Part shown: one piece after another, positions 1-64,000 of the stretch | Numbering within the stretch: the first letter of the stretch is position 1 | Layout of the letters: every line of letters starts with the position of its first letter | Assembly: GCF_000317555.1 (NCBI RefSeq) | Contig: NC_020051.1 | Coordinates: 62,001-126,000, forward strand | Length of the DNA stretch: 64,000 nt | DNA from: Gloeocapsa sp. PCC 7428 | GTDB taxonomy: Bacteria > Cyanobacteriota > Cyanobacteriia > Cyanobacteriales > Chroococcidiopsidaceae | Direction: 5' to 3' | Program-made: the position numbers and the translations under genes | The notes under the pieces: model-generated | What the model saw: only the letters and a program-made list of their open reading frames with translations | Told to the model about the DNA's origin: nothing | The model's database searches: none

Positions 1-1
1 G

Positions 2-1024
2 CTCAGTGGAACAGCGGAACTGAGTTACAACCTTTATACTTCCGGCGAAAGAAGTTCGCGAATTCGTGCCGCCGAAGAACAAGTGCGCTTGAGTGAATTG
101 CAGCTAGAGCAAGCTACAGAAGAGTTGCGTTTGAATGTTGCAGATGATTACTACAATTTGCAAGCAGCTGATGAACTAGTCCGGATCAATCAATCTGCTG
201 TCACCAATGCTCAAGCGAGTTTACGCGATGCCCAAGCGTTAGAGCAAGCAGGAGTAGGGACTCGATTTGCTGTACTACAAGCGGAAGTACAGTTAGCAAA
301 CGCTACACAAGATTTAACTAATGCGTTGGGTCAACAACAAACAAGTCGTCGTCAGCTAGCATCGCGACTGAGTATCGCACAATTGGTAAATGTTTCTGCG
401 GCTGACCCCGTGCAAATCTCAGGGTTATGGAATTTGCCTCTAGAAGACAGTATTGTGCTGGCGTTTCGCAATCGTGCAGAACTCGAACAGCAACTTGTAC
501 AGCGCAATATCAGTGAAGCACAGCGACGCTTGGCATTATCTCAATTAGGACCACGCGTCAGTTTGGTGACAAGTTATAACGTTCTAGATGTGTTTGATGA
601 TGGAGCTGGTCTAGCAGATGGTTACTCGCTGGGAGCCAACGTGTCGTTAAATTTATATGATGGGGGAGCCGCCCGCGCTAGAGCAAGACAAGAAGAAGCT
701 AATATTGCGATCGCCGAGACAAATTTTGCCGACACGCGCAACCAAGTCCGTTTTGAAGTGGAAGAAGCTTACAACACGCTTCAATCAAACTTAGCAAACA
801 TTCAAACTGCATCGGTCGCATTAGAACAAGCACGCGAAGCATTGCGATTAGCACGCTTACGCTTCCAAGCCGGAGTCGGGACGCAAACCGAAGTCATCGA
901 TGCAGAAAACGACCTCACCAACGCCGAAGGCAATCGCGTCACGGCAATTTTAGACTACAATCGGGCGTTAGCAAGATTACAGCGCGCAGCTAGTTCAGAT
1001 CCGCAATCTGGAGGACTTGAGTAA
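2..1024 (+). CDS. TolC-family outer membrane efflux protein (5' partial)
   Basis: C-terminal part of a TolC-like outer-membrane channel, which would carry substrates from an inner-membrane pump across the outer membrane. The frame is open to the left edge, so the start lies outside the window; the internal GTG at 83 is not a convincing start. The two half-repeats typical of OEP proteins are visible: long amphipathic helices rich in Ala, Gln and Glu (e.g. NAQASLRDAQALEQAGVGT and the later ALRLARLRFQAGVGTQTEV), each with the RxxAGVGT turn. The preceding strand segment reads SYNLYTSGER. It ends in TAA just before a small GC hairpin (1064-1080). The metal pumps downstream make a role in metal or drug efflux plausible, but no substrate can be read from the sequence. 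Family assignment is firm. Confidence 0.85.
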   Translation, partial: LSGTAELSYNLYTSGERSSRIRAAEEQVRLSELQLEQATEELRLNVADDYYNLQAADELVRINQSAVTNAQASLRDAQALEQAGVGTRFAVLQAEVQLANATQDLTNALGQQQTSRRQLASRLSIAQLVNVSAADPVQISGLWNLPLEDSIVLAFRNRAELEQQLVQRNISEAQRRLALSQLGPRVSLVTSYNVLDVFDDGAGLADGYSLGANVSLNLYDGGAARARARQEEANIAIAETNFADTRNQVRFEVEEAYNTLQSNLANIQTASVALEQAREALRLARLRFQAGVGTQTEVIDAENDLTNAEGNRVTAILDYNRALARLQRAASSDPQSGGLE

Positions 1025-1083
1025 GTCAACCGCCCTACCCACAGGGGAATGGGGCTTGTAACTGACCGAGAGCATCGGTCGAA

Positions 1084-3189
1084 TTAGGTTAACTGGACTC
1101 GGCGCAACAACATCGCGTTAATTGACACAATTACAGTAGAAAGGCTCATGAACACGGCTCCCAATGCCGGTGAGAGTAGAATACCTAGAGGGGCAGCAAC
1201 TCCAGCCGCTAATGGAATTCCAACTACGTTATACCCAGTAGCCCAAAACAAATTCTGAATCATCTTGTTATAAGTTGCTTTAGCAAGTTGAAGTGTATAC
1301 GTTACATCAAGCGGGTCATTTTCAACTAACACCAAGTCAGCTGATTCTATTGCTACATTTGTCCCTGCACCAATTGCAATTCCTAGATCTGCGTTAAATA
1401 AAGCGGCAGCATCATTAATTCCATCACCAACAAATGCCGTTGGGCTTTTTGCTTTTAACCGCTGGATGATTGCTGCTTTATCTTGAGGTAAAACACGCGC
1501 ATAATATTGCTCGATGTTCAGTTCCGCTGCAACAGTTTTTGCCACAGCTTCGGCATCTCCGGTAATCATTACGACCTGAACATCCATGACTTGCAGCTGT
1601 TGAACAGCTTCGCGCGCGCGTTCGCGGATCTTGTCAGCTAGCCCAAATATCGCAAGAACCTGACTATTGTCTAGTAGTGCAATCGCGCTTTCTCCACGCG
1701 CTTCAATTTTCTCTAATCCTGCTTGCAACTCAGTAGGAAACATCAAACCCAGTTCTTCTGCCCACTCTGAACGCCCGACTCGATAGCTTTTACCGTTAAC
1801 AACACCTTCTATTCCTTTGCCTGTCACCGATTGAAACTCACTTCCTTTCGGAAGTTTCACTTGCTGATTGTTTGCTTCCTCCACGACTGCCTGTGCTAGC
1901 GGATGTTCCGATAGCGATTCTAAAGCGGCGGCGATCGCAAGTGCTTCTAAGTCACTGATATCTTGAGCATAAATTCGCTGTACTCCAAACTGTCCTTCAG
2001 TCAAAGTGCCTGTTTTATCAAAAGCAATTGTTTTAATATTCCTCGCTCGCTCGAAGGCTTCTCGATTCCGTACTAAAATACCATTCTTAGCAGACATTGA
2101 TGTTGCATTAACCATAACCAGAGGAATTGCCAGACCCAAAGCGTGAGGACAGGTGATGACTAATACTGTTACGCTGCGATTGATTGCAAAAGTTGGATCT
2201 GGATTTAGCATCAGCCAAATAACTAACGTCAAGGTACCAATTGCAATTGCAATCAAGGTTAACCAGTAAGCAATTTGGTCTGCAAGTGCTTGAAACCGCC
2301 CTCGCGAAGATTGCGCCTCCTCAACCAAACGCATCACCTGGCTAAGTGTTGTTTGCTCGCCTGTTCGCGTCACTACTACAGTCAATGCGCCTTCTCCATT
2401 TACGGCTCCTGCTACGACTTCATCACCAGCCTGTTTAGTAACAGGACGCGATTCGCCTGTGAGAAATGCTTCGTTAACACTTGACACGCCTTCTTTTACT
2501 TCACCATCAATCGGTATTTGTTCCCCAGGGCGGATCAAAATTTGCTCTCCTTGTGCCAATTCACCTACAGATACATCCTCAATCTGACCATTTACTAGTC
2601 GGTGTGCAACAGAAGGCACTAAATCTGCTAAATGTTCCAAAGCACGGCTTGCTCCCTGCACTGAAACCAATTCAATCCAATGACCAAGCAACATTACATC
2701 TACTAGGGTTGCGAGTTCCCAGTAAAAAGGCTCTCCACGTAGCCCTAAAGAGACTGCCAAACTGTAGACATAAGCAACTGTAATTGCTAAGGCTATTAGG
2801 GTCATCATCCCTATTTTGCTTTGAAATTCGCGTAAGGCTCCTTGAAGGAATACCCAGCCTCCATAGAAATAAATCGCTGTTCCCAAAATAGGACTGACTA
2901 AGTTCACGCCAAGAAACTGAATGGCAGTGTAGCCAAACCATTCTTGAAACAAAGGTGAAAAGTAGAGGATCGGCAAAGTCAGGAAAAGGCAAATAAAAAA
3001 GCGCCATTTAAACATCTCAGGGCTATGTCCAGCGTGCTTGTTGTGCGCTCTATCTTTACTATGCGATGATGATTCGGCTTGATTGTGCCCGTGTTGGTCG
3101 TGACGATCAAGTGTTGTTCGTTGCGGATGATCCTGATGTTTGTGATGCCCGTCCTCTTGCTGCATTGGTTCTGCTCCCCTATTCTGCAA
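1084..3189 (-). CDS. copB: Copper-translocating P1B-type ATPase, CopB (CPH) class
   Basis: Inner-membrane ATP-driven metal exporter of 701 residues. The N-terminal ~57 residues are His-rich (HHKHQDH, HDQHGH) instead of a CxxC HMA domain. Transmembrane metal motif CPH is at about residues 347-349, TGES at 244, phosphorylation site DKTGT at 391-395, HP at 429-430, GDGIND at 588-593, and a last-helix MSLST motif. His-rich N-terminus plus CPH is the pattern of the CopB/P1B-3 class, known for Cu/Ag export. The ATG at 3189 gives MQNRGAEP; an in-frame ATG at 3165 (MQQEDG) is an equally good start. It lies 250 bp downstream of the Zn operon on the same strand, so it may have its own promoter in 3190-3439. 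Class call firm; Cu versus Ag not resolved. Confidence 0.9.
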   Translation of the reverse strand: MQNRGAEPMQQEDGHHKHQDHPQRTTLDRHDQHGHNQAESSSHSKDRAHNKHAGHSPEMFKWRFFICLFLTLPILYFSPLFQEWFGYTAIQFLGVNLVSPILGTAIYFYGGWVFLQGALREFQSKIGMMTLIALAITVAYVYSLAVSLGLRGEPFYWELATLVDVMLLGHWIELVSVQGASRALEHLADLVPSVAHRLVNGQIEDVSVGELAQGEQILIRPGEQIPIDGEVKEGVSSVNEAFLTGESRPVTKQAGDEVVAGAVNGEGALTVVVTRTGEQTTLSQVMRLVEEAQSSRGRFQALADQIAYWLTLIAIAIGTLTLVIWLMLNPDPTFAINRSVTVLVITCPHALGLAIPLVMVNATSMSAKNGILVRNREAFERARNIKTIAFDKTGTLTEGQFGVQRIYAQDISDLEALAIAAALESLSEHPLAQAVVEEANNQQVKLPKGSEFQSVTGKGIEGVVNGKSYRVGRSEWAEELGLMFPTELQAGLEKIEARGESAIALLDNSQVLAIFGLADKIRERAREAVQQLQVMDVQVVMITGDAEAVAKTVAAELNIEQYYARVLPQDKAAIIQRLKAKSPTAFVGDGINDAAALFNADLGIAIGAGTNVAIESADLVLVENDPLDVTYTLQLAKATYNKMIQNLFWATGYNVVGIPLAAGVAAPLGILLSPALGAVFMSLSTVIVSINAMLLRRVQLT

Positions 3190-3439
3190 TAGAAAGTAAT
3201 CTCATTTTGTTAAGGCAATTGGCTCTAGGGATAGTTTCGCAAAAGTTTATGAAATTAGGATGAAATGTTCAGAAAGAGTAGCTAAAACAACTTTTATACT
3301 TATGTATGAAGGTCGAGGATCAAACGAGTATAAGTTAGCTTGATTACTGGCACATCTAGATATTGTATTTATACTTCATGATTATCAGAATATTAATTAT
3401 TTGTAGTCTTCAACCTTGACTACTCTGATTGAAGTAGAA

Positions 3440-4270
3440 CTAATTACTTGAAGTAATTCGCAAACTCAAGGCAATCACGCTTAGAAACAATAATCCCATT
3501 GCACCTGCTAAAGGATTACGATCAATGCCTGTTACCCAAGGTGGTACTTGCTGGGAATAGCGCACTAATTCTGCCACATTGATAATGTAGTAACCCCAGA
3601 CTAAACCAGCGTGCAATCCAATTGCTGAACCCAAATGACCTTGGCTAACTTGTCTTGCCCAACCTAAAGTTAAGCCCAAAAGTAACAATCCTGGAAAACT
3701 GGGCAATGTTCGTAAAACTTCTCCCCAAGGCTTAATAAAATGCAACGTTGCATAAATACTGCTACTAATCCATAAAGCAACTTTGAAACCATAATCCCAT
3801 TGCAACTCATCAACTAGCCAGCCCCGAAATAATAACTCCTCGGCAAATCCTACGCCTAATGCTACTCCTAACCCTTCAAGTATGATTTTGGGTAGGAATT
3901 GCGTTGAGGACTGCCAGGTTAACCAACTCAATAAACCCTCCAAGATAAATAAGCACAAAAGACTTGTGACTCCAATGCCTACTCCTTTTAACAACTCCAA
4001 CGCATTGCGGCGGGTGCCGCTTACCCCGTGACTTGCAAGCGGATGAACTTGTCGATGAACTTTTTGCCCCCAAAGTTGCAGTAGAAAAATAAACTCGCCA
4101 TACAACGCAAGCATTGTGACTATGCTTGTCAAGTTACTTGTACCCCAGACCCAATAGATCGGAACTGCGATAGGTAGCCACAATAGGAGTAGAATAACGA
4201 CAAAAACTCCTAATCTTACCCCCGCTGGATAGCGGGCAAGCGTAGAAAAAGTCTGGTAAAGTTTAGCCAT
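3440..4270 (-). CDS. CPBP-family intramembrane metalloprotease
   Basis: Polytopic membrane protein of 276 residues with the CPBP (CAAX protease / bacteriocin-immunity, Abi) signature: EELLFRGW gives the EExxxR motif in a helix, followed by TLHF and GLHAGLVWGYY with the later conserved His. About seven hydrophobic segments. Family members are glutamate-type intramembrane proteases, or act in self-immunity and processing; the substrate here is unknown. Its ATG overlaps the stop of the upstream CDF-like gene (TAATG), so the two are translationally coupled and this is the last gene of the operon beginning with the Zn ATPase. No known role in metal export; possibly membrane-protein quality control. 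Confidence 0.8.
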   Translation of the reverse strand: MAKLYQTFSTLARYPAGVRLGVFVVILLLLWLPIAVPIYWVWGTSNLTSIVTMLALYGEFIFLLQLWGQKVHRQVHPLASHGVSGTRRNALELLKGVGIGVTSLLCLFILEGLLSWLTWQSSTQFLPKIILEGLGVALGVGFAEELLFRGWLVDELQWDYGFKVALWISSSIYATLHFIKPWGEVLRTLPSFPGLLLLGLTLGWARQVSQGHLGSAIGLHAGLVWGYYIINVAELVRYSQQVPPWVTGIDRNPLAGAMGLLFLSVIALSLRITSSN

Positions 4271-4944
4271 TAAAGCATTTCTGGCTTGAGGATTTGGAGA
4301 CTATCTCTCAGTAGTGAGAGGGCGTTCAAGAAAATGAGTGCAGCAACGAGTAAACTGGCAACGACATCTGCCCATAGCCACTTGAAGTAAAGCAATGCCA
4401 ATGCGGCTAAAATTAAGCTTACTGAACTAGCTGCATCGGCGATCGCGTGTAAAAACACTCCACGCACATTTAGATTATGGTGACTTTCTTGATAAAGCAA
4501 GCTGGCATTTATCCCGCTGACCACAAATCCTAATGCTGCCATGACCAACATAGGTAAACCAGCGCTGAGTTCTGGTGGTTGTGTTTGTCTCATGATGCCC
4601 CAGAGGAGTAAAGCCGCAACTTCAATTAGGATTATGCTATTAAGGAGTGCTGCCCAAGCTTCGATTTGCTGAGGAGCGATCGCTATATTATTTTGAGATG
4701 AATACTGCGTTAGTCGAGCTGCACCCAAAGCGATGACAATTGACAGCACATCAACTAGCATATGTCCTGAAATAGCAATTAGAGACAAACTATGAACCAA
4801 AAGTCCAGTTGCTAACTCCACTAGAAAAAAGATACTCCGCAACCCCAGAACAATCCACAAAAGATGAATTGGTTGCATTCTTCGCCCATGTTGAGATGCC
4901 ACCGAATTGATTTGTTGATAGTAGTAATTTTTGGCTTGTGTCAT
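4270..4944 (-). CDS. Cation diffusion facilitator-like transporter lacking the C-terminal domain
   Basis: 224-residue membrane protein with six predicted helices resembling the transmembrane domain of CDF (cation efflux) proteins. Metal-site motifs characteristic of the family are recognisable: SGHMLVDVLS in helix 2 (HxxxD) and FLHAIADAASS in helix 5 (HxxxD). CDF proteins exchange Zn, Cd or Co for protons in the inner membrane. It ends directly after helix 6, so the ~80-residue cytoplasmic regulatory domain of typical members is absent. It lies 6 bp after the TPR gene and overlaps the CPBP gene by one base. The context (Zn ATPase operon, SmtB-type regulator) supports zinc or cadmium export. 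A distant non-CDF membrane protein is less likely. Confidence 0.78.
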   Translation of the reverse strand: MTQAKNYYYQQINSVASQHGRRMQPIHLLWIVLGLRSIFFLVELATGLLVHSLSLIAISGHMLVDVLSIVIALGAARLTQYSSQNNIAIAPQQIEAWAALLNSIILIEVAALLLWGIMRQTQPPELSAGLPMLVMAALGFVVSGINASLLYQESHHNLNVRGVFLHAIADAASSVSLILAALALLYFKWLWADVVASLLVAALIFLNALSLLRDSLQILKPEML

Positions 4945-4950
4945 AAGCTT

Positions 4951-6066
4951 CTATTGCACTTGGAATTGGCGCAAGATTGTTTCAACATTCTGCGCAGCTT
5001 CCTTCTTGCCTTGACTTTGATAAAGATTGCGTGCTTGAGTAAAGGCAGCGATCGCTTCTTGAAGACGTCCCCGTGCTTGCAAAGCAACTCCCAAATGGTA
5101 GTATGAATTAGCATCTTCCGGTACTAACGCAATCACCTGGCGATGTGCTACTAGCGCCATCAAGTAATTCTGCTGTTCTAACAGAATATCTGCGATCGCC
5201 TTGCGTGCTTCCATCAAGTTGGGTTGAATGTCAACGGCTTGTTGATACGCTCGCAGCGCCTCGTCAAGATTACCTTTCAACTGGAGAATTTTGCCGATTT
5301 GTAACCGGATTTTACTGTTATTCCGATCGAGCTGTGCAGCCCGCTCGAACGCGGCGATTGCCTCTGTCATCCGTTGCTGATTCAACCAGGCAATTCCCAA
5401 ATCTAACTGAATTGTACTGTCTTGTGGCGCGATCTGCGCTGCTTGCTGGAGGCTGGCAATTGCCTCTGAATACCGCTTTTGCTGAAGTAGAAGCGTTCCC
5501 ATTAGATGATACGCGATCGTGTTTGTGGGTGCTAATTCTGTCACGCGCTGAAGCACCTGCAATGCTGCGTTGTCATCGCGTTGACGTAGCAGTACGATAC
5601 CTAACCCTAAATAAGCGTTGACGTTATTTGCTGCAAGAGCAATACTGCGACGGTAGGCAGATGCGGCTGCGGGATTATCTCCCAATTTTGCTAGCGAATA
5701 TGCTAGGGCGTAGTGAAAATTGGCGTTATCCCGATCCAATTTAATTGCCTGCTGTAACGCATTCGATGCTTCTCGAAAGTTACTTTGAACAGCTTGGATA
5801 TAACCAATCGCAGAAAAGATTTGCGGATTTTTTGGATCTAATTCAACTGCGTGTTGATAAAGCGATAACGCTTTGGTGAAATTTCTTTCTTGAACAAGCT
5901 TTCGCCCTTGTTGCAAAAGCTCGTTGAGTTCCTGATTAACTTCAACTTTATTGCGCAATTGATTTGCGGCGTGTGCTTGAACAACTTGCGGGTTAGCTAC
6001 GATCAAACTACTGGCGATCGCTAGCACAATGATTGATTGTATTTTATCGATAATTGTTCGTTTCAT
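4951..6066 (-). CDS. Secreted TPR-repeat protein
   Basis: 371-residue protein with a cleavable-looking signal peptide (hydrophobic SIIVLAIASSLIVANPQVVQA, ending AxA-like) followed by about nine tandem tetratricopeptide repeats running to the C-terminus (repeated A..ALGY.LAKLGDNPAA and P.N..AY..LG patterns). TPR arrays are protein-binding scaffolds, so this would be a periplasmic or thylakoid-lumen interaction platform. It sits between the VKOR-Trx gene (55 bp) and the CDF-like gene (6 bp) in the Zn ATPase operon, so it may help assemble or stabilise envelope proteins. No specific partner can be read from sequence. Confidence 0.82.
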   Translation of the reverse strand: MKRTIIDKIQSIIVLAIASSLIVANPQVVQAHAANQLRNKVEVNQELNELLQQGRKLVQERNFTKALSLYQHAVELDPKNPQIFSAIGYIQAVQSNFREASNALQQAIKLDRDNANFHYALAYSLAKLGDNPAAASAYRRSIALAANNVNAYLGLGIVLLRQRDDNAALQVLQRVTELAPTNTIAYHLMGTLLLQQKRYSEAIASLQQAAQIAPQDSTIQLDLGIAWLNQQRMTEAIAAFERAAQLDRNNSKIRLQIGKILQLKGNLDEALRAYQQAVDIQPNLMEARKAIADILLEQQNYLMALVAHRQVIALVPEDANSYYHLGVALQARGRLQEAIAAFTQARNLYQSQGKKEAAQNVETILRQFQVQ

Positions 6067-6121
6067 AAGAACTCATCTTGCTTGCATTTGTGGATGAGAG
6101 CGGATCTGCTAGCAATCAGTT

Positions 6122-7060
6122 TCATGACTGTAGTGACTCCGAATTTTTGAAGTTGCGCGGTCCCTGGTAGCCCGATAATTTAGCTAATTCCTCTAAGGTT
6201 TGCACGCCAGTCACGGTCTGACCATTAATCGACCATGTGGGAAATCCTTGAACGTTAGCAGCTTGACACCGCTGTGGTTGCGGATTGATGCCACTAGGGT
6301 CGCACTCAATATAGGAAATATATTGAACGGCTTCTTGTCCAAATAGCTGCTTTTGGTCGTGGCAGTGAGGACACCAAAATGCACCGTACATGATTGCTTT
6401 GACTTTTGCTAAATGCTTTGCTAAAGCAATTTCTGCCTCTCCCGAAGTTGTCGTAATTGTGTAACCTCCCGGTGAAGGTTGTGTAGGATTAGATTCAGCG
6501 ATCGCTGGGTTATTAATGTTTGCATAAACTCCCAAAGTACCTACAACTACAAGTATTGCGACTAAACCTCCAGCAAACAGTGGTAGTCCAATGTCCTGCC
6601 AATCACGTCCCAGCAAAGCTAAAACAAATAAGCTCAACGAAAGAATTGCTGAGGCAATGCAATAGATACACGGCGCTTGGATCTCAAACGTCAACAGATA
6701 CATCAGATAGATACTGAACACCAGCATGGCAGTGCCGCCGAGAAATAGCATTAGCCCTGTCCAAGCCTCGATTTGAGCGCGGATCTGATTTCGTGACGAA
6801 CTAACGAGTAGCGGCGCGATCGCTAAGACAATCATACTGGTGTAGGCAAGAAAACCAAATAAAGCTAGCGGTTGACCAAACACGGTCGCGTAGGGACTCG
6901 AAAGTACAATGTCACAGCCTTTTGTCGGACAAGCCGCTGCATCACCAGTGAGTTTTGTGTAAGTTAAATATGCTGTGACTACAGCCCCAAGCGTAGCGAT
7001 ACCTGCAATTAAGGGACGCGACCAGCGATGCATCCAGGGAATTGACTGTTTACGAGGCAT
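6122..7060 (-). CDS. VKOR-thioredoxin fusion, disulfide-bond forming enzyme
   Basis: 312-residue membrane oxidoreductase. Residues ~20-160 form the VKOR four-helix domain with the loop pair C44/C49 (CPTKGC) and the quinone-site CIYC at 131-134. A linker near 185-200 leads to a periplasmic thioredoxin-like domain with CPHC at 230-233 and cis-Pro in GFPTW near 274. Cyanobacterial VKOR fusions oxidise the Trx domain, which passes disulfides to exported proteins, with quinone as acceptor. It is 46 bp downstream of the Zn/Cd ATPase gene and co-oriented, so it is probably co-induced by metal. A secondary copy carried with metal genes may protect or repair periplasmic thiols attacked by soft metals (inference). 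Confidence 0.93.
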   Translation of the reverse strand: MPRKQSIPWMHRWSRPLIAGIATLGAVVTAYLTYTKLTGDAAACPTKGCDIVLSSPYATVFGQPLALFGFLAYTSMIVLAIAPLLVSSSRNQIRAQIEAWTGLMLFLGGTAMLVFSIYLMYLLTFEIQAPCIYCIASAILSLSLFVLALLGRDWQDIGLPLFAGGLVAILVVVGTLGVYANINNPAIAESNPTQPSPGGYTITTTSGEAEIALAKHLAKVKAIMYGAFWCPHCHDQKQLFGQEAVQYISYIECDPSGINPQPQRCQAANVQGFPTWSINGQTVTGVQTLEELAKLSGYQGPRNFKNSESLQS

Positions 7061-7106
7061 AGTATTTTTTGTGTCGAAAGAAGAAAGCTTGATGAATTTA
7101 AGTGAC

Positions 7107-9479
7107 TTAACGAATAACTCTAGTTGCGTTGAGAATTGCTAAAAGTGCGACACCGACATCCGCAAATACCGCTTCCCAAAGTGTTGCTACGCCAAACATT
7201 CCTAGTACGATAAATAAACCTTTAACTGCCATTGCTAAGATAATGTTCTGTAGTACGATTTTGCGGGTTTTTCTAGCCACCTGAATAGCTTGAGCAACCT
7301 TGGAGGGTGCATCAGTCATAATCACGACATCCGCTGTTTCAATGGCAGCATCGGAACCGAGTCCACCCATCGCTATGCCAATATCAGCTCTAGCAATGAC
7401 AGGAGCATCATTAATACCGTCACCTACAAATGCTACTTTGCCTCTGCCCGAACGACTGAGTAGCTCTTCGATCTCTTCTACTTTGCCTTCCGGTAGCAAT
7501 TCAGCCTTGTAAGAATCTAGTCCCAAACGCGTGGCTATGCCTTGAGCAACGGCTTTGTTGTCGCCTGTGAGCATAACTGTTTGCGCAACTCCAACCCGCT
7601 TGAGGTCTTGAATGGCTTGAACCGCATCCTCTTTGATTTCATCTGCAATTAAGATGTAGCCTGCATAGCGCCCATCAATCGCAAGATGAACGACAGTTCC
7701 TTCTACATTGCAAGTATCGCGATCAATATTTTCTCGATGCAGGAGACGGTCATTTCCTGCCAGCACCGTTTGATTGCTCACGTTAGCTCGGATGCCATGA
7801 CCCGCAATTTCTTCGTAATTTGTCACATCTGCATCATCGATGGGTTGACCGTAAGCCTCTCGAATCGATTGTGCAACCGGATGATTGGAGTGAAATTCAG
7901 CTTTAGCTGCTAACGTTAGTAATTCTGCTTCGGAAAAGCCATTTTTAGTGACAATTTGAGTAACTTTGAACACGCCTTTGGTTAAGGTTCCGGTCTTATC
8001 AAAAACAACCGTTTTAACATCTGTGAGCGCATCTAAAAACGTCGAGCCTTTGACTAAAATACCTCGTTTAGCAGCTCCGCCAACACCACCAAAATAGCCT
8101 AATGGAATACTAATCACTAGCCCACAAGGACAGGAGATGACGAGCAGAATTAGGGCACGATAAACCCATTCTTCGTGAGTTGCACCAGGAATGAATAGAG
8201 GTGGCAAGAGGGCAACTGCCAGCGACAGAACAACTACAATTGGTGTGTAGTAGCGGGCAAAACGAGTGATAAATTTCTCCGTTGCTGCTTTCTTACTGGT
8301 CGCATTTTCGACCAAATCGAGAATCTTGGCGATCGACGATTCACCAAACAGTTTCGTAACTCGAACAGTCAGTAACCCCGTCCGGTTAATCATCCCTGCT
8401 AAAACTATTTCTCCGGTTTTTACCGTGCGGGGAACAGCTTCTCCCGTTAAAGCTGAGGTATCAAGCTGCGAATTACCCTCTAAAACTTCACCATCCAGAG
8501 GAATTTTTTCTCCTGGCTTAACCAGAATTATATCTTCCACCCTGACTGTTTCTGGAGAAACAACTTTGACTGTATCATTGGCTTTGAGATTGGCAGTATC
8601 AGGGCGAACTTCTAACAGTGCTTTGATAGAGCGGCGCGATCGCCCGACAGAGTATTCTTGAAATAGTTCTCCAACCCGAAAGAACAGCATGACGGCGACG
8701 GCTTCGGGGAGTTGGTGAATGGCGATCGCGCCCAAAGTCGCAATGGTCATTAAAAAGTTTTCGTCAAACACTTGCCCGCGTAAAATATTACGTCCAGCCG
8801 CCTTCAATACAGTCCAACCACTTACTAGGTAAGCAGGGATGAATACCGCATATTCTCCCAAACTATAAGGTGTGTTGTGCAAAGACTCCTCAAAAATCAC
8901 TCCTCCAGCTAAAAGAGCCACAACTAAAAGCACAGGAACAATTTCTGCCTTGAGATTAAACTCACCCGTGCCATGACTATGCCCGCGATTGTGCTCATGG
9001 TCGTGTGTCTCAGAGTGAGGCTTCGGTGTGGGAGTGATAACGGTATAACCCAAAGCAGTGATGCGATCGCGAAGGGTTGTTTCATTCACCTGCTGCGGAT
9101 TATAGGAGACCCGTAACTTGCCAGTAACAAAATTGACAGATGCTTCTGTAACACCTGACAATTTTTCGAGGGATGTCGAAATTTTATCGACACAGGAGGG
9201 ACAATCCATGCCCCCCACTATGATATCCATCGTTCGGCTTAATGCGGGCTGCTCAACTGCTACGGTATATCCCAACCTCACCACTCGATTTCTGATGTCT
9301 GCCTCAGTCACCTTTTGCGGGTTGTAGGAGACTGTCAAACGTTCAGTTGCAGCGCTCACAGATACTTCAACTACACCTGCTAAGCGTTCCAAGGCTATTT
9401 CAATTTTTACCGCACAGCTTGCACAGTCCATGCCGCCGATCTGCATCTGCTGAGTTTTAAGCGACGGAATTTGATTCAT
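7107..9479 (-). CDS. Zn/Cd/Pb-translocating P1B-2 ATPase with two HMA domains
   Basis: 790-residue inner-membrane metal exporter of the ZntA/CadA/ZiaA group. Two N-terminal HMA domains carry MDCASC (C19/C22) and MDCPSC (C93/C96); a His-rich linker (HSETHDHEHNRGHSHG, ~155-169) follows. Catalytic landmarks: TGEA 345-348, membrane CPC 450-452, DKTGT 494-498, HP 533-534, GDGINDAP 686-693. The last helix contains FADVGVALLAILNA, with the Asp used by Zn/Cd-type pumps. It is divergent from the SmtB-type repressor gene and separated from it by a perfect operator-like palindrome, so it is almost certainly derepressed by Zn, Cd or Pb. First gene of a five-gene operon. Two HMA domains plus a His linker is more than the usual single domain of ZiaA. 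Confidence 0.93.
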   Translation of the reverse strand: MNQIPSLKTQQMQIGGMDCASCAVKIEIALERLAGVVEVSVSAATERLTVSYNPQKVTEADIRNRVVRLGYTVAVEQPALSRTMDIIVGGMDCPSCVDKISTSLEKLSGVTEASVNFVTGKLRVSYNPQQVNETTLRDRITALGYTVITPTPKPHSETHDHEHNRGHSHGTGEFNLKAEIVPVLLVVALLAGGVIFEESLHNTPYSLGEYAVFIPAYLVSGWTVLKAAGRNILRGQVFDENFLMTIATLGAIAIHQLPEAVAVMLFFRVGELFQEYSVGRSRRSIKALLEVRPDTANLKANDTVKVVSPETVRVEDIILVKPGEKIPLDGEVLEGNSQLDTSALTGEAVPRTVKTGEIVLAGMINRTGLLTVRVTKLFGESSIAKILDLVENATSKKAATEKFITRFARYYTPIVVVLSLAVALLPPLFIPGATHEEWVYRALILLVISCPCGLVISIPLGYFGGVGGAAKRGILVKGSTFLDALTDVKTVVFDKTGTLTKGVFKVTQIVTKNGFSEAELLTLAAKAEFHSNHPVAQSIREAYGQPIDDADVTNYEEIAGHGIRANVSNQTVLAGNDRLLHRENIDRDTCNVEGTVVHLAIDGRYAGYILIADEIKEDAVQAIQDLKRVGVAQTVMLTGDNKAVAQGIATRLGLDSYKAELLPEGKVEEIEELLSRSGRGKVAFVGDGINDAPVIARADIGIAMGGLGSDAAIETADVVIMTDAPSKVAQAIQVARKTRKIVLQNIILAMAVKGLFIVLGMFGVATLWEAVFADVGVALLAILNATRVIR

Positions 9480-9532
9480 AGGGATTTCATTACGCAGTTA
9501 CAGAGGAACTTTTCTGAACTTTAACACGAATT

Positions 9533-9566
9533 CTGAAATATATGAATATATCTTCATATATTTCAG
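9533..9566. promoter_or_regulatory. SmtB/ZiaR-type operator: perfect 14-6-14 inverted repeat
   Basis: Left arm CTGAAATATATGAA (9533-9546), spacer TATATC, right arm TTCATATATTTCAG (9553-9566); the arms are exact reverse complements. The site lies 54 bp upstream of the ATPase start and 70 bp upstream of the regulator start. This matches the AT-rich, TGAA/TTCA-bounded palindromes bound by SmtB/ZiaR/AztR repressors, and it could control both divergent genes. Confidence 0.85.
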
Positions 9567-9635
9567 GTGTTAGAATGAGAATCATTTACCCACACTGAGC
9601 CTGCACCCTGCTTTTAGCTGCTAACTTTAACCCCT

Positions 9636-10037
9636 ATGAGCAAATTGTCACCAAAATCGCAGTCTTCTCAGAATAATGAAGATATGCCCAGTTGCGACGC
9701 TCATCTCGTTCATCTTGAGCAGGTGCGTCAGGTACAACCAGAAATTATGCCTGTAGACAAGGCGCAACAGATGGCAGAGTTTTTTAATGCATTGGCCGAT
9801 CCAAATCGTTTGCGACTGATGTCTGCGTTAGCGAATCGAGAACTATGTGTCTGTGATTTAGCGGCTGCTGTGAAGGTAAGCGAGTCTGCGGTATCACATC
9901 AATTACGAATTTTGCGATCGCAACACCTGGTGAAATATCGCAGGGAAGGACGTAATGTCTATTACAGTCTGGCCGACCAGCATATCATCAGCCTTTATCA
10001 GGAGGTTTCAGAGCATCTACAAGAGCAAAATTCTTGA
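9636..10037 (+). CDS. ArsR/SmtB-family metal-responsive repressor (ZiaR/AztR-like)
   Basis: 133-residue winged-helix repressor. The recognition helix segment is SESAVSHQLRILRS (~82-95) with the wing REGRNVYYS. Two metal sites of the family are visible: alpha-3 ELCVCDL (C71, C73), with a further N-terminal C20/H23 that could complete it, and alpha-5 D114/H116...H127/E130 (the DxHx10HxxE pattern for Zn). Having both alpha-3N and alpha-5 ligands is the SmtB/ZiaR/AztR arrangement. Metal binding is expected to release DNA and derepress the divergent P1B-2 ATPase operon, probably through the palindrome at 9533-9566. The ATG at 9636 gives an N-terminal extension typical of cyanobacterial members. 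A frameshifted remnant of a close paralog lies near 30060. Confidence 0.93.
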   Translation: MSKLSPKSQSSQNNEDMPSCDAHLVHLEQVRQVQPEIMPVDKAQQMAEFFNALADPNRLRLMSALANRELCVCDLAAAVKVSESAVSHQLRILRSQHLVKYRREGRNVYYSLADQHIISLYQEVSEHLQEQNS

Positions 10038-10065
10038 CAAACAAGAGAATTCTTCAAATTTTGCT

Positions 10066-11454
10066 TCAATCGTGCCTAAATGTTCTATGGTTTGTAATCA
10101 CCATTTCTAAAGTAAAAATGCTCCCTTGTCCTACTAGACTTTCAACACTGAGATGGGCTTGATGTTTTTGGGCAATTGCCAGTGCAATCGCCAACCCCAA
10201 TCCTGTTCCTCCAGTTTTGCGAGAGCGGTCTCCATCAACACGATAAAAGCGATCAAAAATTTGCGTTTGTTCAGCTAGCGGAATCCCAATCCCTGTGTCT
10301 TTTACCGCAATTACGGCAGTGCGATCACGCACTGTGAGACTCGCGCTCACCTGTCCTCCACTAGGTGTGTACTGAATGGCATTGGCAATTAAATTTGACA
10401 CTAAGCGGTAAAGCTGCGATTCGTTACCCAGGATGTAGATCTCGAAATCAGGAATTTGGCTGGTTAGGTGAATATCTGATGCCGTTGCAAGCTCTAAAAA
10501 CTCTTCGGTCAAATCGTTGATGAGGTCATTCAAACAACAGGGTTGAAAGGGCTTTAATGACGAATCTTGTTCAAGACTAGTCAAAAAGAGTAAATCTGCG
10601 ATCAAATGACTCAAGCGTCGTCCTTGCCGTTCAACAGTATGCAGCATAATTTGGATATTTTGTTGATTTGATTGGGGAACTCGCAAAATGGCTTCTATAG
10701 TTGCCAGTAAGCTAGCAAGAGGCGATCGCAACTCATGAGCAGCATTGGCGGTAAACTGTTGTTGTTGCTGATAGGACTGGTAAATGGGCTGCATTGCCAA
10801 GCCTGAGAGCCGCCAACTTGAAATAACCACCAAACCCAGCGCAATAGGGAATCCAATAATAAATGTCCATTGCATTCGCCTGGTTTCAGCATCGAAGGGT
10901 GCTAAAGTACGTCCAATTTGCAGATAGCCCCAGGATGGATGATTAGTTGTTTGAGCCGCCTGATGTCTCGCATTAGCACTGTGCAAAATTGTCGTGAATT
11001 GGCGATAGCGAGTCCTATCAGTAGTGCGAAACGTTTGCCACGGAGCAGGGTTGAAAGTTTGAGGAAGTGGCAGCGGTTGATTAGGTGAAAAAGCAAGTAG
11101 TTTGCCGTGATGATCGAACAAGCGAATGTAGTAGGTACTCCGATCGCTGATGCCGATTGTATGGCGCTGAATCAAGGTGGAACTGATATTACAAAATTGA
11201 CCTACTAAACATAATTCGGGAAAAATTCGCTGTAAAACAACTGCCGGATCTTCTGAAGCAGATAGCCTGGGTTCCAGACTGTCATGCAGCGTTCCAGCGA
11301 TCGACTCAATTTCTCGTTCTAGTGCTGCCCAGTTTGCTTGAACGAGCGCTCGGTACATCCCGAACCAAGACAGGCTTAAAATTATCCCCATGACAAGCGC
11401 ATACCAGAGTGCCAAACGGGCACGACTGCGGCGAAAAAGCTGGTGGCTGTTCAT
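10066..11454 (-). CDS. Sensor histidine kinase, NrsS/RppB-like
   Basis: 462-residue membrane sensor kinase. An N-terminal helix (~15-35) and a second helix (~197-215) bracket a ~160-residue periplasmic sensor domain. Then come the H-box with H240 (ANAAHELRSPLAS), N-box N358, G1 DTGIG (386-390) and G2 GGTGLGL (415-421). Sequence style and pairing with the adjacent OmpR-type regulator match the cyanobacterial RppB/NrsS group, which senses Ni (and Co) and controls the nrsBACD efflux genes; the divergent adaptor/RND pair at 12284-16138 supports this role. It starts 9 bp after the response-regulator stop. The periplasmic domain contains LCLVGQFC, a possible metal-ligand pair (inference). Confidence 0.85.
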   Translation of the reverse strand: MNSHQLFRRSRARLALWYALVMGIILSLSWFGMYRALVQANWAALEREIESIAGTLHDSLEPRLSASEDPAVVLQRIFPELCLVGQFCNISSTLIQRHTIGISDRSTYYIRLFDHHGKLLAFSPNQPLPLPQTFNPAPWQTFRTTDRTRYRQFTTILHSANARHQAAQTTNHPSWGYLQIGRTLAPFDAETRRMQWTFIIGFPIALGLVVISSWRLSGLAMQPIYQSYQQQQQFTANAAHELRSPLASLLATIEAILRVPQSNQQNIQIMLHTVERQGRRLSHLIADLLFLTSLEQDSSLKPFQPCCLNDLINDLTEEFLELATASDIHLTSQIPDFEIYILGNESQLYRLVSNLIANAIQYTPSGGQVSASLTVRDRTAVIAVKDTGIGIPLAEQTQIFDRFYRVDGDRSRKTGGTGLGLAIALAIAQKHQAHLSVESLVGQGSIFTLEMVITNHRTFRHD

Positions 11455-11463
11455 AGCGGCTGT

Positions 11464-12156
11464 TCACAAGGCTGTGTTGAATCGATAGCCCTGACCCGGA
11501 ATGGTTTCGATCGGGCAGTTGCAACCATAGCTGGCTAACTTGCGTCGCAATAACCGCATTTGTGCTGCAACCACATTGCTGATCGGTTCTTCTTCTAGAT
11601 CCCAGAGTTGATGCCGAATTTTGCTACCTGAAATGATGCGATTAGGATTTTGCATCAGATAGGCGAGGATTTGAAATTCCTTGACGGTTAAAGGAATCGC
11701 TTGAGGAGGCTGAGCTAGTTCGCTGCACAGGGCATTATTGGCATAATCTAGCGTGAATGCACCAATACTGAGGTTTTGGGGTTGAAGTTGAGGCGATCGC
11801 CGCTGAAGTGCCCGCAACCGTGCCAGCAGTTCTTCCATCACAAATGGCTTGACCAAGTAATCATCGGCTCCAGCATCGAGTCCGGCGATCCGGTTTTCAG
11901 GTTGTCCCAGGGCGGTGAGCATCAGCACGGGTAAGGGGTTTTGGTGCATTCTGAGCCGCTGGCATAACTCTAGCCCTGATAGCTCTGGTAGCAGCCAATC
12001 GACGATCGCCACCGTGTAATCTGTCCACTGGCTTTCAAGACAATGCCATGCCTGAGAGCCGTCTGGCACCCAATCTACTACGTATTTTTCGCTCACTAAG
12101 ATTTGCTTAATGGCTAGTCCCAAATCCGCTTCGTCTTCTACTAGCAAAACTCGCAT
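11464..12156 (-). CDS. OmpR-family response regulator, NrsR/RppA-like
   Basis: 231-residue two-domain regulator. Receiver domain starts MRVLLVEDEADLG with acidic pocket E7/D8, phospho-acceptor D53 (VDWLLPE), T81 and K103. The C-terminal OmpR/PhoB winged helix ends GQGYRFNTAL. I chose the ATG at 12156 because it gives the canonical N-terminus and is preceded by GGGG; the frame also extends to a GTG at 12177 without a ribosome site. It is upstream of the kinase gene (9 bp) and divergent from the adaptor/RND genes across a 127-bp promoter region, so it likely regulates both directions. Assignment to the NrsR/RppA subgroup rests on context and overall similarity. Confidence 0.88.
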   Translation of the reverse strand: MRVLLVEDEADLGLAIKQILVSEKYVVDWVPDGSQAWHCLESQWTDYTVAIVDWLLPELSGLELCQRLRMHQNPLPVLMLTALGQPENRIAGLDAGADDYLVKPFVMEELLARLRALQRRSPQLQPQNLSIGAFTLDYANNALCSELAQPPQAIPLTVKEFQILAYLMQNPNRIISGSKIRHQLWDLEEEPISNVVAAQMRLLRRKLASYGCNCPIETIPGQGYRFNTAL

Positions 12157-12283
12157 AGCCCCAATGAAATTAACCACAAGCTTGATTTTACAGAAATCGC
12201 TGCCATTTCACCTGATTTTCATCTGCTCTTTGGCAGACTATGGAAGATTTTGGTTTAGCCCCGCGTCTTTGTGAGGAAGTATT

Positions 12284-12967
12284 ATGAAATCCGCTCTATT
12301 TATTAGTTCCATTATTGCTGTTGGTTTGGCTATCAGTGTACCTAGCGTTGGGTTTGCTCACGTTGGGCATGGCGATGAATTTCAGGCAGAGGGCGGTGTT
12401 CAGCGCGTGCAAGTCAATGCTGAAACCGATCAGATGTTGGGTATTATGGTTACGCCAATTGAGCCAGCCGCAGATGGTAGCGCCGCTGTTATGGTGCCTA
12501 TCACAGCATTGGTCGATGCTAACGGTAAGCAACTCGTCTTCGTGCAGTATGAGAATTTTTATGAGCCTGTTCCCATCACAACTGGCGCAACTCAGGGCGA
12601 CCTGATCGAGGTAACTCAAGGATTGTCAGTTGGGGAAAAACTTGTCACTGAAGGAAGTTTGTCGCTCTATGCAGAATCGCGCAAAACTCAAACTGCCAAT
12701 GCAGCCGCCAGTCCAACCGCAATCGCCTCTCCCCAAACTAGTACAGCCCATGCTCAGGCAGATGCTCAAGGAATCCCTCATAGCCACGATGATGCTGGTA
12801 ATCTCGTCTCACAGTCTAGTGAAACGACTCCGCAACCGAGCGGATTCCCGATAGGGATTGTAGCCGCAGCCGGTGGTGGAGCAGCGCTGTTGGTAGGGGC
12901 GATCGCCTTTATGAGTGGCGGTCGCAAAAAGAAGAACATCTTTTCTAACAAGAAAGGGGGCTTCTAA
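12284..12967 (+). CDS. Short periplasmic adaptor (truncated CusB/CzcB/NrsB-like)
   Basis: 227-residue protein with a signal peptide (ISSIIAVGLAISVPSVGFA) followed by HVGHG. Residues ~60-125 match the beta-barrel and membrane-proximal end of HlyD/CzcB-type adaptors (VPITALVDANGKQLVF, PVPITTG, VTQGLSVGEKLVTEGSL). The alpha-hairpin and lipoyl-like halves of normal ~400-residue adaptors are missing. A Pro/Ala/Thr/Gln linker with HSHDD leads to a C-terminal helix (IGIVAAAGGGAALLVGAIAF) and a basic tail. It precedes the RND gene by 6 bp with a good Shine-Dalgarno (GAGGAAG). Either a minimal adaptor or a pump accessory with a C-terminal anchor; the genes look intact and co-transcribed. Confidence 0.75.
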   Translation: MKSALFISSIIAVGLAISVPSVGFAHVGHGDEFQAEGGVQRVQVNAETDQMLGIMVTPIEPAADGSAAVMVPITALVDANGKQLVFVQYENFYEPVPITTGATQGDLIEVTQGLSVGEKLVTEGSLSLYAESRKTQTANAAASPTAIASPQTSTAHAQADAQGIPHSHDDAGNLVSQSSETTPQPSGFPIGIVAAAGGGAALLVGAIAFMSGGRKKKNIFSNKKGGF

Positions 12968-12973
12968 TTTAAG

Positions 12974-15900
12974 ATGTTTAACTCGATTCTAAATCAGACG
13001 CTCAAAAACTCGATAGCTCAGCGGTGGTTCATCGTCGTCTGTGCCATTTTAGTGACAGTCTGGGGAGTCTTCAGTGCCACCCAAATGCCGCTAGATGTGT
13101 TTCCCGAATTCGCCCCACCCCAAGTCGATATTCACACCGAAGCGACTGGACTCGCTCCAGAGGAAGTAGAGTCGCAAATTACTGTACCGATTGAAAGTGC
13201 GGTGAATGGCTTGCCAGGTGTGACAACTGTGCGATCGTCCTCCAAGGTGGGGCTGTCGATGGTGCAAGTGGTGTTTGACCAGGATGCCGATATTTACCAA
13301 GCGCGGCAAGCCGTGACAGAACGGCTGCAACAGGTGACAAATCAGCTTCCTGAAGGTGTGCATTCGCCAGAGATTTCACCCCTAGCATCGCCATTGGGCA
13401 CCATTTTGCAATATGCCTTCACTGTCAATGGACAGGGAAAAACGTCGCTGATGGATCTGCGTCGTTTAGTCGATAGTACGCTCAGCAATCAAATTTTGTC
13501 CGTGCCAGGAGTCACCGATGTCACAATCTACGGTGGAGATGAGCGTCAAGAACAGGTACTAGTTGATCCAGAAAAGCTGCGATCGCGCAATGTTTCCCTC
13601 ACCGAAGTTACCAATGCAGCTAGAGGCGCAAACTCTAATGCCCCAGGCGGTTTTCTGATTGGCGGTGGTCAAGAACTGTTGGTGCGCGGCATTGGGCAGG
13701 TGAAATCGATCGCCGATCTGCAAGAATCTGTCGTGAAAGTTCAGGATAGCAAGCCAGTTTTTCTTAAAGATGTGGCGGTAGTCAAAACCGGAGCAGCCCT
13801 GAAGCGAGGAGATGCCAGCTTTAATGGGCAGCCTGCGGTGGTACTGATGATTAATAAACAGCCCGATGTCGATACACCTACTGTCACCAAAGCCGTGGAA
13901 GCAGTGATGCAATCGTTGCAGCCGAATTTTCCCCCTGATGTGCAAATAGCGCAAACGTTTCGCCAGTCTAATTTTATTGATTCTGCTATTGGCAATGTCA
14001 GCGGCTCTCTGATTGAAGGCATCATTATCGTTTCGGTGATTATGTTGCTATTTTTGATGAATTGGCGCACAGCGGTAATTACCCTGAGCGCAATTCCGCT
14101 GTCCTTGTTAATCGGGTTGATGTTTATGAAAGCCTTTGGTTTAGGCATCAATACCATGACGCTGGGTGGGTTAGTGGTTGCTATTGGATCGGTAGTAGAT
14201 GATTCGATCGTCGATATGGAAAACTGCTATCGCGGACTCCGAACCAATCAGGCACAGGGCAATCCCAAGCACCCGTTCCAGGTTGTGTATGACACGTCTG
14301 TGGAAGTGCGGCTGGCAGTGATTTTTTCTACAGTGATTATCGTTGTCGTGTTTGCGCCAATCTTCAGTTTGACTGGCGTAGAAGGGCGGATTTTTGCGCC
14401 GATGGGATTAGCATATTTGCTCTCGATCGCGGCTTCTACACTGGTCGCCATGACCCTTTCCCCTGCCCTTTGTGCCATTCTGCTGGCGAATCAAACCCTG
14501 CCTCAGCAAGGCACATTCATTTCACGATGGGCAGAACGGCTGTATCGTCCCCTGCTGAATCTGTCGCTGCGATCGCCCCAAATTATTCTAGGTTTGGCGC
14601 TGGCTGCATTGGTTGCTGCTTTTGCGATCATTCCCTCTTTGGGACGGGTGTTTCTGCCAGAATTCCAGGAAAAATCGATGGTCAACTCGATGGTGTTGTT
14701 CCCCGGCGTCTCGCTGGATATGACTAATCGGGCAGGCACCGCGCTTTCCAATTCACTTAAGGATAATCCCTTGTATGAGTGGGTGCAGGTGCGAGCAGGA
14801 CGCACTCCTGGTGACGCAGATGGGGCAGGTGTCAATATGGCACACGTCGATGTGGAACTCAGCGACCTGGCGATGCAAGACCGAGAAGCCAGCGTGAAAC
14901 AACTGCGTGAAGCGTTCCTCAAATTGCCTGGTGTTGCACCTAACATTGGCGGGTTTATTTCCCACCGCATGGATGAAGTGCTGTCTGGGGTAAGAAGCGC
15001 GATCGCCGTGAAAATCTTTGGTCCAGACCTGACCGAACTGCGACGGATCGGCGAACAGGTGCGGGATATCATCCAGCCCATTGGTGGAGTTGTAGACTTA
15101 CAGCTTGAACCCCAACTGCCGATCCGTCAGGTGCAAATCCAATACAATCGCGCAGCAGCAGCTACTTATGGCTTGAGTATGGAGCAATTATCAGGCGTAG
15201 TGGAAACTGCTCTCAATGGACGCGTGGTGTCACAAGTGGCAGAGAACCAGCAACTGATCGATATTTCTGTTGCACTGGCAGAGAATGCTCGCAATAATTT
15301 AGATGCCATTCGCGCCATTCCCCTCTTTACTCCCACCGGGCAAACCATTTCGTTGAGTACCGTCGCCACTGTAGATTACGGTATGGGAGCCAATGTGGTG
15401 AATCGGGAAGATGTGTCGCGGTTGATTGTTGTTTCAGCAAACGTGGCGGAACGCGATCTGGGCAGCGTGGTGAGCGATATTCAAGCTCAAATTCGGCAAA
15501 AAGTGCAGTTGCCCAATGGCTATTTTATCCAGTACGGCGGACAGTTTGAATCGGAACAACGTGCTAGCAATAACTTGCTAGTATTTAGTATCCTAGCTGC
15601 GATCGCCATTGCGGTACTGATGTTCTTCTCGGTGAAGTCACTCTCTGCCACAATCGCCATTATGATTAATCTACCGTTGGCGCTGGTGGGTGGCATTGTT
15701 TCCATCGCCTTGACTGGCGGTGTAATTTCGATCGCATCCTTGATCGGATTCATCACCTTATTCGGCGTTGCCGTCCGAAATGGCTTGTTATTGGTAGACA
15801 ACTACAACAACAAGTTTGCTCAAGGGATGCACCTCCAAGATGTCATTGTCAACGGCTCTCTGGAGCGAGTAAACGCTATTCTAATGACGGCGCTCACTTC

Positions 15901-16138
15901 CGCACTGGGGATGCTGCCGTTAGCGATCGCCAGTGGAGCCGGAAACGAAATTCTGCAACCCTTAGCAATTGTGGTGCTAGGCGGTTTGTTTACCTCTACA
16001 GCGCTGACTTTGTTGGTTATTCCTGCTGTCTACGCGAAGTTTGGCAAACGCTTGATGCCCAAACAAAAATCAGTCGCAGTTGAAACAAGTTTTCCGGTGA
16101 ATGCGGAGCCACAACCGTCTGCCAGTTCGGTTTTATAA
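12974..16138 (+). CDS. Heavy-metal RND efflux pump (CusA/CzcA/NrsA family)
   Basis: 1054-residue inner-membrane proton antiporter of the HME-RND subfamily. The N-terminal helix precedes MPLDVFPEFAPPQVDI, typical of CzcA/CusA. Helix 4 carries GSVVDDSIVDMENCYRGL, i.e. the conserved Asp/Glu relay with the HME-type 'MEN'. Two large periplasmic loops and twelve membrane segments are present, and length is normal for the family. It would take metal from periplasm or cytoplasm and, with an adaptor and TolC-like channel, expel it from the cell. With the upstream short adaptor and divergent NrsRS-like pair it resembles the nickel-responsive nrsBA unit; Ni/Co is the likely substrate, Cu or Zn possible. 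Confidence 0.9.
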   Translation: MFNSILNQTLKNSIAQRWFIVVCAILVTVWGVFSATQMPLDVFPEFAPPQVDIHTEATGLAPEEVESQITVPIESAVNGLPGVTTVRSSSKVGLSMVQVVFDQDADIYQARQAVTERLQQVTNQLPEGVHSPEISPLASPLGTILQYAFTVNGQGKTSLMDLRRLVDSTLSNQILSVPGVTDVTIYGGDERQEQVLVDPEKLRSRNVSLTEVTNAARGANSNAPGGFLIGGGQELLVRGIGQVKSIADLQESVVKVQDSKPVFLKDVAVVKTGAALKRGDASFNGQPAVVLMINKQPDVDTPTVTKAVEAVMQSLQPNFPPDVQIAQTFRQSNFIDSAIGNVSGSLIEGIIIVSVIMLLFLMNWRTAVITLSAIPLSLLIGLMFMKAFGLGINTMTLGGLVVAIGSVVDDSIVDMENCYRGLRTNQAQGNPKHPFQVVYDTSVEVRLAVIFSTVIIVVVFAPIFSLTGVEGRIFAPMGLAYLLSIAASTLVAMTLSPALCAILLANQTLPQQGTFISRWAERLYRPLLNLSLRSPQIILGLALAALVAAFAIIPSLGRVFLPEFQEKSMVNSMVLFPGVSLDMTNRAGTALSNSLKDNPLYEWVQVRAGRTPGDADGAGVNMAHVDVELSDLAMQDREASVKQLREAFLKLPGVAPNIGGFISHRMDEVLSGVRSAIAVKIFGPDLTELRRIGEQVRDIIQPIGGVVDLQLEPQLPIRQVQIQYNRAAAATYGLSMEQLSGVVETALNGRVVSQVAENQQLIDISVALAENARNNLDAIRAIPLFTPTGQTISLSTVATVDYGMGANVVNREDVSRLIVVSANVAERDLGSVVSDIQAQIRQKVQLPNGYFIQYGGQFESEQRASNNLLVFSILAAIAIAVLMFFSVKSLSATIAIMINLPLALVGGIVSIALTGGVISIASLIGFITLFGVAVRNGLLLVDNYNNKFAQGMHLQDVIVNGSLERVNAILMTALTSALGMLPLAIASGAGNEILQPLAIVVLGGLFTSTALTLLVIPAVYAKFGKRLMPKQKSVAVETSFPVNAEPQPSASSVL

Positions 16139-16171
16139 AGTTTCTAAAAGCTGATTAGGGGCGCGATTCGT

Positions 16172-17053
16172 TTACCAATATGAGATGCGATCGCACCCCT
16201 GCTTAATACCTTTTAGCTTTTCTGGGTTGACCACTGCAAAGATTGACTGGATCTGCTCATTTGTAATATCAAAGCTAAAAACGCTATGGAGCTTTTCATT
16301 GACGAGATTGATGATTCCAGGCTGTCCATTAATTGTGACAATTTGAGGAACCATTGTAGGGGTTAATTGGCTGCGTCGAATTGCTAATAAAAATCGAGCT
16401 ACCTTTATACAACCATGTAGCGGTTTCTGGGCTGCAATTGTCTTGCCTCCTCCATCTGACCAGAAAGTTATGTCTTCTGCCATCAACGTAATGAGCGACT
16501 GCAAATCCCCTTGATTCCAATAGTCAAGAAACCGTTCTAGCAGGATATTATTCGCATGAGAATCTAGACTGATCGCTGGTCTGCGTAGGACAAGGTGGTG
16601 ATTAGCGCGATGTACAATTTGACGGCAATTTGAAACACTTCTACCAACAGTTTTGGCAATATCATCGTAACTGTAATCGAACACTTCGCGTAAGAGAAAT
16701 ACTGCTCTTTCCGTAGGAGATAAACATTCAAGCAGCATTAAAAACGCAAAGGAAAGAGATTCTGCTAATTCCGCACTATCCTTCGTACACAACTCCGTTA
16801 CTAAAGGTTCAGGTAGCCAAGCTCCTACATACTGTTCTCGCTTCACACGGGCAGAACGATGGTGATCAATACACAATCGAGTCACAATTTTTGATAGAAA
16901 TGCCTTGGGAGATTTCACTATGGTTTCGGTATTCTGCCAGCGTATCCAAGCTTCTTGCACAATGTCTTCAGCATCACTGACGCTGCCTAACATCCTATAG
17001 GCGATTGCAAACAGAAGCGACCTGTATTGATTGAAAATCTTTAATTGGCTCAT
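16172..17053 (-). CDS. ECF41-like sigma factor with SnoaL-like C-terminal extension
   Basis: 293-residue extracytoplasmic-function sigma factor. Sigma-2 region contains SDAEDIVQEAWIRW (~26-39); sigma-4 helix-turn-helix contains YSYDDIAKTVGRSVSNCRQIVHRA within residues ~127-150. The last ~120 residues (DYWNQGDLQSLITLMAEDITFWSDGGG...) form the SnoaL/NTF2-like domain that defines SigJ/ECF41 factors, where the extension replaces an anti-sigma factor. The azoreductase gene ends 6 bp upstream, so the pair is probably an operon or target plus regulator. ECF41 genes are commonly adjacent to small oxidoreductases, consistent with this layout. A GC-rich near-palindrome (16157-16167 and 16190-16200) overlaps its 3' end. 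Confidence 0.88.
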   Translation of the reverse strand: MSQLKIFNQYRSLLFAIAYRMLGSVSDAEDIVQEAWIRWQNTETIVKSPKAFLSKIVTRLCIDHHRSARVKREQYVGAWLPEPLVTELCTKDSAELAESLSFAFLMLLECLSPTERAVFLLREVFDYSYDDIAKTVGRSVSNCRQIVHRANHHLVLRRPAISLDSHANNILLERFLDYWNQGDLQSLITLMAEDITFWSDGGGKTIAAQKPLHGCIKVARFLLAIRRSQLTPTMVPQIVTINGQPGIINLVNEKLHSVFSFDITNEQIQSIFAVVNPEKLKGIKQGCDRISYW

Positions 17054-17059
17054 AAGGCG

Positions 17060-17680
17060 CTACCAGTTTGCTGCTAAATTCATCAGTTGTGTATGTGCGT
17101 TTTCGATGTGTTGCTGTCGCTCGTTAGGCATAAACTGATGAGGTACAGCGACAACTGTAGTATCCTCAATACCGATGAACCTTAGAATAGAGCACACATA
17201 GGTTTCACAAAAATTCAGATGTCCCAATGGCGTACCAGGCGAAAAATTGCCTGCACTTGGCGTAATTATCAAGGCTTTCTTGCCTGTCGCTAAGCCTGCA
17301 AAGGTATGATTGATGGGATCGAAAGTAAAGGTGCGATTGACTCGCACAATATTATCTAAATATGTCTTGAAAGTAGAAGGTATGCTGAAGTTATACATCG
17401 GCACACCTAGCAGCAACCGATCTGCCCACAGCAATTCCTCAATCAGTTGCTCAGACTCTTTCAGCGATTCAGTCATGGCAGGTGAGCGATCTTCTGGTTG
17501 AGTGTAATTTGCCGTTGTCCATAGTTGTGTAGGGTGAGCAGGAGGATGGCTACCAATATCCCGCCGTTGATGATGTGCTTGCGGATGCGTTACTTGCCAT
17601 GCATGAATAAAGTTATCACTGAGGGTACGAGAAACAGATTTTTCTAGCCGAGCGCTGGATTGAACTTCGAGTAGGTTCAT
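17060..17680 (-). CDS. azoR: FMN-dependent NADH-azoreductase
   Basis: 206-residue flavodoxin-fold oxidoreductase. Start MNLLEVQSSARLEKSVSRTLS matches the FMN phosphate-binding loop; the dimer/flavin signature VPMYNFSIPSTFKTYLDNI and the later LIITPSAGNFSPGTPLGH are characteristic of AzoR. The enzyme reduces azo bonds and quinones by two electrons at NADH cost, in the cytosol. It lies immediately upstream of the ECF41-like sigma gene (6 bp) on the same strand, so it may respond to redox or quinone stress. Length is normal and no lesions are visible. Confidence 0.9.
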   Translation of the reverse strand: MNLLEVQSSARLEKSVSRTLSDNFIHAWQVTHPQAHHQRRDIGSHPPAHPTQLWTTANYTQPEDRSPAMTESLKESEQLIEELLWADRLLLGVPMYNFSIPSTFKTYLDNIVRVNRTFTFDPINHTFAGLATGKKALIITPSAGNFSPGTPLGHLNFCETYVCSILRFIGIEDTTVVAVPHQFMPNERQQHIENAHTQLMNLAANW

Positions 17681-17754
17681 CAGAGGGTTTCATTTTAGAT
17701 ATCTACCTTTAAAGGACGAAACACTACCTTGTGTTGTGACATCATCCTCTAATG

Positions 17755-18453
17755 CTATTGCGTGATGTTCTTGCTTCTAAATTGTTGAAGGAGTTGGGCA
17801 AACAGTACCGAATCAATTTCACAGTCGATTGCCCTTATCCCCTGACCTTTCTGGCTAATTGAGGGAGGTTGAACACCCTGTTCAAAACAATCGGTTAACA
17901 AAGCAACTAAGTGACTTAATCCAGTAAATTGAAGCTGAGTAGACAAAAAAACTTCCGTTACTCTTATCGGAGGCAAGTTCGTTCCATTCGCACAGTACAG
18001 GGTCGGCGGCTCCGCATTTAATCGAATCATGCAATAGATGGTGGTGTTGCTGTCATTTAGAATGGCGATCGGCAGTAAATTAATCAAACACTTACCAAGC
18101 TTGAGATGACGATGCCCTGCCAGGGCATATTCCAAGGGCAAAAACTTTGCGACAATGAGCCGCCCTTCAAATAGTAGATGGACTTCGTTCTCTCGCCCTG
18201 CTAATTCACCGTGCCATTTCCCTTTGAGTCGCAGAAATTTTTCAGCTAAATTCAATTTTTCTGAAGTGCCAGAAAGCCCATTGTGCCATTGATATAAATC
18301 GTGAATATCTTGGGGCAGTGCCCATGAGAATGCAGCGATTTGCTTCTTAATGTCATCGGCTGTTAATCCAGGCTGTAGACGACTGGCAATTTTAGGAGCT
18401 GTTTGACTTAACACTGTGTCAAAGCGGACGAATGTGTCAATCATTTCAATCAT
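17755..18453 (-). CDS. SMI1/KNR4-family protein
   Basis: 232-residue cytoplasmic protein with the SMI1/KNR4 fold signature near the N-terminus: LTADDIKKQIAAFSWALPQDIHDLYQWHNGLSG, where acidic residues, LP..L..LY..HNG are diagnostic. In bacteria the superfamily includes immunity proteins for contact-dependent or polymorphic toxins and stand-alone proteins of unknown role. No toxin gene is adjacent; neighbours are azoR and a TetR-type regulator. It is therefore annotated by family only. The ATG at 18453 gives a complete domain, though an internal ATG at 18444 (MIDTF) is possible. Confidence 0.75.
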   Translation of the reverse strand: MIEMIDTFVRFDTVLSQTAPKIASRLQPGLTADDIKKQIAAFSWALPQDIHDLYQWHNGLSGTSEKLNLAEKFLRLKGKWHGELAGRENEVHLLFEGRLIVAKFLPLEYALAGHRHLKLGKCLINLLPIAILNDSNTTIYCMIRLNAEPPTLYCANGTNLPPIRVTEVFLSTQLQFTGLSHLVALLTDCFEQGVQPPSISQKGQGIRAIDCEIDSVLFAQLLQQFRSKNITQ

Positions 18454-18644
18454 GGTGATCGCTCCTAGCTAGAGATAGGCTTACATAATCAAGACGAGAG
18501 AGAAGCTTTTTTTGTGACAAGACTTGGTTTGTCAGATTAAGCAATCCTAAATATTCCTTTCGCTAGTAGAGATGACTTCTGTGTGTAGCTTAAGAGTAAT
18601 CATTTACTTTTACTCTCAAAAACCGTAAAGTCATCGTTAGGGCT

Positions 18645-19223
18645 TCACGGAGCTAGCCCGTTCCACAACACCGCGATCGCATCAGAAATAGCACGATCAG
18701 TATCAATGGGTTGATGAGCACCAATGGTTTCAGACAAAACTAAATTGTGTAAGTGCGAAAGTAAAACTGTTGCTGTTACCGCAGCATTATCTGTATAGAT
18801 TCGCCCTAGATTTAACTCAGCAGTCAAATATTCTGTTAACTCATTTCCGATTTGCATCGCAGGCATCGTATGATGTTGCAAAAAAGTTTGCATATTAAAG
18901 GATGGATGACTGATGAGAGATAAAAAGACTGGCATCACCTCACGGAAGTAGGAAACAATCTGCAAGCTAATTAATTTGAGGTTTGTCGTTACTTGTTTCT
19001 TACCAGGTTGAACGTTGAACATTACCTCAAGTTGCGCTTCTGGCAGCACCATCGCGGCAAAGAACAGCTCCTCTTTCGTACCAAATCGCTGGAAAATAAC
19101 GGCTTCAGAGATCCCTACCATTTTAGCAAGCGTCCGTGTCGAAGCTTTCGCTCCTTCTTTGATGAAGAGCGATCGCGCCACAGCAAGAATTTCTTCATCT
19201 GTGATGGTTTTATTGCGAGGCAT
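18645..19223 (-). CDS. TetR/AcrR-family transcriptional regulator
   Basis: About 192 residues. The N-terminal TetR helix-turn-helix is clear: ITDEEILAVARSLFIKEG, then TRTLAKMVGISEAVIFQRFGTKEELFFAAM. The C-terminal ligand-binding half is hydrophobic and unspecific. I chose ATG 19223 (MPRNKTITDEE); the frame can extend to a TTG at 19253 but that adds residues not typical of the family. It may regulate the azoR/sigma cluster downstream on the same strand or another efflux gene; no operator is evident beyond a perfect 10-bp inverted repeat at 19393-19433. Confidence 0.88.
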   Translation of the reverse strand: MPRNKTITDEEILAVARSLFIKEGAKASTRTLAKMVGISEAVIFQRFGTKEELFFAAMVLPEAQLEVMFNVQPGKKQVTTNLKLISLQIVSYFREVMPVFLSLISHPSFNMQTFLQHHTMPAMQIGNELTEYLTAELNLGRIYTDNAAVTATVLLSHLHNLVLSETIGAHQPIDTDRAISDAIAVLWNGLAP

Positions 19224-19392
19224 TGAGTTTACAGCGAGTTTTAGACTGTTCAAGTAAGTTTTTGCACAATGTTTGTATTCTCCTTTTCACAAAAGGATGC
19301 CGTGTTCTCGGCGAATTTCAAGAATGGATTGTTCCTTAAGTTTGGAGAGATTCTCAACAGCTAGCTTCTTTTTCATACGTAAGCTCTTGAAG

Positions 19393-19433
19393 ATGATACC
19401 AATGATACGGCGGAAATGGAAGGTTGGTATCAT
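19393..19433. repeat. Perfect 10-bp inverted repeat upstream of the TetR gene
   Basis: ATGATACCAA (19393-19402) and TTGGTATCAT (19424-19433) are exact reverse complements separated by 21 bp. It lies in the non-coding stretch 19224-19780, which otherwise shows no supported gene. Could be a regulator-binding dyad or a weak hairpin. Confidence 0.5.
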
Positions 19434-19780
19434 ATGGTGCAACTAGGTTAAATTCTATATTTTACGCCATTTTTGTGACTGAAGGATAAAAAATACAAAT
19501 CAACTATTTTGCCTAGTTTAATCCCTTTTAGGCAATGTTTTTATAATCCAAGACGTAGCTATAATGCTTTGAGTTATATGTTTTGATATGTACCCACTTC
19601 TGTTTTGGGCAATGTTTTTTTGATAGATGCGATCAAGAAAAACATTTATGTAACAAAACAATAGCTCTCTAAAACAATTCTTTAAAGTAAACAACAACAA
19701 CTTGACCACGAAAATCTTACATCGTAGAATCAACTCCACAAGCTTTTCTACAAAATAAACAACTTCTACAAAGAAGCTTG

Positions 19781-20086
19781 ATGTGTAAAGCAGGGTTGAT
19801 TCCAATGCAGAGAAGAAAAATTTTAATTGCAGCCAAAACTTATCCATCAATAAGTACGAAGTACAAAGAGACAGTTTGTACTGCAGGGATTTTATTAGAC
19901 GATAACGAAAAGCCTTTGCAGTGGATTCGGATTTATCCAATTCGTTCTCGTGAGTTAGAAGTAGATCAGCGCTTTCCTAAATGGGGAATCATTAGTGCTG
20001 AGATTGAGAAAAATGATAAAGACTATAGAGAAGAAAGCTTTCGGATTAATGATAGCTCAATAGAATTAGTTAGAGCTTGTTTTTAA
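19781..20086 (+). CDS. Hypothetical protein, probably 3'-truncated
   Basis: Short frame whose core MQRRKILIAAKTYPSIS..., CTAGILLDDNEKPLQWIRIYPI reads as the N-terminal region of a longer conserved protein, but it ends abruptly after SIELVRACF in a TAA followed by AT-rich non-coding DNA. I do not recognise the family with confidence. Start could be ATG 19781 or, better fitting the core, ATG 19805. Its base composition is AT-rich like the following SLATT gene, unlike the metal genes on either side, suggesting a separately acquired segment. Confidence 0.4.
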   Translation: MCKAGLIPMQRRKILIAAKTYPSISTKYKETVCTAGILLDDNEKPLQWIRIYPIRSRELEVDQRFPKWGIISAEIEKNDKDYREESFRINDSSIELVRACF

Positions 20087-20747
20087 ACAATTATGAATTG
20101 TTCTGTTTAAGCTTCGCTAAGCGACGCAACATGCTGGGAATCATTGTAACATTGCTCGAACAGGTATTATCTATCAACTCATAATTATCTACCTGCCATT
20201 AACAGCAAAAATGAGTATATTTTTCAATTTTAAACTAGCTATTCCCCCTCAATCCGAGAACTAATTTAAAAAGAGATATTTTACAACCTTAAAGTCACGG
20301 ATCTTGGCTCAATGCCTACTAGTTTAAATCAATAGTAGCTCAAAATACTTCTTAGGTGTTGGAATCAATAAAATAATCTGCCATTTCCTCTATTATAGGT
20401 AGCGCTTAGTACTAGTAGACTTAACCTTGGTTCTAGAGTGTTCACTTTCCTATACTGTCCACCTAGTTTTTATAGGCATATAGTGCAGATTAGAATTGAG
20501 AAGAGAATACATTAGTAAATCTCCTAAACCTTTAGATATTGACATGATTTTAAGTGAATGTTAGAAATATAGAAACTGTAATAAATTCTATATTAGTTAA
20601 ACTAGCTGTCAAGTTAACTATAAATAGTTTTTATGCGCTACAAATGACCTTTCAAAAACTTTATAAAGTAAGTTATTAGTTAACGTAACCTTTTCAAATA
20701 TACTAACTAAGCTATTGATTTAACAGTTTTTAACTGTTTCTTAAACC
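20087..20747. other. AT-rich non-coding stretch
   Basis: About 660 bp without a supported gene, strongly AT-rich, with stop codons in all frames. It separates the truncated gene from the SLATT gene. It may hold decayed sequence from the truncated upstream gene, but I could not recognise any protein in it. Confidence 0.5.
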
Positions 20748-21239
20748 ATGGCTAATAACCAAGAGATTGTTAAAGAAGTATTAGATTTAGAAAATAATTC
20801 TAGACTTGTTAAAACTGCACACTTTAATGCTGCTCAAACAAAACAGAATCTACATAAAATAATAGGCTTATCGATTATTATAGTTAATATCATAATATTT
20901 TCTCCTTTACTCGATTTAATTACACCTAAATATTCGGCAGTTAGCATAAAGCTTTTAGCTATTATTGGAGCATCGTTAGCAGGAATCCAAACACTTTTTA
21001 ATTTTCAAAAAGAGGCAGATATGCACCTAAGTGCTGGAAATATATATGCAAGTATTTATCATAGAATTGGAATGCTTCTAGCTAAATACCGAGACGGTAT
21101 ATTGACTCCAGCTAATTTTGTTGAAGAGTCTGAAACATTGCAACAAGAGTACCTCAAAGCAAATAAAAGCTTTGAATTATGTATTCCATCCAACAAAGAT
21201 TACGAATGTGCAAGAAACTCACTTAAAAAACGTAGTTAG
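20748..21239 (+). CDS. SLATT-domain two-helix membrane protein
   Basis: 163 residues. An N-terminal soluble helix (RLVKTAHFNAAQ) is followed by two membrane helices (~38-56 and ~64-85) and a C-terminal helical region with EADMHLSAGNIYASIYHRIGML. This two-TM plus flanking-helix pattern fits the SLATT (SMODS and SLOG-associating two-TM) superfamily, proposed pore-forming effectors in nucleotide-signalled defence. No SMODS/CD-NTase, SLOG or other sensor gene is adjacent in the window; the next intact gene downstream is at 22002. It could therefore be an orphan, or act with the cassette at 22002-24315. No clear ribosome site before ATG 20748. Confidence 0.7.
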   Translation: MANNQEIVKEVLDLENNSRLVKTAHFNAAQTKQNLHKIIGLSIIIVNIIIFSPLLDLITPKYSAVSIKLLAIIGASLAGIQTLFNFQKEADMHLSAGNIYASIYHRIGMLLAKYRDGILTPANFVEESETLQQEYLKANKSFELCIPSNKDYECARNSLKKRS

Positions 21240-21545
21240 TAGTAGTTATATTTTTAATTTGACTTGGTATTATCGCTGTAATTAAGCATAAAAGCATCAA
21301 GTATGCTGCCATATAATGTTTTTACATTGCTAGAAACCGGAACTGTGTAAACTTTTGTGTGTTTGAATGGATGGTAACTAAAGCTAGTCATATCAGGTCT
21401 TCCAACGACTCAATTGCTTAATGAAACTTTCTCTAGCATTACGTCTGTTAAGTGTTGAATACTTATAACTTATTTACAAACCACTTTATACTCACCTCGT
21501 TTGACATACTTTTTGCCCTTACTGGCTAACAGCATCGGATTAAAC

Positions 21546-21607
21546 AAGGTTTTGGTACTTTGTAGAAAGTACTAATAAGGTTTTGGTACTTTGTAGAAAG
21601 TACTAAT
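21546..21607. repeat. Two exact tandem copies of a 31-bp hairpin unit
   Basis: Units 21546-21576 and 21577-21607 are identical. Each contains GTACTTT-GTAG-AAAGTAC, a perfect 7-bp stem with a 4-nt loop. The surrounding 21240-22001 has no supported gene. Two tandem hairpins could be a termination, recombination or RNA feature; two copies are too few for a CRISPR array. Confidence 0.8.
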
Positions 21608-21700
21608 GAAGTAAAACATTTGTTTAAAGGGAGTATTGACGATTTAGCTATAGATAAAATATCGGGGTGTAGTTTATATTTTAGAGAGCGCAGGATTTTT

Positions 21701-21782
21701 GGAATCTGATTGCTGTATTGACTGCACAGCAACAGTTTTAGCGACAGGTTGCTCCTGGTGACACCAACCTTCTATTTAGGCG
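21701..21782. repeat. Left copy of an ~82-bp imperfect direct repeat
   Basis: Aligns without gaps to 24523-24604 with about 80% identity by eye; shared blocks include GACAGGTTGC, TGGTGACAC and CTGTATTGA. The two copies bracket the three genes at 22002-24315 in the same orientation. In one minus-strand frame both read as a similar peptide (RRxVSPxATCR...NTAI), so they may be remnants of one small gene or element end. Confidence 0.7.
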
Positions 21783-22001
21783 AGTTTGGAGGAATGGGCG
21801 ATCACAGTAAAGAATATCAGTCTCTGAAAGCCAACTATAGCAACGGTTTTAAACCGTTTAGCACTTATTGCAGCTTCTTTAGCCTTACGCCAATACGGGT
21901 GAATTCCCCCTTGCAAAGAGCGCCTACTTATATGTACACTTAAATGTAAGCTTTTGTGTAAACTTTTTGTTTGACACCATTATAGTAATGAGCCTTAACT
22001 C

Positions 22002-22775
22002 ATGAGTAAACTCTCTAAACCGCCTCTATTTATGGTGCTGTGTCAAGTGAACTTTGTCACAGTGCTTAAGATGGCAAATTTCATTCAGGACATCCAAGAA
22101 AGTCTTCGCAAGAAAGGCTTTCCCATCTATGAAGAGGAGATAATTCAGGAGTTTATTATCGCCAAAAGCCAAATACACCCAGAAGTAGCTGAAAAGAAAC
22201 GGTGGGTTTTTAGTGATATCAAAAGAAAGCAATGCGTCATCCTATCAACCGACTCGGTTGTGTTGGAAACTATTTGTTATGAGGAACTTGAAACTTTTAT
22301 CAAAACTTTTGAGGGGGTGCTTGAAACAATTCAAGTTACAGCAAGTCCTGAATTTGCCGTAAGAATTGGACTACGATACATTGATATTATTAAGAGCGAT
22401 CAATCTGCTTCTCTAAATGAACTAATCCAAGAAGGACTTCGTGGTTTTGCCTTTGATCGAGTTTCTGGGCTTTCAAAACCAGAATCAACTTCCTTAACAA
22501 AAACTGAAACACCTATTGGTGGCATTCTTGTTGTGCGTACAATGTTTAATTCTGATAATGTCGTACTTCCTCAAGATCTGGCGACGTCTAAGCTCAAGTT
22601 TGATTTACCAGAAACTAATGATAATTCGATTACATTAGATATTGATCACTTTGCCGAACTTAACATCGACTTTAAGTCTGATGAAGTGCTTCAGACAATC
22701 AGAAAATTGCATACCTATACTAGCGAAGCATTTAAAGTTGCTGTCACACCTAAAGCACTTGAACAGTGGAAGTGA
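22002..22775 (+). CDS. TIGR04255-family protein
   Basis: 257 residues with the typical opening PPLFMVLCQVNFVTVLKM...FIQDIQESLRKKGFP and the central pattern EFAVRIGLRYIDII...ELI, which match the sporadically distributed TIGR04255 family of unknown function. Cytoplasmic, with no signal or membrane segments. It is the first gene of a tight three-gene run (20 bp then 14 bp gaps). ATG 22002 is used since the N-terminal PPL motif lies just after it. Members are known mostly from accessory DNA; function not established. Confidence 0.72.
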   Translation: MSKLSKPPLFMVLCQVNFVTVLKMANFIQDIQESLRKKGFPIYEEEIIQEFIIAKSQIHPEVAEKKRWVFSDIKRKQCVILSTDSVVLETICYEELETFIKTFEGVLETIQVTASPEFAVRIGLRYIDIIKSDQSASLNELIQEGLRGFAFDRVSGLSKPESTSLTKTETPIGGILVVRTMFNSDNVVLPQDLATSKLKFDLPETNDNSITLDIDHFAELNIDFKSDEVLQTIRKLHTYTSEAFKVAVTPKALEQWK

Positions 22776-22795
22776 AATAATTTTCAAGGAGAAAA

Positions 22796-23476
22796 ATGGC
22801 TTGTATCAGTTCCGAATACCTATTAAACAGTTCATATACTCCTACGGGAAGCGATCGAGGAATTCCCGTTCCACCCTCTGAGGATTCTCTCTCTTTGGAT
22901 ACTTTGGATGTCATTAAATCTGACAATACCAAATATTTTACTAAGAATTCTTTTATTACTAAGTCTTTTAGGACTGGCGAGAGGCTTAATTTTCTTTATC
23001 ATATAGTGTCTACTCGTTTAAAAGAGCAAAATTGTTTTAAACATGTACCATTACAGAGACAAAGAGTCTGTTCTACCGATATAGAACTGCTTTCCTTCCA
23101 AGAGCAACTTACAGCTATTAAACAAAACCTTTCACTTACTAACAGCGAACTTGCTAAAGTACTCGATGTTTCTCGTACAACACTTTATAAATGGATGGAA
23201 GGCATAGAACCACATGATACAAATAGAGAAAGAGTTTACACTTTCTATCAGCTTGCTTGTTACTGGAGAGATCTTTCAGCAAATCCTCTTGGCATCTATG
23301 TCAAGCAAAGAAATCAACAAGGGTATTCGCTCTTTCATCTAATGTCCCAGAAATCTGTACCCGTGAATGACGTAAAGGAACTCATGGCTATTGTGGCTCT
23401 TAGGCGTGAGCGGGAGCGTACTTCTCAGTCTCTATATGAAATGCGAAGAGACAAATTAAAAAAGGAAGTGAAGTAG
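22796..23476 (+). CDS. XRE-type helix-turn-helix protein
   Basis: 226 residues. An N-terminal ~95-residue region of unknown fold (rich in Ser/Thr/Asp) precedes a clear helix-turn-helix at ~103-137: LTAIKQNLSLTNSELAKVLDVSRTTLYKWMEG. The C-terminal ~85 residues include a segment NPLGIYVKQRNQQGYSLFHLMSQK and a basic end RRDKLKKEVK. The AAGGAG 6 bases before ATG 22796 supports the start. It probably regulates the three-gene cassette or acts as its DNA-binding partner; the long extensions on both sides are unlike a simple antitoxin. Confidence 0.7.
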   Translation: MACISSEYLLNSSYTPTGSDRGIPVPPSEDSLSLDTLDVIKSDNTKYFTKNSFITKSFRTGERLNFLYHIVSTRLKEQNCFKHVPLQRQRVCSTDIELLSFQEQLTAIKQNLSLTNSELAKVLDVSRTTLYKWMEGIEPHDTNRERVYTFYQLACYWRDLSANPLGIYVKQRNQQGYSLFHLMSQKSVPVNDVKELMAIVALRRERERTSQSLYEMRRDKLKKEVK

Positions 23477-23490
23477 AGATTTAGCAGAGT

Positions 23491-24315
23491 ATGAAACTTT
23501 CTGCCGAGGATGCTTCAGATATTAAAGATCGTGGTTGGCGACAAGGAGCATTCCTTTCTCCAGAACTCGTTAACAAAGTTAAAATCAGCAATAATATTGC
23601 CCGCGATTCATTAGAACATCTCATGATCCTTTCTCATGATTGTGATGTTACTAACCCGAAGTTTGAGGCGGAGCCAACAGTCGAGCTTATAGGTGCAATA
23701 GTTGATGAAAAGGATGGCAACAAGCAGCACGGTAAATCACCAAGAGTCTATCAATTTGAGTATAGTGGTGAATATTACACTTTGAATATTCATCAACGTT
23801 ATTTTGTTAGTAGGCAAATTCTTTGTCATGAAGATCCCCATTTTCAGCTAAATCCTAGAGAGTGCGAAAAGATTCAAAGGTGGACAGCTCGACGGTATTT
23901 TCGTCAAGGATTTCCTGATGAATTTAACCGCAGAATTCAACCTCTGTTTGATCGCGGTAAAATACGTAAGCTTATGAAGAAGCACGGCGATCTGTTTTAC
24001 GGCATCTACATAGATATTGGCGACCACGTTGAAATGGAACCAGATGAAGCATATGAAATTACCATTTGGGCTGTGATGGATGATGCATCGTTTGATGATG
24101 AACAGAAGAAAAAGCAGGGAGATGATGTTTTTCAAACCCTTTTAAAGGAAATAGGAACCCTAAAGGAACACAAAATATTTTTAAGAGAAGGTGAGAATGT
24201 TCTCAAGGCAGCGTATGAGGTAACACTTTCTGATATGGATCTGCTTAAACGTTGGGATTTTGACGATCTAAGTTTCAAGGGTGATAACATTAATCATCTA
24301 CAGCATCCTTATTAA
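23491..24315 (+). CDS. Hypothetical protein with SHDCD motif, third gene of cassette
   Basis: 274 residues, cytoplasmic, not recognised. N-terminal half contains HLMILSHDCDVTNP (S48-H49-D50-C51-D52), a cluster of residues suited to metal binding or catalysis, followed by beta-rich sequence and a helical region KIQRWTARRYFRQGFPDEFNRRIQPLF. C-terminal half is highly charged. It lies 14 bp after the HTH gene, so it is likely co-transcribed and a functional partner. An enzyme or effector role is possible but not shown. Confidence 0.6.
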   Translation: MKLSAEDASDIKDRGWRQGAFLSPELVNKVKISNNIARDSLEHLMILSHDCDVTNPKFEAEPTVELIGAIVDEKDGNKQHGKSPRVYQFEYSGEYYTLNIHQRYFVSRQILCHEDPHFQLNPRECEKIQRWTARRYFRQGFPDEFNRRIQPLFDRGKIRKLMKKHGDLFYGIYIDIGDHVEMEPDEAYEITIWAVMDDASFDDEQKKKQGDDVFQTLLKEIGTLKEHKIFLREGENVLKAAYEVTLSDMDLLKRWDFDDLSFKGDNINHLQHPY

Positions 24316-25158
24316 TTATTAAATAGCTACGTGTATACCTAAATATAGGGTTCGTACGATATGGTACAGCCTATCTCTGAACCATTATTTTATAAAGGAT
24401 ACAGAGTTCGAGTTCCAAATTTAAGCAATTGCTTTAATATAAGTTACACAAATATTTCTTTAAAGTCGCTTCATAGGAAAAAAACATTTATAAAATTATA
24501 TCTAAGTGAGCGCTATTACTTGAGAATCAGATGGCTGTATTGATTGCACAGTAAGGGTTACATCGACAGGTTGCACTTGGTGACACGAACCTTCGATCTA
24601 CGCCGATACGTGGAAGGCAGAAAAACCATGTGCTTAGCAATTTGAGGTGCCTAATGCTAGACAAGACAATGCGGTGCTGTTGGGTAGCGACTGTGCGATG
24701 CATCTCGCCAATGTCTGCTGTTGTGGCAAAGAGCATCCAGACATGTGCAGCAATTTCATCTTCCAGAGAAGTACGCAGTTAAACAAGATATGTACAGTAT
24801 CATGCTGGTCAAATATGTGTAGGACTTCTGCTGGCAATTTGTCTGCCATGTTGCCCTCTTGCTCTAATGCACGTAATTCCTGAATTGCTCTGCTTAGAGC
24901 TATTGAATCATCAAAACATTTATTCATTTTATGCTTCTATACAGAACGACATTTTAAAGATCAACAAAACGATCCTACAATGGCTTGCTTATGTAAGCAA
25001 GTGCTTACTCATTTATAAGCTACATCTAAATTGCTGTCTTTGCCAAAGCCCCAATCTGCTAAACAGCCAAATGAAACTTCTCTAAGGAATTTTCATTATT
25101 GAGAGTTACTCTTGGAGCCAACCCTCGAATCCCTGTCTCTACAAACAAGATTTTTTTT
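24316..25158. other. Non-coding stretch after the cassette
   Basis: About 840 bp without a gene I can support. It contains the right copy of the direct repeat (24523-24604). A minus-strand 97-codon frame at 24634-24927 has no recognisable motif and a Cys/Leu-rich tail, so it is not called. Confidence 0.5.
24523..24604. repeat. Right copy of the ~82-bp imperfect direct repeat
   Basis: Partner of 21701-21782, same orientation, about 80% identical without gaps. It lies 208 bp after the stop of the third cassette gene. Confidence 0.7.
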
Positions 25159-26547
25159 CTAATCATGTTCATAATCATAATGATGCTGTAATCCAGAGTA
25201 GGCATGGGCATGACGAAGTGAGCTGTGTTGATGGGGATGCCTGTGAGGTTCTGTTACTAAAATGCTGGGATGATGCTCATGTCGGTGATGTTCATCGTGA
25301 GTATGTTCGTGCTCATGCCAATAGCTTTTATGGACGTACTTCTGTTCTTTCGGCGAAAGAGTCAGTTGAATCATCACGAGAAGAACTAAACCAATCAAAC
25401 TACCGTAGAGAAAAGATATATCTTCTCGATGACTACCCAACCAGCCTGCTAGAGGATAGGAAAATAACCACCATAAATGGCTCCAGGCAAACTGGGCACC
25501 ATAGACTCGCCCTTGAAATTCGGTTGGGGTGCGGTCAGCAATCAACGTCTGAGCAGACACATTCACTAACGTTTGTCCTGCCCCCGCTACTAACCACAGC
25601 ACTAAAAGAAATGGGAGTTTAACGTAACTGGCAGGGAGGAGCGCGGTCGTAATTAAGCTGGCTCCTAGCAAAATAATCGTTGTGCGCGTCCAATGCTGTC
25701 CTAACGATCCAACAGCAGCAGCAGCAAGAGTTGCTCCAATACCAAATGCACCCATTACCCAACCGTACTGTACACTACCTAGCTTGAGCACACCCTGTAC
25801 ATAGCCCACAGTATTGACTAGAATCATGGCTCCTGTCACAGAAGTCACCAGTTGCATTGCTAACGCATATCGCAAATATCGATTGGCAAATAGGCGAGTT
25901 GTTCCTGCCTGAATGTCTTGCCATGTTCGACCTGATGAGCGGTTTTGAGCGGCTGCTTGTTCAACTCGCAGTTGGCCAGGCAATGTGATAATTAAAATCG
26001 CAGCGATTAGAAATGTGAAGGCATCTAGAAAAAAGACTTGCCTTGCTCCAACAAAGGCTGCGATCGCGCCTGCAATTCCTGGACCCAGAACGCCCAGGAG
26101 TTGAAAGGTAGCACTAGAAAGGGCGATCGCCTGGGGATAGTCCTCTTGCCCTGTCACTAGCGGAATCGTTGCTTGATAGGTTGGCGTGAAGAATGCGTAA
26201 AAGACATTTAAAGCAAAGACGATTGCATAAATCTGCCAAACTGCATTCACAAATGGCAGTAAGCTGACGATTCCCATCCGTGCCAAGTGAGTTGTCACAA
26301 GGATAGTTTTGCGATCAAGGCGATCGGCAAGCACCCCAGCAAATGGCGACAACAGAACAAAGGCAGTAACTCGTAAAGTCAAGGCTCCTGACAGCACAAC
26401 GGCTGAATTATTGCCAGCCTCCTCAAATGCCAGCAATGCTAACCCTAACCAGGTGAGCGCATCCCCTAGTAAATTGGTCACTTGTGCTGTATATAGACGA
26501 GCAAAAATTGGGTTTCGGAGACTCCGGAGCAGTTGGAAGGTCTGCAT
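25159..26547 (-). CDS. MFS metal exporter with His-rich C-terminal tail, NrsD-like
   Basis: 462-residue major facilitator (MFS_3/EntS-like) protein with twelve membrane helices; LFARLYTAQVTNLLGDALTW-type opening and the loop motif ADRLDRKTIL are typical. The last ~59 residues are an extraordinary cytoplasmic tail with about 19 histidines (HEHEHTHDEHHRHEHH, then HRHPHQH and HAHAY). In Synechocystis the nickel operon nrsBACD ends with NrsD, an MFS protein with a His-rich C-terminus, so this is the likely counterpart of the NrsRS/RND genes 9 kb to the left. It is alone here and separated by the AT-rich accessory segment. The next 400 bp upstream (26548-26951) hold no gene. Confidence 0.85.
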   Translation of the reverse strand: MQTFQLLRSLRNPIFARLYTAQVTNLLGDALTWLGLALLAFEEAGNNSAVVLSGALTLRVTAFVLLSPFAGVLADRLDRKTILVTTHLARMGIVSLLPFVNAVWQIYAIVFALNVFYAFFTPTYQATIPLVTGQEDYPQAIALSSATFQLLGVLGPGIAGAIAAFVGARQVFFLDAFTFLIAAILIITLPGQLRVEQAAAQNRSSGRTWQDIQAGTTRLFANRYLRYALAMQLVTSVTGAMILVNTVGYVQGVLKLGSVQYGWVMGAFGIGATLAAAAVGSLGQHWTRTTIILLGASLITTALLPASYVKLPFLLVLWLVAGAGQTLVNVSAQTLIADRTPTEFQGRVYGAQFAWSHLWWLFSYPLAGWLGSHREDISFLYGSLIGLVLLVMIQLTLSPKEQKYVHKSYWHEHEHTHDEHHRHEHHPSILVTEPHRHPHQHSSLRHAHAYSGLQHHYDYEHD

Positions 26548-26951
26548 AATTCTGGTTTGTAAAATTTTAGAAGTATGCCCCCAGGGGGGATATGCTGTAT
26601 TTACTAAACTAGCAAAAATTTTAGTAAGACTTTATGAAGCATTATGGTTCTTAATGGTTTTCGTTTGGCAAATCCAACATTGCTCAATTACAATGCAAAT
26701 CAGAGGTTTAGAGCTTTGAGAAATTAACGAGATGTGAGGCGATCGCTCCCTATTTTGCTATCGAAGAAAAACTTGGGTTTGTATTGCTGTTGGAGTAAGT
26801 CAACGCAGCATTTCCAAAGCCGCCCAAAGCGGTCAACTGCACGATCGAGCCATTGCTATATTAAATTGCTATATTAAACAGACCTCCTCCATCAGGTGCA
26901 TTGCCTGTTAGAAGCCAGTCCCATGCTCATGAAATTTCTGTGTTTTAGCTC
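26548..26951. other. Non-coding stretch upstream of the His-tailed MFS gene
   Basis: About 400 bp with no supported gene. It includes a CCCCCAGGGGGG run near 26578-26590 that could be part of a metal-regulated promoter for the MFS gene, and a short tandem TTGCTATATTAAA duplication near 26852-26878. Confidence 0.4.
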
Positions 26952-28319
26952 TTAAGGGGAGGGTTTATTCCTGTCCATTCGGTTAGGTTTGATGGAAGAT
27001 GGTTTCCACGCCAACGCCGAACGCCAACGCTCTGAATGACGTGGAACTAAAATCCGCACGTCAGGGTCGGGTAGCCCAATCTCGGCTTCTTTGAGTGCCG
27101 CCACGATCGCTTGTCTAACTTGAGAACTGGTTGCTACAAAGTCTGATCGGCAAGAGTCTGTCCAGAACCGAGCTTCAATGATAATGTCATCTTGTCCTAG
27201 CTCCTGAACTCGAACAGAGGGGGCGGGTTCTTCCAGCACGCCATTAGTTGATTGAGCAGCTTTTTGAATCACGCCGATCGCTTTTTGAAGATCGCTATCA
27301 TAGCCAATAAAAAGCGCCACACTGCCTCGACGAATCGGAGCCGCCGTATTATTGATAATGCGCGAGGTAAATACTTCAGCATTGGGCACCAGTACCACCC
27401 GACCATCATAGGTGCGAAGTTGCGTTGCTCTTAGATCAATCCGTTCGACTTTACCTTCTGTTTCCCCCACGATAATTTGATCGCCTAACTCAAACGGACG
27501 CAATACCAGAATCAAAAGACCGCTAATGAAATTAGAGAGAATGTCTTTAAGTGCAAACCCCAGTGCCAAACTGGTCAACCCTAAACCTGTGGCAACTGCT
27601 TGCGGGTCAAACCCAAAGGCATCGAGTGCCACGATGAAGCCTAAGATCCAAACCGCATAGTAAGCGACCTGCTTAATCAAATTCTCAATGGTGAGGTCTT
27701 CCACAATGCGACGAAAGATGATCCGCATCAACCAACGAACGAAGGTAGCGATCGCCCAAAACAATCCAATCACCAACAGAGCAGCGAGAGCGCGTGGAAT
27801 AATCACAATGGCAGATTCAATCAGTCGTCCAAAAGCTGTTTCGATCGATGCTTGGACTTCTGCGATAAAGCGTCCTCCTGGAGAAAGGCGGCGTTCGCTG
27901 GCGCGTTTTAAGGCTGTGTCAATCGCTTGTGACCACTGCGTCGCCAGCACACTCACCGTTGTTAGGTTATCTTGAGCATCGGTTTCTGTCACCGTCACTA
28001 CTGGCACACCGGCGATCATAATTACACGATCAGTATTATTTGCGTTCGTAGGTTCAATCCGAGGTGGTGCAATTGCCTCAGGATTTTCCAACAAGCGATT
28101 CATGCGACGCTCAATTTGCCGGACGCGTAGTGTTGCATCCAATTTTCCAACTTCCCCTACTCGGAATACTGCTTGTCCGTCCAGACGCACCGTTACTTGT
28201 TCTGCCTGAGCAACAGCACTAGGAAGGAATAGCAGAATCACCAGCACGGTGGCAACCGATCGCAGCAATAATCGTTTTGCAGAGGCGTTCACAAGGCTTC
28301 TGATACTGGTATGAATCAA
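26952..28319 (-). CDS. MscS-type mechanosensitive channel
   Basis: 455 residues. Signal peptide (SVATVLVILLFLPSAVAQAEQ), then a ~150-residue extracytoplasmic domain, membrane helices ~180-260, and the MscS pore/beta domain: AVATGLGLTSLALGFALKDILSNFISG followed by the conserved FELGDQIIVGETEGKVERIDLRATQLRTYDGRVVLVPN. The C-terminal alpha/beta vestibule part is present. The channel opens under membrane tension to release osmolytes. It lies 28 bp after the CorC/HlyC gene stop on the same strand, so they may form an operon. Confidence 0.92.
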   Translation of the reverse strand: MIHTSIRSLVNASAKRLLLRSVATVLVILLFLPSAVAQAEQVTVRLDGQAVFRVGEVGKLDATLRVRQIERRMNRLLENPEAIAPPRIEPTNANNTDRVIMIAGVPVVTVTETDAQDNLTTVSVLATQWSQAIDTALKRASERRLSPGGRFIAEVQASIETAFGRLIESAIVIIPRALAALLVIGLFWAIATFVRWLMRIIFRRIVEDLTIENLIKQVAYYAVWILGFIVALDAFGFDPQAVATGLGLTSLALGFALKDILSNFISGLLILVLRPFELGDQIIVGETEGKVERIDLRATQLRTYDGRVVLVPNAEVFTSRIINNTAAPIRRGSVALFIGYDSDLQKAIGVIQKAAQSTNGVLEEPAPSVRVQELGQDDIIIEARFWTDSCRSDFVATSSQVRQAIVAALKEAEIGLPDPDVRILVPRHSERWRSALAWKPSSIKPNRMDRNKPSP

Positions 28320-28347
28320 TTACGCTCCTTGTTAAACAAGCGATGAC

Positions 28348-29658
28348 TTAGTAAGGAGAAAAATGCGTAGGAGTGACTAACACTTTATCCACGCGATTGC
28401 CATCCATATCCACTACTTCAAAGCGTAGTCCTTGCCATTCAAAATGGTCGGCAGAGGTAGGAATACGACCCAGATGGGCAATTATAAAACCACCTAGGGT
28501 CTGGTAATGTCCTCTTCTAATTCCAGGTAAATCATCAAGACTCAACACTTGTTGGAACTCCTCAATCGACAACATACCATCTAATAGCCATGAACCATCG
28601 TCACGCCGAATTGCCTGGGGTTCATCCTGTTCTCCAGCGGATGGAATATCCCCTACAATCGCCTCCAAAATATCGTTCAGTGTAACTAATCCTTGCACTA
28701 CATCATATTCATCTACCACTAGCGCCATGTGCATTTCTGTTTGCTTAAACATCTCCAGCACCTTCAGCGCCCACAAACTTTCAGGGATAAATAACGGTCG
28801 CTGTAAGAAGTTCGTTAAATTAGTTGAGGGTTCTGCGGTACGATGAACGTACAAATCCTTAATCAGTACAATACCCAGAACTTCATCTAAGCTACCTTGA
28901 CATACGGGAAAACGAGAGTGAATACTGCTGGCAATCTTTTGATGATTTTGCTCGAACGACTCTTTCAAATCTAGCCAGACAATCCGGCTGCGCGGTGTCA
29001 TAATAGCGCTGACGGGCAAATCATCTAGGCGAAATACTCGCTCTACAATATCTTGCTCTGCTGGCTTAAAGGTGCCGATCTCGGTGCCCTGACGGATGAG
29101 CAGCCGGATTTCATCCTCGGTAACTGGCGGCTCCTCAGAGGCGCGAACTCCTAATAATTTTACAACGGCTTGGGTGGAAACGCTTAATACACGTACAATC
29201 GGTGCAGTCACTTTAGATAACAATTGCATCGGTTGAGCCACTTTGGAGGCGATGCCTTCTGGATTGTTCAAAGCTACCTCTTTGGGTACCAATTCGCCAA
29301 TCACTAGCGACAAATACGTGATACAGATCACTACAATGCCAAATGCCAGCGCATCGCTGTAGGGAACAAGCACAGGAACTAAACGTAAAGCTTCTGCCAA
29401 TTTTTCGGCGATTGTAGCTCCACCAAATGCTCCTGCCAGAATACCCACCAGCGTGATGCCAATTTGTACCGTTGCGAGAAAGCGGCTGGGTGAGTTGGCT
29501 AGCTTTAAGGCGGCACGTGCTCCCGATTTTCCTTGACTAACCTGCTGTTGCAAGCGAGCTTTTCGGGCAGAGACAATGGCGATTTCCGACATGGCAAACA
29601 CACCATTGCCAATAATGAGCAGCAGAATGAGCAGAATTTCCAAGACTATACCTGTCAT
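28348..29658 (-). CDS. CNNM/CorC-HlyC family protein with CBS domains
   Basis: 436 residues: N-terminal DUF21 membrane domain (helices in residues ~1-150; AISEIAIVSARKARLQQ), a CBS pair (~205-330; SAIMTPRSRIVWLDL, MALVVDEYDVVQGLVTLNDILEAIVGDI), and the C-terminal CorC_HlyC domain. Family members act in Mg/Co efflux or ion homeostasis at the inner membrane. Length and all domains are normal. Likely co-transcribed with the MscS gene downstream. Despite the 'hemolysin' name, no haemolytic function is implied. Confidence 0.92.
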   Translation of the reverse strand: MTGIVLEILLILLLIIGNGVFAMSEIAIVSARKARLQQQVSQGKSGARAALKLANSPSRFLATVQIGITLVGILAGAFGGATIAEKLAEALRLVPVLVPYSDALAFGIVVICITYLSLVIGELVPKEVALNNPEGIASKVAQPMQLLSKVTAPIVRVLSVSTQAVVKLLGVRASEEPPVTEDEIRLLIRQGTEIGTFKPAEQDIVERVFRLDDLPVSAIMTPRSRIVWLDLKESFEQNHQKIASSIHSRFPVCQGSLDEVLGIVLIKDLYVHRTAEPSTNLTNFLQRPLFIPESLWALKVLEMFKQTEMHMALVVDEYDVVQGLVTLNDILEAIVGDIPSAGEQDEPQAIRRDDGSWLLDGMLSIEEFQQVLSLDDLPGIRRGHYQTLGGFIIAHLGRIPTSADHFEWQGLRFEVVDMDGNRVDKVLVTPTHFSPY

Positions 29659-29880
29659 GAGCGATCGCCTGGGTTAGCCAACACCCCGCATTAGAAGCCG
29701 TTGTGGTAAATTGTGCCTCTATCACAAGTTAGGATTTTTGTTTTTTGTCCTATATTCTTTGTTTTTTGCCTTTTGTAATGAACTAAATCGCGTGCTAAGG
29801 AGAATGAATTTGCGGCAGTAGTTCAGTGATGTGCGGGCATTCTGTAAATAATCAGCAGACAAGCACCAGCCCAAAGGAAG

Positions 29881-30058
29881 ATGGTGCGGTGGGGTTTAGG
29901 AAAGTGGATCAGCTTAGTCATTTTTATCGCTTCTCTCTACATCATTTGGCAGATTCGACAGATTCTGCTGCTGATTTTTGCCACTGTCGTCTTAGTAACT
30001 GCCCTAAATTTACTGGTTCGCATATTGTAGATAATAGGTATCAAAAAACGGAGCATTG
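29881..30058 (+). pseudogene. AI-2E-type transporter N-terminal remnant
   Basis: From ATG 29881 a 49-codon frame encodes WGLGKWISLVIFIASLYI and WQIRQILLLIFATVVLVTAL, the first helices of AI-2E/PerM-type membrane proteins, ending in an in-frame TAG at 30028-30030. Reading on past the stop in the same frame gives IIGIKKRSIAI, the expected continuation. Similarity stops at 30058, exactly where SmtB-like sequence begins. A stub left by deletion. Confidence 0.75.
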
Positions 30059-30178
30059 CGATCCAACACTTGGTAAAATATCCTAGGGAAGGACGTAATG
30101 TTTATTACAGTCGGGTTAATCATCATAGTTATTAGCCTTTATCAAAAGCTTTCAAAGCATTTGAAAGAGGTGAAGGAT
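30054..30178 (+). pseudogene. SmtB-type repressor remnant (3' end, frameshifted)
   Basis: Reads IQHLVKYPREGRNVYYSRVNHH, then after a one-base shift ISLYQKLSKHLKE, matching the last ~40 residues of the intact repressor at 9636-10037; the DNA is similar too (GGAAGGACGTAATGT). The N-terminal DNA-binding part is replaced by the AI-2E stub. It is close to the ZIP gene, suggesting a former Zn-regulated locus. Confidence 0.85.
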
Positions 30179-30400
30179 GAAAAAGCAGAATAGATTATGT
30201 GCAAAAGCTTGGCTTTACTGTGTTAGCAATTTGTGGACTAAGGCAATTGCGTTTTGTAGCATTCCGTTGGCAGAGGGCAATGCTGGTCGTGCATATACCA
30301 AAGCGATCGCTTCTTATCTTCCTATTAAAAGGGAGTTTCTAAATCCTACTCGTCTTCCTAAGGTTGGGCTAATTCTTTCAGTTATAACGCAAGGTGGGGG

Positions 30401-31132
30401 ATGAATGAGTTCTTGACAGTGCTGGCATTTGCTGCATTACCTGCACTCGGCAACTTTGCGGGTGGGATACTAGCAGAATTTATTATTGCGTCTGATCGCG
30501 CTCTTAGTTTGGCACTTCATGCTGCAACAGGAGTTGTGGTAGCGGTTATCTCCCTCGAACTGATTCCAGCATCTCTCCGAGTGGATGCACCCTTGATGAC
30601 CGTCATCTCCTTTGTGGCAGGTGGTCTTTTCTTCATTGTGGTGGATCAGGTTACGCAACTAGTTAAAACTCGGTTTGGCAGCGGTGATATAGATGTTGGA
30701 GCCTCGATAATTTTTCTAGGAGTGGCGGTGGATCTATTTACCGATGGGGTGATGATTGGGACAGGTTCAACTATAGCCACTGAGTTAGGGTTACTTCTCG
30801 CATTAGGTCAGGTTCCAGCAGATGTGCCGGAAGGACTTGCTACCATTATTGCCTTTAAGCGACAAGGTGTCCCTCGTCGCAGACGGTTCCAAATTGCGGC
30901 TGCTTTTGCGATTCCAATCTTCTTAGGAGCAACCATCGGCTATTGGTTGATACGTGGACAATCTGAGCTAGTTAAAATGGCACTGTTGACCTTTACGGCC
31001 GGAATACTCACGACCTTGGTTGTGGAGGAAATTATCCCAGAAGCCCATCAAGACGGTGAAGCCCGATTTGCAACGCTGCTCTTTTTAGGTGGCTTTGCGC
31101 TGTTTGGGCTGTTGTCGGCATTTCTGGGGTAA
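30401..31132 (+). CDS. ZIP-family metal transporter
   Basis: 243 residues with eight hydrophobic segments in ZIP arrangement (GVVVAVISLELIPASLR, then DLFTDGVMIGTGS and VPADVPEGLATIIAF, and the last GILTTLVVEEIIPEAHQDGE). ZIP proteins move Zn, Fe or Mn into the cytoplasm. In helix 4 the usual HNxxEG reads DLFTDG and in helix 5 ADVPEG, so the key His positions are Asp. Upstream 30179-30400 has only short frames. It is intact and starts at ATG 30401 after GGTGGGGG. Substrate cannot be predicted, given the substituted ligands. Confidence 0.82.
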   Translation: MNEFLTVLAFAALPALGNFAGGILAEFIIASDRALSLALHAATGVVVAVISLELIPASLRVDAPLMTVISFVAGGLFFIVVDQVTQLVKTRFGSGDIDVGASIIFLGVAVDLFTDGVMIGTGSTIATELGLLLALGQVPADVPEGLATIIAFKRQGVPRRRRFQIAAAFAIPIFLGATIGYWLIRGQSELVKMALLTFTAGILTTLVVEEIIPEAHQDGEARFATLLFLGGFALFGLLSAFLG

Positions 31133-31139
31133 CTCAGCC

Positions 31140-31500
31140 TTTGAAGTTAAAAAACATTGAGTACCCAAAAGAGCATTACACTCAAGTAGACCAAAAGGAC
31201 ACTGTCGAGGGTGAATACCTGCCAACGCTCAATAAGCTGTAGTGAGAATCAACGGAATTGCAAAGATATTGGAACCCAGCATCATCCCCAGACCAATGTC
31301 TGAAAGACCTCGAATGCACTGGTCGTATTGATGCCAATTTCTGGGGTAGCGGCAGCAATCTCGACAAAGGCTGCTCCGGCAACTTCAGTTAGCCCCTACT
31401 GCCGCCGCAGTTTTTTGAGAGGTTTTGCTAATCGTTCTACTCCCCAATGGGCTACCCAGACAACCTAGTAGGAGAACAATTTCCAAAGGAATACTGTCAC
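31140..31500 (-). pseudogene. Sodium/calcium exchanger-type (CaCA) remnant
   Basis: Minus-strand reading around 31280-31430 gives GLTEVAGAAFVEIAAATPEIGINTTSAF, a hallmark alpha-repeat of cation/Ca exchangers, followed after a frameshift by GMMLGSNIFAIPLIL-like sequence and by LDSVLLVYLSVMLFW. Several stops and shifts interrupt it. Only part of the gene remains. Confidence 0.75.
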
Positions 31501-31631
31501 TATTGTCTTCAACAGAAAATTGACCTGGGTTGAGCATCTCCTGATTTATGCAAATTTCCATCGTTCTGGAGAGGGAAAAGGGCATTATCAGTGACAATAG
31601 TTCAGCAGTCTGCATCTTGAACTATTGCAAT

Positions 31632-31961
31632 ATGAGTACGATCAATTCATTGTTTCTATTCGTTCTGCCTGGTTTGTGTGAAATCGGAGGTGGCTATTTA
31701 GTTTGGTTATGGTTGCGTGAAGGTAAAAGGCTGTGGTTGGTGCTATGTGGGGCTGCTTTGCTAACAACTTATGGCTTTGTTGCAACCTTTCAACCCGCAA
31801 ATTTTGGTCGGGCTTATGCTGCTTACGGTGGAGTTTTCATCATCCTCTCCATCCCCAGAGGATGGAGAATCGACAATGTTGTACCTGATCGCCTGGATTG
31901 AGTCGGAGCCGCCATTGTCTTCGTAGGCGTATTAGTGATGATGTACGCCCCTAGGATTTGA
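31632..31961 (+). pseudogene. YnfA/UPF0060 membrane protein with in-frame TGA
   Basis: From ATG 31632: four-helix UPF0060 protein ([36 protein letters not shown]). At 31899-31901 a TGA interrupts PDRLD*VGAAIVFVGVL; the remaining 19 codons continue in the same frame to the normal C-terminus MMYAPRI and TGA at 31961. The normal family length is ~108 residues and the two pieces sum to 109. Either a fresh nonsense mutation (likely TGG to TGA) or a sequencing error. Confidence 0.85.
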
Positions 31962-32016
31962 CTTGAGTGATGTGAGGCTTGAACACTACCACCAACAACC
32001 ACCGCGACCGCCACGA

Positions 32017-32133
32017 TTACCACCATGACAATCGCCATGATTGGTTCTTTGAGGTAGGTTGGCTCAATGCAGTAATAGGAGCAAATACTATCAGCGACAG
32101 GACAAATGCGCTTAAAACTAGATGATGATACAT
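32017..32133 (-). CDS. Short secreted peptide (possibly frameshifted)
   Basis: 38 codons from an ATG preceded by an ideal AAGGAGG five bases away. MYHHLVLSAFVLSLIVFAPITALSQ looks like a signal peptide. The reading ends soon after. In another frame the following bases would encode a Gly/His/Cys-rich tail (NHGDCHGGNRGGRGGCWW), so a one-base frameshift may have cut a small metal-binding peptide. Low certainty. Confidence 0.35.
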   Translation of the reverse strand: MYHHLVLSAFVLSLIVFAPITALSQPTSKNQSWRLSWW

Positions 32134-32154
32134 ACAAACCTCCTTTTTGAGGAT

Positions 32155-32425
32155 CTACTGATACCAGTCTTGATACCATTGCTGCATCTGGTTAATTTCA
32201 GCCGTTTGAGTATCAATAATGTTTTGTGCTAGTTCTCGGATTTCTGGGCGATCGCTATTGGCTAACACCATTTGCGCCATCATGACACCTATCTAATGAT
32301 GAGGAATCATTTCTTCGATAAAGGCGCGGTCAAAGTCGGCAACATTTTGCAGCGCTATTGTATTGCCTAGCATAGTTTTCATACCCATACAACCCATGCC
32401 AGGTTGCTAACCAGACTCAGCCATC
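32155..32425 (-). pseudogene. DUF305 protein remnant with internal stop
   Basis: Reads GMKTMLGNTIALQNVADFDRAFIEEMIPHH, then TAG, then IGVMMAQMVLANSDRPEIR... ending QQWYQDWYQ. PHHxMxVMMAQ is the DUF305 metal-binding core, so the stop falls inside the motif. The N-terminus is also damaged. DUF305 proteins are small periplasmic ferritin-like proteins, often linked to copper. Confidence 0.85.
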
Positions 32426-32464
32426 CATTGTCCACTGTGTCGGCGTTATATGCCGATGCCAGGT

Positions 32465-32803
32465 TTACATTTGTTCAATATCGAGGGCTTGAGTGTCTTT
32501 AATGAACTGAGCAAGGGTGCGAATTTCAGAAAGCTGCGATCGCTCTAATGCCAGGTCTGCCATTGTGTTCGCGCCTTCATGATGGGGAATCATTATCACC
32601 ATAAAGTGTTGATCGGGTTGTCCTATCATGCCCCACATTCCAGGAATAGTTTGAGAGGATAGGGTCGATAAAGGATTAAAATGGGCTTGAGAAACCTGGG
32701 GAAGTGGCTTGACAGTTAGCAACAGAGCTAAGGTTGTTACCGCATCACCTGTCAGAAGCCCAATCAATGTGTAGAGTACAGGTTTACGATTGATAAGTTT
32801 TAC
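32465..32803 (-). pseudogene. Second DUF305 remnant, truncated after EQM
   Basis: N-terminal membrane segment (LIGLLTGDAVTTLALLLTV) and the core HFMVIMIPHHEGANTMADLALE are intact, but the frame stops at TAA right after DIEQM, where family members continue with a xxWYxxWY end. No ATG precedes the N-terminal NRKPVLYT motif (the expected start codon reads ATC); only a TTG at 32767 is available. Adjacent to the other remnant, so a tandem duplicate has decayed in both copies. Confidence 0.7.
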
Positions 32804-33081
32804 CTATCGACGATCGCATGGATTAGGTTTCAACCTCCGCTTGGCAATATGATGCAGATTTGGAACTCGATCTTTATCGTTCTACCTAAAGGCTATAGAA
32901 GAAAAATGAGGTTCTTATGAGGTGGCAGTTTGTTCGTGATACCTCTAAACCCTCAATGATTGCTACGAGCTTCGTAAAGTATGAGCATCCACTAGTCCAC
33001 CTCGCTTACAAACTTTAATAGCTGAACTTAATTAAAGTGGGGTAAGTTGTGCAATTATGAAAGAAATATGAGAAAAAAATC

Positions 33082-34170
33082 ATGGATTTGAGCCTCAAGC
33101 GGCGATCGCTCATCGGTGGTGGCATATTAAGTTTTGGGACATTGCTGAGTAAGCTTTTGCCCAGTAGTGCCTTTGCTCGAACTCCCACTTCTGGGGACAC
33201 TAGCACACCTTTAGGTCATTCTGTGCCTGTGCATGGAGGCAGTATGACGATGGGAGACGTAGACAATTTCCGCAATGGGTTTGATCCGCAAGTTATCTTG
33301 ACAGATTGGGAGGGAGGAAAAGTCTCGCAATTAACTGATGGTAGGACGTTGCGAGAGTTTGAATTATCAATTGCAGAACAGGAGGTTGAGATTGCTCCTG
33401 GAGTGGTTTATCCTGCCTGGACGTACAATGGGCGCGTTCCGGGTCCAACGCTGCGAGTCACGGAAGGCGATCGCGTCCGGATTCGCTTCAAAAATCCAGG
33501 TGTTCATCCACACACGCTACATTTTCACGGCATTCATTCAGCACGGCAAGACGGTGTTCCTGGCACGCTTGAAGCATTTCCTGAACAGGAAGTGGTTTAT
33601 GAGTTTGATGCCAAACCCTTTGGCTGTCACCTCTATCATTGTCACTCTGCTCCGTTCAAACGACACCTGCACAAAGGACTCTACGGCGCGTTTATTATCG
33701 ACCCTGATCCTAAACAACATCCTGACCAACAAGAAAAAGCCCAGTCTCGGTTACTCGGTAGTCCGCAGAACGCCAAGTGGCAAGAGTTTCTCATGGTGAT
33801 GAACGCATTTGACACCAATTTTGACGAGGAGAACGAATTCTATGCGGTCAATACGATTCCGCATGAGTTTATGAAACGCCCGATTCAGATTGAGCGCGAT
33901 CGCCCAGTACGAGTGTATTTGATCAATGTCACTGAGTTTGACCCGATCAATTCCTTCCATCTCCACGGAAACTTTTTTGATTACTACGACCACGGAACCA
34001 CGTTAATACCAACGTTGCGAACGGTTGATACTATCATGCAATGCCAAGCCCAGCGAGGCATTTTGGAGTTTACATTTCAGAAGCATGAACTGGGCATTTA
34101 TATGTTCCACGCTCACCAGTCAGAATTTTTGGAACTCGGTTGGATGAGTGCATTTGAGGTGGTGGCATGA
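33082..34170 (+). CDS. Two-domain multicopper oxidase
   Basis: 362 residues with a Tat-like N-terminus (LKRRSLIGGGILSF). Domain 1: copper ligands H142/H144/H147/H149 (HPHTLHFHG) and HLYHCHSAPFKRHLHKGL (H186-C187-H188, H195/H197) containing the type-1 Cys. Domain 2: HLHG (H293/H295) and MFHAHQSEFLELGW, where the position of the type-1 Cys is Ala (HAH 343-345). So only domain 1 has a type-1 centre, as in one class of two-domain laccase-like oxidases; trinuclear-site histidines are conserved in both. Exported, probably oxidising Cu(I) or other metals or phenols. Its stop overlaps the ZIP gene start (ATGA). Confidence 0.88.
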   Translation: MDLSLKRRSLIGGGILSFGTLLSKLLPSSAFARTPTSGDTSTPLGHSVPVHGGSMTMGDVDNFRNGFDPQVILTDWEGGKVSQLTDGRTLREFELSIAEQEVEIAPGVVYPAWTYNGRVPGPTLRVTEGDRVRIRFKNPGVHPHTLHFHGIHSARQDGVPGTLEAFPEQEVVYEFDAKPFGCHLYHCHSAPFKRHLHKGLYGAFIIDPDPKQHPDQQEKAQSRLLGSPQNAKWQEFLMVMNAFDTNFDEENEFYAVNTIPHEFMKRPIQIERDRPVRVYLINVTEFDPINSFHLHGNFFDYYDHGTTLIPTLRTVDTIMQCQAQRGILEFTFQKHELGIYMFHAHQSEFLELGWMSAFEVVA

Positions 34171-35321
34171 GAAAGACATTGCTTTGGATCATCTTGCCGC
34201 TCGTTGCACTGGCGCTCGCGATCGGAGTATTTCTTTCTAGCAATCCACTTGAACCATTAGGAGTTTCAGCCCCTCCAATTGAGAAGCTTACAGTAGAGCG
34301 AACTTTGCTAGGCGATCAAGGTATCTCTTTATTAGTGAGAGCCAGCGGCTCAGAACCGATGCAAATTGCCCAAATTCAGGTTGACGGAGCCTACTGGCAA
34401 TTTACCCAAACGCCACCTGGAGAATTACCCCGATTGCAAACGGCTTGGATCAAATTGCCTTACCCCTGGGTGCTCGATGAGGCGCATCACATTCGGTTCA
34501 TCACCGATACGGGAATCGGGTTTGATCATGAGATTGCTGTTGCCGTACCAACGCCCCAATTTTCGTTGATTCGCATTTTGGCGTATGCGCTGCTGGGGTT
34601 ATATATAGGAGTCATGCCTGTAACTCTAGGAATGCTGTTCTACCCAGCTTTAAAACAATTAGGCGGACAGGGAATGAAGTTCATTTTGGCACTGACCGTT
34701 GGCATGCTGGCATTTCTTCTCGTAGACACATTGGAGGAAGGATTAGAACTTGCAACGAAGTCAGCAAGTGCTTTCTCTGCTAGTGCGCTTGTTTGGCTTG
34801 TTGCTATCACCTCGTTTCTTGCGATTTTGGCGATTGGCAGACAAGGTGGCAAATCTCCAGAAGGGAAGGCACTTGCAAGTTATTTGGCATTGGGAATTGG
34901 CTGGCATAATTTGGGAGAGGGATTGGCAGTTGGCACTGCTTTTGCAGCTGGAGAAGCAGCACTTGGTTCACTGCTCGTCGTTGGGTTCACCCTGCATAAC
35001 ATTACAGAGGGAATCGGAATTGCTGCGCCTCTGGTTGATGCACGCCCTAAATTCACGACGTTCCTCAGTTTAATTGCCTTAGCAGGACTGCCCGCTGTTA
35101 TTGGCGCTTGGATTGGAGCCTTTACCTTTTCACCTCACTGGGCAGCAGTTTTCTTAGGCATTGGAGTCGGAGCAATCTTGCAAGTGATGGTGGAGGTTGG
35201 AGCATACTTGATACGCACTGCTCATCGATCAGGTAGTAACTGGCTCTCTACTGTCAGTCTAATTGGATTTAGTTTAGGTTTAGCCATCATGTATGGAACT
35301 GCACTTCTCGTCAATTTCTAA
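34167..35321 (+). CDS. ZIP-family transporter with N-terminal extracytoplasmic domain
   Basis: 384 residues. A first helix (IILPLVALALAIGVFLSS) anchors a ~110-residue beta-rich domain facing the periplasm (SEPMQIAQIQVDGAYWQF), then eight ZIP helices. Metal motifs are intact: WHNLGEGLAVG and LHNITEGIGIAAP. ZIP proteins import divalent metals into the cytoplasm. The ATG overlaps the oxidase stop by four bases, and a Rieske protein starts 3 bp after the stop, so the three are one operon. This gives a possible oxidase/electron-carrier-assisted metal uptake unit (inference). Confidence 0.9.
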   Translation: MRKTLLWIILPLVALALAIGVFLSSNPLEPLGVSAPPIEKLTVERTLLGDQGISLLVRASGSEPMQIAQIQVDGAYWQFTQTPPGELPRLQTAWIKLPYPWVLDEAHHIRFITDTGIGFDHEIAVAVPTPQFSLIRILAYALLGLYIGVMPVTLGMLFYPALKQLGGQGMKFILALTVGMLAFLLVDTLEEGLELATKSASAFSASALVWLVAITSFLAILAIGRQGGKSPEGKALASYLALGIGWHNLGEGLAVGTAFAAGEAALGSLLVVGFTLHNITEGIGIAAPLVDARPKFTTFLSLIALAGLPAVIGAWIGAFTFSPHWAAVFLGIGVGAILQVMVEVGAYLIRTAHRSGSNWLSTVSLIGFSLGLAIMYGTALLVNF

Positions 35322-35324
35322 TGT

Positions 35325-35750
35325 ATGAATCGCCGCGCTTTCTTTAGATGGATAGGACTGGGATGGCTAACCAGCACATTGCTACCGATTCTGGTAGCCT
35401 GTGGCTTCAAACGCATTGCTGCCAATTCACGATCGGATGGCTTTGTGGTAGTTGGCAACGTGTCTGAGTTAGATCAATCCGCAGGCAAACTGCAAGTCCA
35501 AGTCGGTAATACTCGACTCATCGTAGTGGGTAGTGCTTCTCACCCCCAGACAATTGTGGCACTCAATCCCACCTGTCCCCACGCTGGATGCATTGTGAAG
35601 TGGGAAGATAATCAGAGCCAGTTTGTCTGCCCCTGTCATGGATCTGAATTTGATTCGCGTGGACAAGTCACTCAAGATCCAGCCACGAGAGATTTAGTAA
35701 GTTACTCCCTTAAAGTTGAAAATCAATCAATTCTTGTCAAGCTGAATTAG
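35325..35750 (+). CDS. Rieske [2Fe-2S] protein
   Basis: 141 residues. N-terminus RRAFFRWIGLGWL...PILVAC resembles a Tat signal with a lipobox Cys at 26. The Rieske motifs CPHAGC (C84, H86, C89) and CPCHGS (C102, C104, H105) supply two Cys and two His ligands plus a disulfide pair, and FDSRG follows as in normal Rieske folds. It would be an anchored electron carrier in the envelope. Last gene of the oxidase-ZIP-Rieske operon; it differs from PetC by its short length and lipobox. Confidence 0.92.
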   Translation: MNRRAFFRWIGLGWLTSTLLPILVACGFKRIAANSRSDGFVVVGNVSELDQSAGKLQVQVGNTRLIVVGSASHPQTIVALNPTCPHAGCIVKWEDNQSQFVCPCHGSEFDSRGQVTQDPATRDLVSYSLKVENQSILVKLN

Positions 35751-36077
35751 AATTGCTAAGTTTCACTGCATTATACTTATCTGGTAATGCGAATTCGTCT
35801 CTTTAAGAAAAGTGCCATCAATTAACCTAGGGCGGGCTACTGTTGACGTTTGGTCTAGGAAGATCGAGTTTACAGTGATTCTATTAAGGACATTCAGGTT
35901 AGATCGCACCGCATTCAGAAAGTACGCTGTTATCTCTTGGATAAATTTTCAACACTTGAGAGTTGGTCGCTGTTATAGTGGAACTGAATGGTTAGCAACT
36001 GTTGCAACCTTGATTGAAGATGGTTCTATGCAAGATTAGAACAGAGCCAAATCAAAATTCTGTGTGATAGAGGCGAA
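35751..36077. other. Intergenic stretch
   Basis: About 330 bp between the Rieske and TPR genes. A short frame (35812-36039) has no recognisable motif. I see no supported gene. Confidence 0.5.
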
Positions 36078-36746
36078 ATGATTTACAGAGTCAAGCAATT
36101 TAGTATGGTTCTGATCGCCCTAATATCGATCACTGGGATTTCCCTGGGTACTCAGGAGACTCAGGCTGCTGAATCAACTCAGGCTGAAAATTTGTTCACT
36201 CAGGCTTCAACACAGTTGGAGCGGGGAAACTTTCAAGGAGCAATTCAGGATTTTAGCCAAGTGATAGAGCTTAATCCCGATTATATGGAAGCCTACTGTG
36301 AGCGTGGTCTTGCCTATGCATTTTTGGGAGACTATCAAGAAGCAATTGAGGGATTTCGTCAAGCTATTGAAATTGATCCAAACCATGTTGATGCTTACGC
36401 TCGCTGGGGGACTGCTCTGGCGAGTGTTGGAGATTTACAAGGGGCAATTGAAAAGTTTGATGAAACTCTAAGACTTGCTCCCAATTTTCTTGATGCTTAC
36501 TACAACCGAGGTTTGGCTCACTACAGTCTTAATAACCATGAACAAGCTGTTGAGGATTTTACACAGGTCATCCAGCTTGAGCCAGCGCTGGCTCAAGCAT
36601 ACGGTCGTCGAGGTCTTGCTTACTATGCTTTGAGCAATCGTTCCGCAGCCATTTCAGATTTACAGCAAGCGGCTACTCTCTTTCAGCAGCAAGGCGATCG
36701 GGTTGGCTACCAACAAACACTTGATTTAATTCAGATTATTCAATGA
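36078..36746 (+). CDS. Secreted TPR-repeat protein
   Basis: 222 residues: signal peptide (SMVLIALISITGISLG...TQAAES) and about five TPR motifs (YMEAYCERGLAYAFLGDYQEA, HVDAYARWGTALASVGDLQGA, FLDAYYNRGLAHYSLNNHEQA, etc.). A periplasmic or lumenal protein-interaction scaffold. It is 327 bp from the Rieske gene, on the same strand but probably independently transcribed. No specific partner can be read. Confidence 0.85.
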   Translation: MIYRVKQFSMVLIALISITGISLGTQETQAAESTQAENLFTQASTQLERGNFQGAIQDFSQVIELNPDYMEAYCERGLAYAFLGDYQEAIEGFRQAIEIDPNHVDAYARWGTALASVGDLQGAIEKFDETLRLAPNFLDAYYNRGLAHYSLNNHEQAVEDFTQVIQLEPALAQAYGRRGLAYYALSNRSAAISDLQQAATLFQQQGDRVGYQQTLDLIQIIQ

Positions 36747-36936
36747 TAGCTAGAAAAACCAACTGACTAAGCAGTTAAAACCAGGCATTACTGAACTGAT
36801 TAGTTCATCCTAACGGTATAGAGTCCTTACAAGCTTTAGGACTGCATTCTCGCGACGGTAAACCTCAATCACTTAGGGTTCATATAGAAATAACTTCACA
36901 CTTTTCAGCTATAAGTTTGCCGCAGTTTTTTGGAAG

Positions 36937-37236
36937 TTGATGGCAGACAAGTTGGTGCATCAGTGCCAATGCCCAGAGTGCCGACAGCTTGATGAGCATC
37001 CCAATAAAGTGTTGCATCACCGATTGAATGTATTTCTCAGTTGTTTGAACGAGCACCAAGGGCGTTGTTACGTGGCATTGGGCAGCGTCAAAAGCATTTA
37101 TCTAAGCTACTATTTCGACGTTGCTTCTGGGGCGAGTGTTGTTCTGCTCTCTACAGTTATTTTTGGCATTGTTCTACTTTCGACAAACTTCAAACAACGC
37201 CGAAAGCGCAAAATCTCTGATTCACATTTATTATAG
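36937..37236 (+). pseudogene. Chimeric remnant: transposase N-terminal piece fused to ABC-3 permease C-terminus
   Basis: A single open frame of 99 codons joins two unrelated pieces. Codons ~1-52 (HQCQCPECRQLDEHPNKVLHHRLN, SCLNEHQGRCYVALGS) match the N-terminal region of ISAzo13-like transposases. From ~53 (37093) the text IYLSYYFDVASGASVVLLST is the last helix of a metal ABC (ZnuB/MntB-type) permease. Neither half is functional. The junction records insertion and deletion of an element in a Zn/Mn transporter gene. Confidence 0.7.
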
Positions 37237-37361
37237 AAGCTGTTCCTAATTAGATTTGTAACTTCTCATCCACAAAATCACGATCTATGTCTGAATGTAT
37301 TTAGGTACAAATACTTCACTACACTTTGATTCTAAATGGGTAATGAGATAATACCACGCAT

Positions 37362-38063
37362 TCATTCCAAGTGAATAATATCTCTCATATTGAACCAGTT
37401 GTACCGATGAATACTATACGGTAAACCTATCAACAGAATCAGGAACAGAATAGAAAGAACAATCCCTAACGGTAAACCAACTGTAAATGTTGAACCTAAA
37501 AATGTTAGAAAAAAAGTAGATGGAATCATGCCAAGCAATGTTGCAGTAGCATAAATTGGCAATGAGAGTCCTGTGATACCGGCTCCATAGCTAATCAGAT
37601 CAAATGATAACACTGGAAGTAGGCGTGTGATGAAGATCACCCAACCAAGATAAACTTCCCCTCGATTTTTAGAGAAGTAGATGAGTTTCCCTGTTAGCGC
37701 ATGGACAGCCGATCGCCCTAGTGTATAGCCAATAAAGTATGCCAGCAAACCACCTAAGAAACCGCCAATGACACTATAAATTCCTGCCAAAATTGGACCC
37801 CAGATCATCCCAGCCACAACCGCAAGTGGGGCACTTGGAATCGGGCTGATCACAACAGATAGCGTCAGAATACCCGTGTAAACCAGTACTCCCAGCCATC
37901 CCCAACGTTGAGTCGCTTGTTTCAGCCCTTCAGCAGAAAATAGATCAAACTCCGGTCGAATCCAGAGCCACCCGCAAATTAGTAGATACAACAGCAGGAT
38001 GGTCAGGGCAATGGTATTCTGACGGTTGAGAAGGTGCTGCTTTTTTCGTCGCTTGCGCTTCAT
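37362..38063 (-). CDS. TVP38/TMEM64-family membrane protein
   Basis: 233 residues. After a basic N-terminus (MKRKRRKKQHLLNR) come about six hydrophobic segments with the VTT/SNARE-associated domain core: VISPIPSAPLAVVAGMIWGPILAGIYSVIGGFLGGLLAYFIGYTLGRSAV. The later FITRLLPVLSFDLISYGAGITG is also typical of the family. Such proteins act as lipid-related membrane proteins of uncertain function; some occur next to mercury or metal genes. It is downstream of the periplasmic propeller gene on the same strand (85 bp). Confidence 0.88.
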   Translation of the reverse strand: MKRKRRKKQHLLNRQNTIALTILLLYLLICGWLWIRPEFDLFSAEGLKQATQRWGWLGVLVYTGILTLSVVISPIPSAPLAVVAGMIWGPILAGIYSVIGGFLGGLLAYFIGYTLGRSAVHALTGKLIYFSKNRGEVYLGWVIFITRLLPVLSFDLISYGAGITGLSLPIYATATLLGMIPSTFFLTFLGSTFTVGLPLGIVLSILFLILLIGLPYSIHRYNWFNMRDIIHLE

Positions 38064-38148
38064 AAAAGATTAAAAGGTACTGACCATCTCGGCACTTTGG
38101 TCAACAAGCAATGTAAGCATCATGCAACGCATCGTTTCCTCACAATTA

Positions 38149-39174
38149 CTAACTTAGTTCATTCCATGTTTTACCACCGTCCTGTGATTGGAAAACAATA
38201 TTGTTCTCATTAATAGCGTAGAAAATCTGTGCATTACTGGGAGCAACAGCTAGATACAAAACTGTGCCCTCTAGTCCATTGCTGCTCCAAAGCTCCCAGG
38301 TTTGTCCATTGTCCACGCTGCGGTATAGTCCAGTATTGGCAGGAGAGACGCGATATCCAAACATCACCGTCCTGTCGCCATCTGCTTGCAGTGCTAATCC
38401 TACTATTGGAGCAGTAGCTGTGCTGGGAATGAGTGACCACGTTTTGCCCGCATCTTGACTTTCATATAGCCCGGCTTGTGTTGTCGCTACCACTCGCTCT
38501 GCATTGAGAGGATCAACTTTAAGGCTAAACGGCATTACCTCTAAACCATTTGCAGGCTGCTGTACCCAGGTTTGACCAGCATCGTGCGATACAAAGAAGC
38601 CTCGTTCTCCAGATGTGGCTAGACCGTAAATGATGTCAGGGCGGCTAGGTGCGATCGCCATTGCATGAAAATCTACTCCTGACATGGAAACTTCTTGCCA
38701 ATCTACTCCTTGATTTCGGCTCACTTGAAACCCCAAGTTGCCACCTTCTGGTGGATGGCCACTGGCATAGAAGCGATTTGCGTCAGTTGGGTGAGCGATG
38801 AAACCCATGTAATCGTACCGTTCTTTTACCCAATACCATCGACCTGTCTCAGATCGCTTTAGAAGACCATTATGACTGGCAACATAGATAATTTGAAAAC
38901 TATCAGGGCTGACGGTTAATCCATGAATGTGATTGTTTGCCTGCCAGTTCTCTGCTGGTTTTAGAGACGCTTCTGAAGTAGTGGGCGCTAGTAAGTTATC
39001 CGTTTGGTTGGATGGCGATTGAGATGCAGCACTGGACAAATTGCTTCTGGTAGGCTGGCTGGTACGACTAAATAACCAGGCTGCACCTCCTAAGGCTATG
39101 AAAAATACGATTGCAGGGACAGCGTAAGCTAACCATTTTGCAGCCTTTCCCTGGTTTGAATTTGACTGACTCAT
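38149..39174 (-). CDS. Periplasmic BNR/Asp-box beta-propeller protein
   Basis: 341 residues anchored by an N-terminal helix (YAVPAIVFFIALGGAAWLF). The remainder has five Asp-box (SxDxGxTW) motifs: SRNQGVDW, SHDAGQTW, SQDAGKTW, SVDNGQTW and SQDGGKTW, i.e. a sialidase/Ycf48-like propeller. Similar proteins are named F510_1955-family and are found beside copper and mercury genes. No glycosidase residues can be confirmed, so it is probably a binding or assembly scaffold. It lies 21 bp after the small gene 39196-39540 and would share its MerR-type promoter. Confidence 0.8.
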   Translation of the reverse strand: MSQSNSNQGKAAKWLAYAVPAIVFFIALGGAAWLFSRTSQPTRSNLSSAASQSPSNQTDNLLAPTTSEASLKPAENWQANNHIHGLTVSPDSFQIIYVASHNGLLKRSETGRWYWVKERYDYMGFIAHPTDANRFYASGHPPEGGNLGFQVSRNQGVDWQEVSMSGVDFHAMAIAPSRPDIIYGLATSGERGFFVSHDAGQTWVQQPANGLEVMPFSLKVDPLNAERVVATTQAGLYESQDAGKTWSLIPSTATAPIVGLALQADGDRTVMFGYRVSPANTGLYRSVDNGQTWELWSSNGLEGTVLYLAVAPSNAQIFYAINENNIVFQSQDGGKTWNELS

Positions 39175-39195
39175 AATGTTCTGGTAGTTTCCTGG

Positions 39196-39540
39196 TTATT
39201 GCCTCATGCCCATCATGCTACTGCAAGGGGTCACTATACGGCTTATCAAAGTTTGAGGTTGGAAGTGATTGACATTCCAGACGCTTAACAGGGCAATCGC
39301 CATTCCTGCACCGACGAGGGTATCTTTGAGCCGTTGTTTTCGTCTCTCCACTTGGAACTGTTTCAACCGGATCTCCTGCACCGCTTGTTCTATGTATTTG
39401 GGCGGAATATTGGCGGCTGCTCCAGCTTGAATTAATTCCTCTAACGAGTACCCCTGCACTGCTTGGGCATATAAGCAAGCGGCACGGGCAAACACCTCTG
39501 GGGCGATCGCTTCAGGAATTCGAGAATCTGAATTGTTCAT
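39196..39540 (-). CDS. Small hypothetical protein with membrane anchor
   Basis: 114 residues. Helical N-terminal region (EVFARAACLYAQAVQGYSLEELIQAGAAANIPPKYIEQAVQEI), a basic stretch (QVERRKQRLKD), then one hydrophobic segment (VGAGMAIALLSVWNV). The C-terminus ends CSSMMGMRQ. First gene after the promoter at 39612-39643 and co-transcribed with the propeller protein. Not recognised beyond recurring in cyanobacterial metal loci (a recollection, not a search). Confidence 0.7.
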   Translation of the reverse strand: MNNSDSRIPEAIAPEVFARAACLYAQAVQGYSLEELIQAGAAANIPPKYIEQAVQEIRLKQFQVERRKQRLKDTLVGAGMAIALLSVWNVNHFQPQTLISRIVTPCSSMMGMRQ

Positions 39541-39611
39541 AGCACAGTCTGAATTCAGGAAATAAAGGGAAGAATGTCTGCCAAGACAAAAATTCCCTAT
39601 GTGTCAAGTCC

Positions 39612-39643
39612 ATCCTAAACTCTCCATTAAGCTATGGAGTCAG
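39612..39643 (-). promoter_or_regulatory. MerR-type promoter (CTGACT - 20 bp - TAGGAT)
   Basis: Minus strand: -35 CTGACT at 39643-39638, -10 TAGGAT at 39617-39612, spacer 20 bp containing the dyad CTCCAT/ATGGAG. The overlong spacer is the MerR signature. It lies 72-103 bp before the ATG of the 39196-39540 gene. Confidence 0.7.
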
Positions 39644-39669
39644 GTGGAATGACTTATATAATGTGTGAG

Positions 39670-39915
39670 TTACACGCGCAATTGAGCCAGTTGCTCGTCC
39701 CGATTAAGCAATTTACTGGCAGGTAACAAAGATCGTCGGTGTGATGAAGCAGATATTGAATCCTTGTCCATTTGGTTCATCATTAGAAGTATCGCAAGCG
39801 GACAGGCTGCTAGCAACAGCAGTGGTAATGCCCTCAGCGTCAGTTGCGGTACTAACACAGCAATTGCAATGCCGACGGCTACCTGCCCCACCAACACTTT
39901 CCAGTCAAAACACAT
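39670..39915 (-). CDS. Small membrane protein (DUF2933-like)
   Basis: 81 residues with two hydrophobic segments (VAVGIAIAVLVPQLTLRALPLLLLAACPLAILLMM) following MCFDWKVLVG. The CPLxxLLMM segment resembles DUF2933 small membrane proteins, which are found beside copper and multicopper-oxidase genes. It follows the Met-rich protein gene by 58 bp and is probably co-transcribed with it. A charged C-terminal tail follows. Function unknown. Confidence 0.65.
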   Translation of the reverse strand: MCFDWKVLVGQVAVGIAIAVLVPQLTLRALPLLLLAACPLAILLMMNQMDKDSISASSHRRSLLPASKLLNRDEQLAQLRV

Positions 39916-39973
39916 GCCAAGGAAATTGACTTTTGTTTTCAGCGTGTTGCTCTTGTCAGAGATAGAGATGATC

Positions 39974-40300
39974 TTATTGTCCTGGCATTGGGTTCATCCT
40001 GCCCTGTCCTGAAGGGCTATTCTGCTGCCTCATCATCCCAGACATATCGTCATTGCCCATCATGTTGTGCATCATGCTCATCATAGAGTTGCACTGAGCA
40101 ATCATTTGCCTCATTTGTTCTTCTGTTGGGGCTGTCTGCGTCTGATTTGTATCAGAAGGTGTTGCAGGCTGCCTTTGAGCAATAGTAGAGGTTGTTTGAT
40201 TGTGCTCATGAGCGATCGCCGGAAGTACGGTTACTCCCAACATGGCTAAACCAACTACAATTCCACTGGTAATGATTCGAGTACGTTTCATAGTATTCAT
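39974..40300 (-). CDS. Periplasmic Met/His-rich metal-binding protein
   Basis: 108 residues: signal peptide ending VTVLPAIAHEHNQ (processing near AIA/HEH), a Gln/Thr linker, then a Met-rich region (QCNSMMSMMHNMMGNDDMSGMMRQQ, written here in parts; 11 Met in about 25 residues). Such sequence is suited to Cu(I) or Ag(I) binding in the periplasm. It is directly downstream of the MerR-type promoter at 40346-40377. Likely a metal buffer; no enzymatic motif. Confidence 0.75.
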   Translation of the reverse strand: MNTMKRTRIITSGIVVGLAMLGVTVLPAIAHEHNQTTSTIAQRQPATPSDTNQTQTAPTEEQMRQMIAQCNSMMSMMHNMMGNDDMSGMMRQQNSPSGQGRMNPMPGQ

Positions 40301-40345
40301 TCAATGTTCAATCAACAATTTGTCAACATCTCGATGACTATTGCT

Positions 40346-40377
40346 ATGCTAGAGTCTCTAGTCGGCTATAGAGTCAA
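40346..40377 (-). promoter_or_regulatory. MerR-type promoter (TTGACT - 20 bp - TAGCAT)
   Basis: Minus strand: -35 TTGACT at 40377-40372, -10 TAGCAT at 40351-40346, spacer 20 bp with the dyad CTATAG/CTAGAG. It lies 46-77 bp before the Met-rich protein gene and shares CTTGACTCTATAG with the promoter at 41094. Confidence 0.75.
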
Positions 40378-40597
40378 GTCATCGACAACATTTTCTTACG
40401 CGATCAATAACGTCCTAGAGTGAAATAGCTTTACTACTCTTTGATCGCTCACTTTACTTGCAACTTTCGCCAAGGAAAAAATTTGAATCATTTTTTGAGC
40501 GATGCATAGCGATCCTCCAACGCTAGGTTAGATAACAAAGGGCGTCCAGCCTGACTTTACTGTTGATGATAGCCATAAGGACTTATTGAGGTGTACT

Positions 40598-41071
40598 ATG
40601 TCAAATTCCCGAACCGTCATCCGCTCCTTTCACTGGCTGAATTCACCCGAATGGAATGTAGCTATATTTTCATTTCTCCTGTCTTTCTTCTGGGAGGTTC
40701 AGCAAATGCCGTTCTATCAAGTCCCATCTGAGCTTTCCTGCTTTGGGATGATCAGAAATTGCACTCTGGCTACAGTAGGTGATGTTGGAATTGTGCTTAC
40801 TTCCTTTTGGGTGGTTGCAGCCAGATCAAAGTCACGTCAATGGGTTCGTCAACCCAGTCTAAGGCAAATCAGCGTATTTACACTTGTAGGAGTTTTAATT
40901 ACAGTTATTTTTGAAGGCCTAGCAACAAGATGGTTGGGTATTTGGACTTATGCCGATTTCATGCCAATAGTCCCAATTTTGGGTACTGGATTACTGCCAC
41001 TGTTGATGTGGCTACTAATCCCACCTTTAATAATTTGGTTCGTCAAACGCCAACTTTATCATGTCAGATGA
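40598..41071 (+). CDS. Hypothetical multi-pass membrane protein
   Basis: 157 residues from ATG 40598. Four hydrophobic segments (WNVAIFSFLLSFFWE; VGDVGIVLTSFWVVA; ISVFTLVGVLITVIFE; LLPLLMWLLIPPLIIWF). First segment is followed by EVQQMPFYQVPSEL. Not a family I recognise with confidence. It is divergent from the Met-rich gene and upstream of the MerR gene, so it is part of the metal locus. An upstream in-frame TTG at 40586 is a less likely start. Confidence 0.65.
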   Translation: MSNSRTVIRSFHWLNSPEWNVAIFSFLLSFFWEVQQMPFYQVPSELSCFGMIRNCTLATVGDVGIVLTSFWVVAARSKSRQWVRQPSLRQISVFTLVGVLITVIFEGLATRWLGIWTYADFMPIVPILGTGLLPLLMWLLIPPLIIWFVKRQLYHVR

Positions 41072-41093
41072 GCCATATAGTGCTCAAAAAGCC

Positions 41094-41125
41094 TTGACTC
41101 TATAGTTAGCTATAGAGTTTAGACT
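41094..41125 (+). promoter_or_regulatory. MerR-type promoter (TTGACT - 20 bp - TAGACT)
   Basis: -35 TTGACT 41094-41099, -10 TAGACT 41120-41125, spacer 20 bp. A perfect dyad ACTCTATAG-TTAG-CTATAGAGT spans 41097-41118. It is 45 bp before the MerR gene, consistent with autoregulation. Confidence 0.85.
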
Positions 41126-41169
41126 GGAAATGCAGCGGGGCATTTTGCTCCAGATTCAACGGGACTGCC

Positions 41170-41631
41170 ATGAGAAGACTGAGCCAAAACCGATTGCCAG
41201 AGAAACTGCTCAAGATTGGAGAGCTGGCAGAGCAGAGCGATGTTGCAGTAGGAACTATTCGCTATTACGAAACATTGGGGTTGATTGAACCGACCCACAG
41301 AAGCGAAAGTGGCTACCGTTATTACACTACTGATGCGATTAAGCGCGTGCAGTTTATCAAGAAGGCGCAATCTCTCCAGTTTTCCCTGTCCGAAATTCAG
41401 CAGATTTTGGGTGTTCGACATCAAGGCGATCCAGCTTGCCCACTAGTGCGAGACCTATTAAACCGAAAAATTGCTGAGTTGGACGCGCAACTCGATCGCA
41501 TCAAGACGCTTAAGGTCGAGCTAGAAATATATCGCGATCGCTGGGCAGATCGCCCGTTCGATGATCCTTACAGCCAAGAGCTTTGCAGCATGATTGAAGA
41601 AGTGGCTGGGCATGTGCTTTCTAACGATTAA
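41170..41631 (+). CDS. MerR-family metal-responsive regulator
   Basis: 153 residues. MerR winged helix: LLKIGELAEQSDVAVGTIRYYETLGLIEP...YRYYTTDAIKRVQFIKKAQSLQFSLSEI. Metal ligand candidates: C90 at the start of the dimerisation helix (GDPACPLVRDLL) and C139 and H148 near the C-terminus. It sits directly behind the 20-bp promoter at 41094, and the same promoter architecture occurs at three other places, so it is the likely activator of this locus. Substrate could be Cu, Zn, Cd or Hg. Confidence 0.88.
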   Translation: MRRLSQNRLPEKLLKIGELAEQSDVAVGTIRYYETLGLIEPTHRSESGYRYYTTDAIKRVQFIKKAQSLQFSLSEIQQILGVRHQGDPACPLVRDLLNRKIAELDAQLDRIKTLKVELEIYRDRWADRPFDDPYSQELCSMIEEVAGHVLSND

Positions 41632-41640
41632 CATTTGACA

Positions 41641-42109
41641 TCATCTCTTGAATAATTCTTTAACAACAAAACGAACATTTTCTAAACAGCAAAACCCTTG
41701 AGGGTTATTGAGTTCACAACCACAGCGTTTGGTTTTGATATCATCCATGATGGCGACGATCGCACTGCTCTCACCACGCTGTTGATCTCTTCATTAATTC
41801 GCTGACGGCTCCAGCCAAAACAGTAACAAACTGGAACAGTATCTCTTTGATCTTTCTGAAACACAGAGACTTTCACATCAGCCGTTGTAAATTCTTGTCC
41901 CGCTTCTGAAAAGTAGACTATTGGACACTCAGCGTGAGCACAAAAAAAATACGGCGGCTGTGGGTCTAACTGTTCCAATGCTATGGGCTGAAGCAAGCTT
42001 TTGAGCGTAATAAGTTTAACAGGCTTCCCGTTGCTACCATCATGAGGACACATCGATTTGTCAGAAGATGTGGCTATACATCTGGAGTTGCACAACAACA
42101 ATCGTGCAT
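41641..42109 (-). pseudogene. CopZ-type Zn/[2Fe-2S] domain protein, frameshifted
   Basis: The gene would start at ATG 42109 (MHDCCCATPDV). A two-base shift follows, then a clear domain: KSMCPHDGSNGKPVKLITL, YFFCAHAECPIVYF, VPVCYCFGWSRQRINEEI. A further one-base shift moves the frame; after it come KTKRCGCELNNPQGFCCLENV and the end FVVKELFKR with TGA at 41641. This is the CopZ N-terminal-like Zn/2Fe-2S protein, linked to metal handling. Two frameshifts suggest inactivity. Confidence 0.85.
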
Positions 42110-42148
42110 CTTACAAATCCTGTTAATTTCCTAATCTTTGCATTGGCA

Positions 42149-42349
42149 CTAGTGACGATAGCGCCAGTAGGAAACAATAGTCAGCCCAACCATTGCACCT
42201 AAAGTAGGCAGCAGAACATAATCGAGATAGCCAATCCACGCACTTAAACCAATCACTCCCAATCCAATGACCAAGACTGGGGTGAAGTAACAGAGTGCAA
42301 TGATGACCGTTCCAGTCAGGCTAGCAATTAGGGCTGCCTTAAGTTTCAC
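42149..42349 (-). CDS. MerF-like small metal transporter
   Basis: 66 residues from a GTG at 42349, preceded by GGAGG with ideal spacing (42355-42359); a longer frame to 42388 exists but would overlap the MerR gene by 50 bp. Two helices match mercury transporter MerF: ALCYFTPVLVIGLGVIGLSAW and GYLDYVLLPTLGAMVGL. MerF normally has CCFTP; here it is CYFTP, so one of the vicinal cysteines is absent. Overlaps the MerR gene by 11 bp, so co-transcribed and translationally coupled. Confidence 0.8.
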   Translation of the reverse strand: MKLKAALIASLTGTVIIALCYFTPVLVIGLGVIGLSAWIGYLDYVLLPTLGAMVGLTIVSYWRYRH

Positions 42350-42806
42350 AGTTTCCTCCAAGATCACTGGTCTCGATTGATCGCTCAATTAATCCACAAA
42401 CTATCCCGTTGCAATGGGTTTTAGTTGGGGTAGCAGATGCGTCAGCAAGTGAGGCTTCAATCTGCTCATATCGATTGGCTAAGTCTTGGCGAAACGCCAG
42501 CATCGCTTGAATCCGATGATCTAATTCATCGAGGTGTTGCTTCACCATACGCTTGAGATCATTACAAGGAGGCGTTCCACGGGACCTAATCTCGATCAAT
42601 TGTTCGATTTCATCCAGCGATAGCCCAAACTGCTTAGCTTTTTGAATAAAGCGCAGTCGTTCTTCATCCTCTGCGGTATAAAGGCGATAGTGCGATGCGG
42701 TACGTCTGGGTGCTTTAAGCAGTCCCAGTCGTTCATAATATCGAATCGTCTGGGTAGGCAGATGCACTCGCTGACTCAACTCACCGATCAATAAACCTTC
42801 TTTCAT
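42339..42806 (-). CDS. MerR-family regulator (mer-like)
   Basis: 155 residues from ATG 42806 (MKEGLLIGELSQRVHLPTQTIRYYERLGLL); the frame extends upstream to 42860 but that is not typical. Cysteines C81 (GTPPCNDL), C132 and C137 (HCNGIVCGLIE) correspond in spacing to the metal-ligand region of MerR-type sensors. It follows the thioredoxin-like gene by 57 bp and overlaps the MerF-like gene. Could sense Hg or other soft metals; ligand spacing is not identical to mercuric MerR. Confidence 0.85.
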   Translation of the reverse strand: MKEGLLIGELSQRVHLPTQTIRYYERLGLLKAPRRTASHYRLYTAEDEERLRFIQKAKQFGLSLDEIEQLIEIRSRGTPPCNDLKRMVKQHLDELDHRIQAMLAFRQDLANRYEQIEASLADASATPTKTHCNGIVCGLIERSIETSDLGGNCET

Positions 42807-42863
42807 GATTCCATTAACACTCCTTAGGTAGGAAAGAAATCGTTTCCCTCCTGCTTGCATACT

Positions 42864-43139
42864 CTATCGTTGTCCAATGCCAGCCGCGATTAGTGCTTCA
42901 CGGGAAATCGGCTGCTGATTTTGACAACACTCTGTTAGTTTGCCATTAACCACAACTGCTGGAACCCGATGAATCCCGTATTGATTGGCTTTCTCACGGC
43001 ATTTGTGGGTTGAACACCCTTCACGCAAATCCCACACCTGAATCTCGCAGCTTTCACATGCTAACGATTGCACCAATTTGACGGTTTCATCACACAGCGG
43101 GCAACCTGCTGTAAAGACTTCAACTAAACGCTTAGTCAT
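42864..43139 (-). CDS. Small thioredoxin/glutaredoxin-like protein (CPLC)
   Basis: 91 residues: VEVFTAGCPLCDETVKLV gives a redox CPLC motif, then a second cluster ACESCEIQVWDLREGCSTHKC and the cis-Pro segment HRVPAVVVNG, ending LTECCQNQQ. A cytoplasmic thiol protein with many cysteines, well suited to metal trafficking or reduction. It is the first gene of the unit thioredoxin-MerR-MerF, downstream of the promoter at 43168-43198. Small thiol proteins of this kind accompany mer-like genes. Confidence 0.85.
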   Translation of the reverse strand: MTKRLVEVFTAGCPLCDETVKLVQSLACESCEIQVWDLREGCSTHKCREKANQYGIHRVPAVVVNGKLTECCQNQQPISREALIAAGIGQR

Positions 43140-43167
43140 CTCAAACTTCTCCTAAGTGCTAACCCCA

Positions 43168-43198
43168 GCGTAAACCTTATACCTGACTTCAATGTCAA
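43168..43198 (-). promoter_or_regulatory. Probable MerR-type promoter (TTGACA - 19 bp - TTACGC)
   Basis: Minus strand: -35 TTGACA (43198-43193), -10 TTACGC (43173-43168) with a 19-bp spacer, or TTTACG with 18. It lies 29 bp before the thioredoxin-like gene. The dyad is imperfect (CCTT...AAGG). Confidence 0.55.
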
Positions 43199-43303
43199 GG
43201 GGTAACTGTAAGCGGCTGCCGTCAGTCGATAGTTATTTCATTGCCGTTTTATTTTTCTGCATTAGACATAGATATAGATATAGGAACGTTTTAGCTACTG
43301 ATC

Positions 43304-43335
43304 TTGACTATCTAGCTGGCTAGAGTGTTTAGAGT
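43304..43335 (+). promoter_or_regulatory. MerR-type promoter (TTGACT - 20 bp - TAGAGT) before a pseudogene
   Basis: -35 TTGACT 43304-43309, spacer 20 bp with dyad CTAGC/GCTAG, -10 TAGAGT 43330-43335. The first gene downstream is the decayed XRE/zinc-ribbon gene at 43393. Confidence 0.65.
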
Positions 43336-43392
43336 AGTGGACAGAATGGTCAAATCATTGATTGCTCGTAATTTCAGTAAAGTTGAATCATT

Positions 43393-43812
43393 ATGAAACT
43401 TCGTCGTCATTTTCTGGATCTTAGTGCGGCGAGTGCGGATGAACCTCAAAACGAGTCAAGCCGAACTCGCGCAACAAGCAGGAATTCACTTGCAAAGTAT
43501 CGGCAAGATTGAATCAGGAAAGACAACGCGACTAAACTCCAAATCGCGTGTTGGATTAGCACGAGCGTTGCAGATTATACAAGAATATTTAGATGCGGTT
43601 TGTCAAGGAGTGCCTGTATCAGATATTGGGCAGCAGTTGAAGATTTGTCCTCAATGTGGGACGCCAGGAACTGAAGCTGAACCGATGTGTTTGCATCCTC
43701 GCTCCAAATTTTGTTTTGCTTGTGAAACACGATTGCGCGCTCCCTGTCTCAGTTGTAATGAGGCGACGTGTCCCTCAAGTTTCGCTTCTGCCCTTTATGT
43801 GGCACTACTTAA
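43393..43812 (+). pseudogene. XRE-type regulator with zinc ribbon, two frameshifts
   Basis: ATG 43393 opens MKLRRHFLDL, then a one-base shift leads into VRRVRMNLKTSQAELAQQAG and IGKIESGKTTRL (XRE helix-turn-helix). A zinc-ribbon follows (ICPQCGTPG, KFCFACETRLR, CLSCNE). A second shift after CNEA is needed to read SLKFRFCPLCGTT and stop at 43812. Both shifts leave the family-like text intact on either side. Probably a dead plasmid regulator. Confidence 0.75.
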
Positions 43813-44160
43813 AAGTAGAACTCGGAACTGGTATGACAGAGGTCATGGCTTAAAGATTAAATTATTGTCTATTGCTGCTTTTTGGATCGCAGAATGCAAT
43901 CGCGGGTGAGCAAGGCGCACGACTCGATCTTCCGAACAGACTAATCCGTCCCCTGCCCTTTCATAAAGCAAAATTGCTTCATCATTGTGAACATTAAAGT
44001 AAATAATTCCATCAATTCTTGAGTAAATATCTTCGTTCTCGTAAAAATAGCGGGACTATTTCTGAGAAAGACCTCCGTCAGCCGTTTTAGAAAGCACGTT
44101 ACTGAGCCAGCCTTCATTGCCTCCGAATCACGAAGGTTAAACAGCTTTAAAGTGCAAGTA
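43813..44160. other. Intergenic stretch
   Basis: About 350 bp between the decayed regulator and the DUF4238 gene. A minus-strand frame here (43941-44204) has no recognisable motif and overlaps the DUF4238 gene end, so I do not call it. Confidence 0.5.
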
Positions 44161-45180
44161 TTACTTACGTCCAAATCCTTTGTTCTTAACCTTTGTACCC
44201 ACAAATAACCTTTTTATGGAAGGTTCTAACATTTCTTGCATCGTTCTTGGTGGTTTTTGGTTGTTCAAAAACCAAGTTTCATCTACATCTTTAGTATTGG
44301 CAATAAGTTCTTTTTGCGCATTTGCACGTATCCTTGCATTAAATAATCTAGACCAATTAGAATCAAAAGTAGCATATTCATCCTTCAGTCCTAACGCCCC
44401 TACAAAAGCTAAGTGAGGAGTAAGCGGACAAATAAAAGCACTACCTAGTACTTTTTCTCTATGAAGTTGAAAAATGGATGGATCTTCTTCAATGATGCAT
44501 GGCGTATCAGAAGTTAATAACGGTAATCCTTCAACTCTAACAATCGTGAAGGGAAGAGTTTTCGCTAGTTCTAATTGGTTTGATGCATTAATAATGAATT
44601 GAGGATGTACTTTAGTAATCCAAGAAGCGGTTAATTCCTGCAAAGATGAGTCAATTGACGGCTGTTTTTTCTTGTTCTCTCTCAATGCTTTACGACGATC
44701 AGTTCTATTGAACCCTTGTTGACGCAAATCCTGTTCTAGCTCTCGCTGTGTTCGGCTTTTCACTTCTTGATTAGTTTTTGCATTCGCATAGCTAATTACG
44801 TGAGGCAGAAGTTCCCGCCACCAAGCACTTCGTACGAACAAACCCACGATAAATTGCCGAAGCACATTGCGATCTGCCGCCGGCAGGGGCGTTTCGCCAT
44901 CGTATTCCGTCAGGGGGTCGTTTGCCTCCAAACGAGGAAGGAGGGTGGCTGCGATAGTTTCATTTCTGTTCAGATAATTCTCTAATGGAGCGTGGCGTGT
45001 ACCATCTAGCTCTTGCTCGGTAAAGTAATGTCCTTCTACAAAAGCATCCTTGGTCAGGCGAGGCGAACAGTCAAGGCTATCTTTGTTAAAAATCCAGATA
45101 GTAGATTTCTCGCTACAGGGATCTTTCCATTGATCTAGATAGAAATGTGGAATTTTATGATGACGCTTAGGATTTGGCAC
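44161..45180 (-). CDS. DUF4238-domain protein
   Basis: 339 residues. The start PKRHHKIPHFYLDQWKDP is the DUF4238 signature (HHxxPxFYLxxW), followed by WIFNKDSLDCSPRLTKDAFVEGHYF and the later PLLTSDTPCIIE. Soluble. The family is widespread in bacteria, often in accessory regions, and its function is unknown; defence or toxin roles have been suggested by context only. It is a single gene between the pseudogene and small plasmid genes. Confidence 0.82.
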   Translation of the reverse strand: MPNPKRHHKIPHFYLDQWKDPCSEKSTIWIFNKDSLDCSPRLTKDAFVEGHYFTEQELDGTRHAPLENYLNRNETIAATLLPRLEANDPLTEYDGETPLPAADRNVLRQFIVGLFVRSAWWRELLPHVISYANAKTNQEVKSRTQRELEQDLRQQGFNRTDRRKALRENKKKQPSIDSSLQELTASWITKVHPQFIINASNQLELAKTLPFTIVRVEGLPLLTSDTPCIIEEDPSIFQLHREKVLGSAFICPLTPHLAFVGALGLKDEYATFDSNWSRLFNARIRANAQKELIANTKDVDETWFLNNQKPPRTMQEMLEPSIKRLFVGTKVKNKGFGRK

Positions 45181-45414
45181 AGTTTACTTTAATGAAGATA
45201 AAATAAATAACTTAAATAGATTTGAGCGCTGCTTTAACCTTCTGCTGAAAAGCATCTTTCTTTTTGCAGCTAAATCTGCAAGTCAATGATAAAACAGCTA
45301 CCAAAGTGCGTAGGCTCTATCACTGTAGTTCAATTGGTATTGCAAACACATAGAGCGATTTTTATCTACTTATCTACATTTAGCTAATCGCTGTTTCTTG
45401 AACACAACTCTTTT

Positions 45415-45663
45415 TTATATTCCACTAAACTCTTCACGCAATTCAGTCATACTCCAACCACTACCATACACTGAATCTTCTGGATAATCTTCTGCTAAAG
45501 ACTCCAGCTTGAATTCAGATTTTGGTTGCTCTATCTCAAAATCTAATTTGTCAATGTCACTTTCAACTTCTGTTGCTTGTGCAGTTTGCACATCAGGCTT
45601 CTTAGGCTTTTCTACTGACTTCTTAGGCAGTTGGTTAACTCTAATGATTTTGCTTGAATTCAT
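45415..45663 (-). CDS. Small acidic hypothetical protein
   Basis: 82 residues, acidic (EVESDIDKLDFEIEQPKSEF), with a basic N-terminus (KKSVEKPKKPD). No known motif. It has an ATG start and ordinary codon use, and lies among plasmid-type genes. Tentative; disordered linker-like sequence. Confidence 0.5.
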   Translation of the reverse strand: MNSSKIIRVNQLPKKSVEKPKKPDVQTAQATEVESDIDKLDFEIEQPKSEFKLESLAEDYPEDSVYGSGWSMTELREEFSGI

Positions 45664-45744
45664 ACTTAGTCTTATTTGTCGGGAAGCAAAGTTGCTTTTA
45701 CTATAGCGGTAATTAGTAGTGCTCAGAGCGCACCTACGACTTCA

Positions 45745-45987
45745 TTAGCTAGCGTTACGGCGTTTTTGCCGCTTAACTAATACAGGTCGAGGTTTTTTCT
45801 TGTGAGCTGTTTCAGTGTGAATCATACTTGGTCGGCAGCGATCGCAGTACAGAGGACGCGAACCATATGTTTCGCGTTCCACATCTTTGTTACACTGCTT
45901 GCAGATGAACTTGTACACGCGCGTATGAATTACCCGTTCGTGTGCTCTGACGGTGTATTCTCGAACATGAACTTTCTTAGATGGCAT
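45745..45987 (-). CDS. Small zinc-ribbon protein
   Basis: 80 residues, strongly basic, with a zinc-ribbon pair [14 protein letters not shown] and YCDRCRP (CxxC...CxxC). N-terminus [25 protein letters not shown]. Likely a nucleic-acid-binding plasmid protein. It starts 31 bp from the divergent gene at 46019, which suggests shared control. A second copy of the same family lies after parB (49553-49816). Confidence 0.72.
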
Positions 45988-46018
45988 ACGTTAGAAATAT
46001 CACACTGCTGTACATATT

Positions 46019-47311
46019 ATGCTAGCGACACTCCACGCTCAAGAGCGAACAATGCTTCAAAACCAACACTTCATTCATAGCCTCATTGAACTGCGCGATC
46101 GCTATCACATAATTGTGCAAGAATGTACCAGTGCGATTTCGCATGCAACTGAACAACTTAATCGTATTCATGCTTTGTTAGTGGATCAGTTAGTCGAACA
46201 ACAGCAACTGACGGAAAGTCTACTTCAACTCCGAGCGCACTACCAAACACAACACGCACAACAACACTCAAAAGCCCAAAGTGCTAAAGAGCAAATTGCG
46301 CATATTAACGCACTCTTAGCAGACCAGCTCATCTTACAGCACAACGAGCTTCAGATTATCCAATCAGCACCGGACACTCCTATTCGTGGAGAAACCTCCC
46401 GCACAGAGGTATCCTCAACTGTCGAGCCGAAGCATCTTGATATTTCAAGAGATAGCGAGGTTTCTTCGCCGACGTTAGTTGATGAAGTATTAACCCAATT
46501 GCTCCATGAAAGCGAACAGCAACCGTCACAGCAAGTACCGGAACACTCAGAACAATCAGTCACTGCAAATTTTCTCCAAAAAGAGGTGGTTGGCTCAGCT
46601 TTCAATCGCCAGCAAGACGAACAACAGCACTCAGAATCTGACTCACCCATTCAATTCCCAGATCCAGAGCATTCAACTTTTTTGGAGTATCCCCAGCAAT
46701 TGCCTTCTCCAAAGTTGCACAAAGCACAATCGCAATTTCTCAAAACACCACTTTTGCCACAGTATCAGCACTTGAGTAAATCTGAAGCTGTTGAACAGCT
46801 ATTGCAGGAAAATGAAGGCAGTATTTTGCACTTAGATTACATTGTTCGTGCTGTGCAGGGAGAGGTTGAGCAAGAAAACCTTAAAGCAGAAAGGTTGAGA
46901 ATGAATGATACTCTGCGTAAGGGAGTAGAAAAAGGACTTTGGGAGAAAGTCCCAGATTCTCCTGGTTGCTATACGATTGACCTCAAACTGATTGCATCAA
47001 ACTCGGAAAATCAAGATTCTAAATCTCGCCAACAAAAACAAATAACCAAATCGAACGAGCAACTCTTAGCGCGCTATCAGAATATGAGTTTTACAGCAGC
47101 AGTGACAACGATAGTAGAAGAAAATGTTGGCGAGGTCTTGACTCCTGAAAAAGTGGCACGAGCATTATATGGGGAAATTGAAGGTAAGGCTTTGACTAAA
47201 GCTAAAGCGCAAGTTGGCAAAATCCTCTGGAATGGTGCTAAACAAGGGCGATGGAAAAGCGTTCCTGGTCAATTAGGTGCCTATACACTCCAGTTGAGTA
47301 CATTGAAGTAA
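46019..47311 (+). CDS. Coiled-coil protein with two repeated C-terminal (winged-helix-like) domains
   Basis: 430 residues. N-terminal ~115 residues are heptad-rich coiled coil (ELRDRYHIIVQECTSAI, repeated HALLVDQLVEQQQ / NALLADQLILQHN). A disordered Ser/Glu/Gln linker follows to ~245. Two homologous C-terminal domains: residues ~252-330 (SEAVEQLLQENEGSILHLDYIVRAVQGEV...LWEKVPDSPGCYTID) and ~355-430 (TAAVTTIVEENVGEVLTPEKVARALYGEI...RWKSVPGQLGAYTLQ). They look like small winged helices (HARE-HTH style). Probably DNA-binding, plasmid maintenance or regulation. Divergent from the zinc-ribbon gene. Confidence 0.6.
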   Translation: MLATLHAQERTMLQNQHFIHSLIELRDRYHIIVQECTSAISHATEQLNRIHALLVDQLVEQQQLTESLLQLRAHYQTQHAQQHSKAQSAKEQIAHINALLADQLILQHNELQIIQSAPDTPIRGETSRTEVSSTVEPKHLDISRDSEVSSPTLVDEVLTQLLHESEQQPSQQVPEHSEQSVTANFLQKEVVGSAFNRQQDEQQHSESDSPIQFPDPEHSTFLEYPQQLPSPKLHKAQSQFLKTPLLPQYQHLSKSEAVEQLLQENEGSILHLDYIVRAVQGEVEQENLKAERLRMNDTLRKGVEKGLWEKVPDSPGCYTIDLKLIASNSENQDSKSRQQKQITKSNEQLLARYQNMSFTAAVTTIVEENVGEVLTPEKVARALYGEIEGKALTKAKAQVGKILWNGAKQGRWKSVPGQLGAYTLQLSTLK

Positions 47312-47774
47312 ATCTATTTCTCAAATCGTTGCATCATCGATTGAGCACGCTTGTAATTTGCAATATTAGGCTAGCCCCTGTAGTAAAAAACTCCAGCATA
47401 AAGGGGTACAAAAATCTATTTGCCGCTTAAGGAAATCAGGACACGTTCACCAACGACATAGTAACTTTTGAGTGGGACTATACGATCATCTTTGGGTAGC
47501 CAGCATTGATGCGTCTCAAATTTCATAAGATGTCTTATTTTTAGCAAAGTTTGAGAGCTATAAAGTTGATTCAGTTTAGTCCCTAGCTGTTTATCACCCC
47601 TTAAGCTTCTTCAGTCACCTAAACTGTTTTATAGGAAGTTTCATGACTCTTTGCTCCTACCGTTAGAGGGAGTTTCCAGTTTTCTCAGTTGCTAAGCTAA
47701 CTTATACTCAAAAAGATATTGCATAACTGAGTTGGGTTATGCTTTTGTCAAACCAAACTTGATATGTGAAGTCA
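47312..47774. other. Intergenic region before parA
   Basis: About 460 bp without a gene. It contains an inverted repeat GCATAAC-(8)-GTTATGC at 47721-47742 just upstream of parA, a candidate autoregulatory or parS-like site. AT-rich stretches could contain a promoter, but no replication origin is recognised. Confidence 0.4.
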
Positions 47775-48530
47775 ATGAGTAGGGTAATTACGCTGTTTAA
47801 TCAATCAGGGGGAGTAGGTAAAAGTACATTGACAATGAATCTAGGCTACCATTTGGCTCAACGGCAGCAGCGAGTTTTACTCGTTGATATGGACCCACAG
47901 GCATCGCTGACCGTATTTATGGGCTTGGAGCCATCAGAACTAGGCAACACAGTGTATGAAGCGATTGTTATTGGCGAACAGCTACCAATCTATAAGAACA
48001 TTCATAACATGGATTTGGCTCCTGCCAACATTAACTTGAGTGGGGCAGAACTAGAATTGGTAGTAGCAGATATGCGAGATGTACGTCTAAAGGAAGCGCT
48101 AAAGCCGATTCTGAAACAATACGATTTCATTTTGATAGACTGTCCCCCCTCCCTCGGTATTCTTAGCTATATCAGCCTAGTAGCTTCAACTCATGTCTTA
48201 ATTCCCATTCAGACGCAGTACAAAGCCCTAAAAGGAACAGAACTTTTGTTAAATACAATTGGTCGCGTGCGGTCTCGCGCCAATCGCAAGCTAAAAATTG
48301 CTGGTGTAATTCCAACAATGCATGATTCTCGGACTGTACAAGGCGAAATGAGTTTACAGTCAATTCAAGAGCATTTATCCCAAATCGGGAAAATTTATCC
48401 AACCATTCCTCGGTCAGTTGCCTTTGCGGATGCTTCACAAGATCACGCACCGCTTGCCCTCTACAATGCTAAACACCCAGCGGTTAGCCTCCTCAAGCAA
48501 ATTGCCAAAAATTTGGAGGTGATGTCATGA
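47775..48530 (+). CDS. parA: ParA-family partition ATPase
   Basis: 251 residues from ATG 47775 (a GTG nine bases upstream is possible). Walker-A region reads FNQSGGVGKSTLTMN; the signature lysine of KGGVGKT/S is Ser here. Switch region VDMDPQASLTVFMG and DCPPSLGILSYISL are intact. ParA ATPases position plasmids with ParB. The stop overlaps the parB ATG (ATGA) so the two are coupled. The Ser substitution would affect the intermonomer lysine; whether this is a group trait is unknown to me. Confidence 0.9.
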   Translation: MSRVITLFNQSGGVGKSTLTMNLGYHLAQRQQRVLLVDMDPQASLTVFMGLEPSELGNTVYEAIVIGEQLPIYKNIHNMDLAPANINLSGAELELVVADMRDVRLKEALKPILKQYDFILIDCPPSLGILSYISLVASTHVLIPIQTQYKALKGTELLLNTIGRVRSRANRKLKIAGVIPTMHDSRTVQGEMSLQSIQEHLSQIGKIYPTIPRSVAFADASQDHAPLALYNAKHPAVSLLKQIAKNLEVMS

Positions 48531-49465
48531 GTGTCAGAAAACAACGCTCTCAGCCCTATCAAATAAAAGGAGTCGATGCTTTGTTTGGAGAACTACCTGT
48601 AGCGGAAGTTGCAGCAGAAATTCTCCCACTTTCCCAAATTGCTCTGCCCCAGCAGCAGCCTCGTCGCTACTTTGATCCTACGGCTATGCAGGAGCTAGTA
48701 GAGTCAGTCAGGCAGCATGGGATTCTCCAACCAATGTTGGTACGTCCGCTCTTAGACGATAAGTATGAACTAGTAGCTGGAGAAAGGCGCTATCGAGCTG
48801 CTGTATCAGCGGGTCTAGAAGAAGTTCCTGTAGTTATTCGGGAGTTGACAGATAATGATGCATTGCAGCTTGCCCTGCTGGAGAACTTACAACGCGAAGA
48901 TTTAAACCCAATTGAAGAAACAGAAGGCATCCTACAACTCATAGCGTTAAAACTAAATATAACATCCGAGTCGGCGATCGCTTTGCTCAATCAAGCTGCT
49001 CACCCCGAACGTAATTCTGTGGATAACGTTATCCACAGCAAGGACTGGCAGTTGGTGCAAGAGGTTTTTAACACAGTAGGAAAATTCACGCCAGAAAGCT
49101 TTCGCACCAATCGCTTACCATTGCTGAATTTACCGGATGAAGTTTTAGATGCCCTACATCTGGGGCAGATTGCCTATACTAAGGCTAGAGCAATCGCTAA
49201 AGTTAACGATTTAGGGCAGCGTCAGGCATTACTAGAGTCAGCGATCGCAGAGAACCTCTCCCTAACTCAAATCAAACAAAGAGTTGCTCAAATAATAGAT
49301 TGCGGTGCAAATCAGAGCGATCGCAGTCAATCGTCATCACTCAAAAACCGTATGGATGCAGCCTATCACCTTGCTAAAAAATCAAAAATTTGGGAAAATC
49401 CTAAAAAACAGAAGCAAATAGAGAAGCTATTAGCTGAGTTAGAAAAGCTTTTTTCTCAAGATTGA
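48527..49465 (+). CDS. parB: ParB-family partition protein
   Basis: 312 residues. ParB N-terminal domain: QPRRYFDPTAMQELVESVRQHGILQPMLVRP...YELVAGERRYRAA, then LALLENLQREDLNPIEE. A central HTH region follows (FTPESFRTNRLPLLNLPDEVLDALHLGQIAYTKARAIAKV). C-terminal end is Lys-rich. The ParB box with GERRYRA indicates the CTP-binding fold. Overlaps parA by four bases. A 22-bp palindrome (49017-49038) lies in its coding sequence. Confidence 0.92.
   Translation: MSVRKQRSQPYQIKGVDALFGELPVAEVAAEILPLSQIALPQQQPRRYFDPTAMQELVESVRQHGILQPMLVRPLLDDKYELVAGERRYRAAVSAGLEEVPVVIRELTDNDALQLALLENLQREDLNPIEETEGILQLIALKLNITSESAIALLNQAAHPERNSVDNVIHSKDWQLVQEVFNTVGKFTPESFRTNRLPLLNLPDEVLDALHLGQIAYTKARAIAKVNDLGQRQALLESAIAENLSLTQIKQRVAQIIDCGANQSDRSQSSSLKNRMDAAYHLAKKSKIWENPKKQKQIEKLLAELEKLFSQD
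49017..49038. repeat. 22-bp perfect palindrome of two DnaA-box-like halves inside parB
   Basis: CTGTGGATAAC|GTTATCCACAG is an exact palindrome. Each half contains a DnaA consensus box: TGTGGATAA (49018-49026) and TTATCCACA (49029-49037). It encodes part of the ParB linker (SVDNVIHS). Could be a DnaA-binding or parS-type site. Confidence 0.75.
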
Positions 49466-49552
49466 CATTTGTTGCTTTTCTAAAATATTTAACACAAATT
49501 GGTAAAGAGTAATATAGTCGTTGCCAAGCAAAATTTAGCTTTTCTCTAGTCT

Positions 49553-49816
49553 GTACCATCAAAGAAGGTTTTTGTTCGAGAATACAAAATTCGAGCACCC
49601 GAGCGTACAATCCACACCCGTCTGTACAAGCTTATCTGCCAGCAATGCAACCAACTGACAGAGAGGGATTCTGACGGTCCCCGCACTCTCTACTGCGAGA
49701 TTTGTCGTCCACCATCTGGCGCGAAAGACGATTCCCCGCAAAGGAAGAAAAAAACCAGACCCGTACTCGTTACAAGAACTCAAGCTTCGCGATCAAGTAA
49801 GAGCGATCGCTCTTAG
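49553..49816 (+). pseudogene. Second zinc-ribbon protein with no start codon
   Basis: Reads (V)PSKKVFVREYKIRAPERTIHTRLYKLICQQCNQ...LYCEICRP, 87 codons to TAG at 49816, clearly homologous to the gene at 45745-45987 (PSKKVxVREYxxRAxERxIHTRxYK). The codon at the position of the initiator is GTA (49553-49555), preceded by TAG three codons upstream, so there is no ATG/GTG/TTG. Either an inactivated copy or a rare start; the reading frame is otherwise clean. Confidence 0.7.
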
Positions 49817-49903
49817 AGGCGTAGGAGGTTTACTTGCTAAATTTAGGAGTATTGTCAAATCAAGGAGTTGCTGAGGTGAAGTATTAAGGACAGCTTTCGT
49901 CTC

Positions 49904-49975
49904 GAGCAACATTTGTGTAGAGCCTAACTTTTCTACATAACAACAATAAAGTTAGGTTCTACACAAATGTTGCTC
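49904..49975. repeat. Long near-perfect inverted repeat (28-bp arms, 16-nt loop)
   Basis: Arms 49904-49931 and 49948-49975 match at 27 of 28 positions (GAGCAACATTTGTGTAG.. / ..CTACACAAATGTTGCTC). No U-run follows, so it is not a simple terminator. It lies in the non-coding stretch between the zinc-ribbon remnant and the topA end. Confidence 0.85.
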
Positions 49976-50000
49976 AAAACTACTGAGTCATTCAATACAT

Positions 50001-50192
50001 TTATCTGCCCTGCCTAATCCAACCCCTGCCTACAAGCTCAGCAGTTTCAGCGGTGTAATAAACCTTCTGTTCGCTAAATACCACGCCTTGAAAACTGATA
50101 ATCTGAAATTGCCAGCATTTGGCATTTGTATGGAACACTACGAGAATCGCTCCTCGAATGCCTACGAGCAGGTGAATTTTGGGCTGAGTCAT
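50001..50192 (-). CDS. Small hypothetical protein
   Basis: 63 residues: hydrophobic beta-like stretches (IRGAILVVFHTN, WQFQIISFQGVVFS) and an end KVYYTAETAELVGRGWIRQ. The alternating pattern resembles small cyanobacterial proteins, but I cannot name a family. ATG start at 50192. Tentative. Confidence 0.4.
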   Translation of the reverse strand: MTQPKIHLLVGIRGAILVVFHTNAKCWQFQIISFQGVVFSEQKVYYTAETAELVGRGWIRQGR

Positions 50193-50340
50193 GGGCGATC
50201 GCCAGTTTTACTGTCAAACGCGAAACTTCATCTAACGAAGGTGTAAGTACAAAACCTTTATATTATCTTAAAGCATAAAATTCTTTGTCAAACTATGAAA
50301 TTTTGATAGCTCGTAACTTAGTTTTAAAGACTAAATTTAA

Positions 50341-52473
50341 TTACAATTTCCCAAACTTAGGCGACCAAAAGCCATCTTGTCCCTCAAAAAACGCAACCTC
50401 CTGGCATTTGCCTCGCCGATTTTCTGCAATCGAACACCGTAGCATTAACTTAACTTTCTCTTCTTTCGTATAGTTGTAGCGCTCTAATAAAGCACCACAG
50501 ACAGGACACGGGAGTTCTGTTAATGTCTCCGGACTGGGTCGGCGTTGGGTATAAGGCAATTCATACCTTTTCATACTTGGATTCCAAAACATGACTGTTC
50601 CACATCCAGAAGCAGAGCACTTGAGAAAATGATTGACTTTCAGTTTCTTGGACTGAGAAGGAATTTTGCTCATGGCCGCACCGCACTGGGCGCAGGAAAT
50701 TTTAGTGGCTTCTGCCTGAAGTTTGGTTTTTGCCCGATCTTTGGGGTAGGAACTGTTAGCACCAAGTTGTTGGTTGGCTTTTTCAAGAGCAGGAGCAAAG
50801 TAAGTGCGATGCCAAGTTGTCAAATACATCTGCCAGTCCTGCTGACCCTGAGCGATCGCATCGAGTGTTGACTCCATTTGAGCTGTAAACTCTGGCTGAA
50901 TCAAGTCTGGCAGTAGCTTTTCTAAAGCAGCGTCCAACTCCATTCCTAGAGCAGTCGGCTGAAGTTTGCCTTTGGCTACCTGCACGTAATCCCGTTCCTT
51001 CAACGTCTTAATTGTGGGGGCGTAAGTGCTGGGTCTGCCAATCCCTTTTCGCTCCATCAATTGCACGAGCTTGGGTTCGGTGTAACAGGGTAGCGGCTGG
51101 GTTTGTTTTTTGTCTGCTTGAGCTTGTTTGAGCTTGAGCGATTGTCCTTGTTGAAGGGTAGGGAGTTGGGTGTCGCTGCTAAGGTTATTCCAATAGCGGG
51201 TGTAGCCAGGAAACTCCAAGACCTGGCCCCTAGCCTCCCAGTAGGCTGAACCCGATTGTGTCACTACGCGAGTTCTACGTAAACAGGCGCTTTGGCACTG
51301 AGAAGCAACCGTTCGATTCCAAATCAAATCGTATAACTTGGCTTCTGACGCGCTCGCTTGAAACTCCAATTGTGCTGGTGTGCGATAGACATCGGTAGGA
51401 CGGATTGCCTCATGTGCTTCTTGAGCGCCCGCTTTGGAGCGGTGCTGAGTGGTTTTGTTAGGTATATTGACAGGATCGTGCTGCTCCAGGTATTGACGCA
51501 CGGACGCGCAAAATTCCTCTGCCAGTGCTACAGAATCGGTTCGCATGTAGGTGATGTAGCCCGCTTCATAGAGGGACTGTGCTACCTTCATGGTTTGCTC
51601 TGGGCTGAAGCGCAGCTTTGCACCGGCCGCTTGTTGGAGAGTAGAAGTCGTGAAGGCAGCTGGGGGAGATTGATGAGTTATTTTGCCTTCCACAGTCACA
51701 ACTTGATGCGGGTGGGAGCGGGCGATCGCTACCAGTCGGTCTGCCTCCGCCTGACTCGTCACTCGGTCAGATTCTGGGGTTTCCTTACTTTCTTTTGCGT
51801 CATCAGGCTGCTCTTGAGAAGTGGGCTGGGTGGAGTTGAGCTTGGTTCGGTAAAAGGCTTTAAAGCCTTCTTGGTATTCTACCCATACGCTCCAGTAATC
51901 CTGGGGTGTAAAGGACTGAATTTCCTTTTCTCTCAAGCACAGCAGGTGCAGCGTGGCACTTTGCACCCGTCCCATCGACTTAGCTCCAATGTTGAGCTGC
52001 CAGACTACGTGTTTGCTGCCTTTATAACCTACCAGTTTGTCCAAGCAATCTCGCGCCCGCCCTGCAGCAATTAATGCCAGATCGAGCGATCGCGGACGAG
52101 CAATCGCTGCTTTGACCGCTTGGGATGTAATTTCGGTGTAGACAATTCGCTGAGGATTCTTCAGCCGCAACGCTTGCTGTAAGTGCCAACCAATGGTCTC
52201 TCCCTCGCGGTCGGGGTCAGTGGCAATGTAGACGGTATTAGCTTGCTTGACTGCCTGACTTAGTTCTGCCAGAATTTTCTTACCCCGTGCGCCTCTAGGT
52301 TCGTAGCGGCACTGGATAGAGTCCCCTTCCAGGTCAAAGCCCAAAGCGTCTTCTCCATCCGAAGCTAACTCCCGCACGTGACCCATACTAGCTTTGACTA
52401 TCCAGTTACTGCCAAGGATTTGTTTGAGTTTTTTTAACTTACCTGGACTCTCAATAATTAAAAGATTCGTCAT
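50341..52473 (-). CDS. topA: DNA topoisomerase I (type IA)
   Basis: 710 residues. Toprim domain begins LLIIESPGK with the acidic triad TDPDREGE (~85-92). Catalytic region YITYMRTDSVAL supplies the tyrosine near residue 307, followed by HEAIRPTDV. Two C-terminal zinc fingers (CAQCGAAM..CSASGCG and CPVCGALLERY..CSIAENRRGKC). Relaxes negative supercoils by single-strand passage. It is 17 bp downstream of the T4SS cluster on the same strand; plasmid TopA homologs are common partners of conjugation genes. Confidence 0.95.
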   Translation of the reverse strand: MTNLLIIESPGKLKKLKQILGSNWIVKASMGHVRELASDGEDALGFDLEGDSIQCRYEPRGARGKKILAELSQAVKQANTVYIATDPDREGETIGWHLQQALRLKNPQRIVYTEITSQAVKAAIARPRSLDLALIAAGRARDCLDKLVGYKGSKHVVWQLNIGAKSMGRVQSATLHLLCLREKEIQSFTPQDYWSVWVEYQEGFKAFYRTKLNSTQPTSQEQPDDAKESKETPESDRVTSQAEADRLVAIARSHPHQVVTVEGKITHQSPPAAFTTSTLQQAAGAKLRFSPEQTMKVAQSLYEAGYITYMRTDSVALAEEFCASVRQYLEQHDPVNIPNKTTQHRSKAGAQEAHEAIRPTDVYRTPAQLEFQASASEAKLYDLIWNRTVASQCQSACLRRTRVVTQSGSAYWEARGQVLEFPGYTRYWNNLSSDTQLPTLQQGQSLKLKQAQADKKQTQPLPCYTEPKLVQLMERKGIGRPSTYAPTIKTLKERDYVQVAKGKLQPTALGMELDAALEKLLPDLIQPEFTAQMESTLDAIAQGQQDWQMYLTTWHRTYFAPALEKANQQLGANSSYPKDRAKTKLQAEATKISCAQCGAAMSKIPSQSKKLKVNHFLKCSASGCGTVMFWNPSMKRYELPYTQRRPSPETLTELPCPVCGALLERYNYTKEEKVKLMLRCSIAENRRGKCQEVAFFEGQDGFWSPKFGKL

Positions 52474-52490
52474 AGTGCTGAACCAGCATA

Positions 52491-53339
52491 CTACTTCACA
52501 ACTTGCGTGGTAGGTTGTAAATCAGGAGCGAGCGCTTCTTTTGGTTTCGCCATCTCTGAGTGTGTTGCATTTGCCACAGGTCGCAGCGATCGCACCAGCC
52601 TTTCATCTAAAGCTATTTCAGCCAAAGCTGTGACAACTGACAAAGATACATTGGCTTGGTTTGCTGCTTCTTTTATTGTGCTCCCGTTACGTGCCAAAGC
52701 TAGAAACTGCCTAACTGAGTCAACTACTGGATCTTGGCGACTGGTGTAGCCCTTACGGATAGCAATAGTCAGCCCTGATTCTATATCAGTTAGGGTAGCA
52801 GTGCGATCGCGACTAACAACTAGTCGCTCCGGTCGGTTGGTAGGAGTATCGGCAACTACCATTAGCCCAACGTATTGAGAGCGGGCAGTCAAAACCAGGT
52901 TAAACGTGTACAAATATTGTTGACCAGTTGGATCGATTGTTTGCACGCTTAGGGTTGTGATGGGTGCAGTCGTTGCACCTGGAAACTGAAGCTGCTTGAT
53001 CTGACGCAAGAACAATATTTTGGCTTGGGCTGAACCAAGTTGGGCATTAGCAGTATAAACTATCCTCGAAGAGTCTCCCAATAACACATAAGCAATCGTT
53101 TGATTCGTGCGGCTGAAGTCGATTGCGGTTGTCCGCCCTGGGGCAATTTCAACCGTTGATAAGGTTTGTCTTGCTGCTCGATCGCTCACGGTACGATAAG
53201 CAGCAGGTAGAAATGAGGTTGTAGAAACTGATGCAGGCCCAGCGATACTAACTTGTGGAGAAGCTACCAGTATTCCAGTTCCTAAAAATGCAACACTTAA
53301 AAGTGTAGGAACTGTAGAAATTATTGTGTTTTGATTCAT
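52491..53339 (-). CDS. VirB9/TraK-like T4SS protein (tentative)
   Basis: 282 residues with a signal peptide (TVPTLLSVAFLGTGILVASPQVSIA). Beta-rich extracytoplasmic region (IAPGRTTAIDFSRTNQTIAYVLLGDSSRIVYTAN) and a C-terminal helical part (TIKEAANQANVSLSVVTALAEI). Position after the VirB10-like gene (20 bp) and the beta-rich secreted nature suggest the VirB9/TraK-type outer-membrane-complex protein. Direct sequence signature is weak. Confidence 0.6.
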   Translation of the reverse strand: MNQNTIISTVPTLLSVAFLGTGILVASPQVSIAGPASVSTTSFLPAAYRTVSDRAARQTLSTVEIAPGRTTAIDFSRTNQTIAYVLLGDSSRIVYTANAQLGSAQAKILFLRQIKQLQFPGATTAPITTLSVQTIDPTGQQYLYTFNLVLTARSQYVGLMVVADTPTNRPERLVVSRDRTATLTDIESGLTIAIRKGYTSRQDPVVDSVRQFLALARNGSTIKEAANQANVSLSVVTALAEIALDERLVRSLRPVANATHSEMAKPKEALAPDLQPTTQVVK

Positions 53340-53359
53340 CGTTGCTTCACCCCCTTCTT

Positions 53360-54979
53360 TTACGGCATCACTTGAAAAAAACTCGATACCACTACAGAAG
53401 CAGAGCTTCCTGCTGCTAAAACCTTGACGTTCGGGCGACGGAGTAATTCTTTAATCGTTTGGTCTGAACGCTCACTCAACCGCTCGGCTGTCACCCCAAA
53501 TACTCCTTCTAGTGCAGCCGCCCAAACTTGCGGGTCGGATTGGATAGTAATTTGACTGTACCTGCTCCCTGTTGCGATCGTTTGAGATTTTGGTCTATTG
53601 ACAATCTCTCCCACTTTGTTTAGACCACTTAATACGCCGATCAACAAGTCTTGACGTACAACGGCTCCCCTTGAATTGTTGAGGGTTTTAGAAACCAAGG
53701 TGCCACCGCCTTCACCTCGAATCAAAATAGCTCCTTCAGGTAGCGCGTGTTGGTGCAAATTTCCTGCTCCATCTCGGTAGATCGCAGCAACAGCACTAGC
53801 TGATACCACATTGTTTCCTTCGCTAACTGAACTAACCTGTGCCACAAACACTGTGCCTGCGGGTAATGCCACAGACCTATCTTCTGCCAATAATGGCTCG
53901 ATCAACTCTACTGTAAATCGCTGAGGTAACTTGTCCTGGCTTCGCGTTTGGCTGCTCGTATCCCAAACCATCGGCATTGCAACTAGAGCAGGGGCAATTG
54001 TTCCAGGGAGCACAGTTTTTTGCACTTGTTGCTGAGTTTGGAACCGAGTTCGGGATAAAATACCTTGAGTCCCAACAGAAGTACCAGAAACGTTTCCTAC
54101 CGCTCCAATCGCCACACTTGGGAGTTGCGTATCTGACACTAAGGAGGTAGTAACCTGCCCTTCAGACGCATGATACACGCTAGCAAAAGCGGCATTAGAG
54201 TTAGAAGAACTTGATGAGGCGGTTTGAGATAAGTCAGGAGAGTCAGTAGAATCAGTAGAGGAGGTTGAGAGCTTTGTAATTTCAATATTTGATTCAGCCT
54301 TGGTTTGACCTAGACTAGCAAGCTGACTCCAACGCTCGAATGGATCGATAGGCTCGGTAGCCGGCGCTCGCGTCGGTGCTGGCGTTCGTGCTGGGGTTAG
54401 TGGTGTTCGTACTAATATTTGTGCTGGTGTAGGTGGTGGTGATGTTCTCACCCAACGAGGTGCTGGTGTCGGCGTTGTAGGTCTAGCAGGCGTTGTTGTA
54501 GGTCTTGTTGGAGTAGTAGCGTTTTTTGCCCGCTGAGATGAAAGTGTACCAACAGGTTGAGGTTCTTCTAGAGTGCTCTTTTGGTCTTGAAACGCCAACT
54601 GGCTTTTTAGTCGTGCATTTTCATCTGCAGAAGATGCTTGAGGAGTCACGGTTGGTCTAGGTTCGACCTTAACCTGCTTACTATTAGGTTTAGGCACAAA
54701 CAAAGAAAACCAAATAAGTGCTAATAGTCCCATTACTCCACCAATGAGAATCGCTACAAACCCGACTTTAGCTATAGGATTACTACTAGATTTTTCAGAT
54801 TGTGGAGAATCTGGACTAATAATGTATTGGTCAGGAATCAAAAGCTCTTCTTCAGTCAAACCTGCCAACTGCTTTTGCGCATCTGCGTCTAATTCAGTAA
54901 CAGGTTCAACCGTACTGGTTGCTGTTGGGTTAGCATGACCATTGTTAGTAGAAAGTGGTTCATTTTGGTTTTCTGACAT
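53360..54979 (-). CDS. VirB10/TrbI-like T4SS protein
   Basis: 539 residues. N-terminal cytoplasmic segment, one membrane helix (IAKVGFVAILIGGVMGLLALIWF, ~residues 68-92), a Thr/Pro-rich periplasmic linker (~140-205), and a C-terminal beta domain with LPQRFTVELIEPLLAEDRSVALPAGTVFVAQV, typical of VirB10/TrbI. This would span both membranes and link pump energy to the outer-membrane core. It starts 2 bp after the VirB8-like gene stop, thus an operon. Confidence 0.75.
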   Translation of the reverse strand: MSENQNEPLSTNNGHANPTATSTVEPVTELDADAQKQLAGLTEEELLIPDQYIISPDSPQSEKSSSNPIAKVGFVAILIGGVMGLLALIWFSLFVPKPNSKQVKVEPRPTVTPQASSADENARLKSQLAFQDQKSTLEEPQPVGTLSSQRAKNATTPTRPTTTPARPTTPTPAPRWVRTSPPPTPAQILVRTPLTPARTPAPTRAPATEPIDPFERWSQLASLGQTKAESNIEITKLSTSSTDSTDSPDLSQTASSSSSNSNAAFASVYHASEGQVTTSLVSDTQLPSVAIGAVGNVSGTSVGTQGILSRTRFQTQQQVQKTVLPGTIAPALVAMPMVWDTSSQTRSQDKLPQRFTVELIEPLLAEDRSVALPAGTVFVAQVSSVSEGNNVVSASAVAAIYRDGAGNLHQHALPEGAILIRGEGGGTLVSKTLNNSRGAVVRQDLLIGVLSGLNKVGEIVNRPKSQTIATGSRYSQITIQSDPQVWAAALEGVFGVTAERLSERSDQTIKELLRRPNVKVLAAGSSASVVVSSFFQVMP

Positions 54980-54981
54980 AT

Positions 54982-55704
54982 CTAAGACCCTTTTAGCTCG
55001 AAGGGGACAATGTTAATAATCTGTAGCCCAGCGGAGCGAATCTCGTAAATCCTTTGCTCAACGAGCGATGCATCACTACCCAAAGGAGAATGAGGAATCT
55101 CAACAGCCTCTAAGGTAAAAGTGCGGTTAAATGGCAGGCGCTCGCTCTTTCCAGTCCGGTCAATTAATATCCGAGTTGATACCATATCCACTTGCCATCG
55201 CCCTTGGGCAATCTGACGCGGCTCAGAAACGTGGTTGACGATCGCCACACTGCGAATTCGCCCTGTAAATACATCGGCAGGAACTAGTTGTGCAATGTCT
55301 TTGAGAGCAGCTTGGGCAAAGTCATCTTCTAGCAGTACAGAAGCAAACCAGGTGTTAGTAGGAACTCGCTGTCGATCGTCTACCTTTACCCCTTCATCAG
55401 TTTTATCGCTGCCTGCAATTTTGCCTTCCCAATTGAACGTCAGCATTGTCCAATCGCTGACAACCTTCCGGATCACCTGCGGATAGCGCCAGTATCGGTC
55501 TTTTTCAGAGATATAAACTGTATCTCCATTGACGAGCTGTGCCATTGTGGGACGACGACGAGCAAGTTGATTTTGTCGCCCAGCAATCAGCAAAATAAAG
55601 ACAAATATTAAGACTTGCAGACTTAGAATACCTAACTGGAGCAGTGCTAGGAAATTTTTAGATTCAGTGGTTAATAATGTGGTTTGCGCTCGTTGAATTT
55701 TCAT
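54982..55704 (-). CDS. VirB8/TraE-like T4SS inner-membrane protein
   Basis: 240 residues: short cytoplasmic start, one helix (LGILSLQVLIFVFILLIAG), then a periplasmic domain (GDTVYISEKDRYWRYPQVIRKVVSDWTMLTFNWEG, AIVNHVSEPRQIAQGRWQVDMVSTR). One anchor plus NTF2-like periplasmic domain fits VirB8/TraE. Between the VirB6-like and VirB10-like genes. Confidence 0.65.
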   Translation of the reverse strand: MKIQRAQTTLLTTESKNFLALLQLGILSLQVLIFVFILLIAGRQNQLARRRPTMAQLVNGDTVYISEKDRYWRYPQVIRKVVSDWTMLTFNWEGKIAGSDKTDEGVKVDDRQRVPTNTWFASVLLEDDFAQAALKDIAQLVPADVFTGRIRSVAIVNHVSEPRQIAQGRWQVDMVSTRILIDRTGKSERLPFNRTFTLEAVEIPHSPLGSDASLVEQRIYEIRSAGLQIINIVPFELKGS

Positions 55705-55767
55705 ATAGAATGAATCTTTGACACAGTTTAAGAGATGAACGTCTGCCGTTTATTTCTGTCAAGTCAC

Positions 55768-56850
55768 TTATGCCATAGCTTTAACTGCCAGTCGAGTCAC
55801 TGCACCAATGGTGTTGCTAGAAAAATCAATGACGCTTTTGACGTTATTGCTAACGCCGTTGTAGAGAGCAATACCACCGCCACCTGCAATTAAAACTGCC
55901 AGTCCTGGTGCAAAAATACTTAAAAAGGCTAAAAACGCCACATCTGTAATCAGTTCTCCACCCGATCTCACGACAACAACTGCACCCAAACCAACGACGA
56001 TGTTATAGCCAAGCTGAACTCCAAACAAACTCATAAATCCAGTCAGCCAAGCCCAAATTGGGCGACCTTGCAAGGGTAAAAGCGAGAGTCCCATTGCGAT
56101 CGGTGCAAATAATGCTGTGAGCAACAAAGACGCTTCTAGTATGTTGACAAATGCCCACTGAACTGCAACCAGCAGCATCCGAATGAACGGTACGTAGACA
56201 CTTCGTAAAACAGCACCAACGTATTCTCCTAAACCTTCATTTGCTGCATTCACCAGCCCACCAACAAATCTTCTCAGCTGTTCCAGTGGACCCCCTGCTT
56301 GCCTTTCTGCTTCGGCTAAAATTTGTTCTGCCTGCTCTTGTTTTTCATTCCAGCATTGTAGAAGTTCGTCTCCCACTAATCTTTCGCATTCGCTATAAAG
56401 ATTTTCCAATGCTTGACGAGCCGCCGAACTGATCCCAACTTGCGAAATGGCATTCCTAAAAGTTAACTCCCCTAATTGCACCTCCAAAACGCTCATCACT
56501 TGAACGTGTGCAAAGCCTCGAATCATCAGGATAGATTGCGATAGAAGTGCACCGTTGTTTCCCAAAAACATAACAATGATGATGGGCCAGATGAACATGT
56601 GAACCAGCTCAGCCCAGGAGTGTTTTTCTATAATTTCTCGTCCTGTAGTGACAGCAACAAATAAAATTGAAACTGCGGCTAAAACTAGTCCAAGATTAAC
56701 TAATCCACCCCAAAGTCCTCCGTCTAACCTATCAAACGTCTCTCCCCAAACAGTATTCCAAGCCTCAGCTGTATTTCGTGCTAAATCAATCGACTGGCTG
56801 ACAATTTGAAAGGCATTGTTTTCTCCAGTGATTAACCCATCTTCTCCCAT
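55768..56850 (-). CDS. VirB6/TrbL-like polytopic T4SS protein
   Basis: 360 residues with about six or seven membrane helices (GLVNLGLVLAAVSILFVAVTTG; LVHMFIWPIIIVMFLGNNGALL; the block WAFVNILEASLLLTALFAPIAMGLSLL; AWLTGFMSLFGVQLGYNIVVGLGAVVVV; VAFLAFLSIFAPGLAVLIAGGGG). A central soluble loop is highly charged (CWNEKQEQAEQILAEAER). Matches VirB6/TrbL architecture. Follows the VirB5/TrbJ-like gene. Confidence 0.7.
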   Translation of the reverse strand: MGEDGLITGENNAFQIVSQSIDLARNTAEAWNTVWGETFDRLDGGLWGGLVNLGLVLAAVSILFVAVTTGREIIEKHSWAELVHMFIWPIIIVMFLGNNGALLSQSILMIRGFAHVQVMSVLEVQLGELTFRNAISQVGISSAARQALENLYSECERLVGDELLQCWNEKQEQAEQILAEAERQAGGPLEQLRRFVGGLVNAANEGLGEYVGAVLRSVYVPFIRMLLVAVQWAFVNILEASLLLTALFAPIAMGLSLLPLQGRPIWAWLTGFMSLFGVQLGYNIVVGLGAVVVVRSGGELITDVAFLAFLSIFAPGLAVLIAGGGGIALYNGVSNNVKSVIDFSSNTIGAVTRLAVKAMA

Positions 56851-56946
56851 TGTTTATATTACCTTTGATTAAGAACAGGAATCTAGAAATTTCTAGATTC
56901 CTGTGTACATTTACTTGAAGCCCATTACCGATCTGCTAGTTAGCGA

Positions 56947-57735
56947 TTAATTGCCAGCACCTAAGTAGTAACCACCAGGTAACGAAATCAATCCTGTGTG
57001 TTGGATAGACATGTTTGCTGAGCCAATTTCTTGCCGACGGTCTGCGAGGTTTGCAGCGGATACTTCCTCGGCAATTTGGGCGGAAAGAGTGTTAGAAATC
57101 GAGCGGTCTACCCGTGCTTGCAGTGCTTCTTGGAGCAGTTGTTGATTCACCCGTGCCTCAAGAGCAGATTGTCGAGACAAGTTCTGCATGATCTGCTGGG
57201 TGACATCAAGATTTTGGGATTCCTCAGCCAACCGCGCATTTTCCTCAATGGCTCGCTGGGCAATCTGCGCTTGCTGCACCATCTGCTGTTGAGCATCTTT
57301 GCCCAACGTGGCAGCATTCATCACAGCAAGCGCAGTCCGTCGAGAAGCTTGATTGGCAAGGTCAGAGCGAATGGCAAAAGAACCATTGCCGCTTTGTCGA
57401 TTCTCTAGAGCTTCTGAAAGCTTTGCACCTTCATCGCTAGAGGTGGGAGTGTTTTCCAACTGCTCCAACACTGATGCTAAATCTGGAACACCAAAATCCC
57501 CTATAGCATCGCTGAGAGCTGCGCTCACAGCACCAGAAATGTTAGTAAAAAAGTCAGCAATTCCACTAAACGGAGATGAGACTCGATCGAAAACATCCTC
57601 GATTTTAAGGGGTGTAGGGGATTTACTGGTAGACGACTGCGTGGTAGCGGCTGCTTGGGGCAGAGGGGCAAGAGTAATAAACATTACTGCTGTACCTACG
57701 CTCGCGATCTTTAGTGGTTTTAGTGTTAGTTTCAT
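56947..57735 (-). CDS. VirB5/TrbJ-like secreted coiled-coil protein
   Basis: 262 residues. Signal peptide (LKIASVGTAVMFITLAPLPQAAA), then predominantly helical, Gln/Ala/Arg-rich sequence (QQMVQQAQIAQRAIEENARLAEESQNLDVTQQIMQNL; EARVNQQLLQEALQARVDRS). The end reads HTGLISLPGGYYLGAGN. Matches the secreted helical minor pilus/adhesin proteins VirB5/TrbJ by pattern and location, 8 bp after the VirB4 gene. Confidence 0.6.
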   Translation of the reverse strand: MKLTLKPLKIASVGTAVMFITLAPLPQAAATTQSSTSKSPTPLKIEDVFDRVSSPFSGIADFFTNISGAVSAALSDAIGDFGVPDLASVLEQLENTPTSSDEGAKLSEALENRQSGNGSFAIRSDLANQASRRTALAVMNAATLGKDAQQQMVQQAQIAQRAIEENARLAEESQNLDVTQQIMQNLSRQSALEARVNQQLLQEALQARVDRSISNTLSAQIAEEVSAANLADRRQEIGSANMSIQHTGLISLPGGYYLGAGN

Positions 57736-57743
57736 AGAAATTC

Positions 57744-60700
57744 CTACGCGGCTAGAGGTCGATCGCTATCCGAAAGCATTGCCACATCTATCAATGCACT
57801 ACCGCACTCGGACGCTTGTGTAACAGTTGGTATAGCGGAGCCTTTGATCGCAGAAATCCCGATCTGCTTCAGCCCAGTTCCTTCTTTAAGTGCTGGGATA
57901 TAAGCCTGGGTAAATTCAGCAAGTCCCTGCAATTTGCCCAGCACGGTGTCGGGATACTTCACCATCACTCGGTTGCGAGCCATTTGCTCGTCCTGGTTGT
58001 TAGCAACGGCAGCTAGCATCATTTCACCAGGGTAGAACCGAGTTTTCCAAAACCGTCCATCCTTTTCAATCAGCCAGTAGGAGAAGAGATCGCTCCGGCG
58101 CGGTAAAAAGGATTCGGTAGCGTTTTGGCTAATAATTGCAGGGTCGTATCCTAGCAGTTTTTGAAAAGATAAAGCAGCGGCTGAGGTAATACACCCTGTC
58201 AACCTGTAGTTAAGGTTTTGCATAATTTGAGGACCTGCTGCACAGTCATAGAAACTGTCGGGGTCTTGTCCGATTAGACATACGGCAATGCCGTCTTTAC
58301 GACCTGTAGCGCAAGTTTCACCGATCATCTGGGCAAAACCAGGTTTTTTAAGCAGTACTGACAACTCATCTCCAATGAACAAACTCTGGGGGTGAGACAA
58401 GGCATTTCGGATACACGCTGCATGAGCGCTAATTGCCATCAAGTAGGCATCCTGCTCGCTTGTCAGACCGCTGAGGGCGAAAAACTTCACTACTGGCTCC
58501 GGTGAAAAAGTGCTAGGTCTGCCGATCGCTCTACCCAAGCGAGACACCAACAGCGCCGAAATCTGGCTGTTAATTTGGTTGATCGCCTGCCGATCTAGAT
58601 CCTCAAACGATCGCAAGTTTAATCGTTCGCGGGTGCAGTAGCGAGTAAAGTCAGCTAAGATGGGGATTTGCTGCCACTCTTGAGATTTCCACCCCTGCTC
58701 AAATGCTCTGTTGTAGCGGTCAATAATGTCCGGTTCGCGCAGGAACACGTCCAACGTGAGACGCAAAATTGCTTCAACCCGCTGAGCCAGGTGAGGACTG
58801 TTAACCTTACCCATAGCGATCGCCAACAGTGCTTTAAGGATAGATTCCTTCCAGCTTTCCATGCGTCGTTGCTGCTCTTCCTTTTTGAAGCGACGCAAGT
58901 CCGGCGGTTCCATCAAATTGCTGCTGCCTCTGGAGATATCAAAGTATGCGCCCCGATCGCCGAGGAGCTGCACAGCAGTTTTGAAGCTGCTATTGCCTCC
59001 AGAGGAGATGTCCATGCCCACTACAGGAATGTTGTTCGCCACAGCTTCTAAGGCAAAGCGCCACACCATTACACTTTTTCCAGAGCCAGAAGTTCCTGTC
59101 ACCAGTAAGCGTTTTGCTCCACCATCAAACAGATCGATATATATCGGTTTGCCGCCTCGGTCGCTGACAAACTCCACCCCTCGCCGATCAATCGCTTTAG
59201 GCAAAGTCAGCGGTAAAAATCCGGCAATTGTCTGGGTATCAGGGGTAAGACGGCGTTCGCTACTAAGTACATCTGTACTGTGCAACATCCGTTTGGTAGT
59301 AATCGGTAGAGTTTGCAACCACAATTCCCAAGCGATATTGCGCTCTCGAATTAACTTCGCCGTGTCAAAGTTGTTAGCGAAGGCATTGCAGGCAACGTTG
59401 AGTTCTTCCTGAGTTTCTCGAAAGACTAAAAACACTGGCGCACAATGCAATGCCTTCATGCCTTCATACAATCGCCTTTGAGCATCAAACGATTCTTCCT
59501 GCTTGATCTCTGCCCCAACATCTCGACCTGCACCTTTGGTAAAAGCCCTAGTTTTGGCGGCTTTAGTCTGTTTAGCTTGCCGTGCTAGGTTGTCCTGAAT
59601 CAAAAAATTATTCGCAAGTGAAATCTCGACCCAAGCTTCTGTATCTCGGATAAACCCGGCGCTCATGCACTTCCATACCCAGCGGAGTTGTTCTCTAGCA
59701 GAAATCCATCCCGTTGGTGGCTCTTCCATGACTACAACACCGCACTGTTTATTCACACCTCTACCCCTGATGAATACAGTATCTCGGCTCTCCCGATGTT
59801 CTGGGCAAGCAGATTCACCATTGTGCCCTTCAATCAAAACCGTAACGCTATGTTTTTCCGTGGTCTTGGTTTCATAAAGCTTGTAGCCATCATCGCTGTT
59901 TTCTTCCAATGTGATGACTTGTGGAATTGCTGGAGCCGTAGCAGAGTTGAAACGATTCCACAACCACTGCCAAGCTTCTGTTTTAGTGCAAGGCGTGACA
60001 TTTAACCCCATCTTGGTTGTGAGTAACAACTCCCAAGGAATGAATCCCTCTTGAAAAGCTTTGACAAATAGTTTTTGGAAGAATTGCTCTTGGTAGACTT
60101 TGGTGTTGCCAGCGATCGCGGCAAGTATGCCAAACTTAAGTTTGGATTCAATCTTGCTCCACCAATCTGAGTGAGCGGACTCAGCAGTGTTGCTAGCAGT
60201 CCAGGTACAAAAAATATACTGCTGCCAGACTTGGCGAGTCCCTTTAACAGTTAGTTCGCGTACCCGCTTCTGCTCGTTTCTCAGCAAAACTGCAATTGGA
60301 GCGAGTTGGCAATCGTCTGCCAAGTCCTCTAACTGCTGCTGCCGCTCTAAGTCTTCGCTGTAGCACCCCAGACAGAAGGTCATTCGCTCTTTTGCTGGAA
60401 TTCCCTTAAATCCTTCAGTTACTTGGTCAGCAAAGCCCGACACTTCATTGCGGGTCAGTACATCGTGCAGCCCTTCTAGTTTGAACATGAAGACCACTTG
60501 ATATTGGTCTTTACCCTGCTCTAATAAAAAAGCAGAAACTTCTCGATTATCTTTTTTAATTTCTGCAATACAACAGAGATTGACATCATTTTGGAATGGC
60601 ATAAAAATACTTTTCCCTTGATACTGGTTTGGCACAACTTTAGGCTTTAGACGCACTCGAACAACTGAATCGCTGTAGCGTTGGCGAATCCATCTAGGTC

Positions 60701-61010
60701 GCTCTTGAGGTAAGGGAGAAATATAAATTTTGTTGCCGTTGCACCAATCTTTTCCAGGCGGTCTTTTGAACTGGTCGATGAATTTGTATGGTTTATTGCC
60801 ATTTAAAATCCACCAGCTAAGAATCAGCCAAAATGTTGTGGCAAAGAACCATTGAATTCCCAAACTGAGAAATCCATTGGTGATGGTGTAACACACCATA
60901 GCGATCGCTATCCAGGGGACAAGCTGGTTGGCGGGAATTGGACCAATACTAGCTTCTTTACCGAGAATTTTATTAAACCGAATAAATTCTCTTTCTGGCG
61001 CTGAATTCAT
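57744..61010 (-). CDS. VirB3-VirB4 fusion ATPase of the T4SS
   Basis: 1088 residues. N-terminal two-helix unit (LVPWIAIAMVCYTITNGFLSLGIQWFFATTFWLILSWWIL) resembles VirB3/TrbD, fused to a VirB4/TraC-type ATPase. Walker A LLVTGTSGSGKSVM near ~637-645 and Walker B SLFIGDELSVLL near ~880. VirB4 is the motor that drives pilus biogenesis and is conserved in all mating systems. The largest gene of the cluster; ends 8 bp before the VirB5-like gene. Such VirB3-VirB4 fusions are known from several T4SS types. Confidence 0.88.
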   Translation of the reverse strand: MNSAPEREFIRFNKILGKEASIGPIPANQLVPWIAIAMVCYTITNGFLSLGIQWFFATTFWLILSWWILNGNKPYKFIDQFKRPPGKDWCNGNKIYISPLPQERPRWIRQRYSDSVVRVRLKPKVVPNQYQGKSIFMPFQNDVNLCCIAEIKKDNREVSAFLLEQGKDQYQVVFMFKLEGLHDVLTRNEVSGFADQVTEGFKGIPAKERMTFCLGCYSEDLERQQQLEDLADDCQLAPIAVLLRNEQKRVRELTVKGTRQVWQQYIFCTWTASNTAESAHSDWWSKIESKLKFGILAAIAGNTKVYQEQFFQKLFVKAFQEGFIPWELLLTTKMGLNVTPCTKTEAWQWLWNRFNSATAPAIPQVITLEENSDDGYKLYETKTTEKHSVTVLIEGHNGESACPEHRESRDTVFIRGRGVNKQCGVVVMEEPPTGWISAREQLRWVWKCMSAGFIRDTEAWVEISLANNFLIQDNLARQAKQTKAAKTRAFTKGAGRDVGAEIKQEESFDAQRRLYEGMKALHCAPVFLVFRETQEELNVACNAFANNFDTAKLIRERNIAWELWLQTLPITTKRMLHSTDVLSSERRLTPDTQTIAGFLPLTLPKAIDRRGVEFVSDRGGKPIYIDLFDGGAKRLLVTGTSGSGKSVMVWRFALEAVANNIPVVGMDISSGGNSSFKTAVQLLGDRGAYFDISRGSSNLMEPPDLRRFKKEEQQRRMESWKESILKALLAIAMGKVNSPHLAQRVEAILRLTLDVFLREPDIIDRYNRAFEQGWKSQEWQQIPILADFTRYCTRERLNLRSFEDLDRQAINQINSQISALLVSRLGRAIGRPSTFSPEPVVKFFALSGLTSEQDAYLMAISAHAACIRNALSHPQSLFIGDELSVLLKKPGFAQMIGETCATGRKDGIAVCLIGQDPDSFYDCAAGPQIMQNLNYRLTGCITSAAALSFQKLLGYDPAIISQNATESFLPRRSDLFSYWLIEKDGRFWKTRFYPGEMMLAAVANNQDEQMARNRVMVKYPDTVLGKLQGLAEFTQAYIPALKEGTGLKQIGISAIKGSAIPTVTQASECGSALIDVAMLSDSDRPLAA

Positions 61011-61093
61011 GTTGCTATGAAGAAAGATGATGAAGAATTAACTAGAAATCAAATTCAAAGTTTGCTTCCTAGTTCTTGTGCCTAGTTTGTAAA

Positions 61094-61651
61094 TTAGGCA
61101 CCCGTAAAAATTAACGTAATAATGTCTAAACCGATGACAATACCAAAGGCAAGCGCAACTTGAGTTGCAATGGGTCGCCAGTCATTTCCCTGCTGGGCTT
61201 GGTTGTAAGCAAATAAGCCTGCTGCTACAACAAGGAGCAAAAAGATAGCTCGAATCATGTTAAATACAGTCCCTACTGTTCCAGTATCAACGCCGGAGTT
61301 AGAGGCATTAACCAATTCACCTACAAAGTCTTCTAGACCGCTCAAAAATAGTGCATGAGCTGGAGCATCGAATAGTGTAAATAAACAGGTAGTTCCAATA
61401 ATTGCTGTAGCAACGTGCCAGAATCGAATTTTGGCATTAATCCACTTTTCAACCAACGGAATAGCACGACCTATGTTGTACAGTCCCAGGTAAACAATGC
61501 TCGCACAGCCGAGAATAGCCACCATCAAAGGCTCTTGAATCAGTAAGTAAGCTGTTACAGCAAGCAGCAGAACGATGAACATTACATCAAACCGATTAAT
61601 CCGGTTAAATCTACGCTTATTGGTGTAGGTAGTGAAACGCATGAGAGTCAT
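61094..61651 (-). CDS. VirB2/TrbC-like membrane protein
   Basis: 185 residues from ATG 61651, preceded by GAGGAG five bases upstream; a TTG at 61696 is a less likely start. Four or five hydrophobic segments: RFDVMFIVLLLAVTAYLLIQEPLMVAILGCASIVYLGLY, FWHVATAIIGTTCLFTLFDAPAHALFLSGLEDFVG, then FNMIRAIFLLLVVAAGLFAYNQAQQGNDW and ATQVALAFGIVIGLDIITLIFTG. The last two segments resemble a VirB2 pilin pair. It is the first gene of the T4SS run. Confidence 0.65.
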   Translation of the reverse strand: MTLMRFTTYTNKRRFNRINRFDVMFIVLLLAVTAYLLIQEPLMVAILGCASIVYLGLYNIGRAIPLVEKWINAKIRFWHVATAIIGTTCLFTLFDAPAHALFLSGLEDFVGELVNASNSGVDTGTVGTVFNMIRAIFLLLVVAAGLFAYNQAQQGNDWRPIATQVALAFGIVIGLDIITLIFTGA

Positions 61652-61856
61652 AATCTCCTCGAATTTGTTAATAGTTAAAATATTTGTTTCTAGCAATAGC
61701 GATCGCCAGCCTTCGAGCTTTTCGAGAAGCCGCTCAATTCTATTCGTAGAAAGAACAATGTACGGTGAAGCGATCGCCGTAAGCTTCCTGTAAGGTAAAG
61801 AAAGCCTTTCTCGAAGTGTAGGAGGGGCTGAGGCTGGCTGTTAAGAAATGGCTGCG

Positions 61857-64000
61857 TTACATTTCGATTTCTTTGTCAGAATAATGACGTGATTGAGTAG
61901 GCTTTCGCTCGGGTTTAGAAGCCTCTTTAGCTAGGTCTTGCTTTTGTTCTTGCTCCGCTTCTGCCTCTAAAACCAAAGATTCATTTAACAATGCCAAGAT
62001 TGGGGTGGGAATATCGCATTGTTCAACTCTGTAATACTCCGATTTAGAACCTTTTTCAGAAGGAGTAAGTGTGGCTTTGAAAACTTGCTCTCCTTCATTC
62101 AGCAAGTCATATCCAACTAAGCTTTTTTGGTTCTTAGATTTCATTACTTCAAATTCATAGTTATTTACTCCTTCTTCATCGGTAAATATAAACCCAGATT
62201 CGCCCTTACCGTTAAAAAATTCTGGGGAATGCTGTTTGAAATTGACAACAAACTCCTGAGCAAGCTGCTGTTTCTCAAATGCTTCAGGGGTCTGTGGCAA
62301 GATGCGAATATTGTCTATTTCCCTAGCAGAAAGCGAATCCTCCAACACTTTCCAGCTAGAGCCATCATCACTAATTGCTGTAAAGAGCTGGCGGTCGGCT
62401 TTGTCTTTTAAGGAAATACTAATGGACTCGGTGCTAGACCGATCTACATAGACTATTCGATCGGGTGGCAGCGAGCAACACAGCACATCTTCGTTCTGGA
62501 GCGCATCTTCGGTGTGTGCTGAGTAAACAAATGCCATGAGGGTGTTTGCCACTGTTGTTTGTTGCGAGATAGCAGCACGTCCCTCTGATGATTCCTGCAA
62601 TAACTCTGACTCTATGCGTTTGTCGATTCCTGCTTGTTGCTCTAGGGCTTCGATCCGTTCCTCTAAAGCATCAATGCGTTTGACAAGTCGATTGAGGTAT
62701 TCTTCAATTTGAGTCAGTTTGTCGTCCAGGCTGGCATTGGGGTTAAGCTTAATGGGCGGTAGAGGTGTCGATGTTGCGTCCAAACTATCGCCCAGTTGAT
62801 TGACTTTATCTGCCAGTTGATTTGTGGCTGCACCGATGCTATCCTCAACCGCATTTTCTGCTGGAGAATTTTGCACCTGACGCTTAGGAGTGGAAGTTTC
62901 AGCAGACTCAGTTGAAGGCTCATCATCGTCAACAGTACGAGCAGACCGATCGGCTGTTTGTAGTTGTTCAGCTCGTTCTGCAAGCTGCTGCGTTCGCCGA
63001 TCCTGTTTCTCTACTGTTTCTAGAATGCGACTTGCTCTTTTATCTGCTTGTGTTAACTCGGTTTCTCCAGGTTCTATAGCATTAAACGATCGCAATCGTT
63101 GCTCTCGTTGAATCAGCCCTTCAGTTCGTTCAGCCTGCTCCTGAATTAAATCTAGAATTTGCTGGAGACGCTTTTGTTGTTTAGAAGCAGTATTCTGCAA
63201 TGATTTGAAAACGTTTTCTCCAACCGCAAGCCCTAACGCTGCAAGTTGAGTTGCCAATCCAGCAACATTGATGCCGTTGACCTCGTATCCAGACACCGCA
63301 GCTCTAGCACCCATATTTGAAATTTCTTCAACTACAATTTGACCGTCGAGCGATGGTTTTTCATTCCGGTCATCTTTTTGGTCTTGAAACTTACCGTTAT
63401 CCTGTTGGCGCTTACCGTTGCTCGGTTGGGTCTTAGATTTCGATTTGGATTTAGTAACACTTTTAACAGGTGTAGAAGCTAGTTCGTCTACCTCTAAATT
63501 TAGGTCTGTGTCATTGAGTAGATCGTCTAACTCATCCTCGGAGAGAGACTGCTTAAAATCTTCAATCTGCTTTGGAGCAGATTTGCCTTTACCGTTCTGT
63601 TTTCCAGCTTGACGTTGTTTGGGCAGTTTAGCAGTCTGGGCGATCGGTTCGTCATCTAGTTCCAAGTCGCGATCGCTCTCAAACTTATCTTCTATTTCAC
63701 TCTCAAACTTTTCTAACTCTTCAACGTCACTTTCAAACTCATCATCAATTCCTAAACTCTCCAGAATTGCGGAGGGGGTGTATTTGTTTTCATCAATTTC
63801 TACCCCATGCTTTTGCAGGTTCAGTGCCAAATATTTACCACTAGTGCGTTCTTTGGGGTTACTGATGAGGTAGAACCGAAAGCCTCTAATTTCTCCGTCT
63901 GTACCTTCACACAGCTCCATTGCAATTGGTTGACTGCTGTGTTCCTCACTGTAAGACTCCACAAATTCTTTAAAATCTTGCAATGATGAAATAGAACCGT
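61857..64000 (-). CDS. Large hypothetical coiled-coil plasmid protein (5' partial)
   Basis: At least 714 residues; the frame is open to the right edge, so the start lies outside. N-terminal domain (SYSEEHSSQPIAMELCEGT, FRFYLISNPKERTSGKYLALNLQKHGVEIDENKYTPSAILESLGI). A long acidic and disordered linker follows, then a helical/coiled-coil region (LDDKLTQIEEYLNRLVKRIDALEERIEALEQ) and a C-terminal domain with VYVDRSSTESISI and FKQHSPEFFNGKGESGFIF. I recall similar proteins on cyanobacterial plasmids but cannot name the function. Could be associated with mobilisation. Separated from the VirB2-like gene by ~205 bp. Confidence 0.6.
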   Translation of the reverse strand, partial: GSISSLQDFKEFVESYSEEHSSQPIAMELCEGTDGEIRGFRFYLISNPKERTSGKYLALNLQKHGVEIDENKYTPSAILESLGIDDEFESDVEELEKFESEIEDKFESDRDLELDDEPIAQTAKLPKQRQAGKQNGKGKSAPKQIEDFKQSLSEDELDDLLNDTDLNLEVDELASTPVKSVTKSKSKSKTQPSNGKRQQDNGKFQDQKDDRNEKPSLDGQIVVEEISNMGARAAVSGYEVNGINVAGLATQLAALGLAVGENVFKSLQNTASKQQKRLQQILDLIQEQAERTEGLIQREQRLRSFNAIEPGETELTQADKRASRILETVEKQDRRTQQLAERAEQLQTADRSARTVDDDEPSTESAETSTPKRQVQNSPAENAVEDSIGAATNQLADKVNQLGDSLDATSTPLPPIKLNPNASLDDKLTQIEEYLNRLVKRIDALEERIEALEQQAGIDKRIESELLQESSEGRAAISQQTTVANTLMAFVYSAHTEDALQNEDVLCCSLPPDRIVYVDRSSTESISISLKDKADRQLFTAISDDGSSWKVLEDSLSAREIDNIRILPQTPEAFEKQQLAQEFVVNFKQHSPEFFNGKGESGFIFTDEEGVNNYEFEVMKSKNQKSLVGYDLLNEGEQVFKATLTPSEKGSKSEYYRVEQCDIPTPILALLNESLVLEAEAEQEQKQDLAKEASKPERKPTQSRHYSDKEIEM

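Follow-up and report, generated by a model that had tools for sequence, protein, structure and literature searches.

A mobile three-gene operon of TIGR04255, helix-turn-helix, and SHDCD proteins as a candidate tripartite defense module

Three genes in a 64,000-nucleotide stretch of Gloeocapsa sp. PCC 7428 DNA (this whole stretch is the window) form a tightly linked, mobile operon that, in Escherichia coli prophages, is located in a hotspot of antiviral systems. The operon probably functions in defense or against mobile elements, and the chances appear evenly balanced that its three genes constitute one mobile, tripartite, toxin-antitoxin-like anti-phage module. The first-pass annotation had suggested a defense or toxin-antitoxin-like system, a reading that is supported by the hotspot location, the mobility, and the toxin fold predicted for the third protein. 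The genes are as follows:

22002..22775, + strand: ORF1, 257 aa, TIGR04255 family (NCBIfam)
22796..23476, + strand: ORF2, 226 aa, XRE-like helix-turn-helix (HTH) protein, weak HTH matches
23491..24315, + strand: ORF3, 274 aa, SHDCD protein with a predicted MazF/CcdB-fold N-terminal domain and a C-terminal alpha/beta part

The spacing is 20 nt between ORF1 and ORF2 and 14 nt between ORF2 and ORF3, as first annotated, and the identity of ORF1 as a TIGR04255 protein was confirmed with NCBIfam (E 4.1e-37, 128.3 bits against a cut-off of 30, full length). The assignment of ORF2 to the XRE HTH proteins stood in part; an XRE-type HTH is plausible, but the Pfam matches are weak (HTH_17, E 1.6e-4; HTH_3, E 3.8e-4) and both are below the Pfam cut-off. 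The AT-richness of the cassette was also borne out, with a G+C content of 0.37-0.39 at 22-25 kb compared to 0.45-0.50 at 25-30 kb; the values were 0.42-0.43 at 16-19 kb, 0.48-0.51 at 12-16 kb, and 0.30-0.38 at 19-22 kb, the last being equal to or below that of the three-gene stretch. No Rfam RNA was found within 19000-26000 up to E 0.5, and a promoter and terminator scan scored no better than shuffled sequence. On the minus strand, an ORF at 17755-18453 showed a weak SMI1/KNR4 (SUKH-1) match (E 6.2e-4, under the cut-off), a fold that is common among immunity proteins.

The three genes are rarely separated from the ORF3 point of view. Loci were gathered with ORF3 alone as the start from cyanobacteria, plasmids, viral contigs, and species genomes (80 of the 130 relatives from the species-genome scan were taken in), giving 141 entries, that is, 140 loci plus one window piece, with the window and several contigs counted twice. 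All three genes were present in 136 of the 141 entries, and every one of these 136 had the order ORF1-ORF2-ORF3 on one strand, so the proposed co-occurrence of the homologues as neighbors was confirmed. Among the incomplete entries, L014 and L095 (the same contig), L067, and L125 start inside the module; L139, with a partial ORF3 and no partner found, is the one that is not cut off. The ORF3 relatives form 93 groups at 85% identity. In each of the eight plasmid matches, a TIGR04255 gene is accompanied by two others in the same order (by annotation and profiles), and the module is also found in viral/prophage contigs. By record title, the hosts are Cyanobacteria, several classes of Proteobacteria, and Meiothermus, and single MAGs titled Nitrospirae, Chloroflexi, Verrucomicrobia, Terriglobia, Holophagae, and others carry the module (labels as recorded).

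Within the cyanobacteria, the ORF3 profile matched 7 of 386 genomes, four of them with a divergent ORF3 in which VVTQTCDI replaces SHDCD. A query from this divergent clade matched 6 of the 386, and the two clades together account for 9. Of the six divergent-clade genomes, four (G022, G095, G127, and G167) retain the full three-gene order; the module of G328 is divided between two contigs, and G278 has an interrupted ORF3. TIGR04255, in contrast, was found in 33 of the 386 genomes. When 12 of 40 TIGR04255 places were examined, ORF1, ORF2, and ORF3 were together in six (L184, L186, L187, L189, L190, and L192, with ORF3 broken in L189), and L185 had ORF1 and ORF2 near a contig end. The other five (L183, L188, L191, L193, and L194) had ORF1 without ORF2 or ORF3 within ~1.5 kb on each side. 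This means that ORF1 also occurs without its partners, whereas ORF3 is almost always accompanied by them. A DNA-cytosine-methylase-like ORF was seen by eye near the solitary TIGR04255 gene of L194.

The closest ORF3 match found (94.5%) is on a plasmid of Gloeocapsopsis dulcis (NZ_CP119970.1, locus L004), and the comparison with this plasmid indicates what was probably transferred. The features concerned are as follows:

20748-21239, + strand: SLATT_4 two-transmembrane protein gene, upstream of the operon (NCBIfam E 1.2e-27, over the cut-off)
21674..21781, no strand: left member of a diverged direct-repeat pair, beyond the block common to the window and the G. dulcis plasmid
21879..24373, + strand: block common to the window and the G. 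dulcis plasmid (blastn, 96-97% identity)
24496..24603, no strand: right member of the diverged direct-repeat pair, likewise beyond the common block

The aligned parts run from 21879 to 22888 and from 22948 to 24373 (blastn), with 59 bp inside ORF2 unaligned, and similarity then stops. Since the 96-97% identity ends at 21879 and 24373, the shared block of ~2.5 kb consists of the three genes and a leader of ~120 bp upstream, and this block is the apparent unit of transfer as judged from the alignment. The earlier view of a transferred module is thus supported, both by this block and by the occurrence of the module on plasmids and in prophages, but two parts of that view are not supported. First, the flanking direct repeats exist and extend to 108 nt (76% identity), but they do not appear to be the ends of the transferred unit; they lie ~100 and ~120 bp beyond the ends of the shared block, and the G. 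dulcis plasmid stretch has just one 22-nt weak match to one of them. Second, the SLATT_4 gene is indeed upstream but is absent from the shared block. The G. dulcis ORF2 is 21 codons shorter, in frame, in the linker before the HTH. The dN/dS values for the window and G. dulcis pair were 0.27 for ORF1, 0.99 for ORF2 (27 changes), and 0.59 for ORF3 (22 changes), changes too few to decide.

Several smaller features were noted around these sequences. The repeat pair represents the sole two sites in the 5.88-Mb genome (E ≤ 0.001), and a dispersed repeat family was rejected on this count. At 19414-19443, beside a TetR-like gene, 30 nt match a portion of the left repeat in inverted orientation (80%), perhaps as a third, broken copy. 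Directly before the left repeat, at 21543-21604, the 31-bp unit AACAAGGTTTTGGTACTTTGTAGAAAGTACT is present in two tandem copies (97%). The SLATT_4 gene matches a PADLOC 2TM effector (E 1.3e-9) and lies in a stretch of 30% G+C. The G. dulcis plasmid, although its record is circular, has a "telomere resolvase" gene ~3 kb away from the module.

Among 5,426 complete E. coli genomes, 19 carried the module, with one variant in 18 of them and a second variant in the remaining one. In both loci read, one per variant, it is carried by a P2-like prophage, with the replication endonuclease/DinI genes on one side and the portal gene on the other. According to Rousset et al. (2022, PMC9122126), this gpA-gpQ interval is a hotspot of antiviral systems. 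A search with the hotspot flanks matched 1,304 E. coli records, and among the 60 of these matches that were listed, the interval contained retron, TIR, SIR2, AIPR, DprA, and restriction genes and many hypothetical genes. Across 87 loci, 138 of the 166 genes adjoining the module were analyzed (the omitted ones were mostly short); they included 10 Phage_portal and 4 phage integrase genes. Among the 25 of 99 PADLOC families listed for these neighbors were ThsB, Hhe, PD-Lambda-1, MzaE, a type IV enzyme, and type I specificity subunits, with one gene each and some perhaps on the same gene. These are plain counts, and the neighbors include housekeeping genes such as aconitase. The expectation that homologues would lie near known defense genes is upheld by the P2 hotspot in both E. 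coli loci and weakened by the housekeeping neighbors.

The likely effector is ORF3, in which the SHDCD motif occupies residues 48-52. The alignment of this protein had 91 rows (the window and 90 of 93 nonredundant relatives; the shorter L038, L073, and L088 were omitted), and the plasmid loci L004-L011 were outside this and the ORF1 and ORF2 alignments. Family matches of the window ORF3 were at chance level (Pfam best E 0.1, NCBIfam E 0.032), and neither it nor the 91 members matched any PADLOC-listed system. The 91 members matched seven Pfam families with one member each (best E 2.6e-5), which was taken as chance. The earlier proviso that the third protein might belong to a housekeeping family can be set aside, as no such match was found. 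A phage family without a function, phrog_34320, was matched by 78 of the 91. For both ORF3 and ORF1, sequence relatives in the PDB were none or had E 0.14 or worse. The AlphaFold2 model, however, predicts for ORF3 an SH3-like barrel of the MazF/CcdB fold as the N-terminal domain (residues ~10-139), followed by a C-terminal alpha/beta part. The best 50 structural matches are all toxins of this one superfamily, mainly over residues 7-139 with the C-terminal part barely covered, so the proposed structure-prediction check pointed to a toxin-type barrel.

A shared fold by itself shows no function, and the likeness to the MazF/PemK(Kid)/CcdB superfamily is confined to the barrel predicted by AlphaFold2. 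ORF3 has 11-14% identity to the best Staphylococcus aureus MazF chains with no profile similarity, and it differs in its conserved residues, in a C-terminal extension of ~130 residues, and in belonging to a three-gene operon. Its conserved residues are HDCD, E61/E65, R85, H88, K108, and W131-Y136-R138. The Cys-Asp is kept in both clades, and Arg85 and the Arg-Tyr-x-Arg helix are kept in the main clade; by eye, neither the W nor the Y of the 131-138 stretch is retained in the distant clade. Overall, a role of ORF3 as a toxic effector is favored, with some confidence.

The same fold leaves room for another explanation, namely, that the module serves plasmids and prophages as an addiction (stability) cassette, in which toxin-antitoxin logic ensures retention of the element and no phage is sensed. 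The MazF/CcdB fold, here predicted, is that of the plasmid-addiction toxins Kid and CcdB, and eight plasmid records, one of them from a close relative, carry the module. However, copies are found in E. coli chromosomes, within prophages at a defense-gene hotspot. Furthermore, two genes suffice for addiction, whereas the third gene is kept in 136 of the 141 entries and is missing from only one that is not cut off. We consider this explanation unlikely.

It is similarly improbable that ORF3 is not a toxin at all, its barrel being a binding module and the HTH, ORF3, and TIGR04255 proteins forming a DNA-binding silencing or superinfection-exclusion complex on incoming phage DNA. This would fit the presence of the HTH protein in all 136 complete entries and the lack of any sequence relation of ORF3 to MazF found: hhalign against MazF relatives scored no better than reversed or shuffled columns (with four MazF sequences only), and Pfam PemK_toxin matched none of the 91 members at E ≤ 0.01. 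MazF RNases have a catalytic Arg and Thr, and MazF-type catalytic residues are not evidently kept in ORF3, since no residue is kept in at least 75% of members at the likely catalytic positions (placed by eye). Against it, 50 of 50 best structural matches are toxins, and the strictly conserved C, D, R, W, and Y resemble residues of an active or binding site. A prophage moron for lysogeny or regulation, i.e., an HTH regulator with accessory proteins and no defense role, agrees with the HTH protein and with viral contig L013, where the module lies between integrase-like and CI-like repressor ORFs (by eye), but is very unlikely given that plasmids and genomes from many phyla carry the same three genes, and given the accessory-hotspot position in both E. 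coli P2-like prophages read.

We return to the toxin-antitoxin-like module and to the two partners of ORF3. In the 86-row alignment of ORF2 (the window and 85 of 93 relatives), 79 rows had a TG motif aligned with T60-G61 of the window, and 67 had a hydrophobic stretch N-terminal to the HTH (best 15-residue mean Kyte-Doolittle ≥ 1.4). This segment may serve as a membrane anchor, as a degron, or for partner binding, and in the last case it recalls, by analogy, the chaperone addiction of toxin-antitoxin-chaperone (TAC) systems. The window ORF2 keeps the TG and has no hydrophobic stretch, which makes the chaperone-addiction reading weaker for this copy. ORF2 may or may not, with similar probability, be the antitoxin and repressor of ORF3. 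Its weak PADLOC match to mad1 (E 2.9e-5) covers the HTH stretch 117-160 only, and this identity was rejected.

ORF1 belongs to a family, TIGR04255 (sporadTIGR04255), that has a name without a function. All 79 rows of its alignment (the window and 78 of 84 relatives) matched TIGR04255 (E ≤ 1e-3), and R36, G123, R125, D213, D215, F244, and W256 are invariant. Sixteen of the 79 also matched phrog_35157, a phage family without a function. A literature search by family name found nothing on TIGR04255; the tables of PMC9122126 may list the arrangement unnamed. A sensor or stabilizer role is a possible, somewhat less probable assignment.

A mechanism may be proposed from these parts. As the effector, ORF3 would be a toxin of the MazF/CcdB fold that has conserved residues of its own and an extra C-terminal part, and it would stop growth either by cutting RNA, as MazF does, or by binding an essential enzyme, as CcdB does. 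ORF2 would bind DNA through its HTH, repress the operon, and keep ORF3 inactive, and ORF1 would hold the ORF2-ORF3 pair in a silent state that ends when a phage or plasmid enters and disturbs the complex. Triggering might resemble that of toxin-antitoxin-chaperone systems such as CmdTAC, in which newly synthesized phage capsid protein draws CmdC out of the complex, followed by degradation of CmdA and release of the toxin (PMC11618068). The likeness to CmdTAC and other TAC systems, an analogy only, is in the three genes, the antiphage setting, and a candidate antitoxin and a candidate sensor (PMC11618068). In contrast to those systems, none of the three proteins matches a SecB-like chaperone or ADP-ribosyltransferase family, ORF1 being a TIGR04255 protein.

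Toxin-antitoxin-like defense operons of prophages and plasmids are a known kind, and what is new here is the third component and the unusual effector. A more specific and rather doubtful proposal is a new tripartite, phage-triggered toxin-antitoxin class, with a MazF/CcdB-barrel effector whose active site is unlike that of known MazFs and an HTH antitoxin that hands its hydrophobic-TG segment to a phage-sensing TIGR04255 partner. If true, TIGR04255, found elsewhere without the other two genes, would be a general sensor module. The module would provide TIGR04255 and a third protein outside Pfam with a function, and it would add an effector of MazF fold whose active site is apparently new and a testable defense system common to many bacteria and prophages, which at 2.4 kb can be cloned and assayed in one step.

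The hotspot also holds other three-gene sets. 3HP is presumably the name of the three-gene P2-hotspot system in PMC9122126. Like the module, 3HP (Rst_3HP) has three genes in the gpA-gpQ interval of E. coli P2-like prophages. Five E. coli hotspots with many hypothetical genes were read, and nine proteins from three of them were scanned with PADLOC. The 3HP locus of strain Res13-Lact-PEB17-18 (L144) matched Hp1 (E 6.5e-64), Hp2 (3e-46), and Hp3 (1.5e-8). These models match none of the three window proteins, the 91 ORF3 members, or the one E. coli ORF1 compared; identity with 3HP was therefore rejected, and the module is a different occupant of the same hotspot. Finally, the P2 hotspot of L143 contains another set of three hypothetical genes (~368, 142, and 215 aa), for whose products PADLOC gave no match (E ≤ 0.001), with a similar layout in L146, which represents another unnamed candidate.
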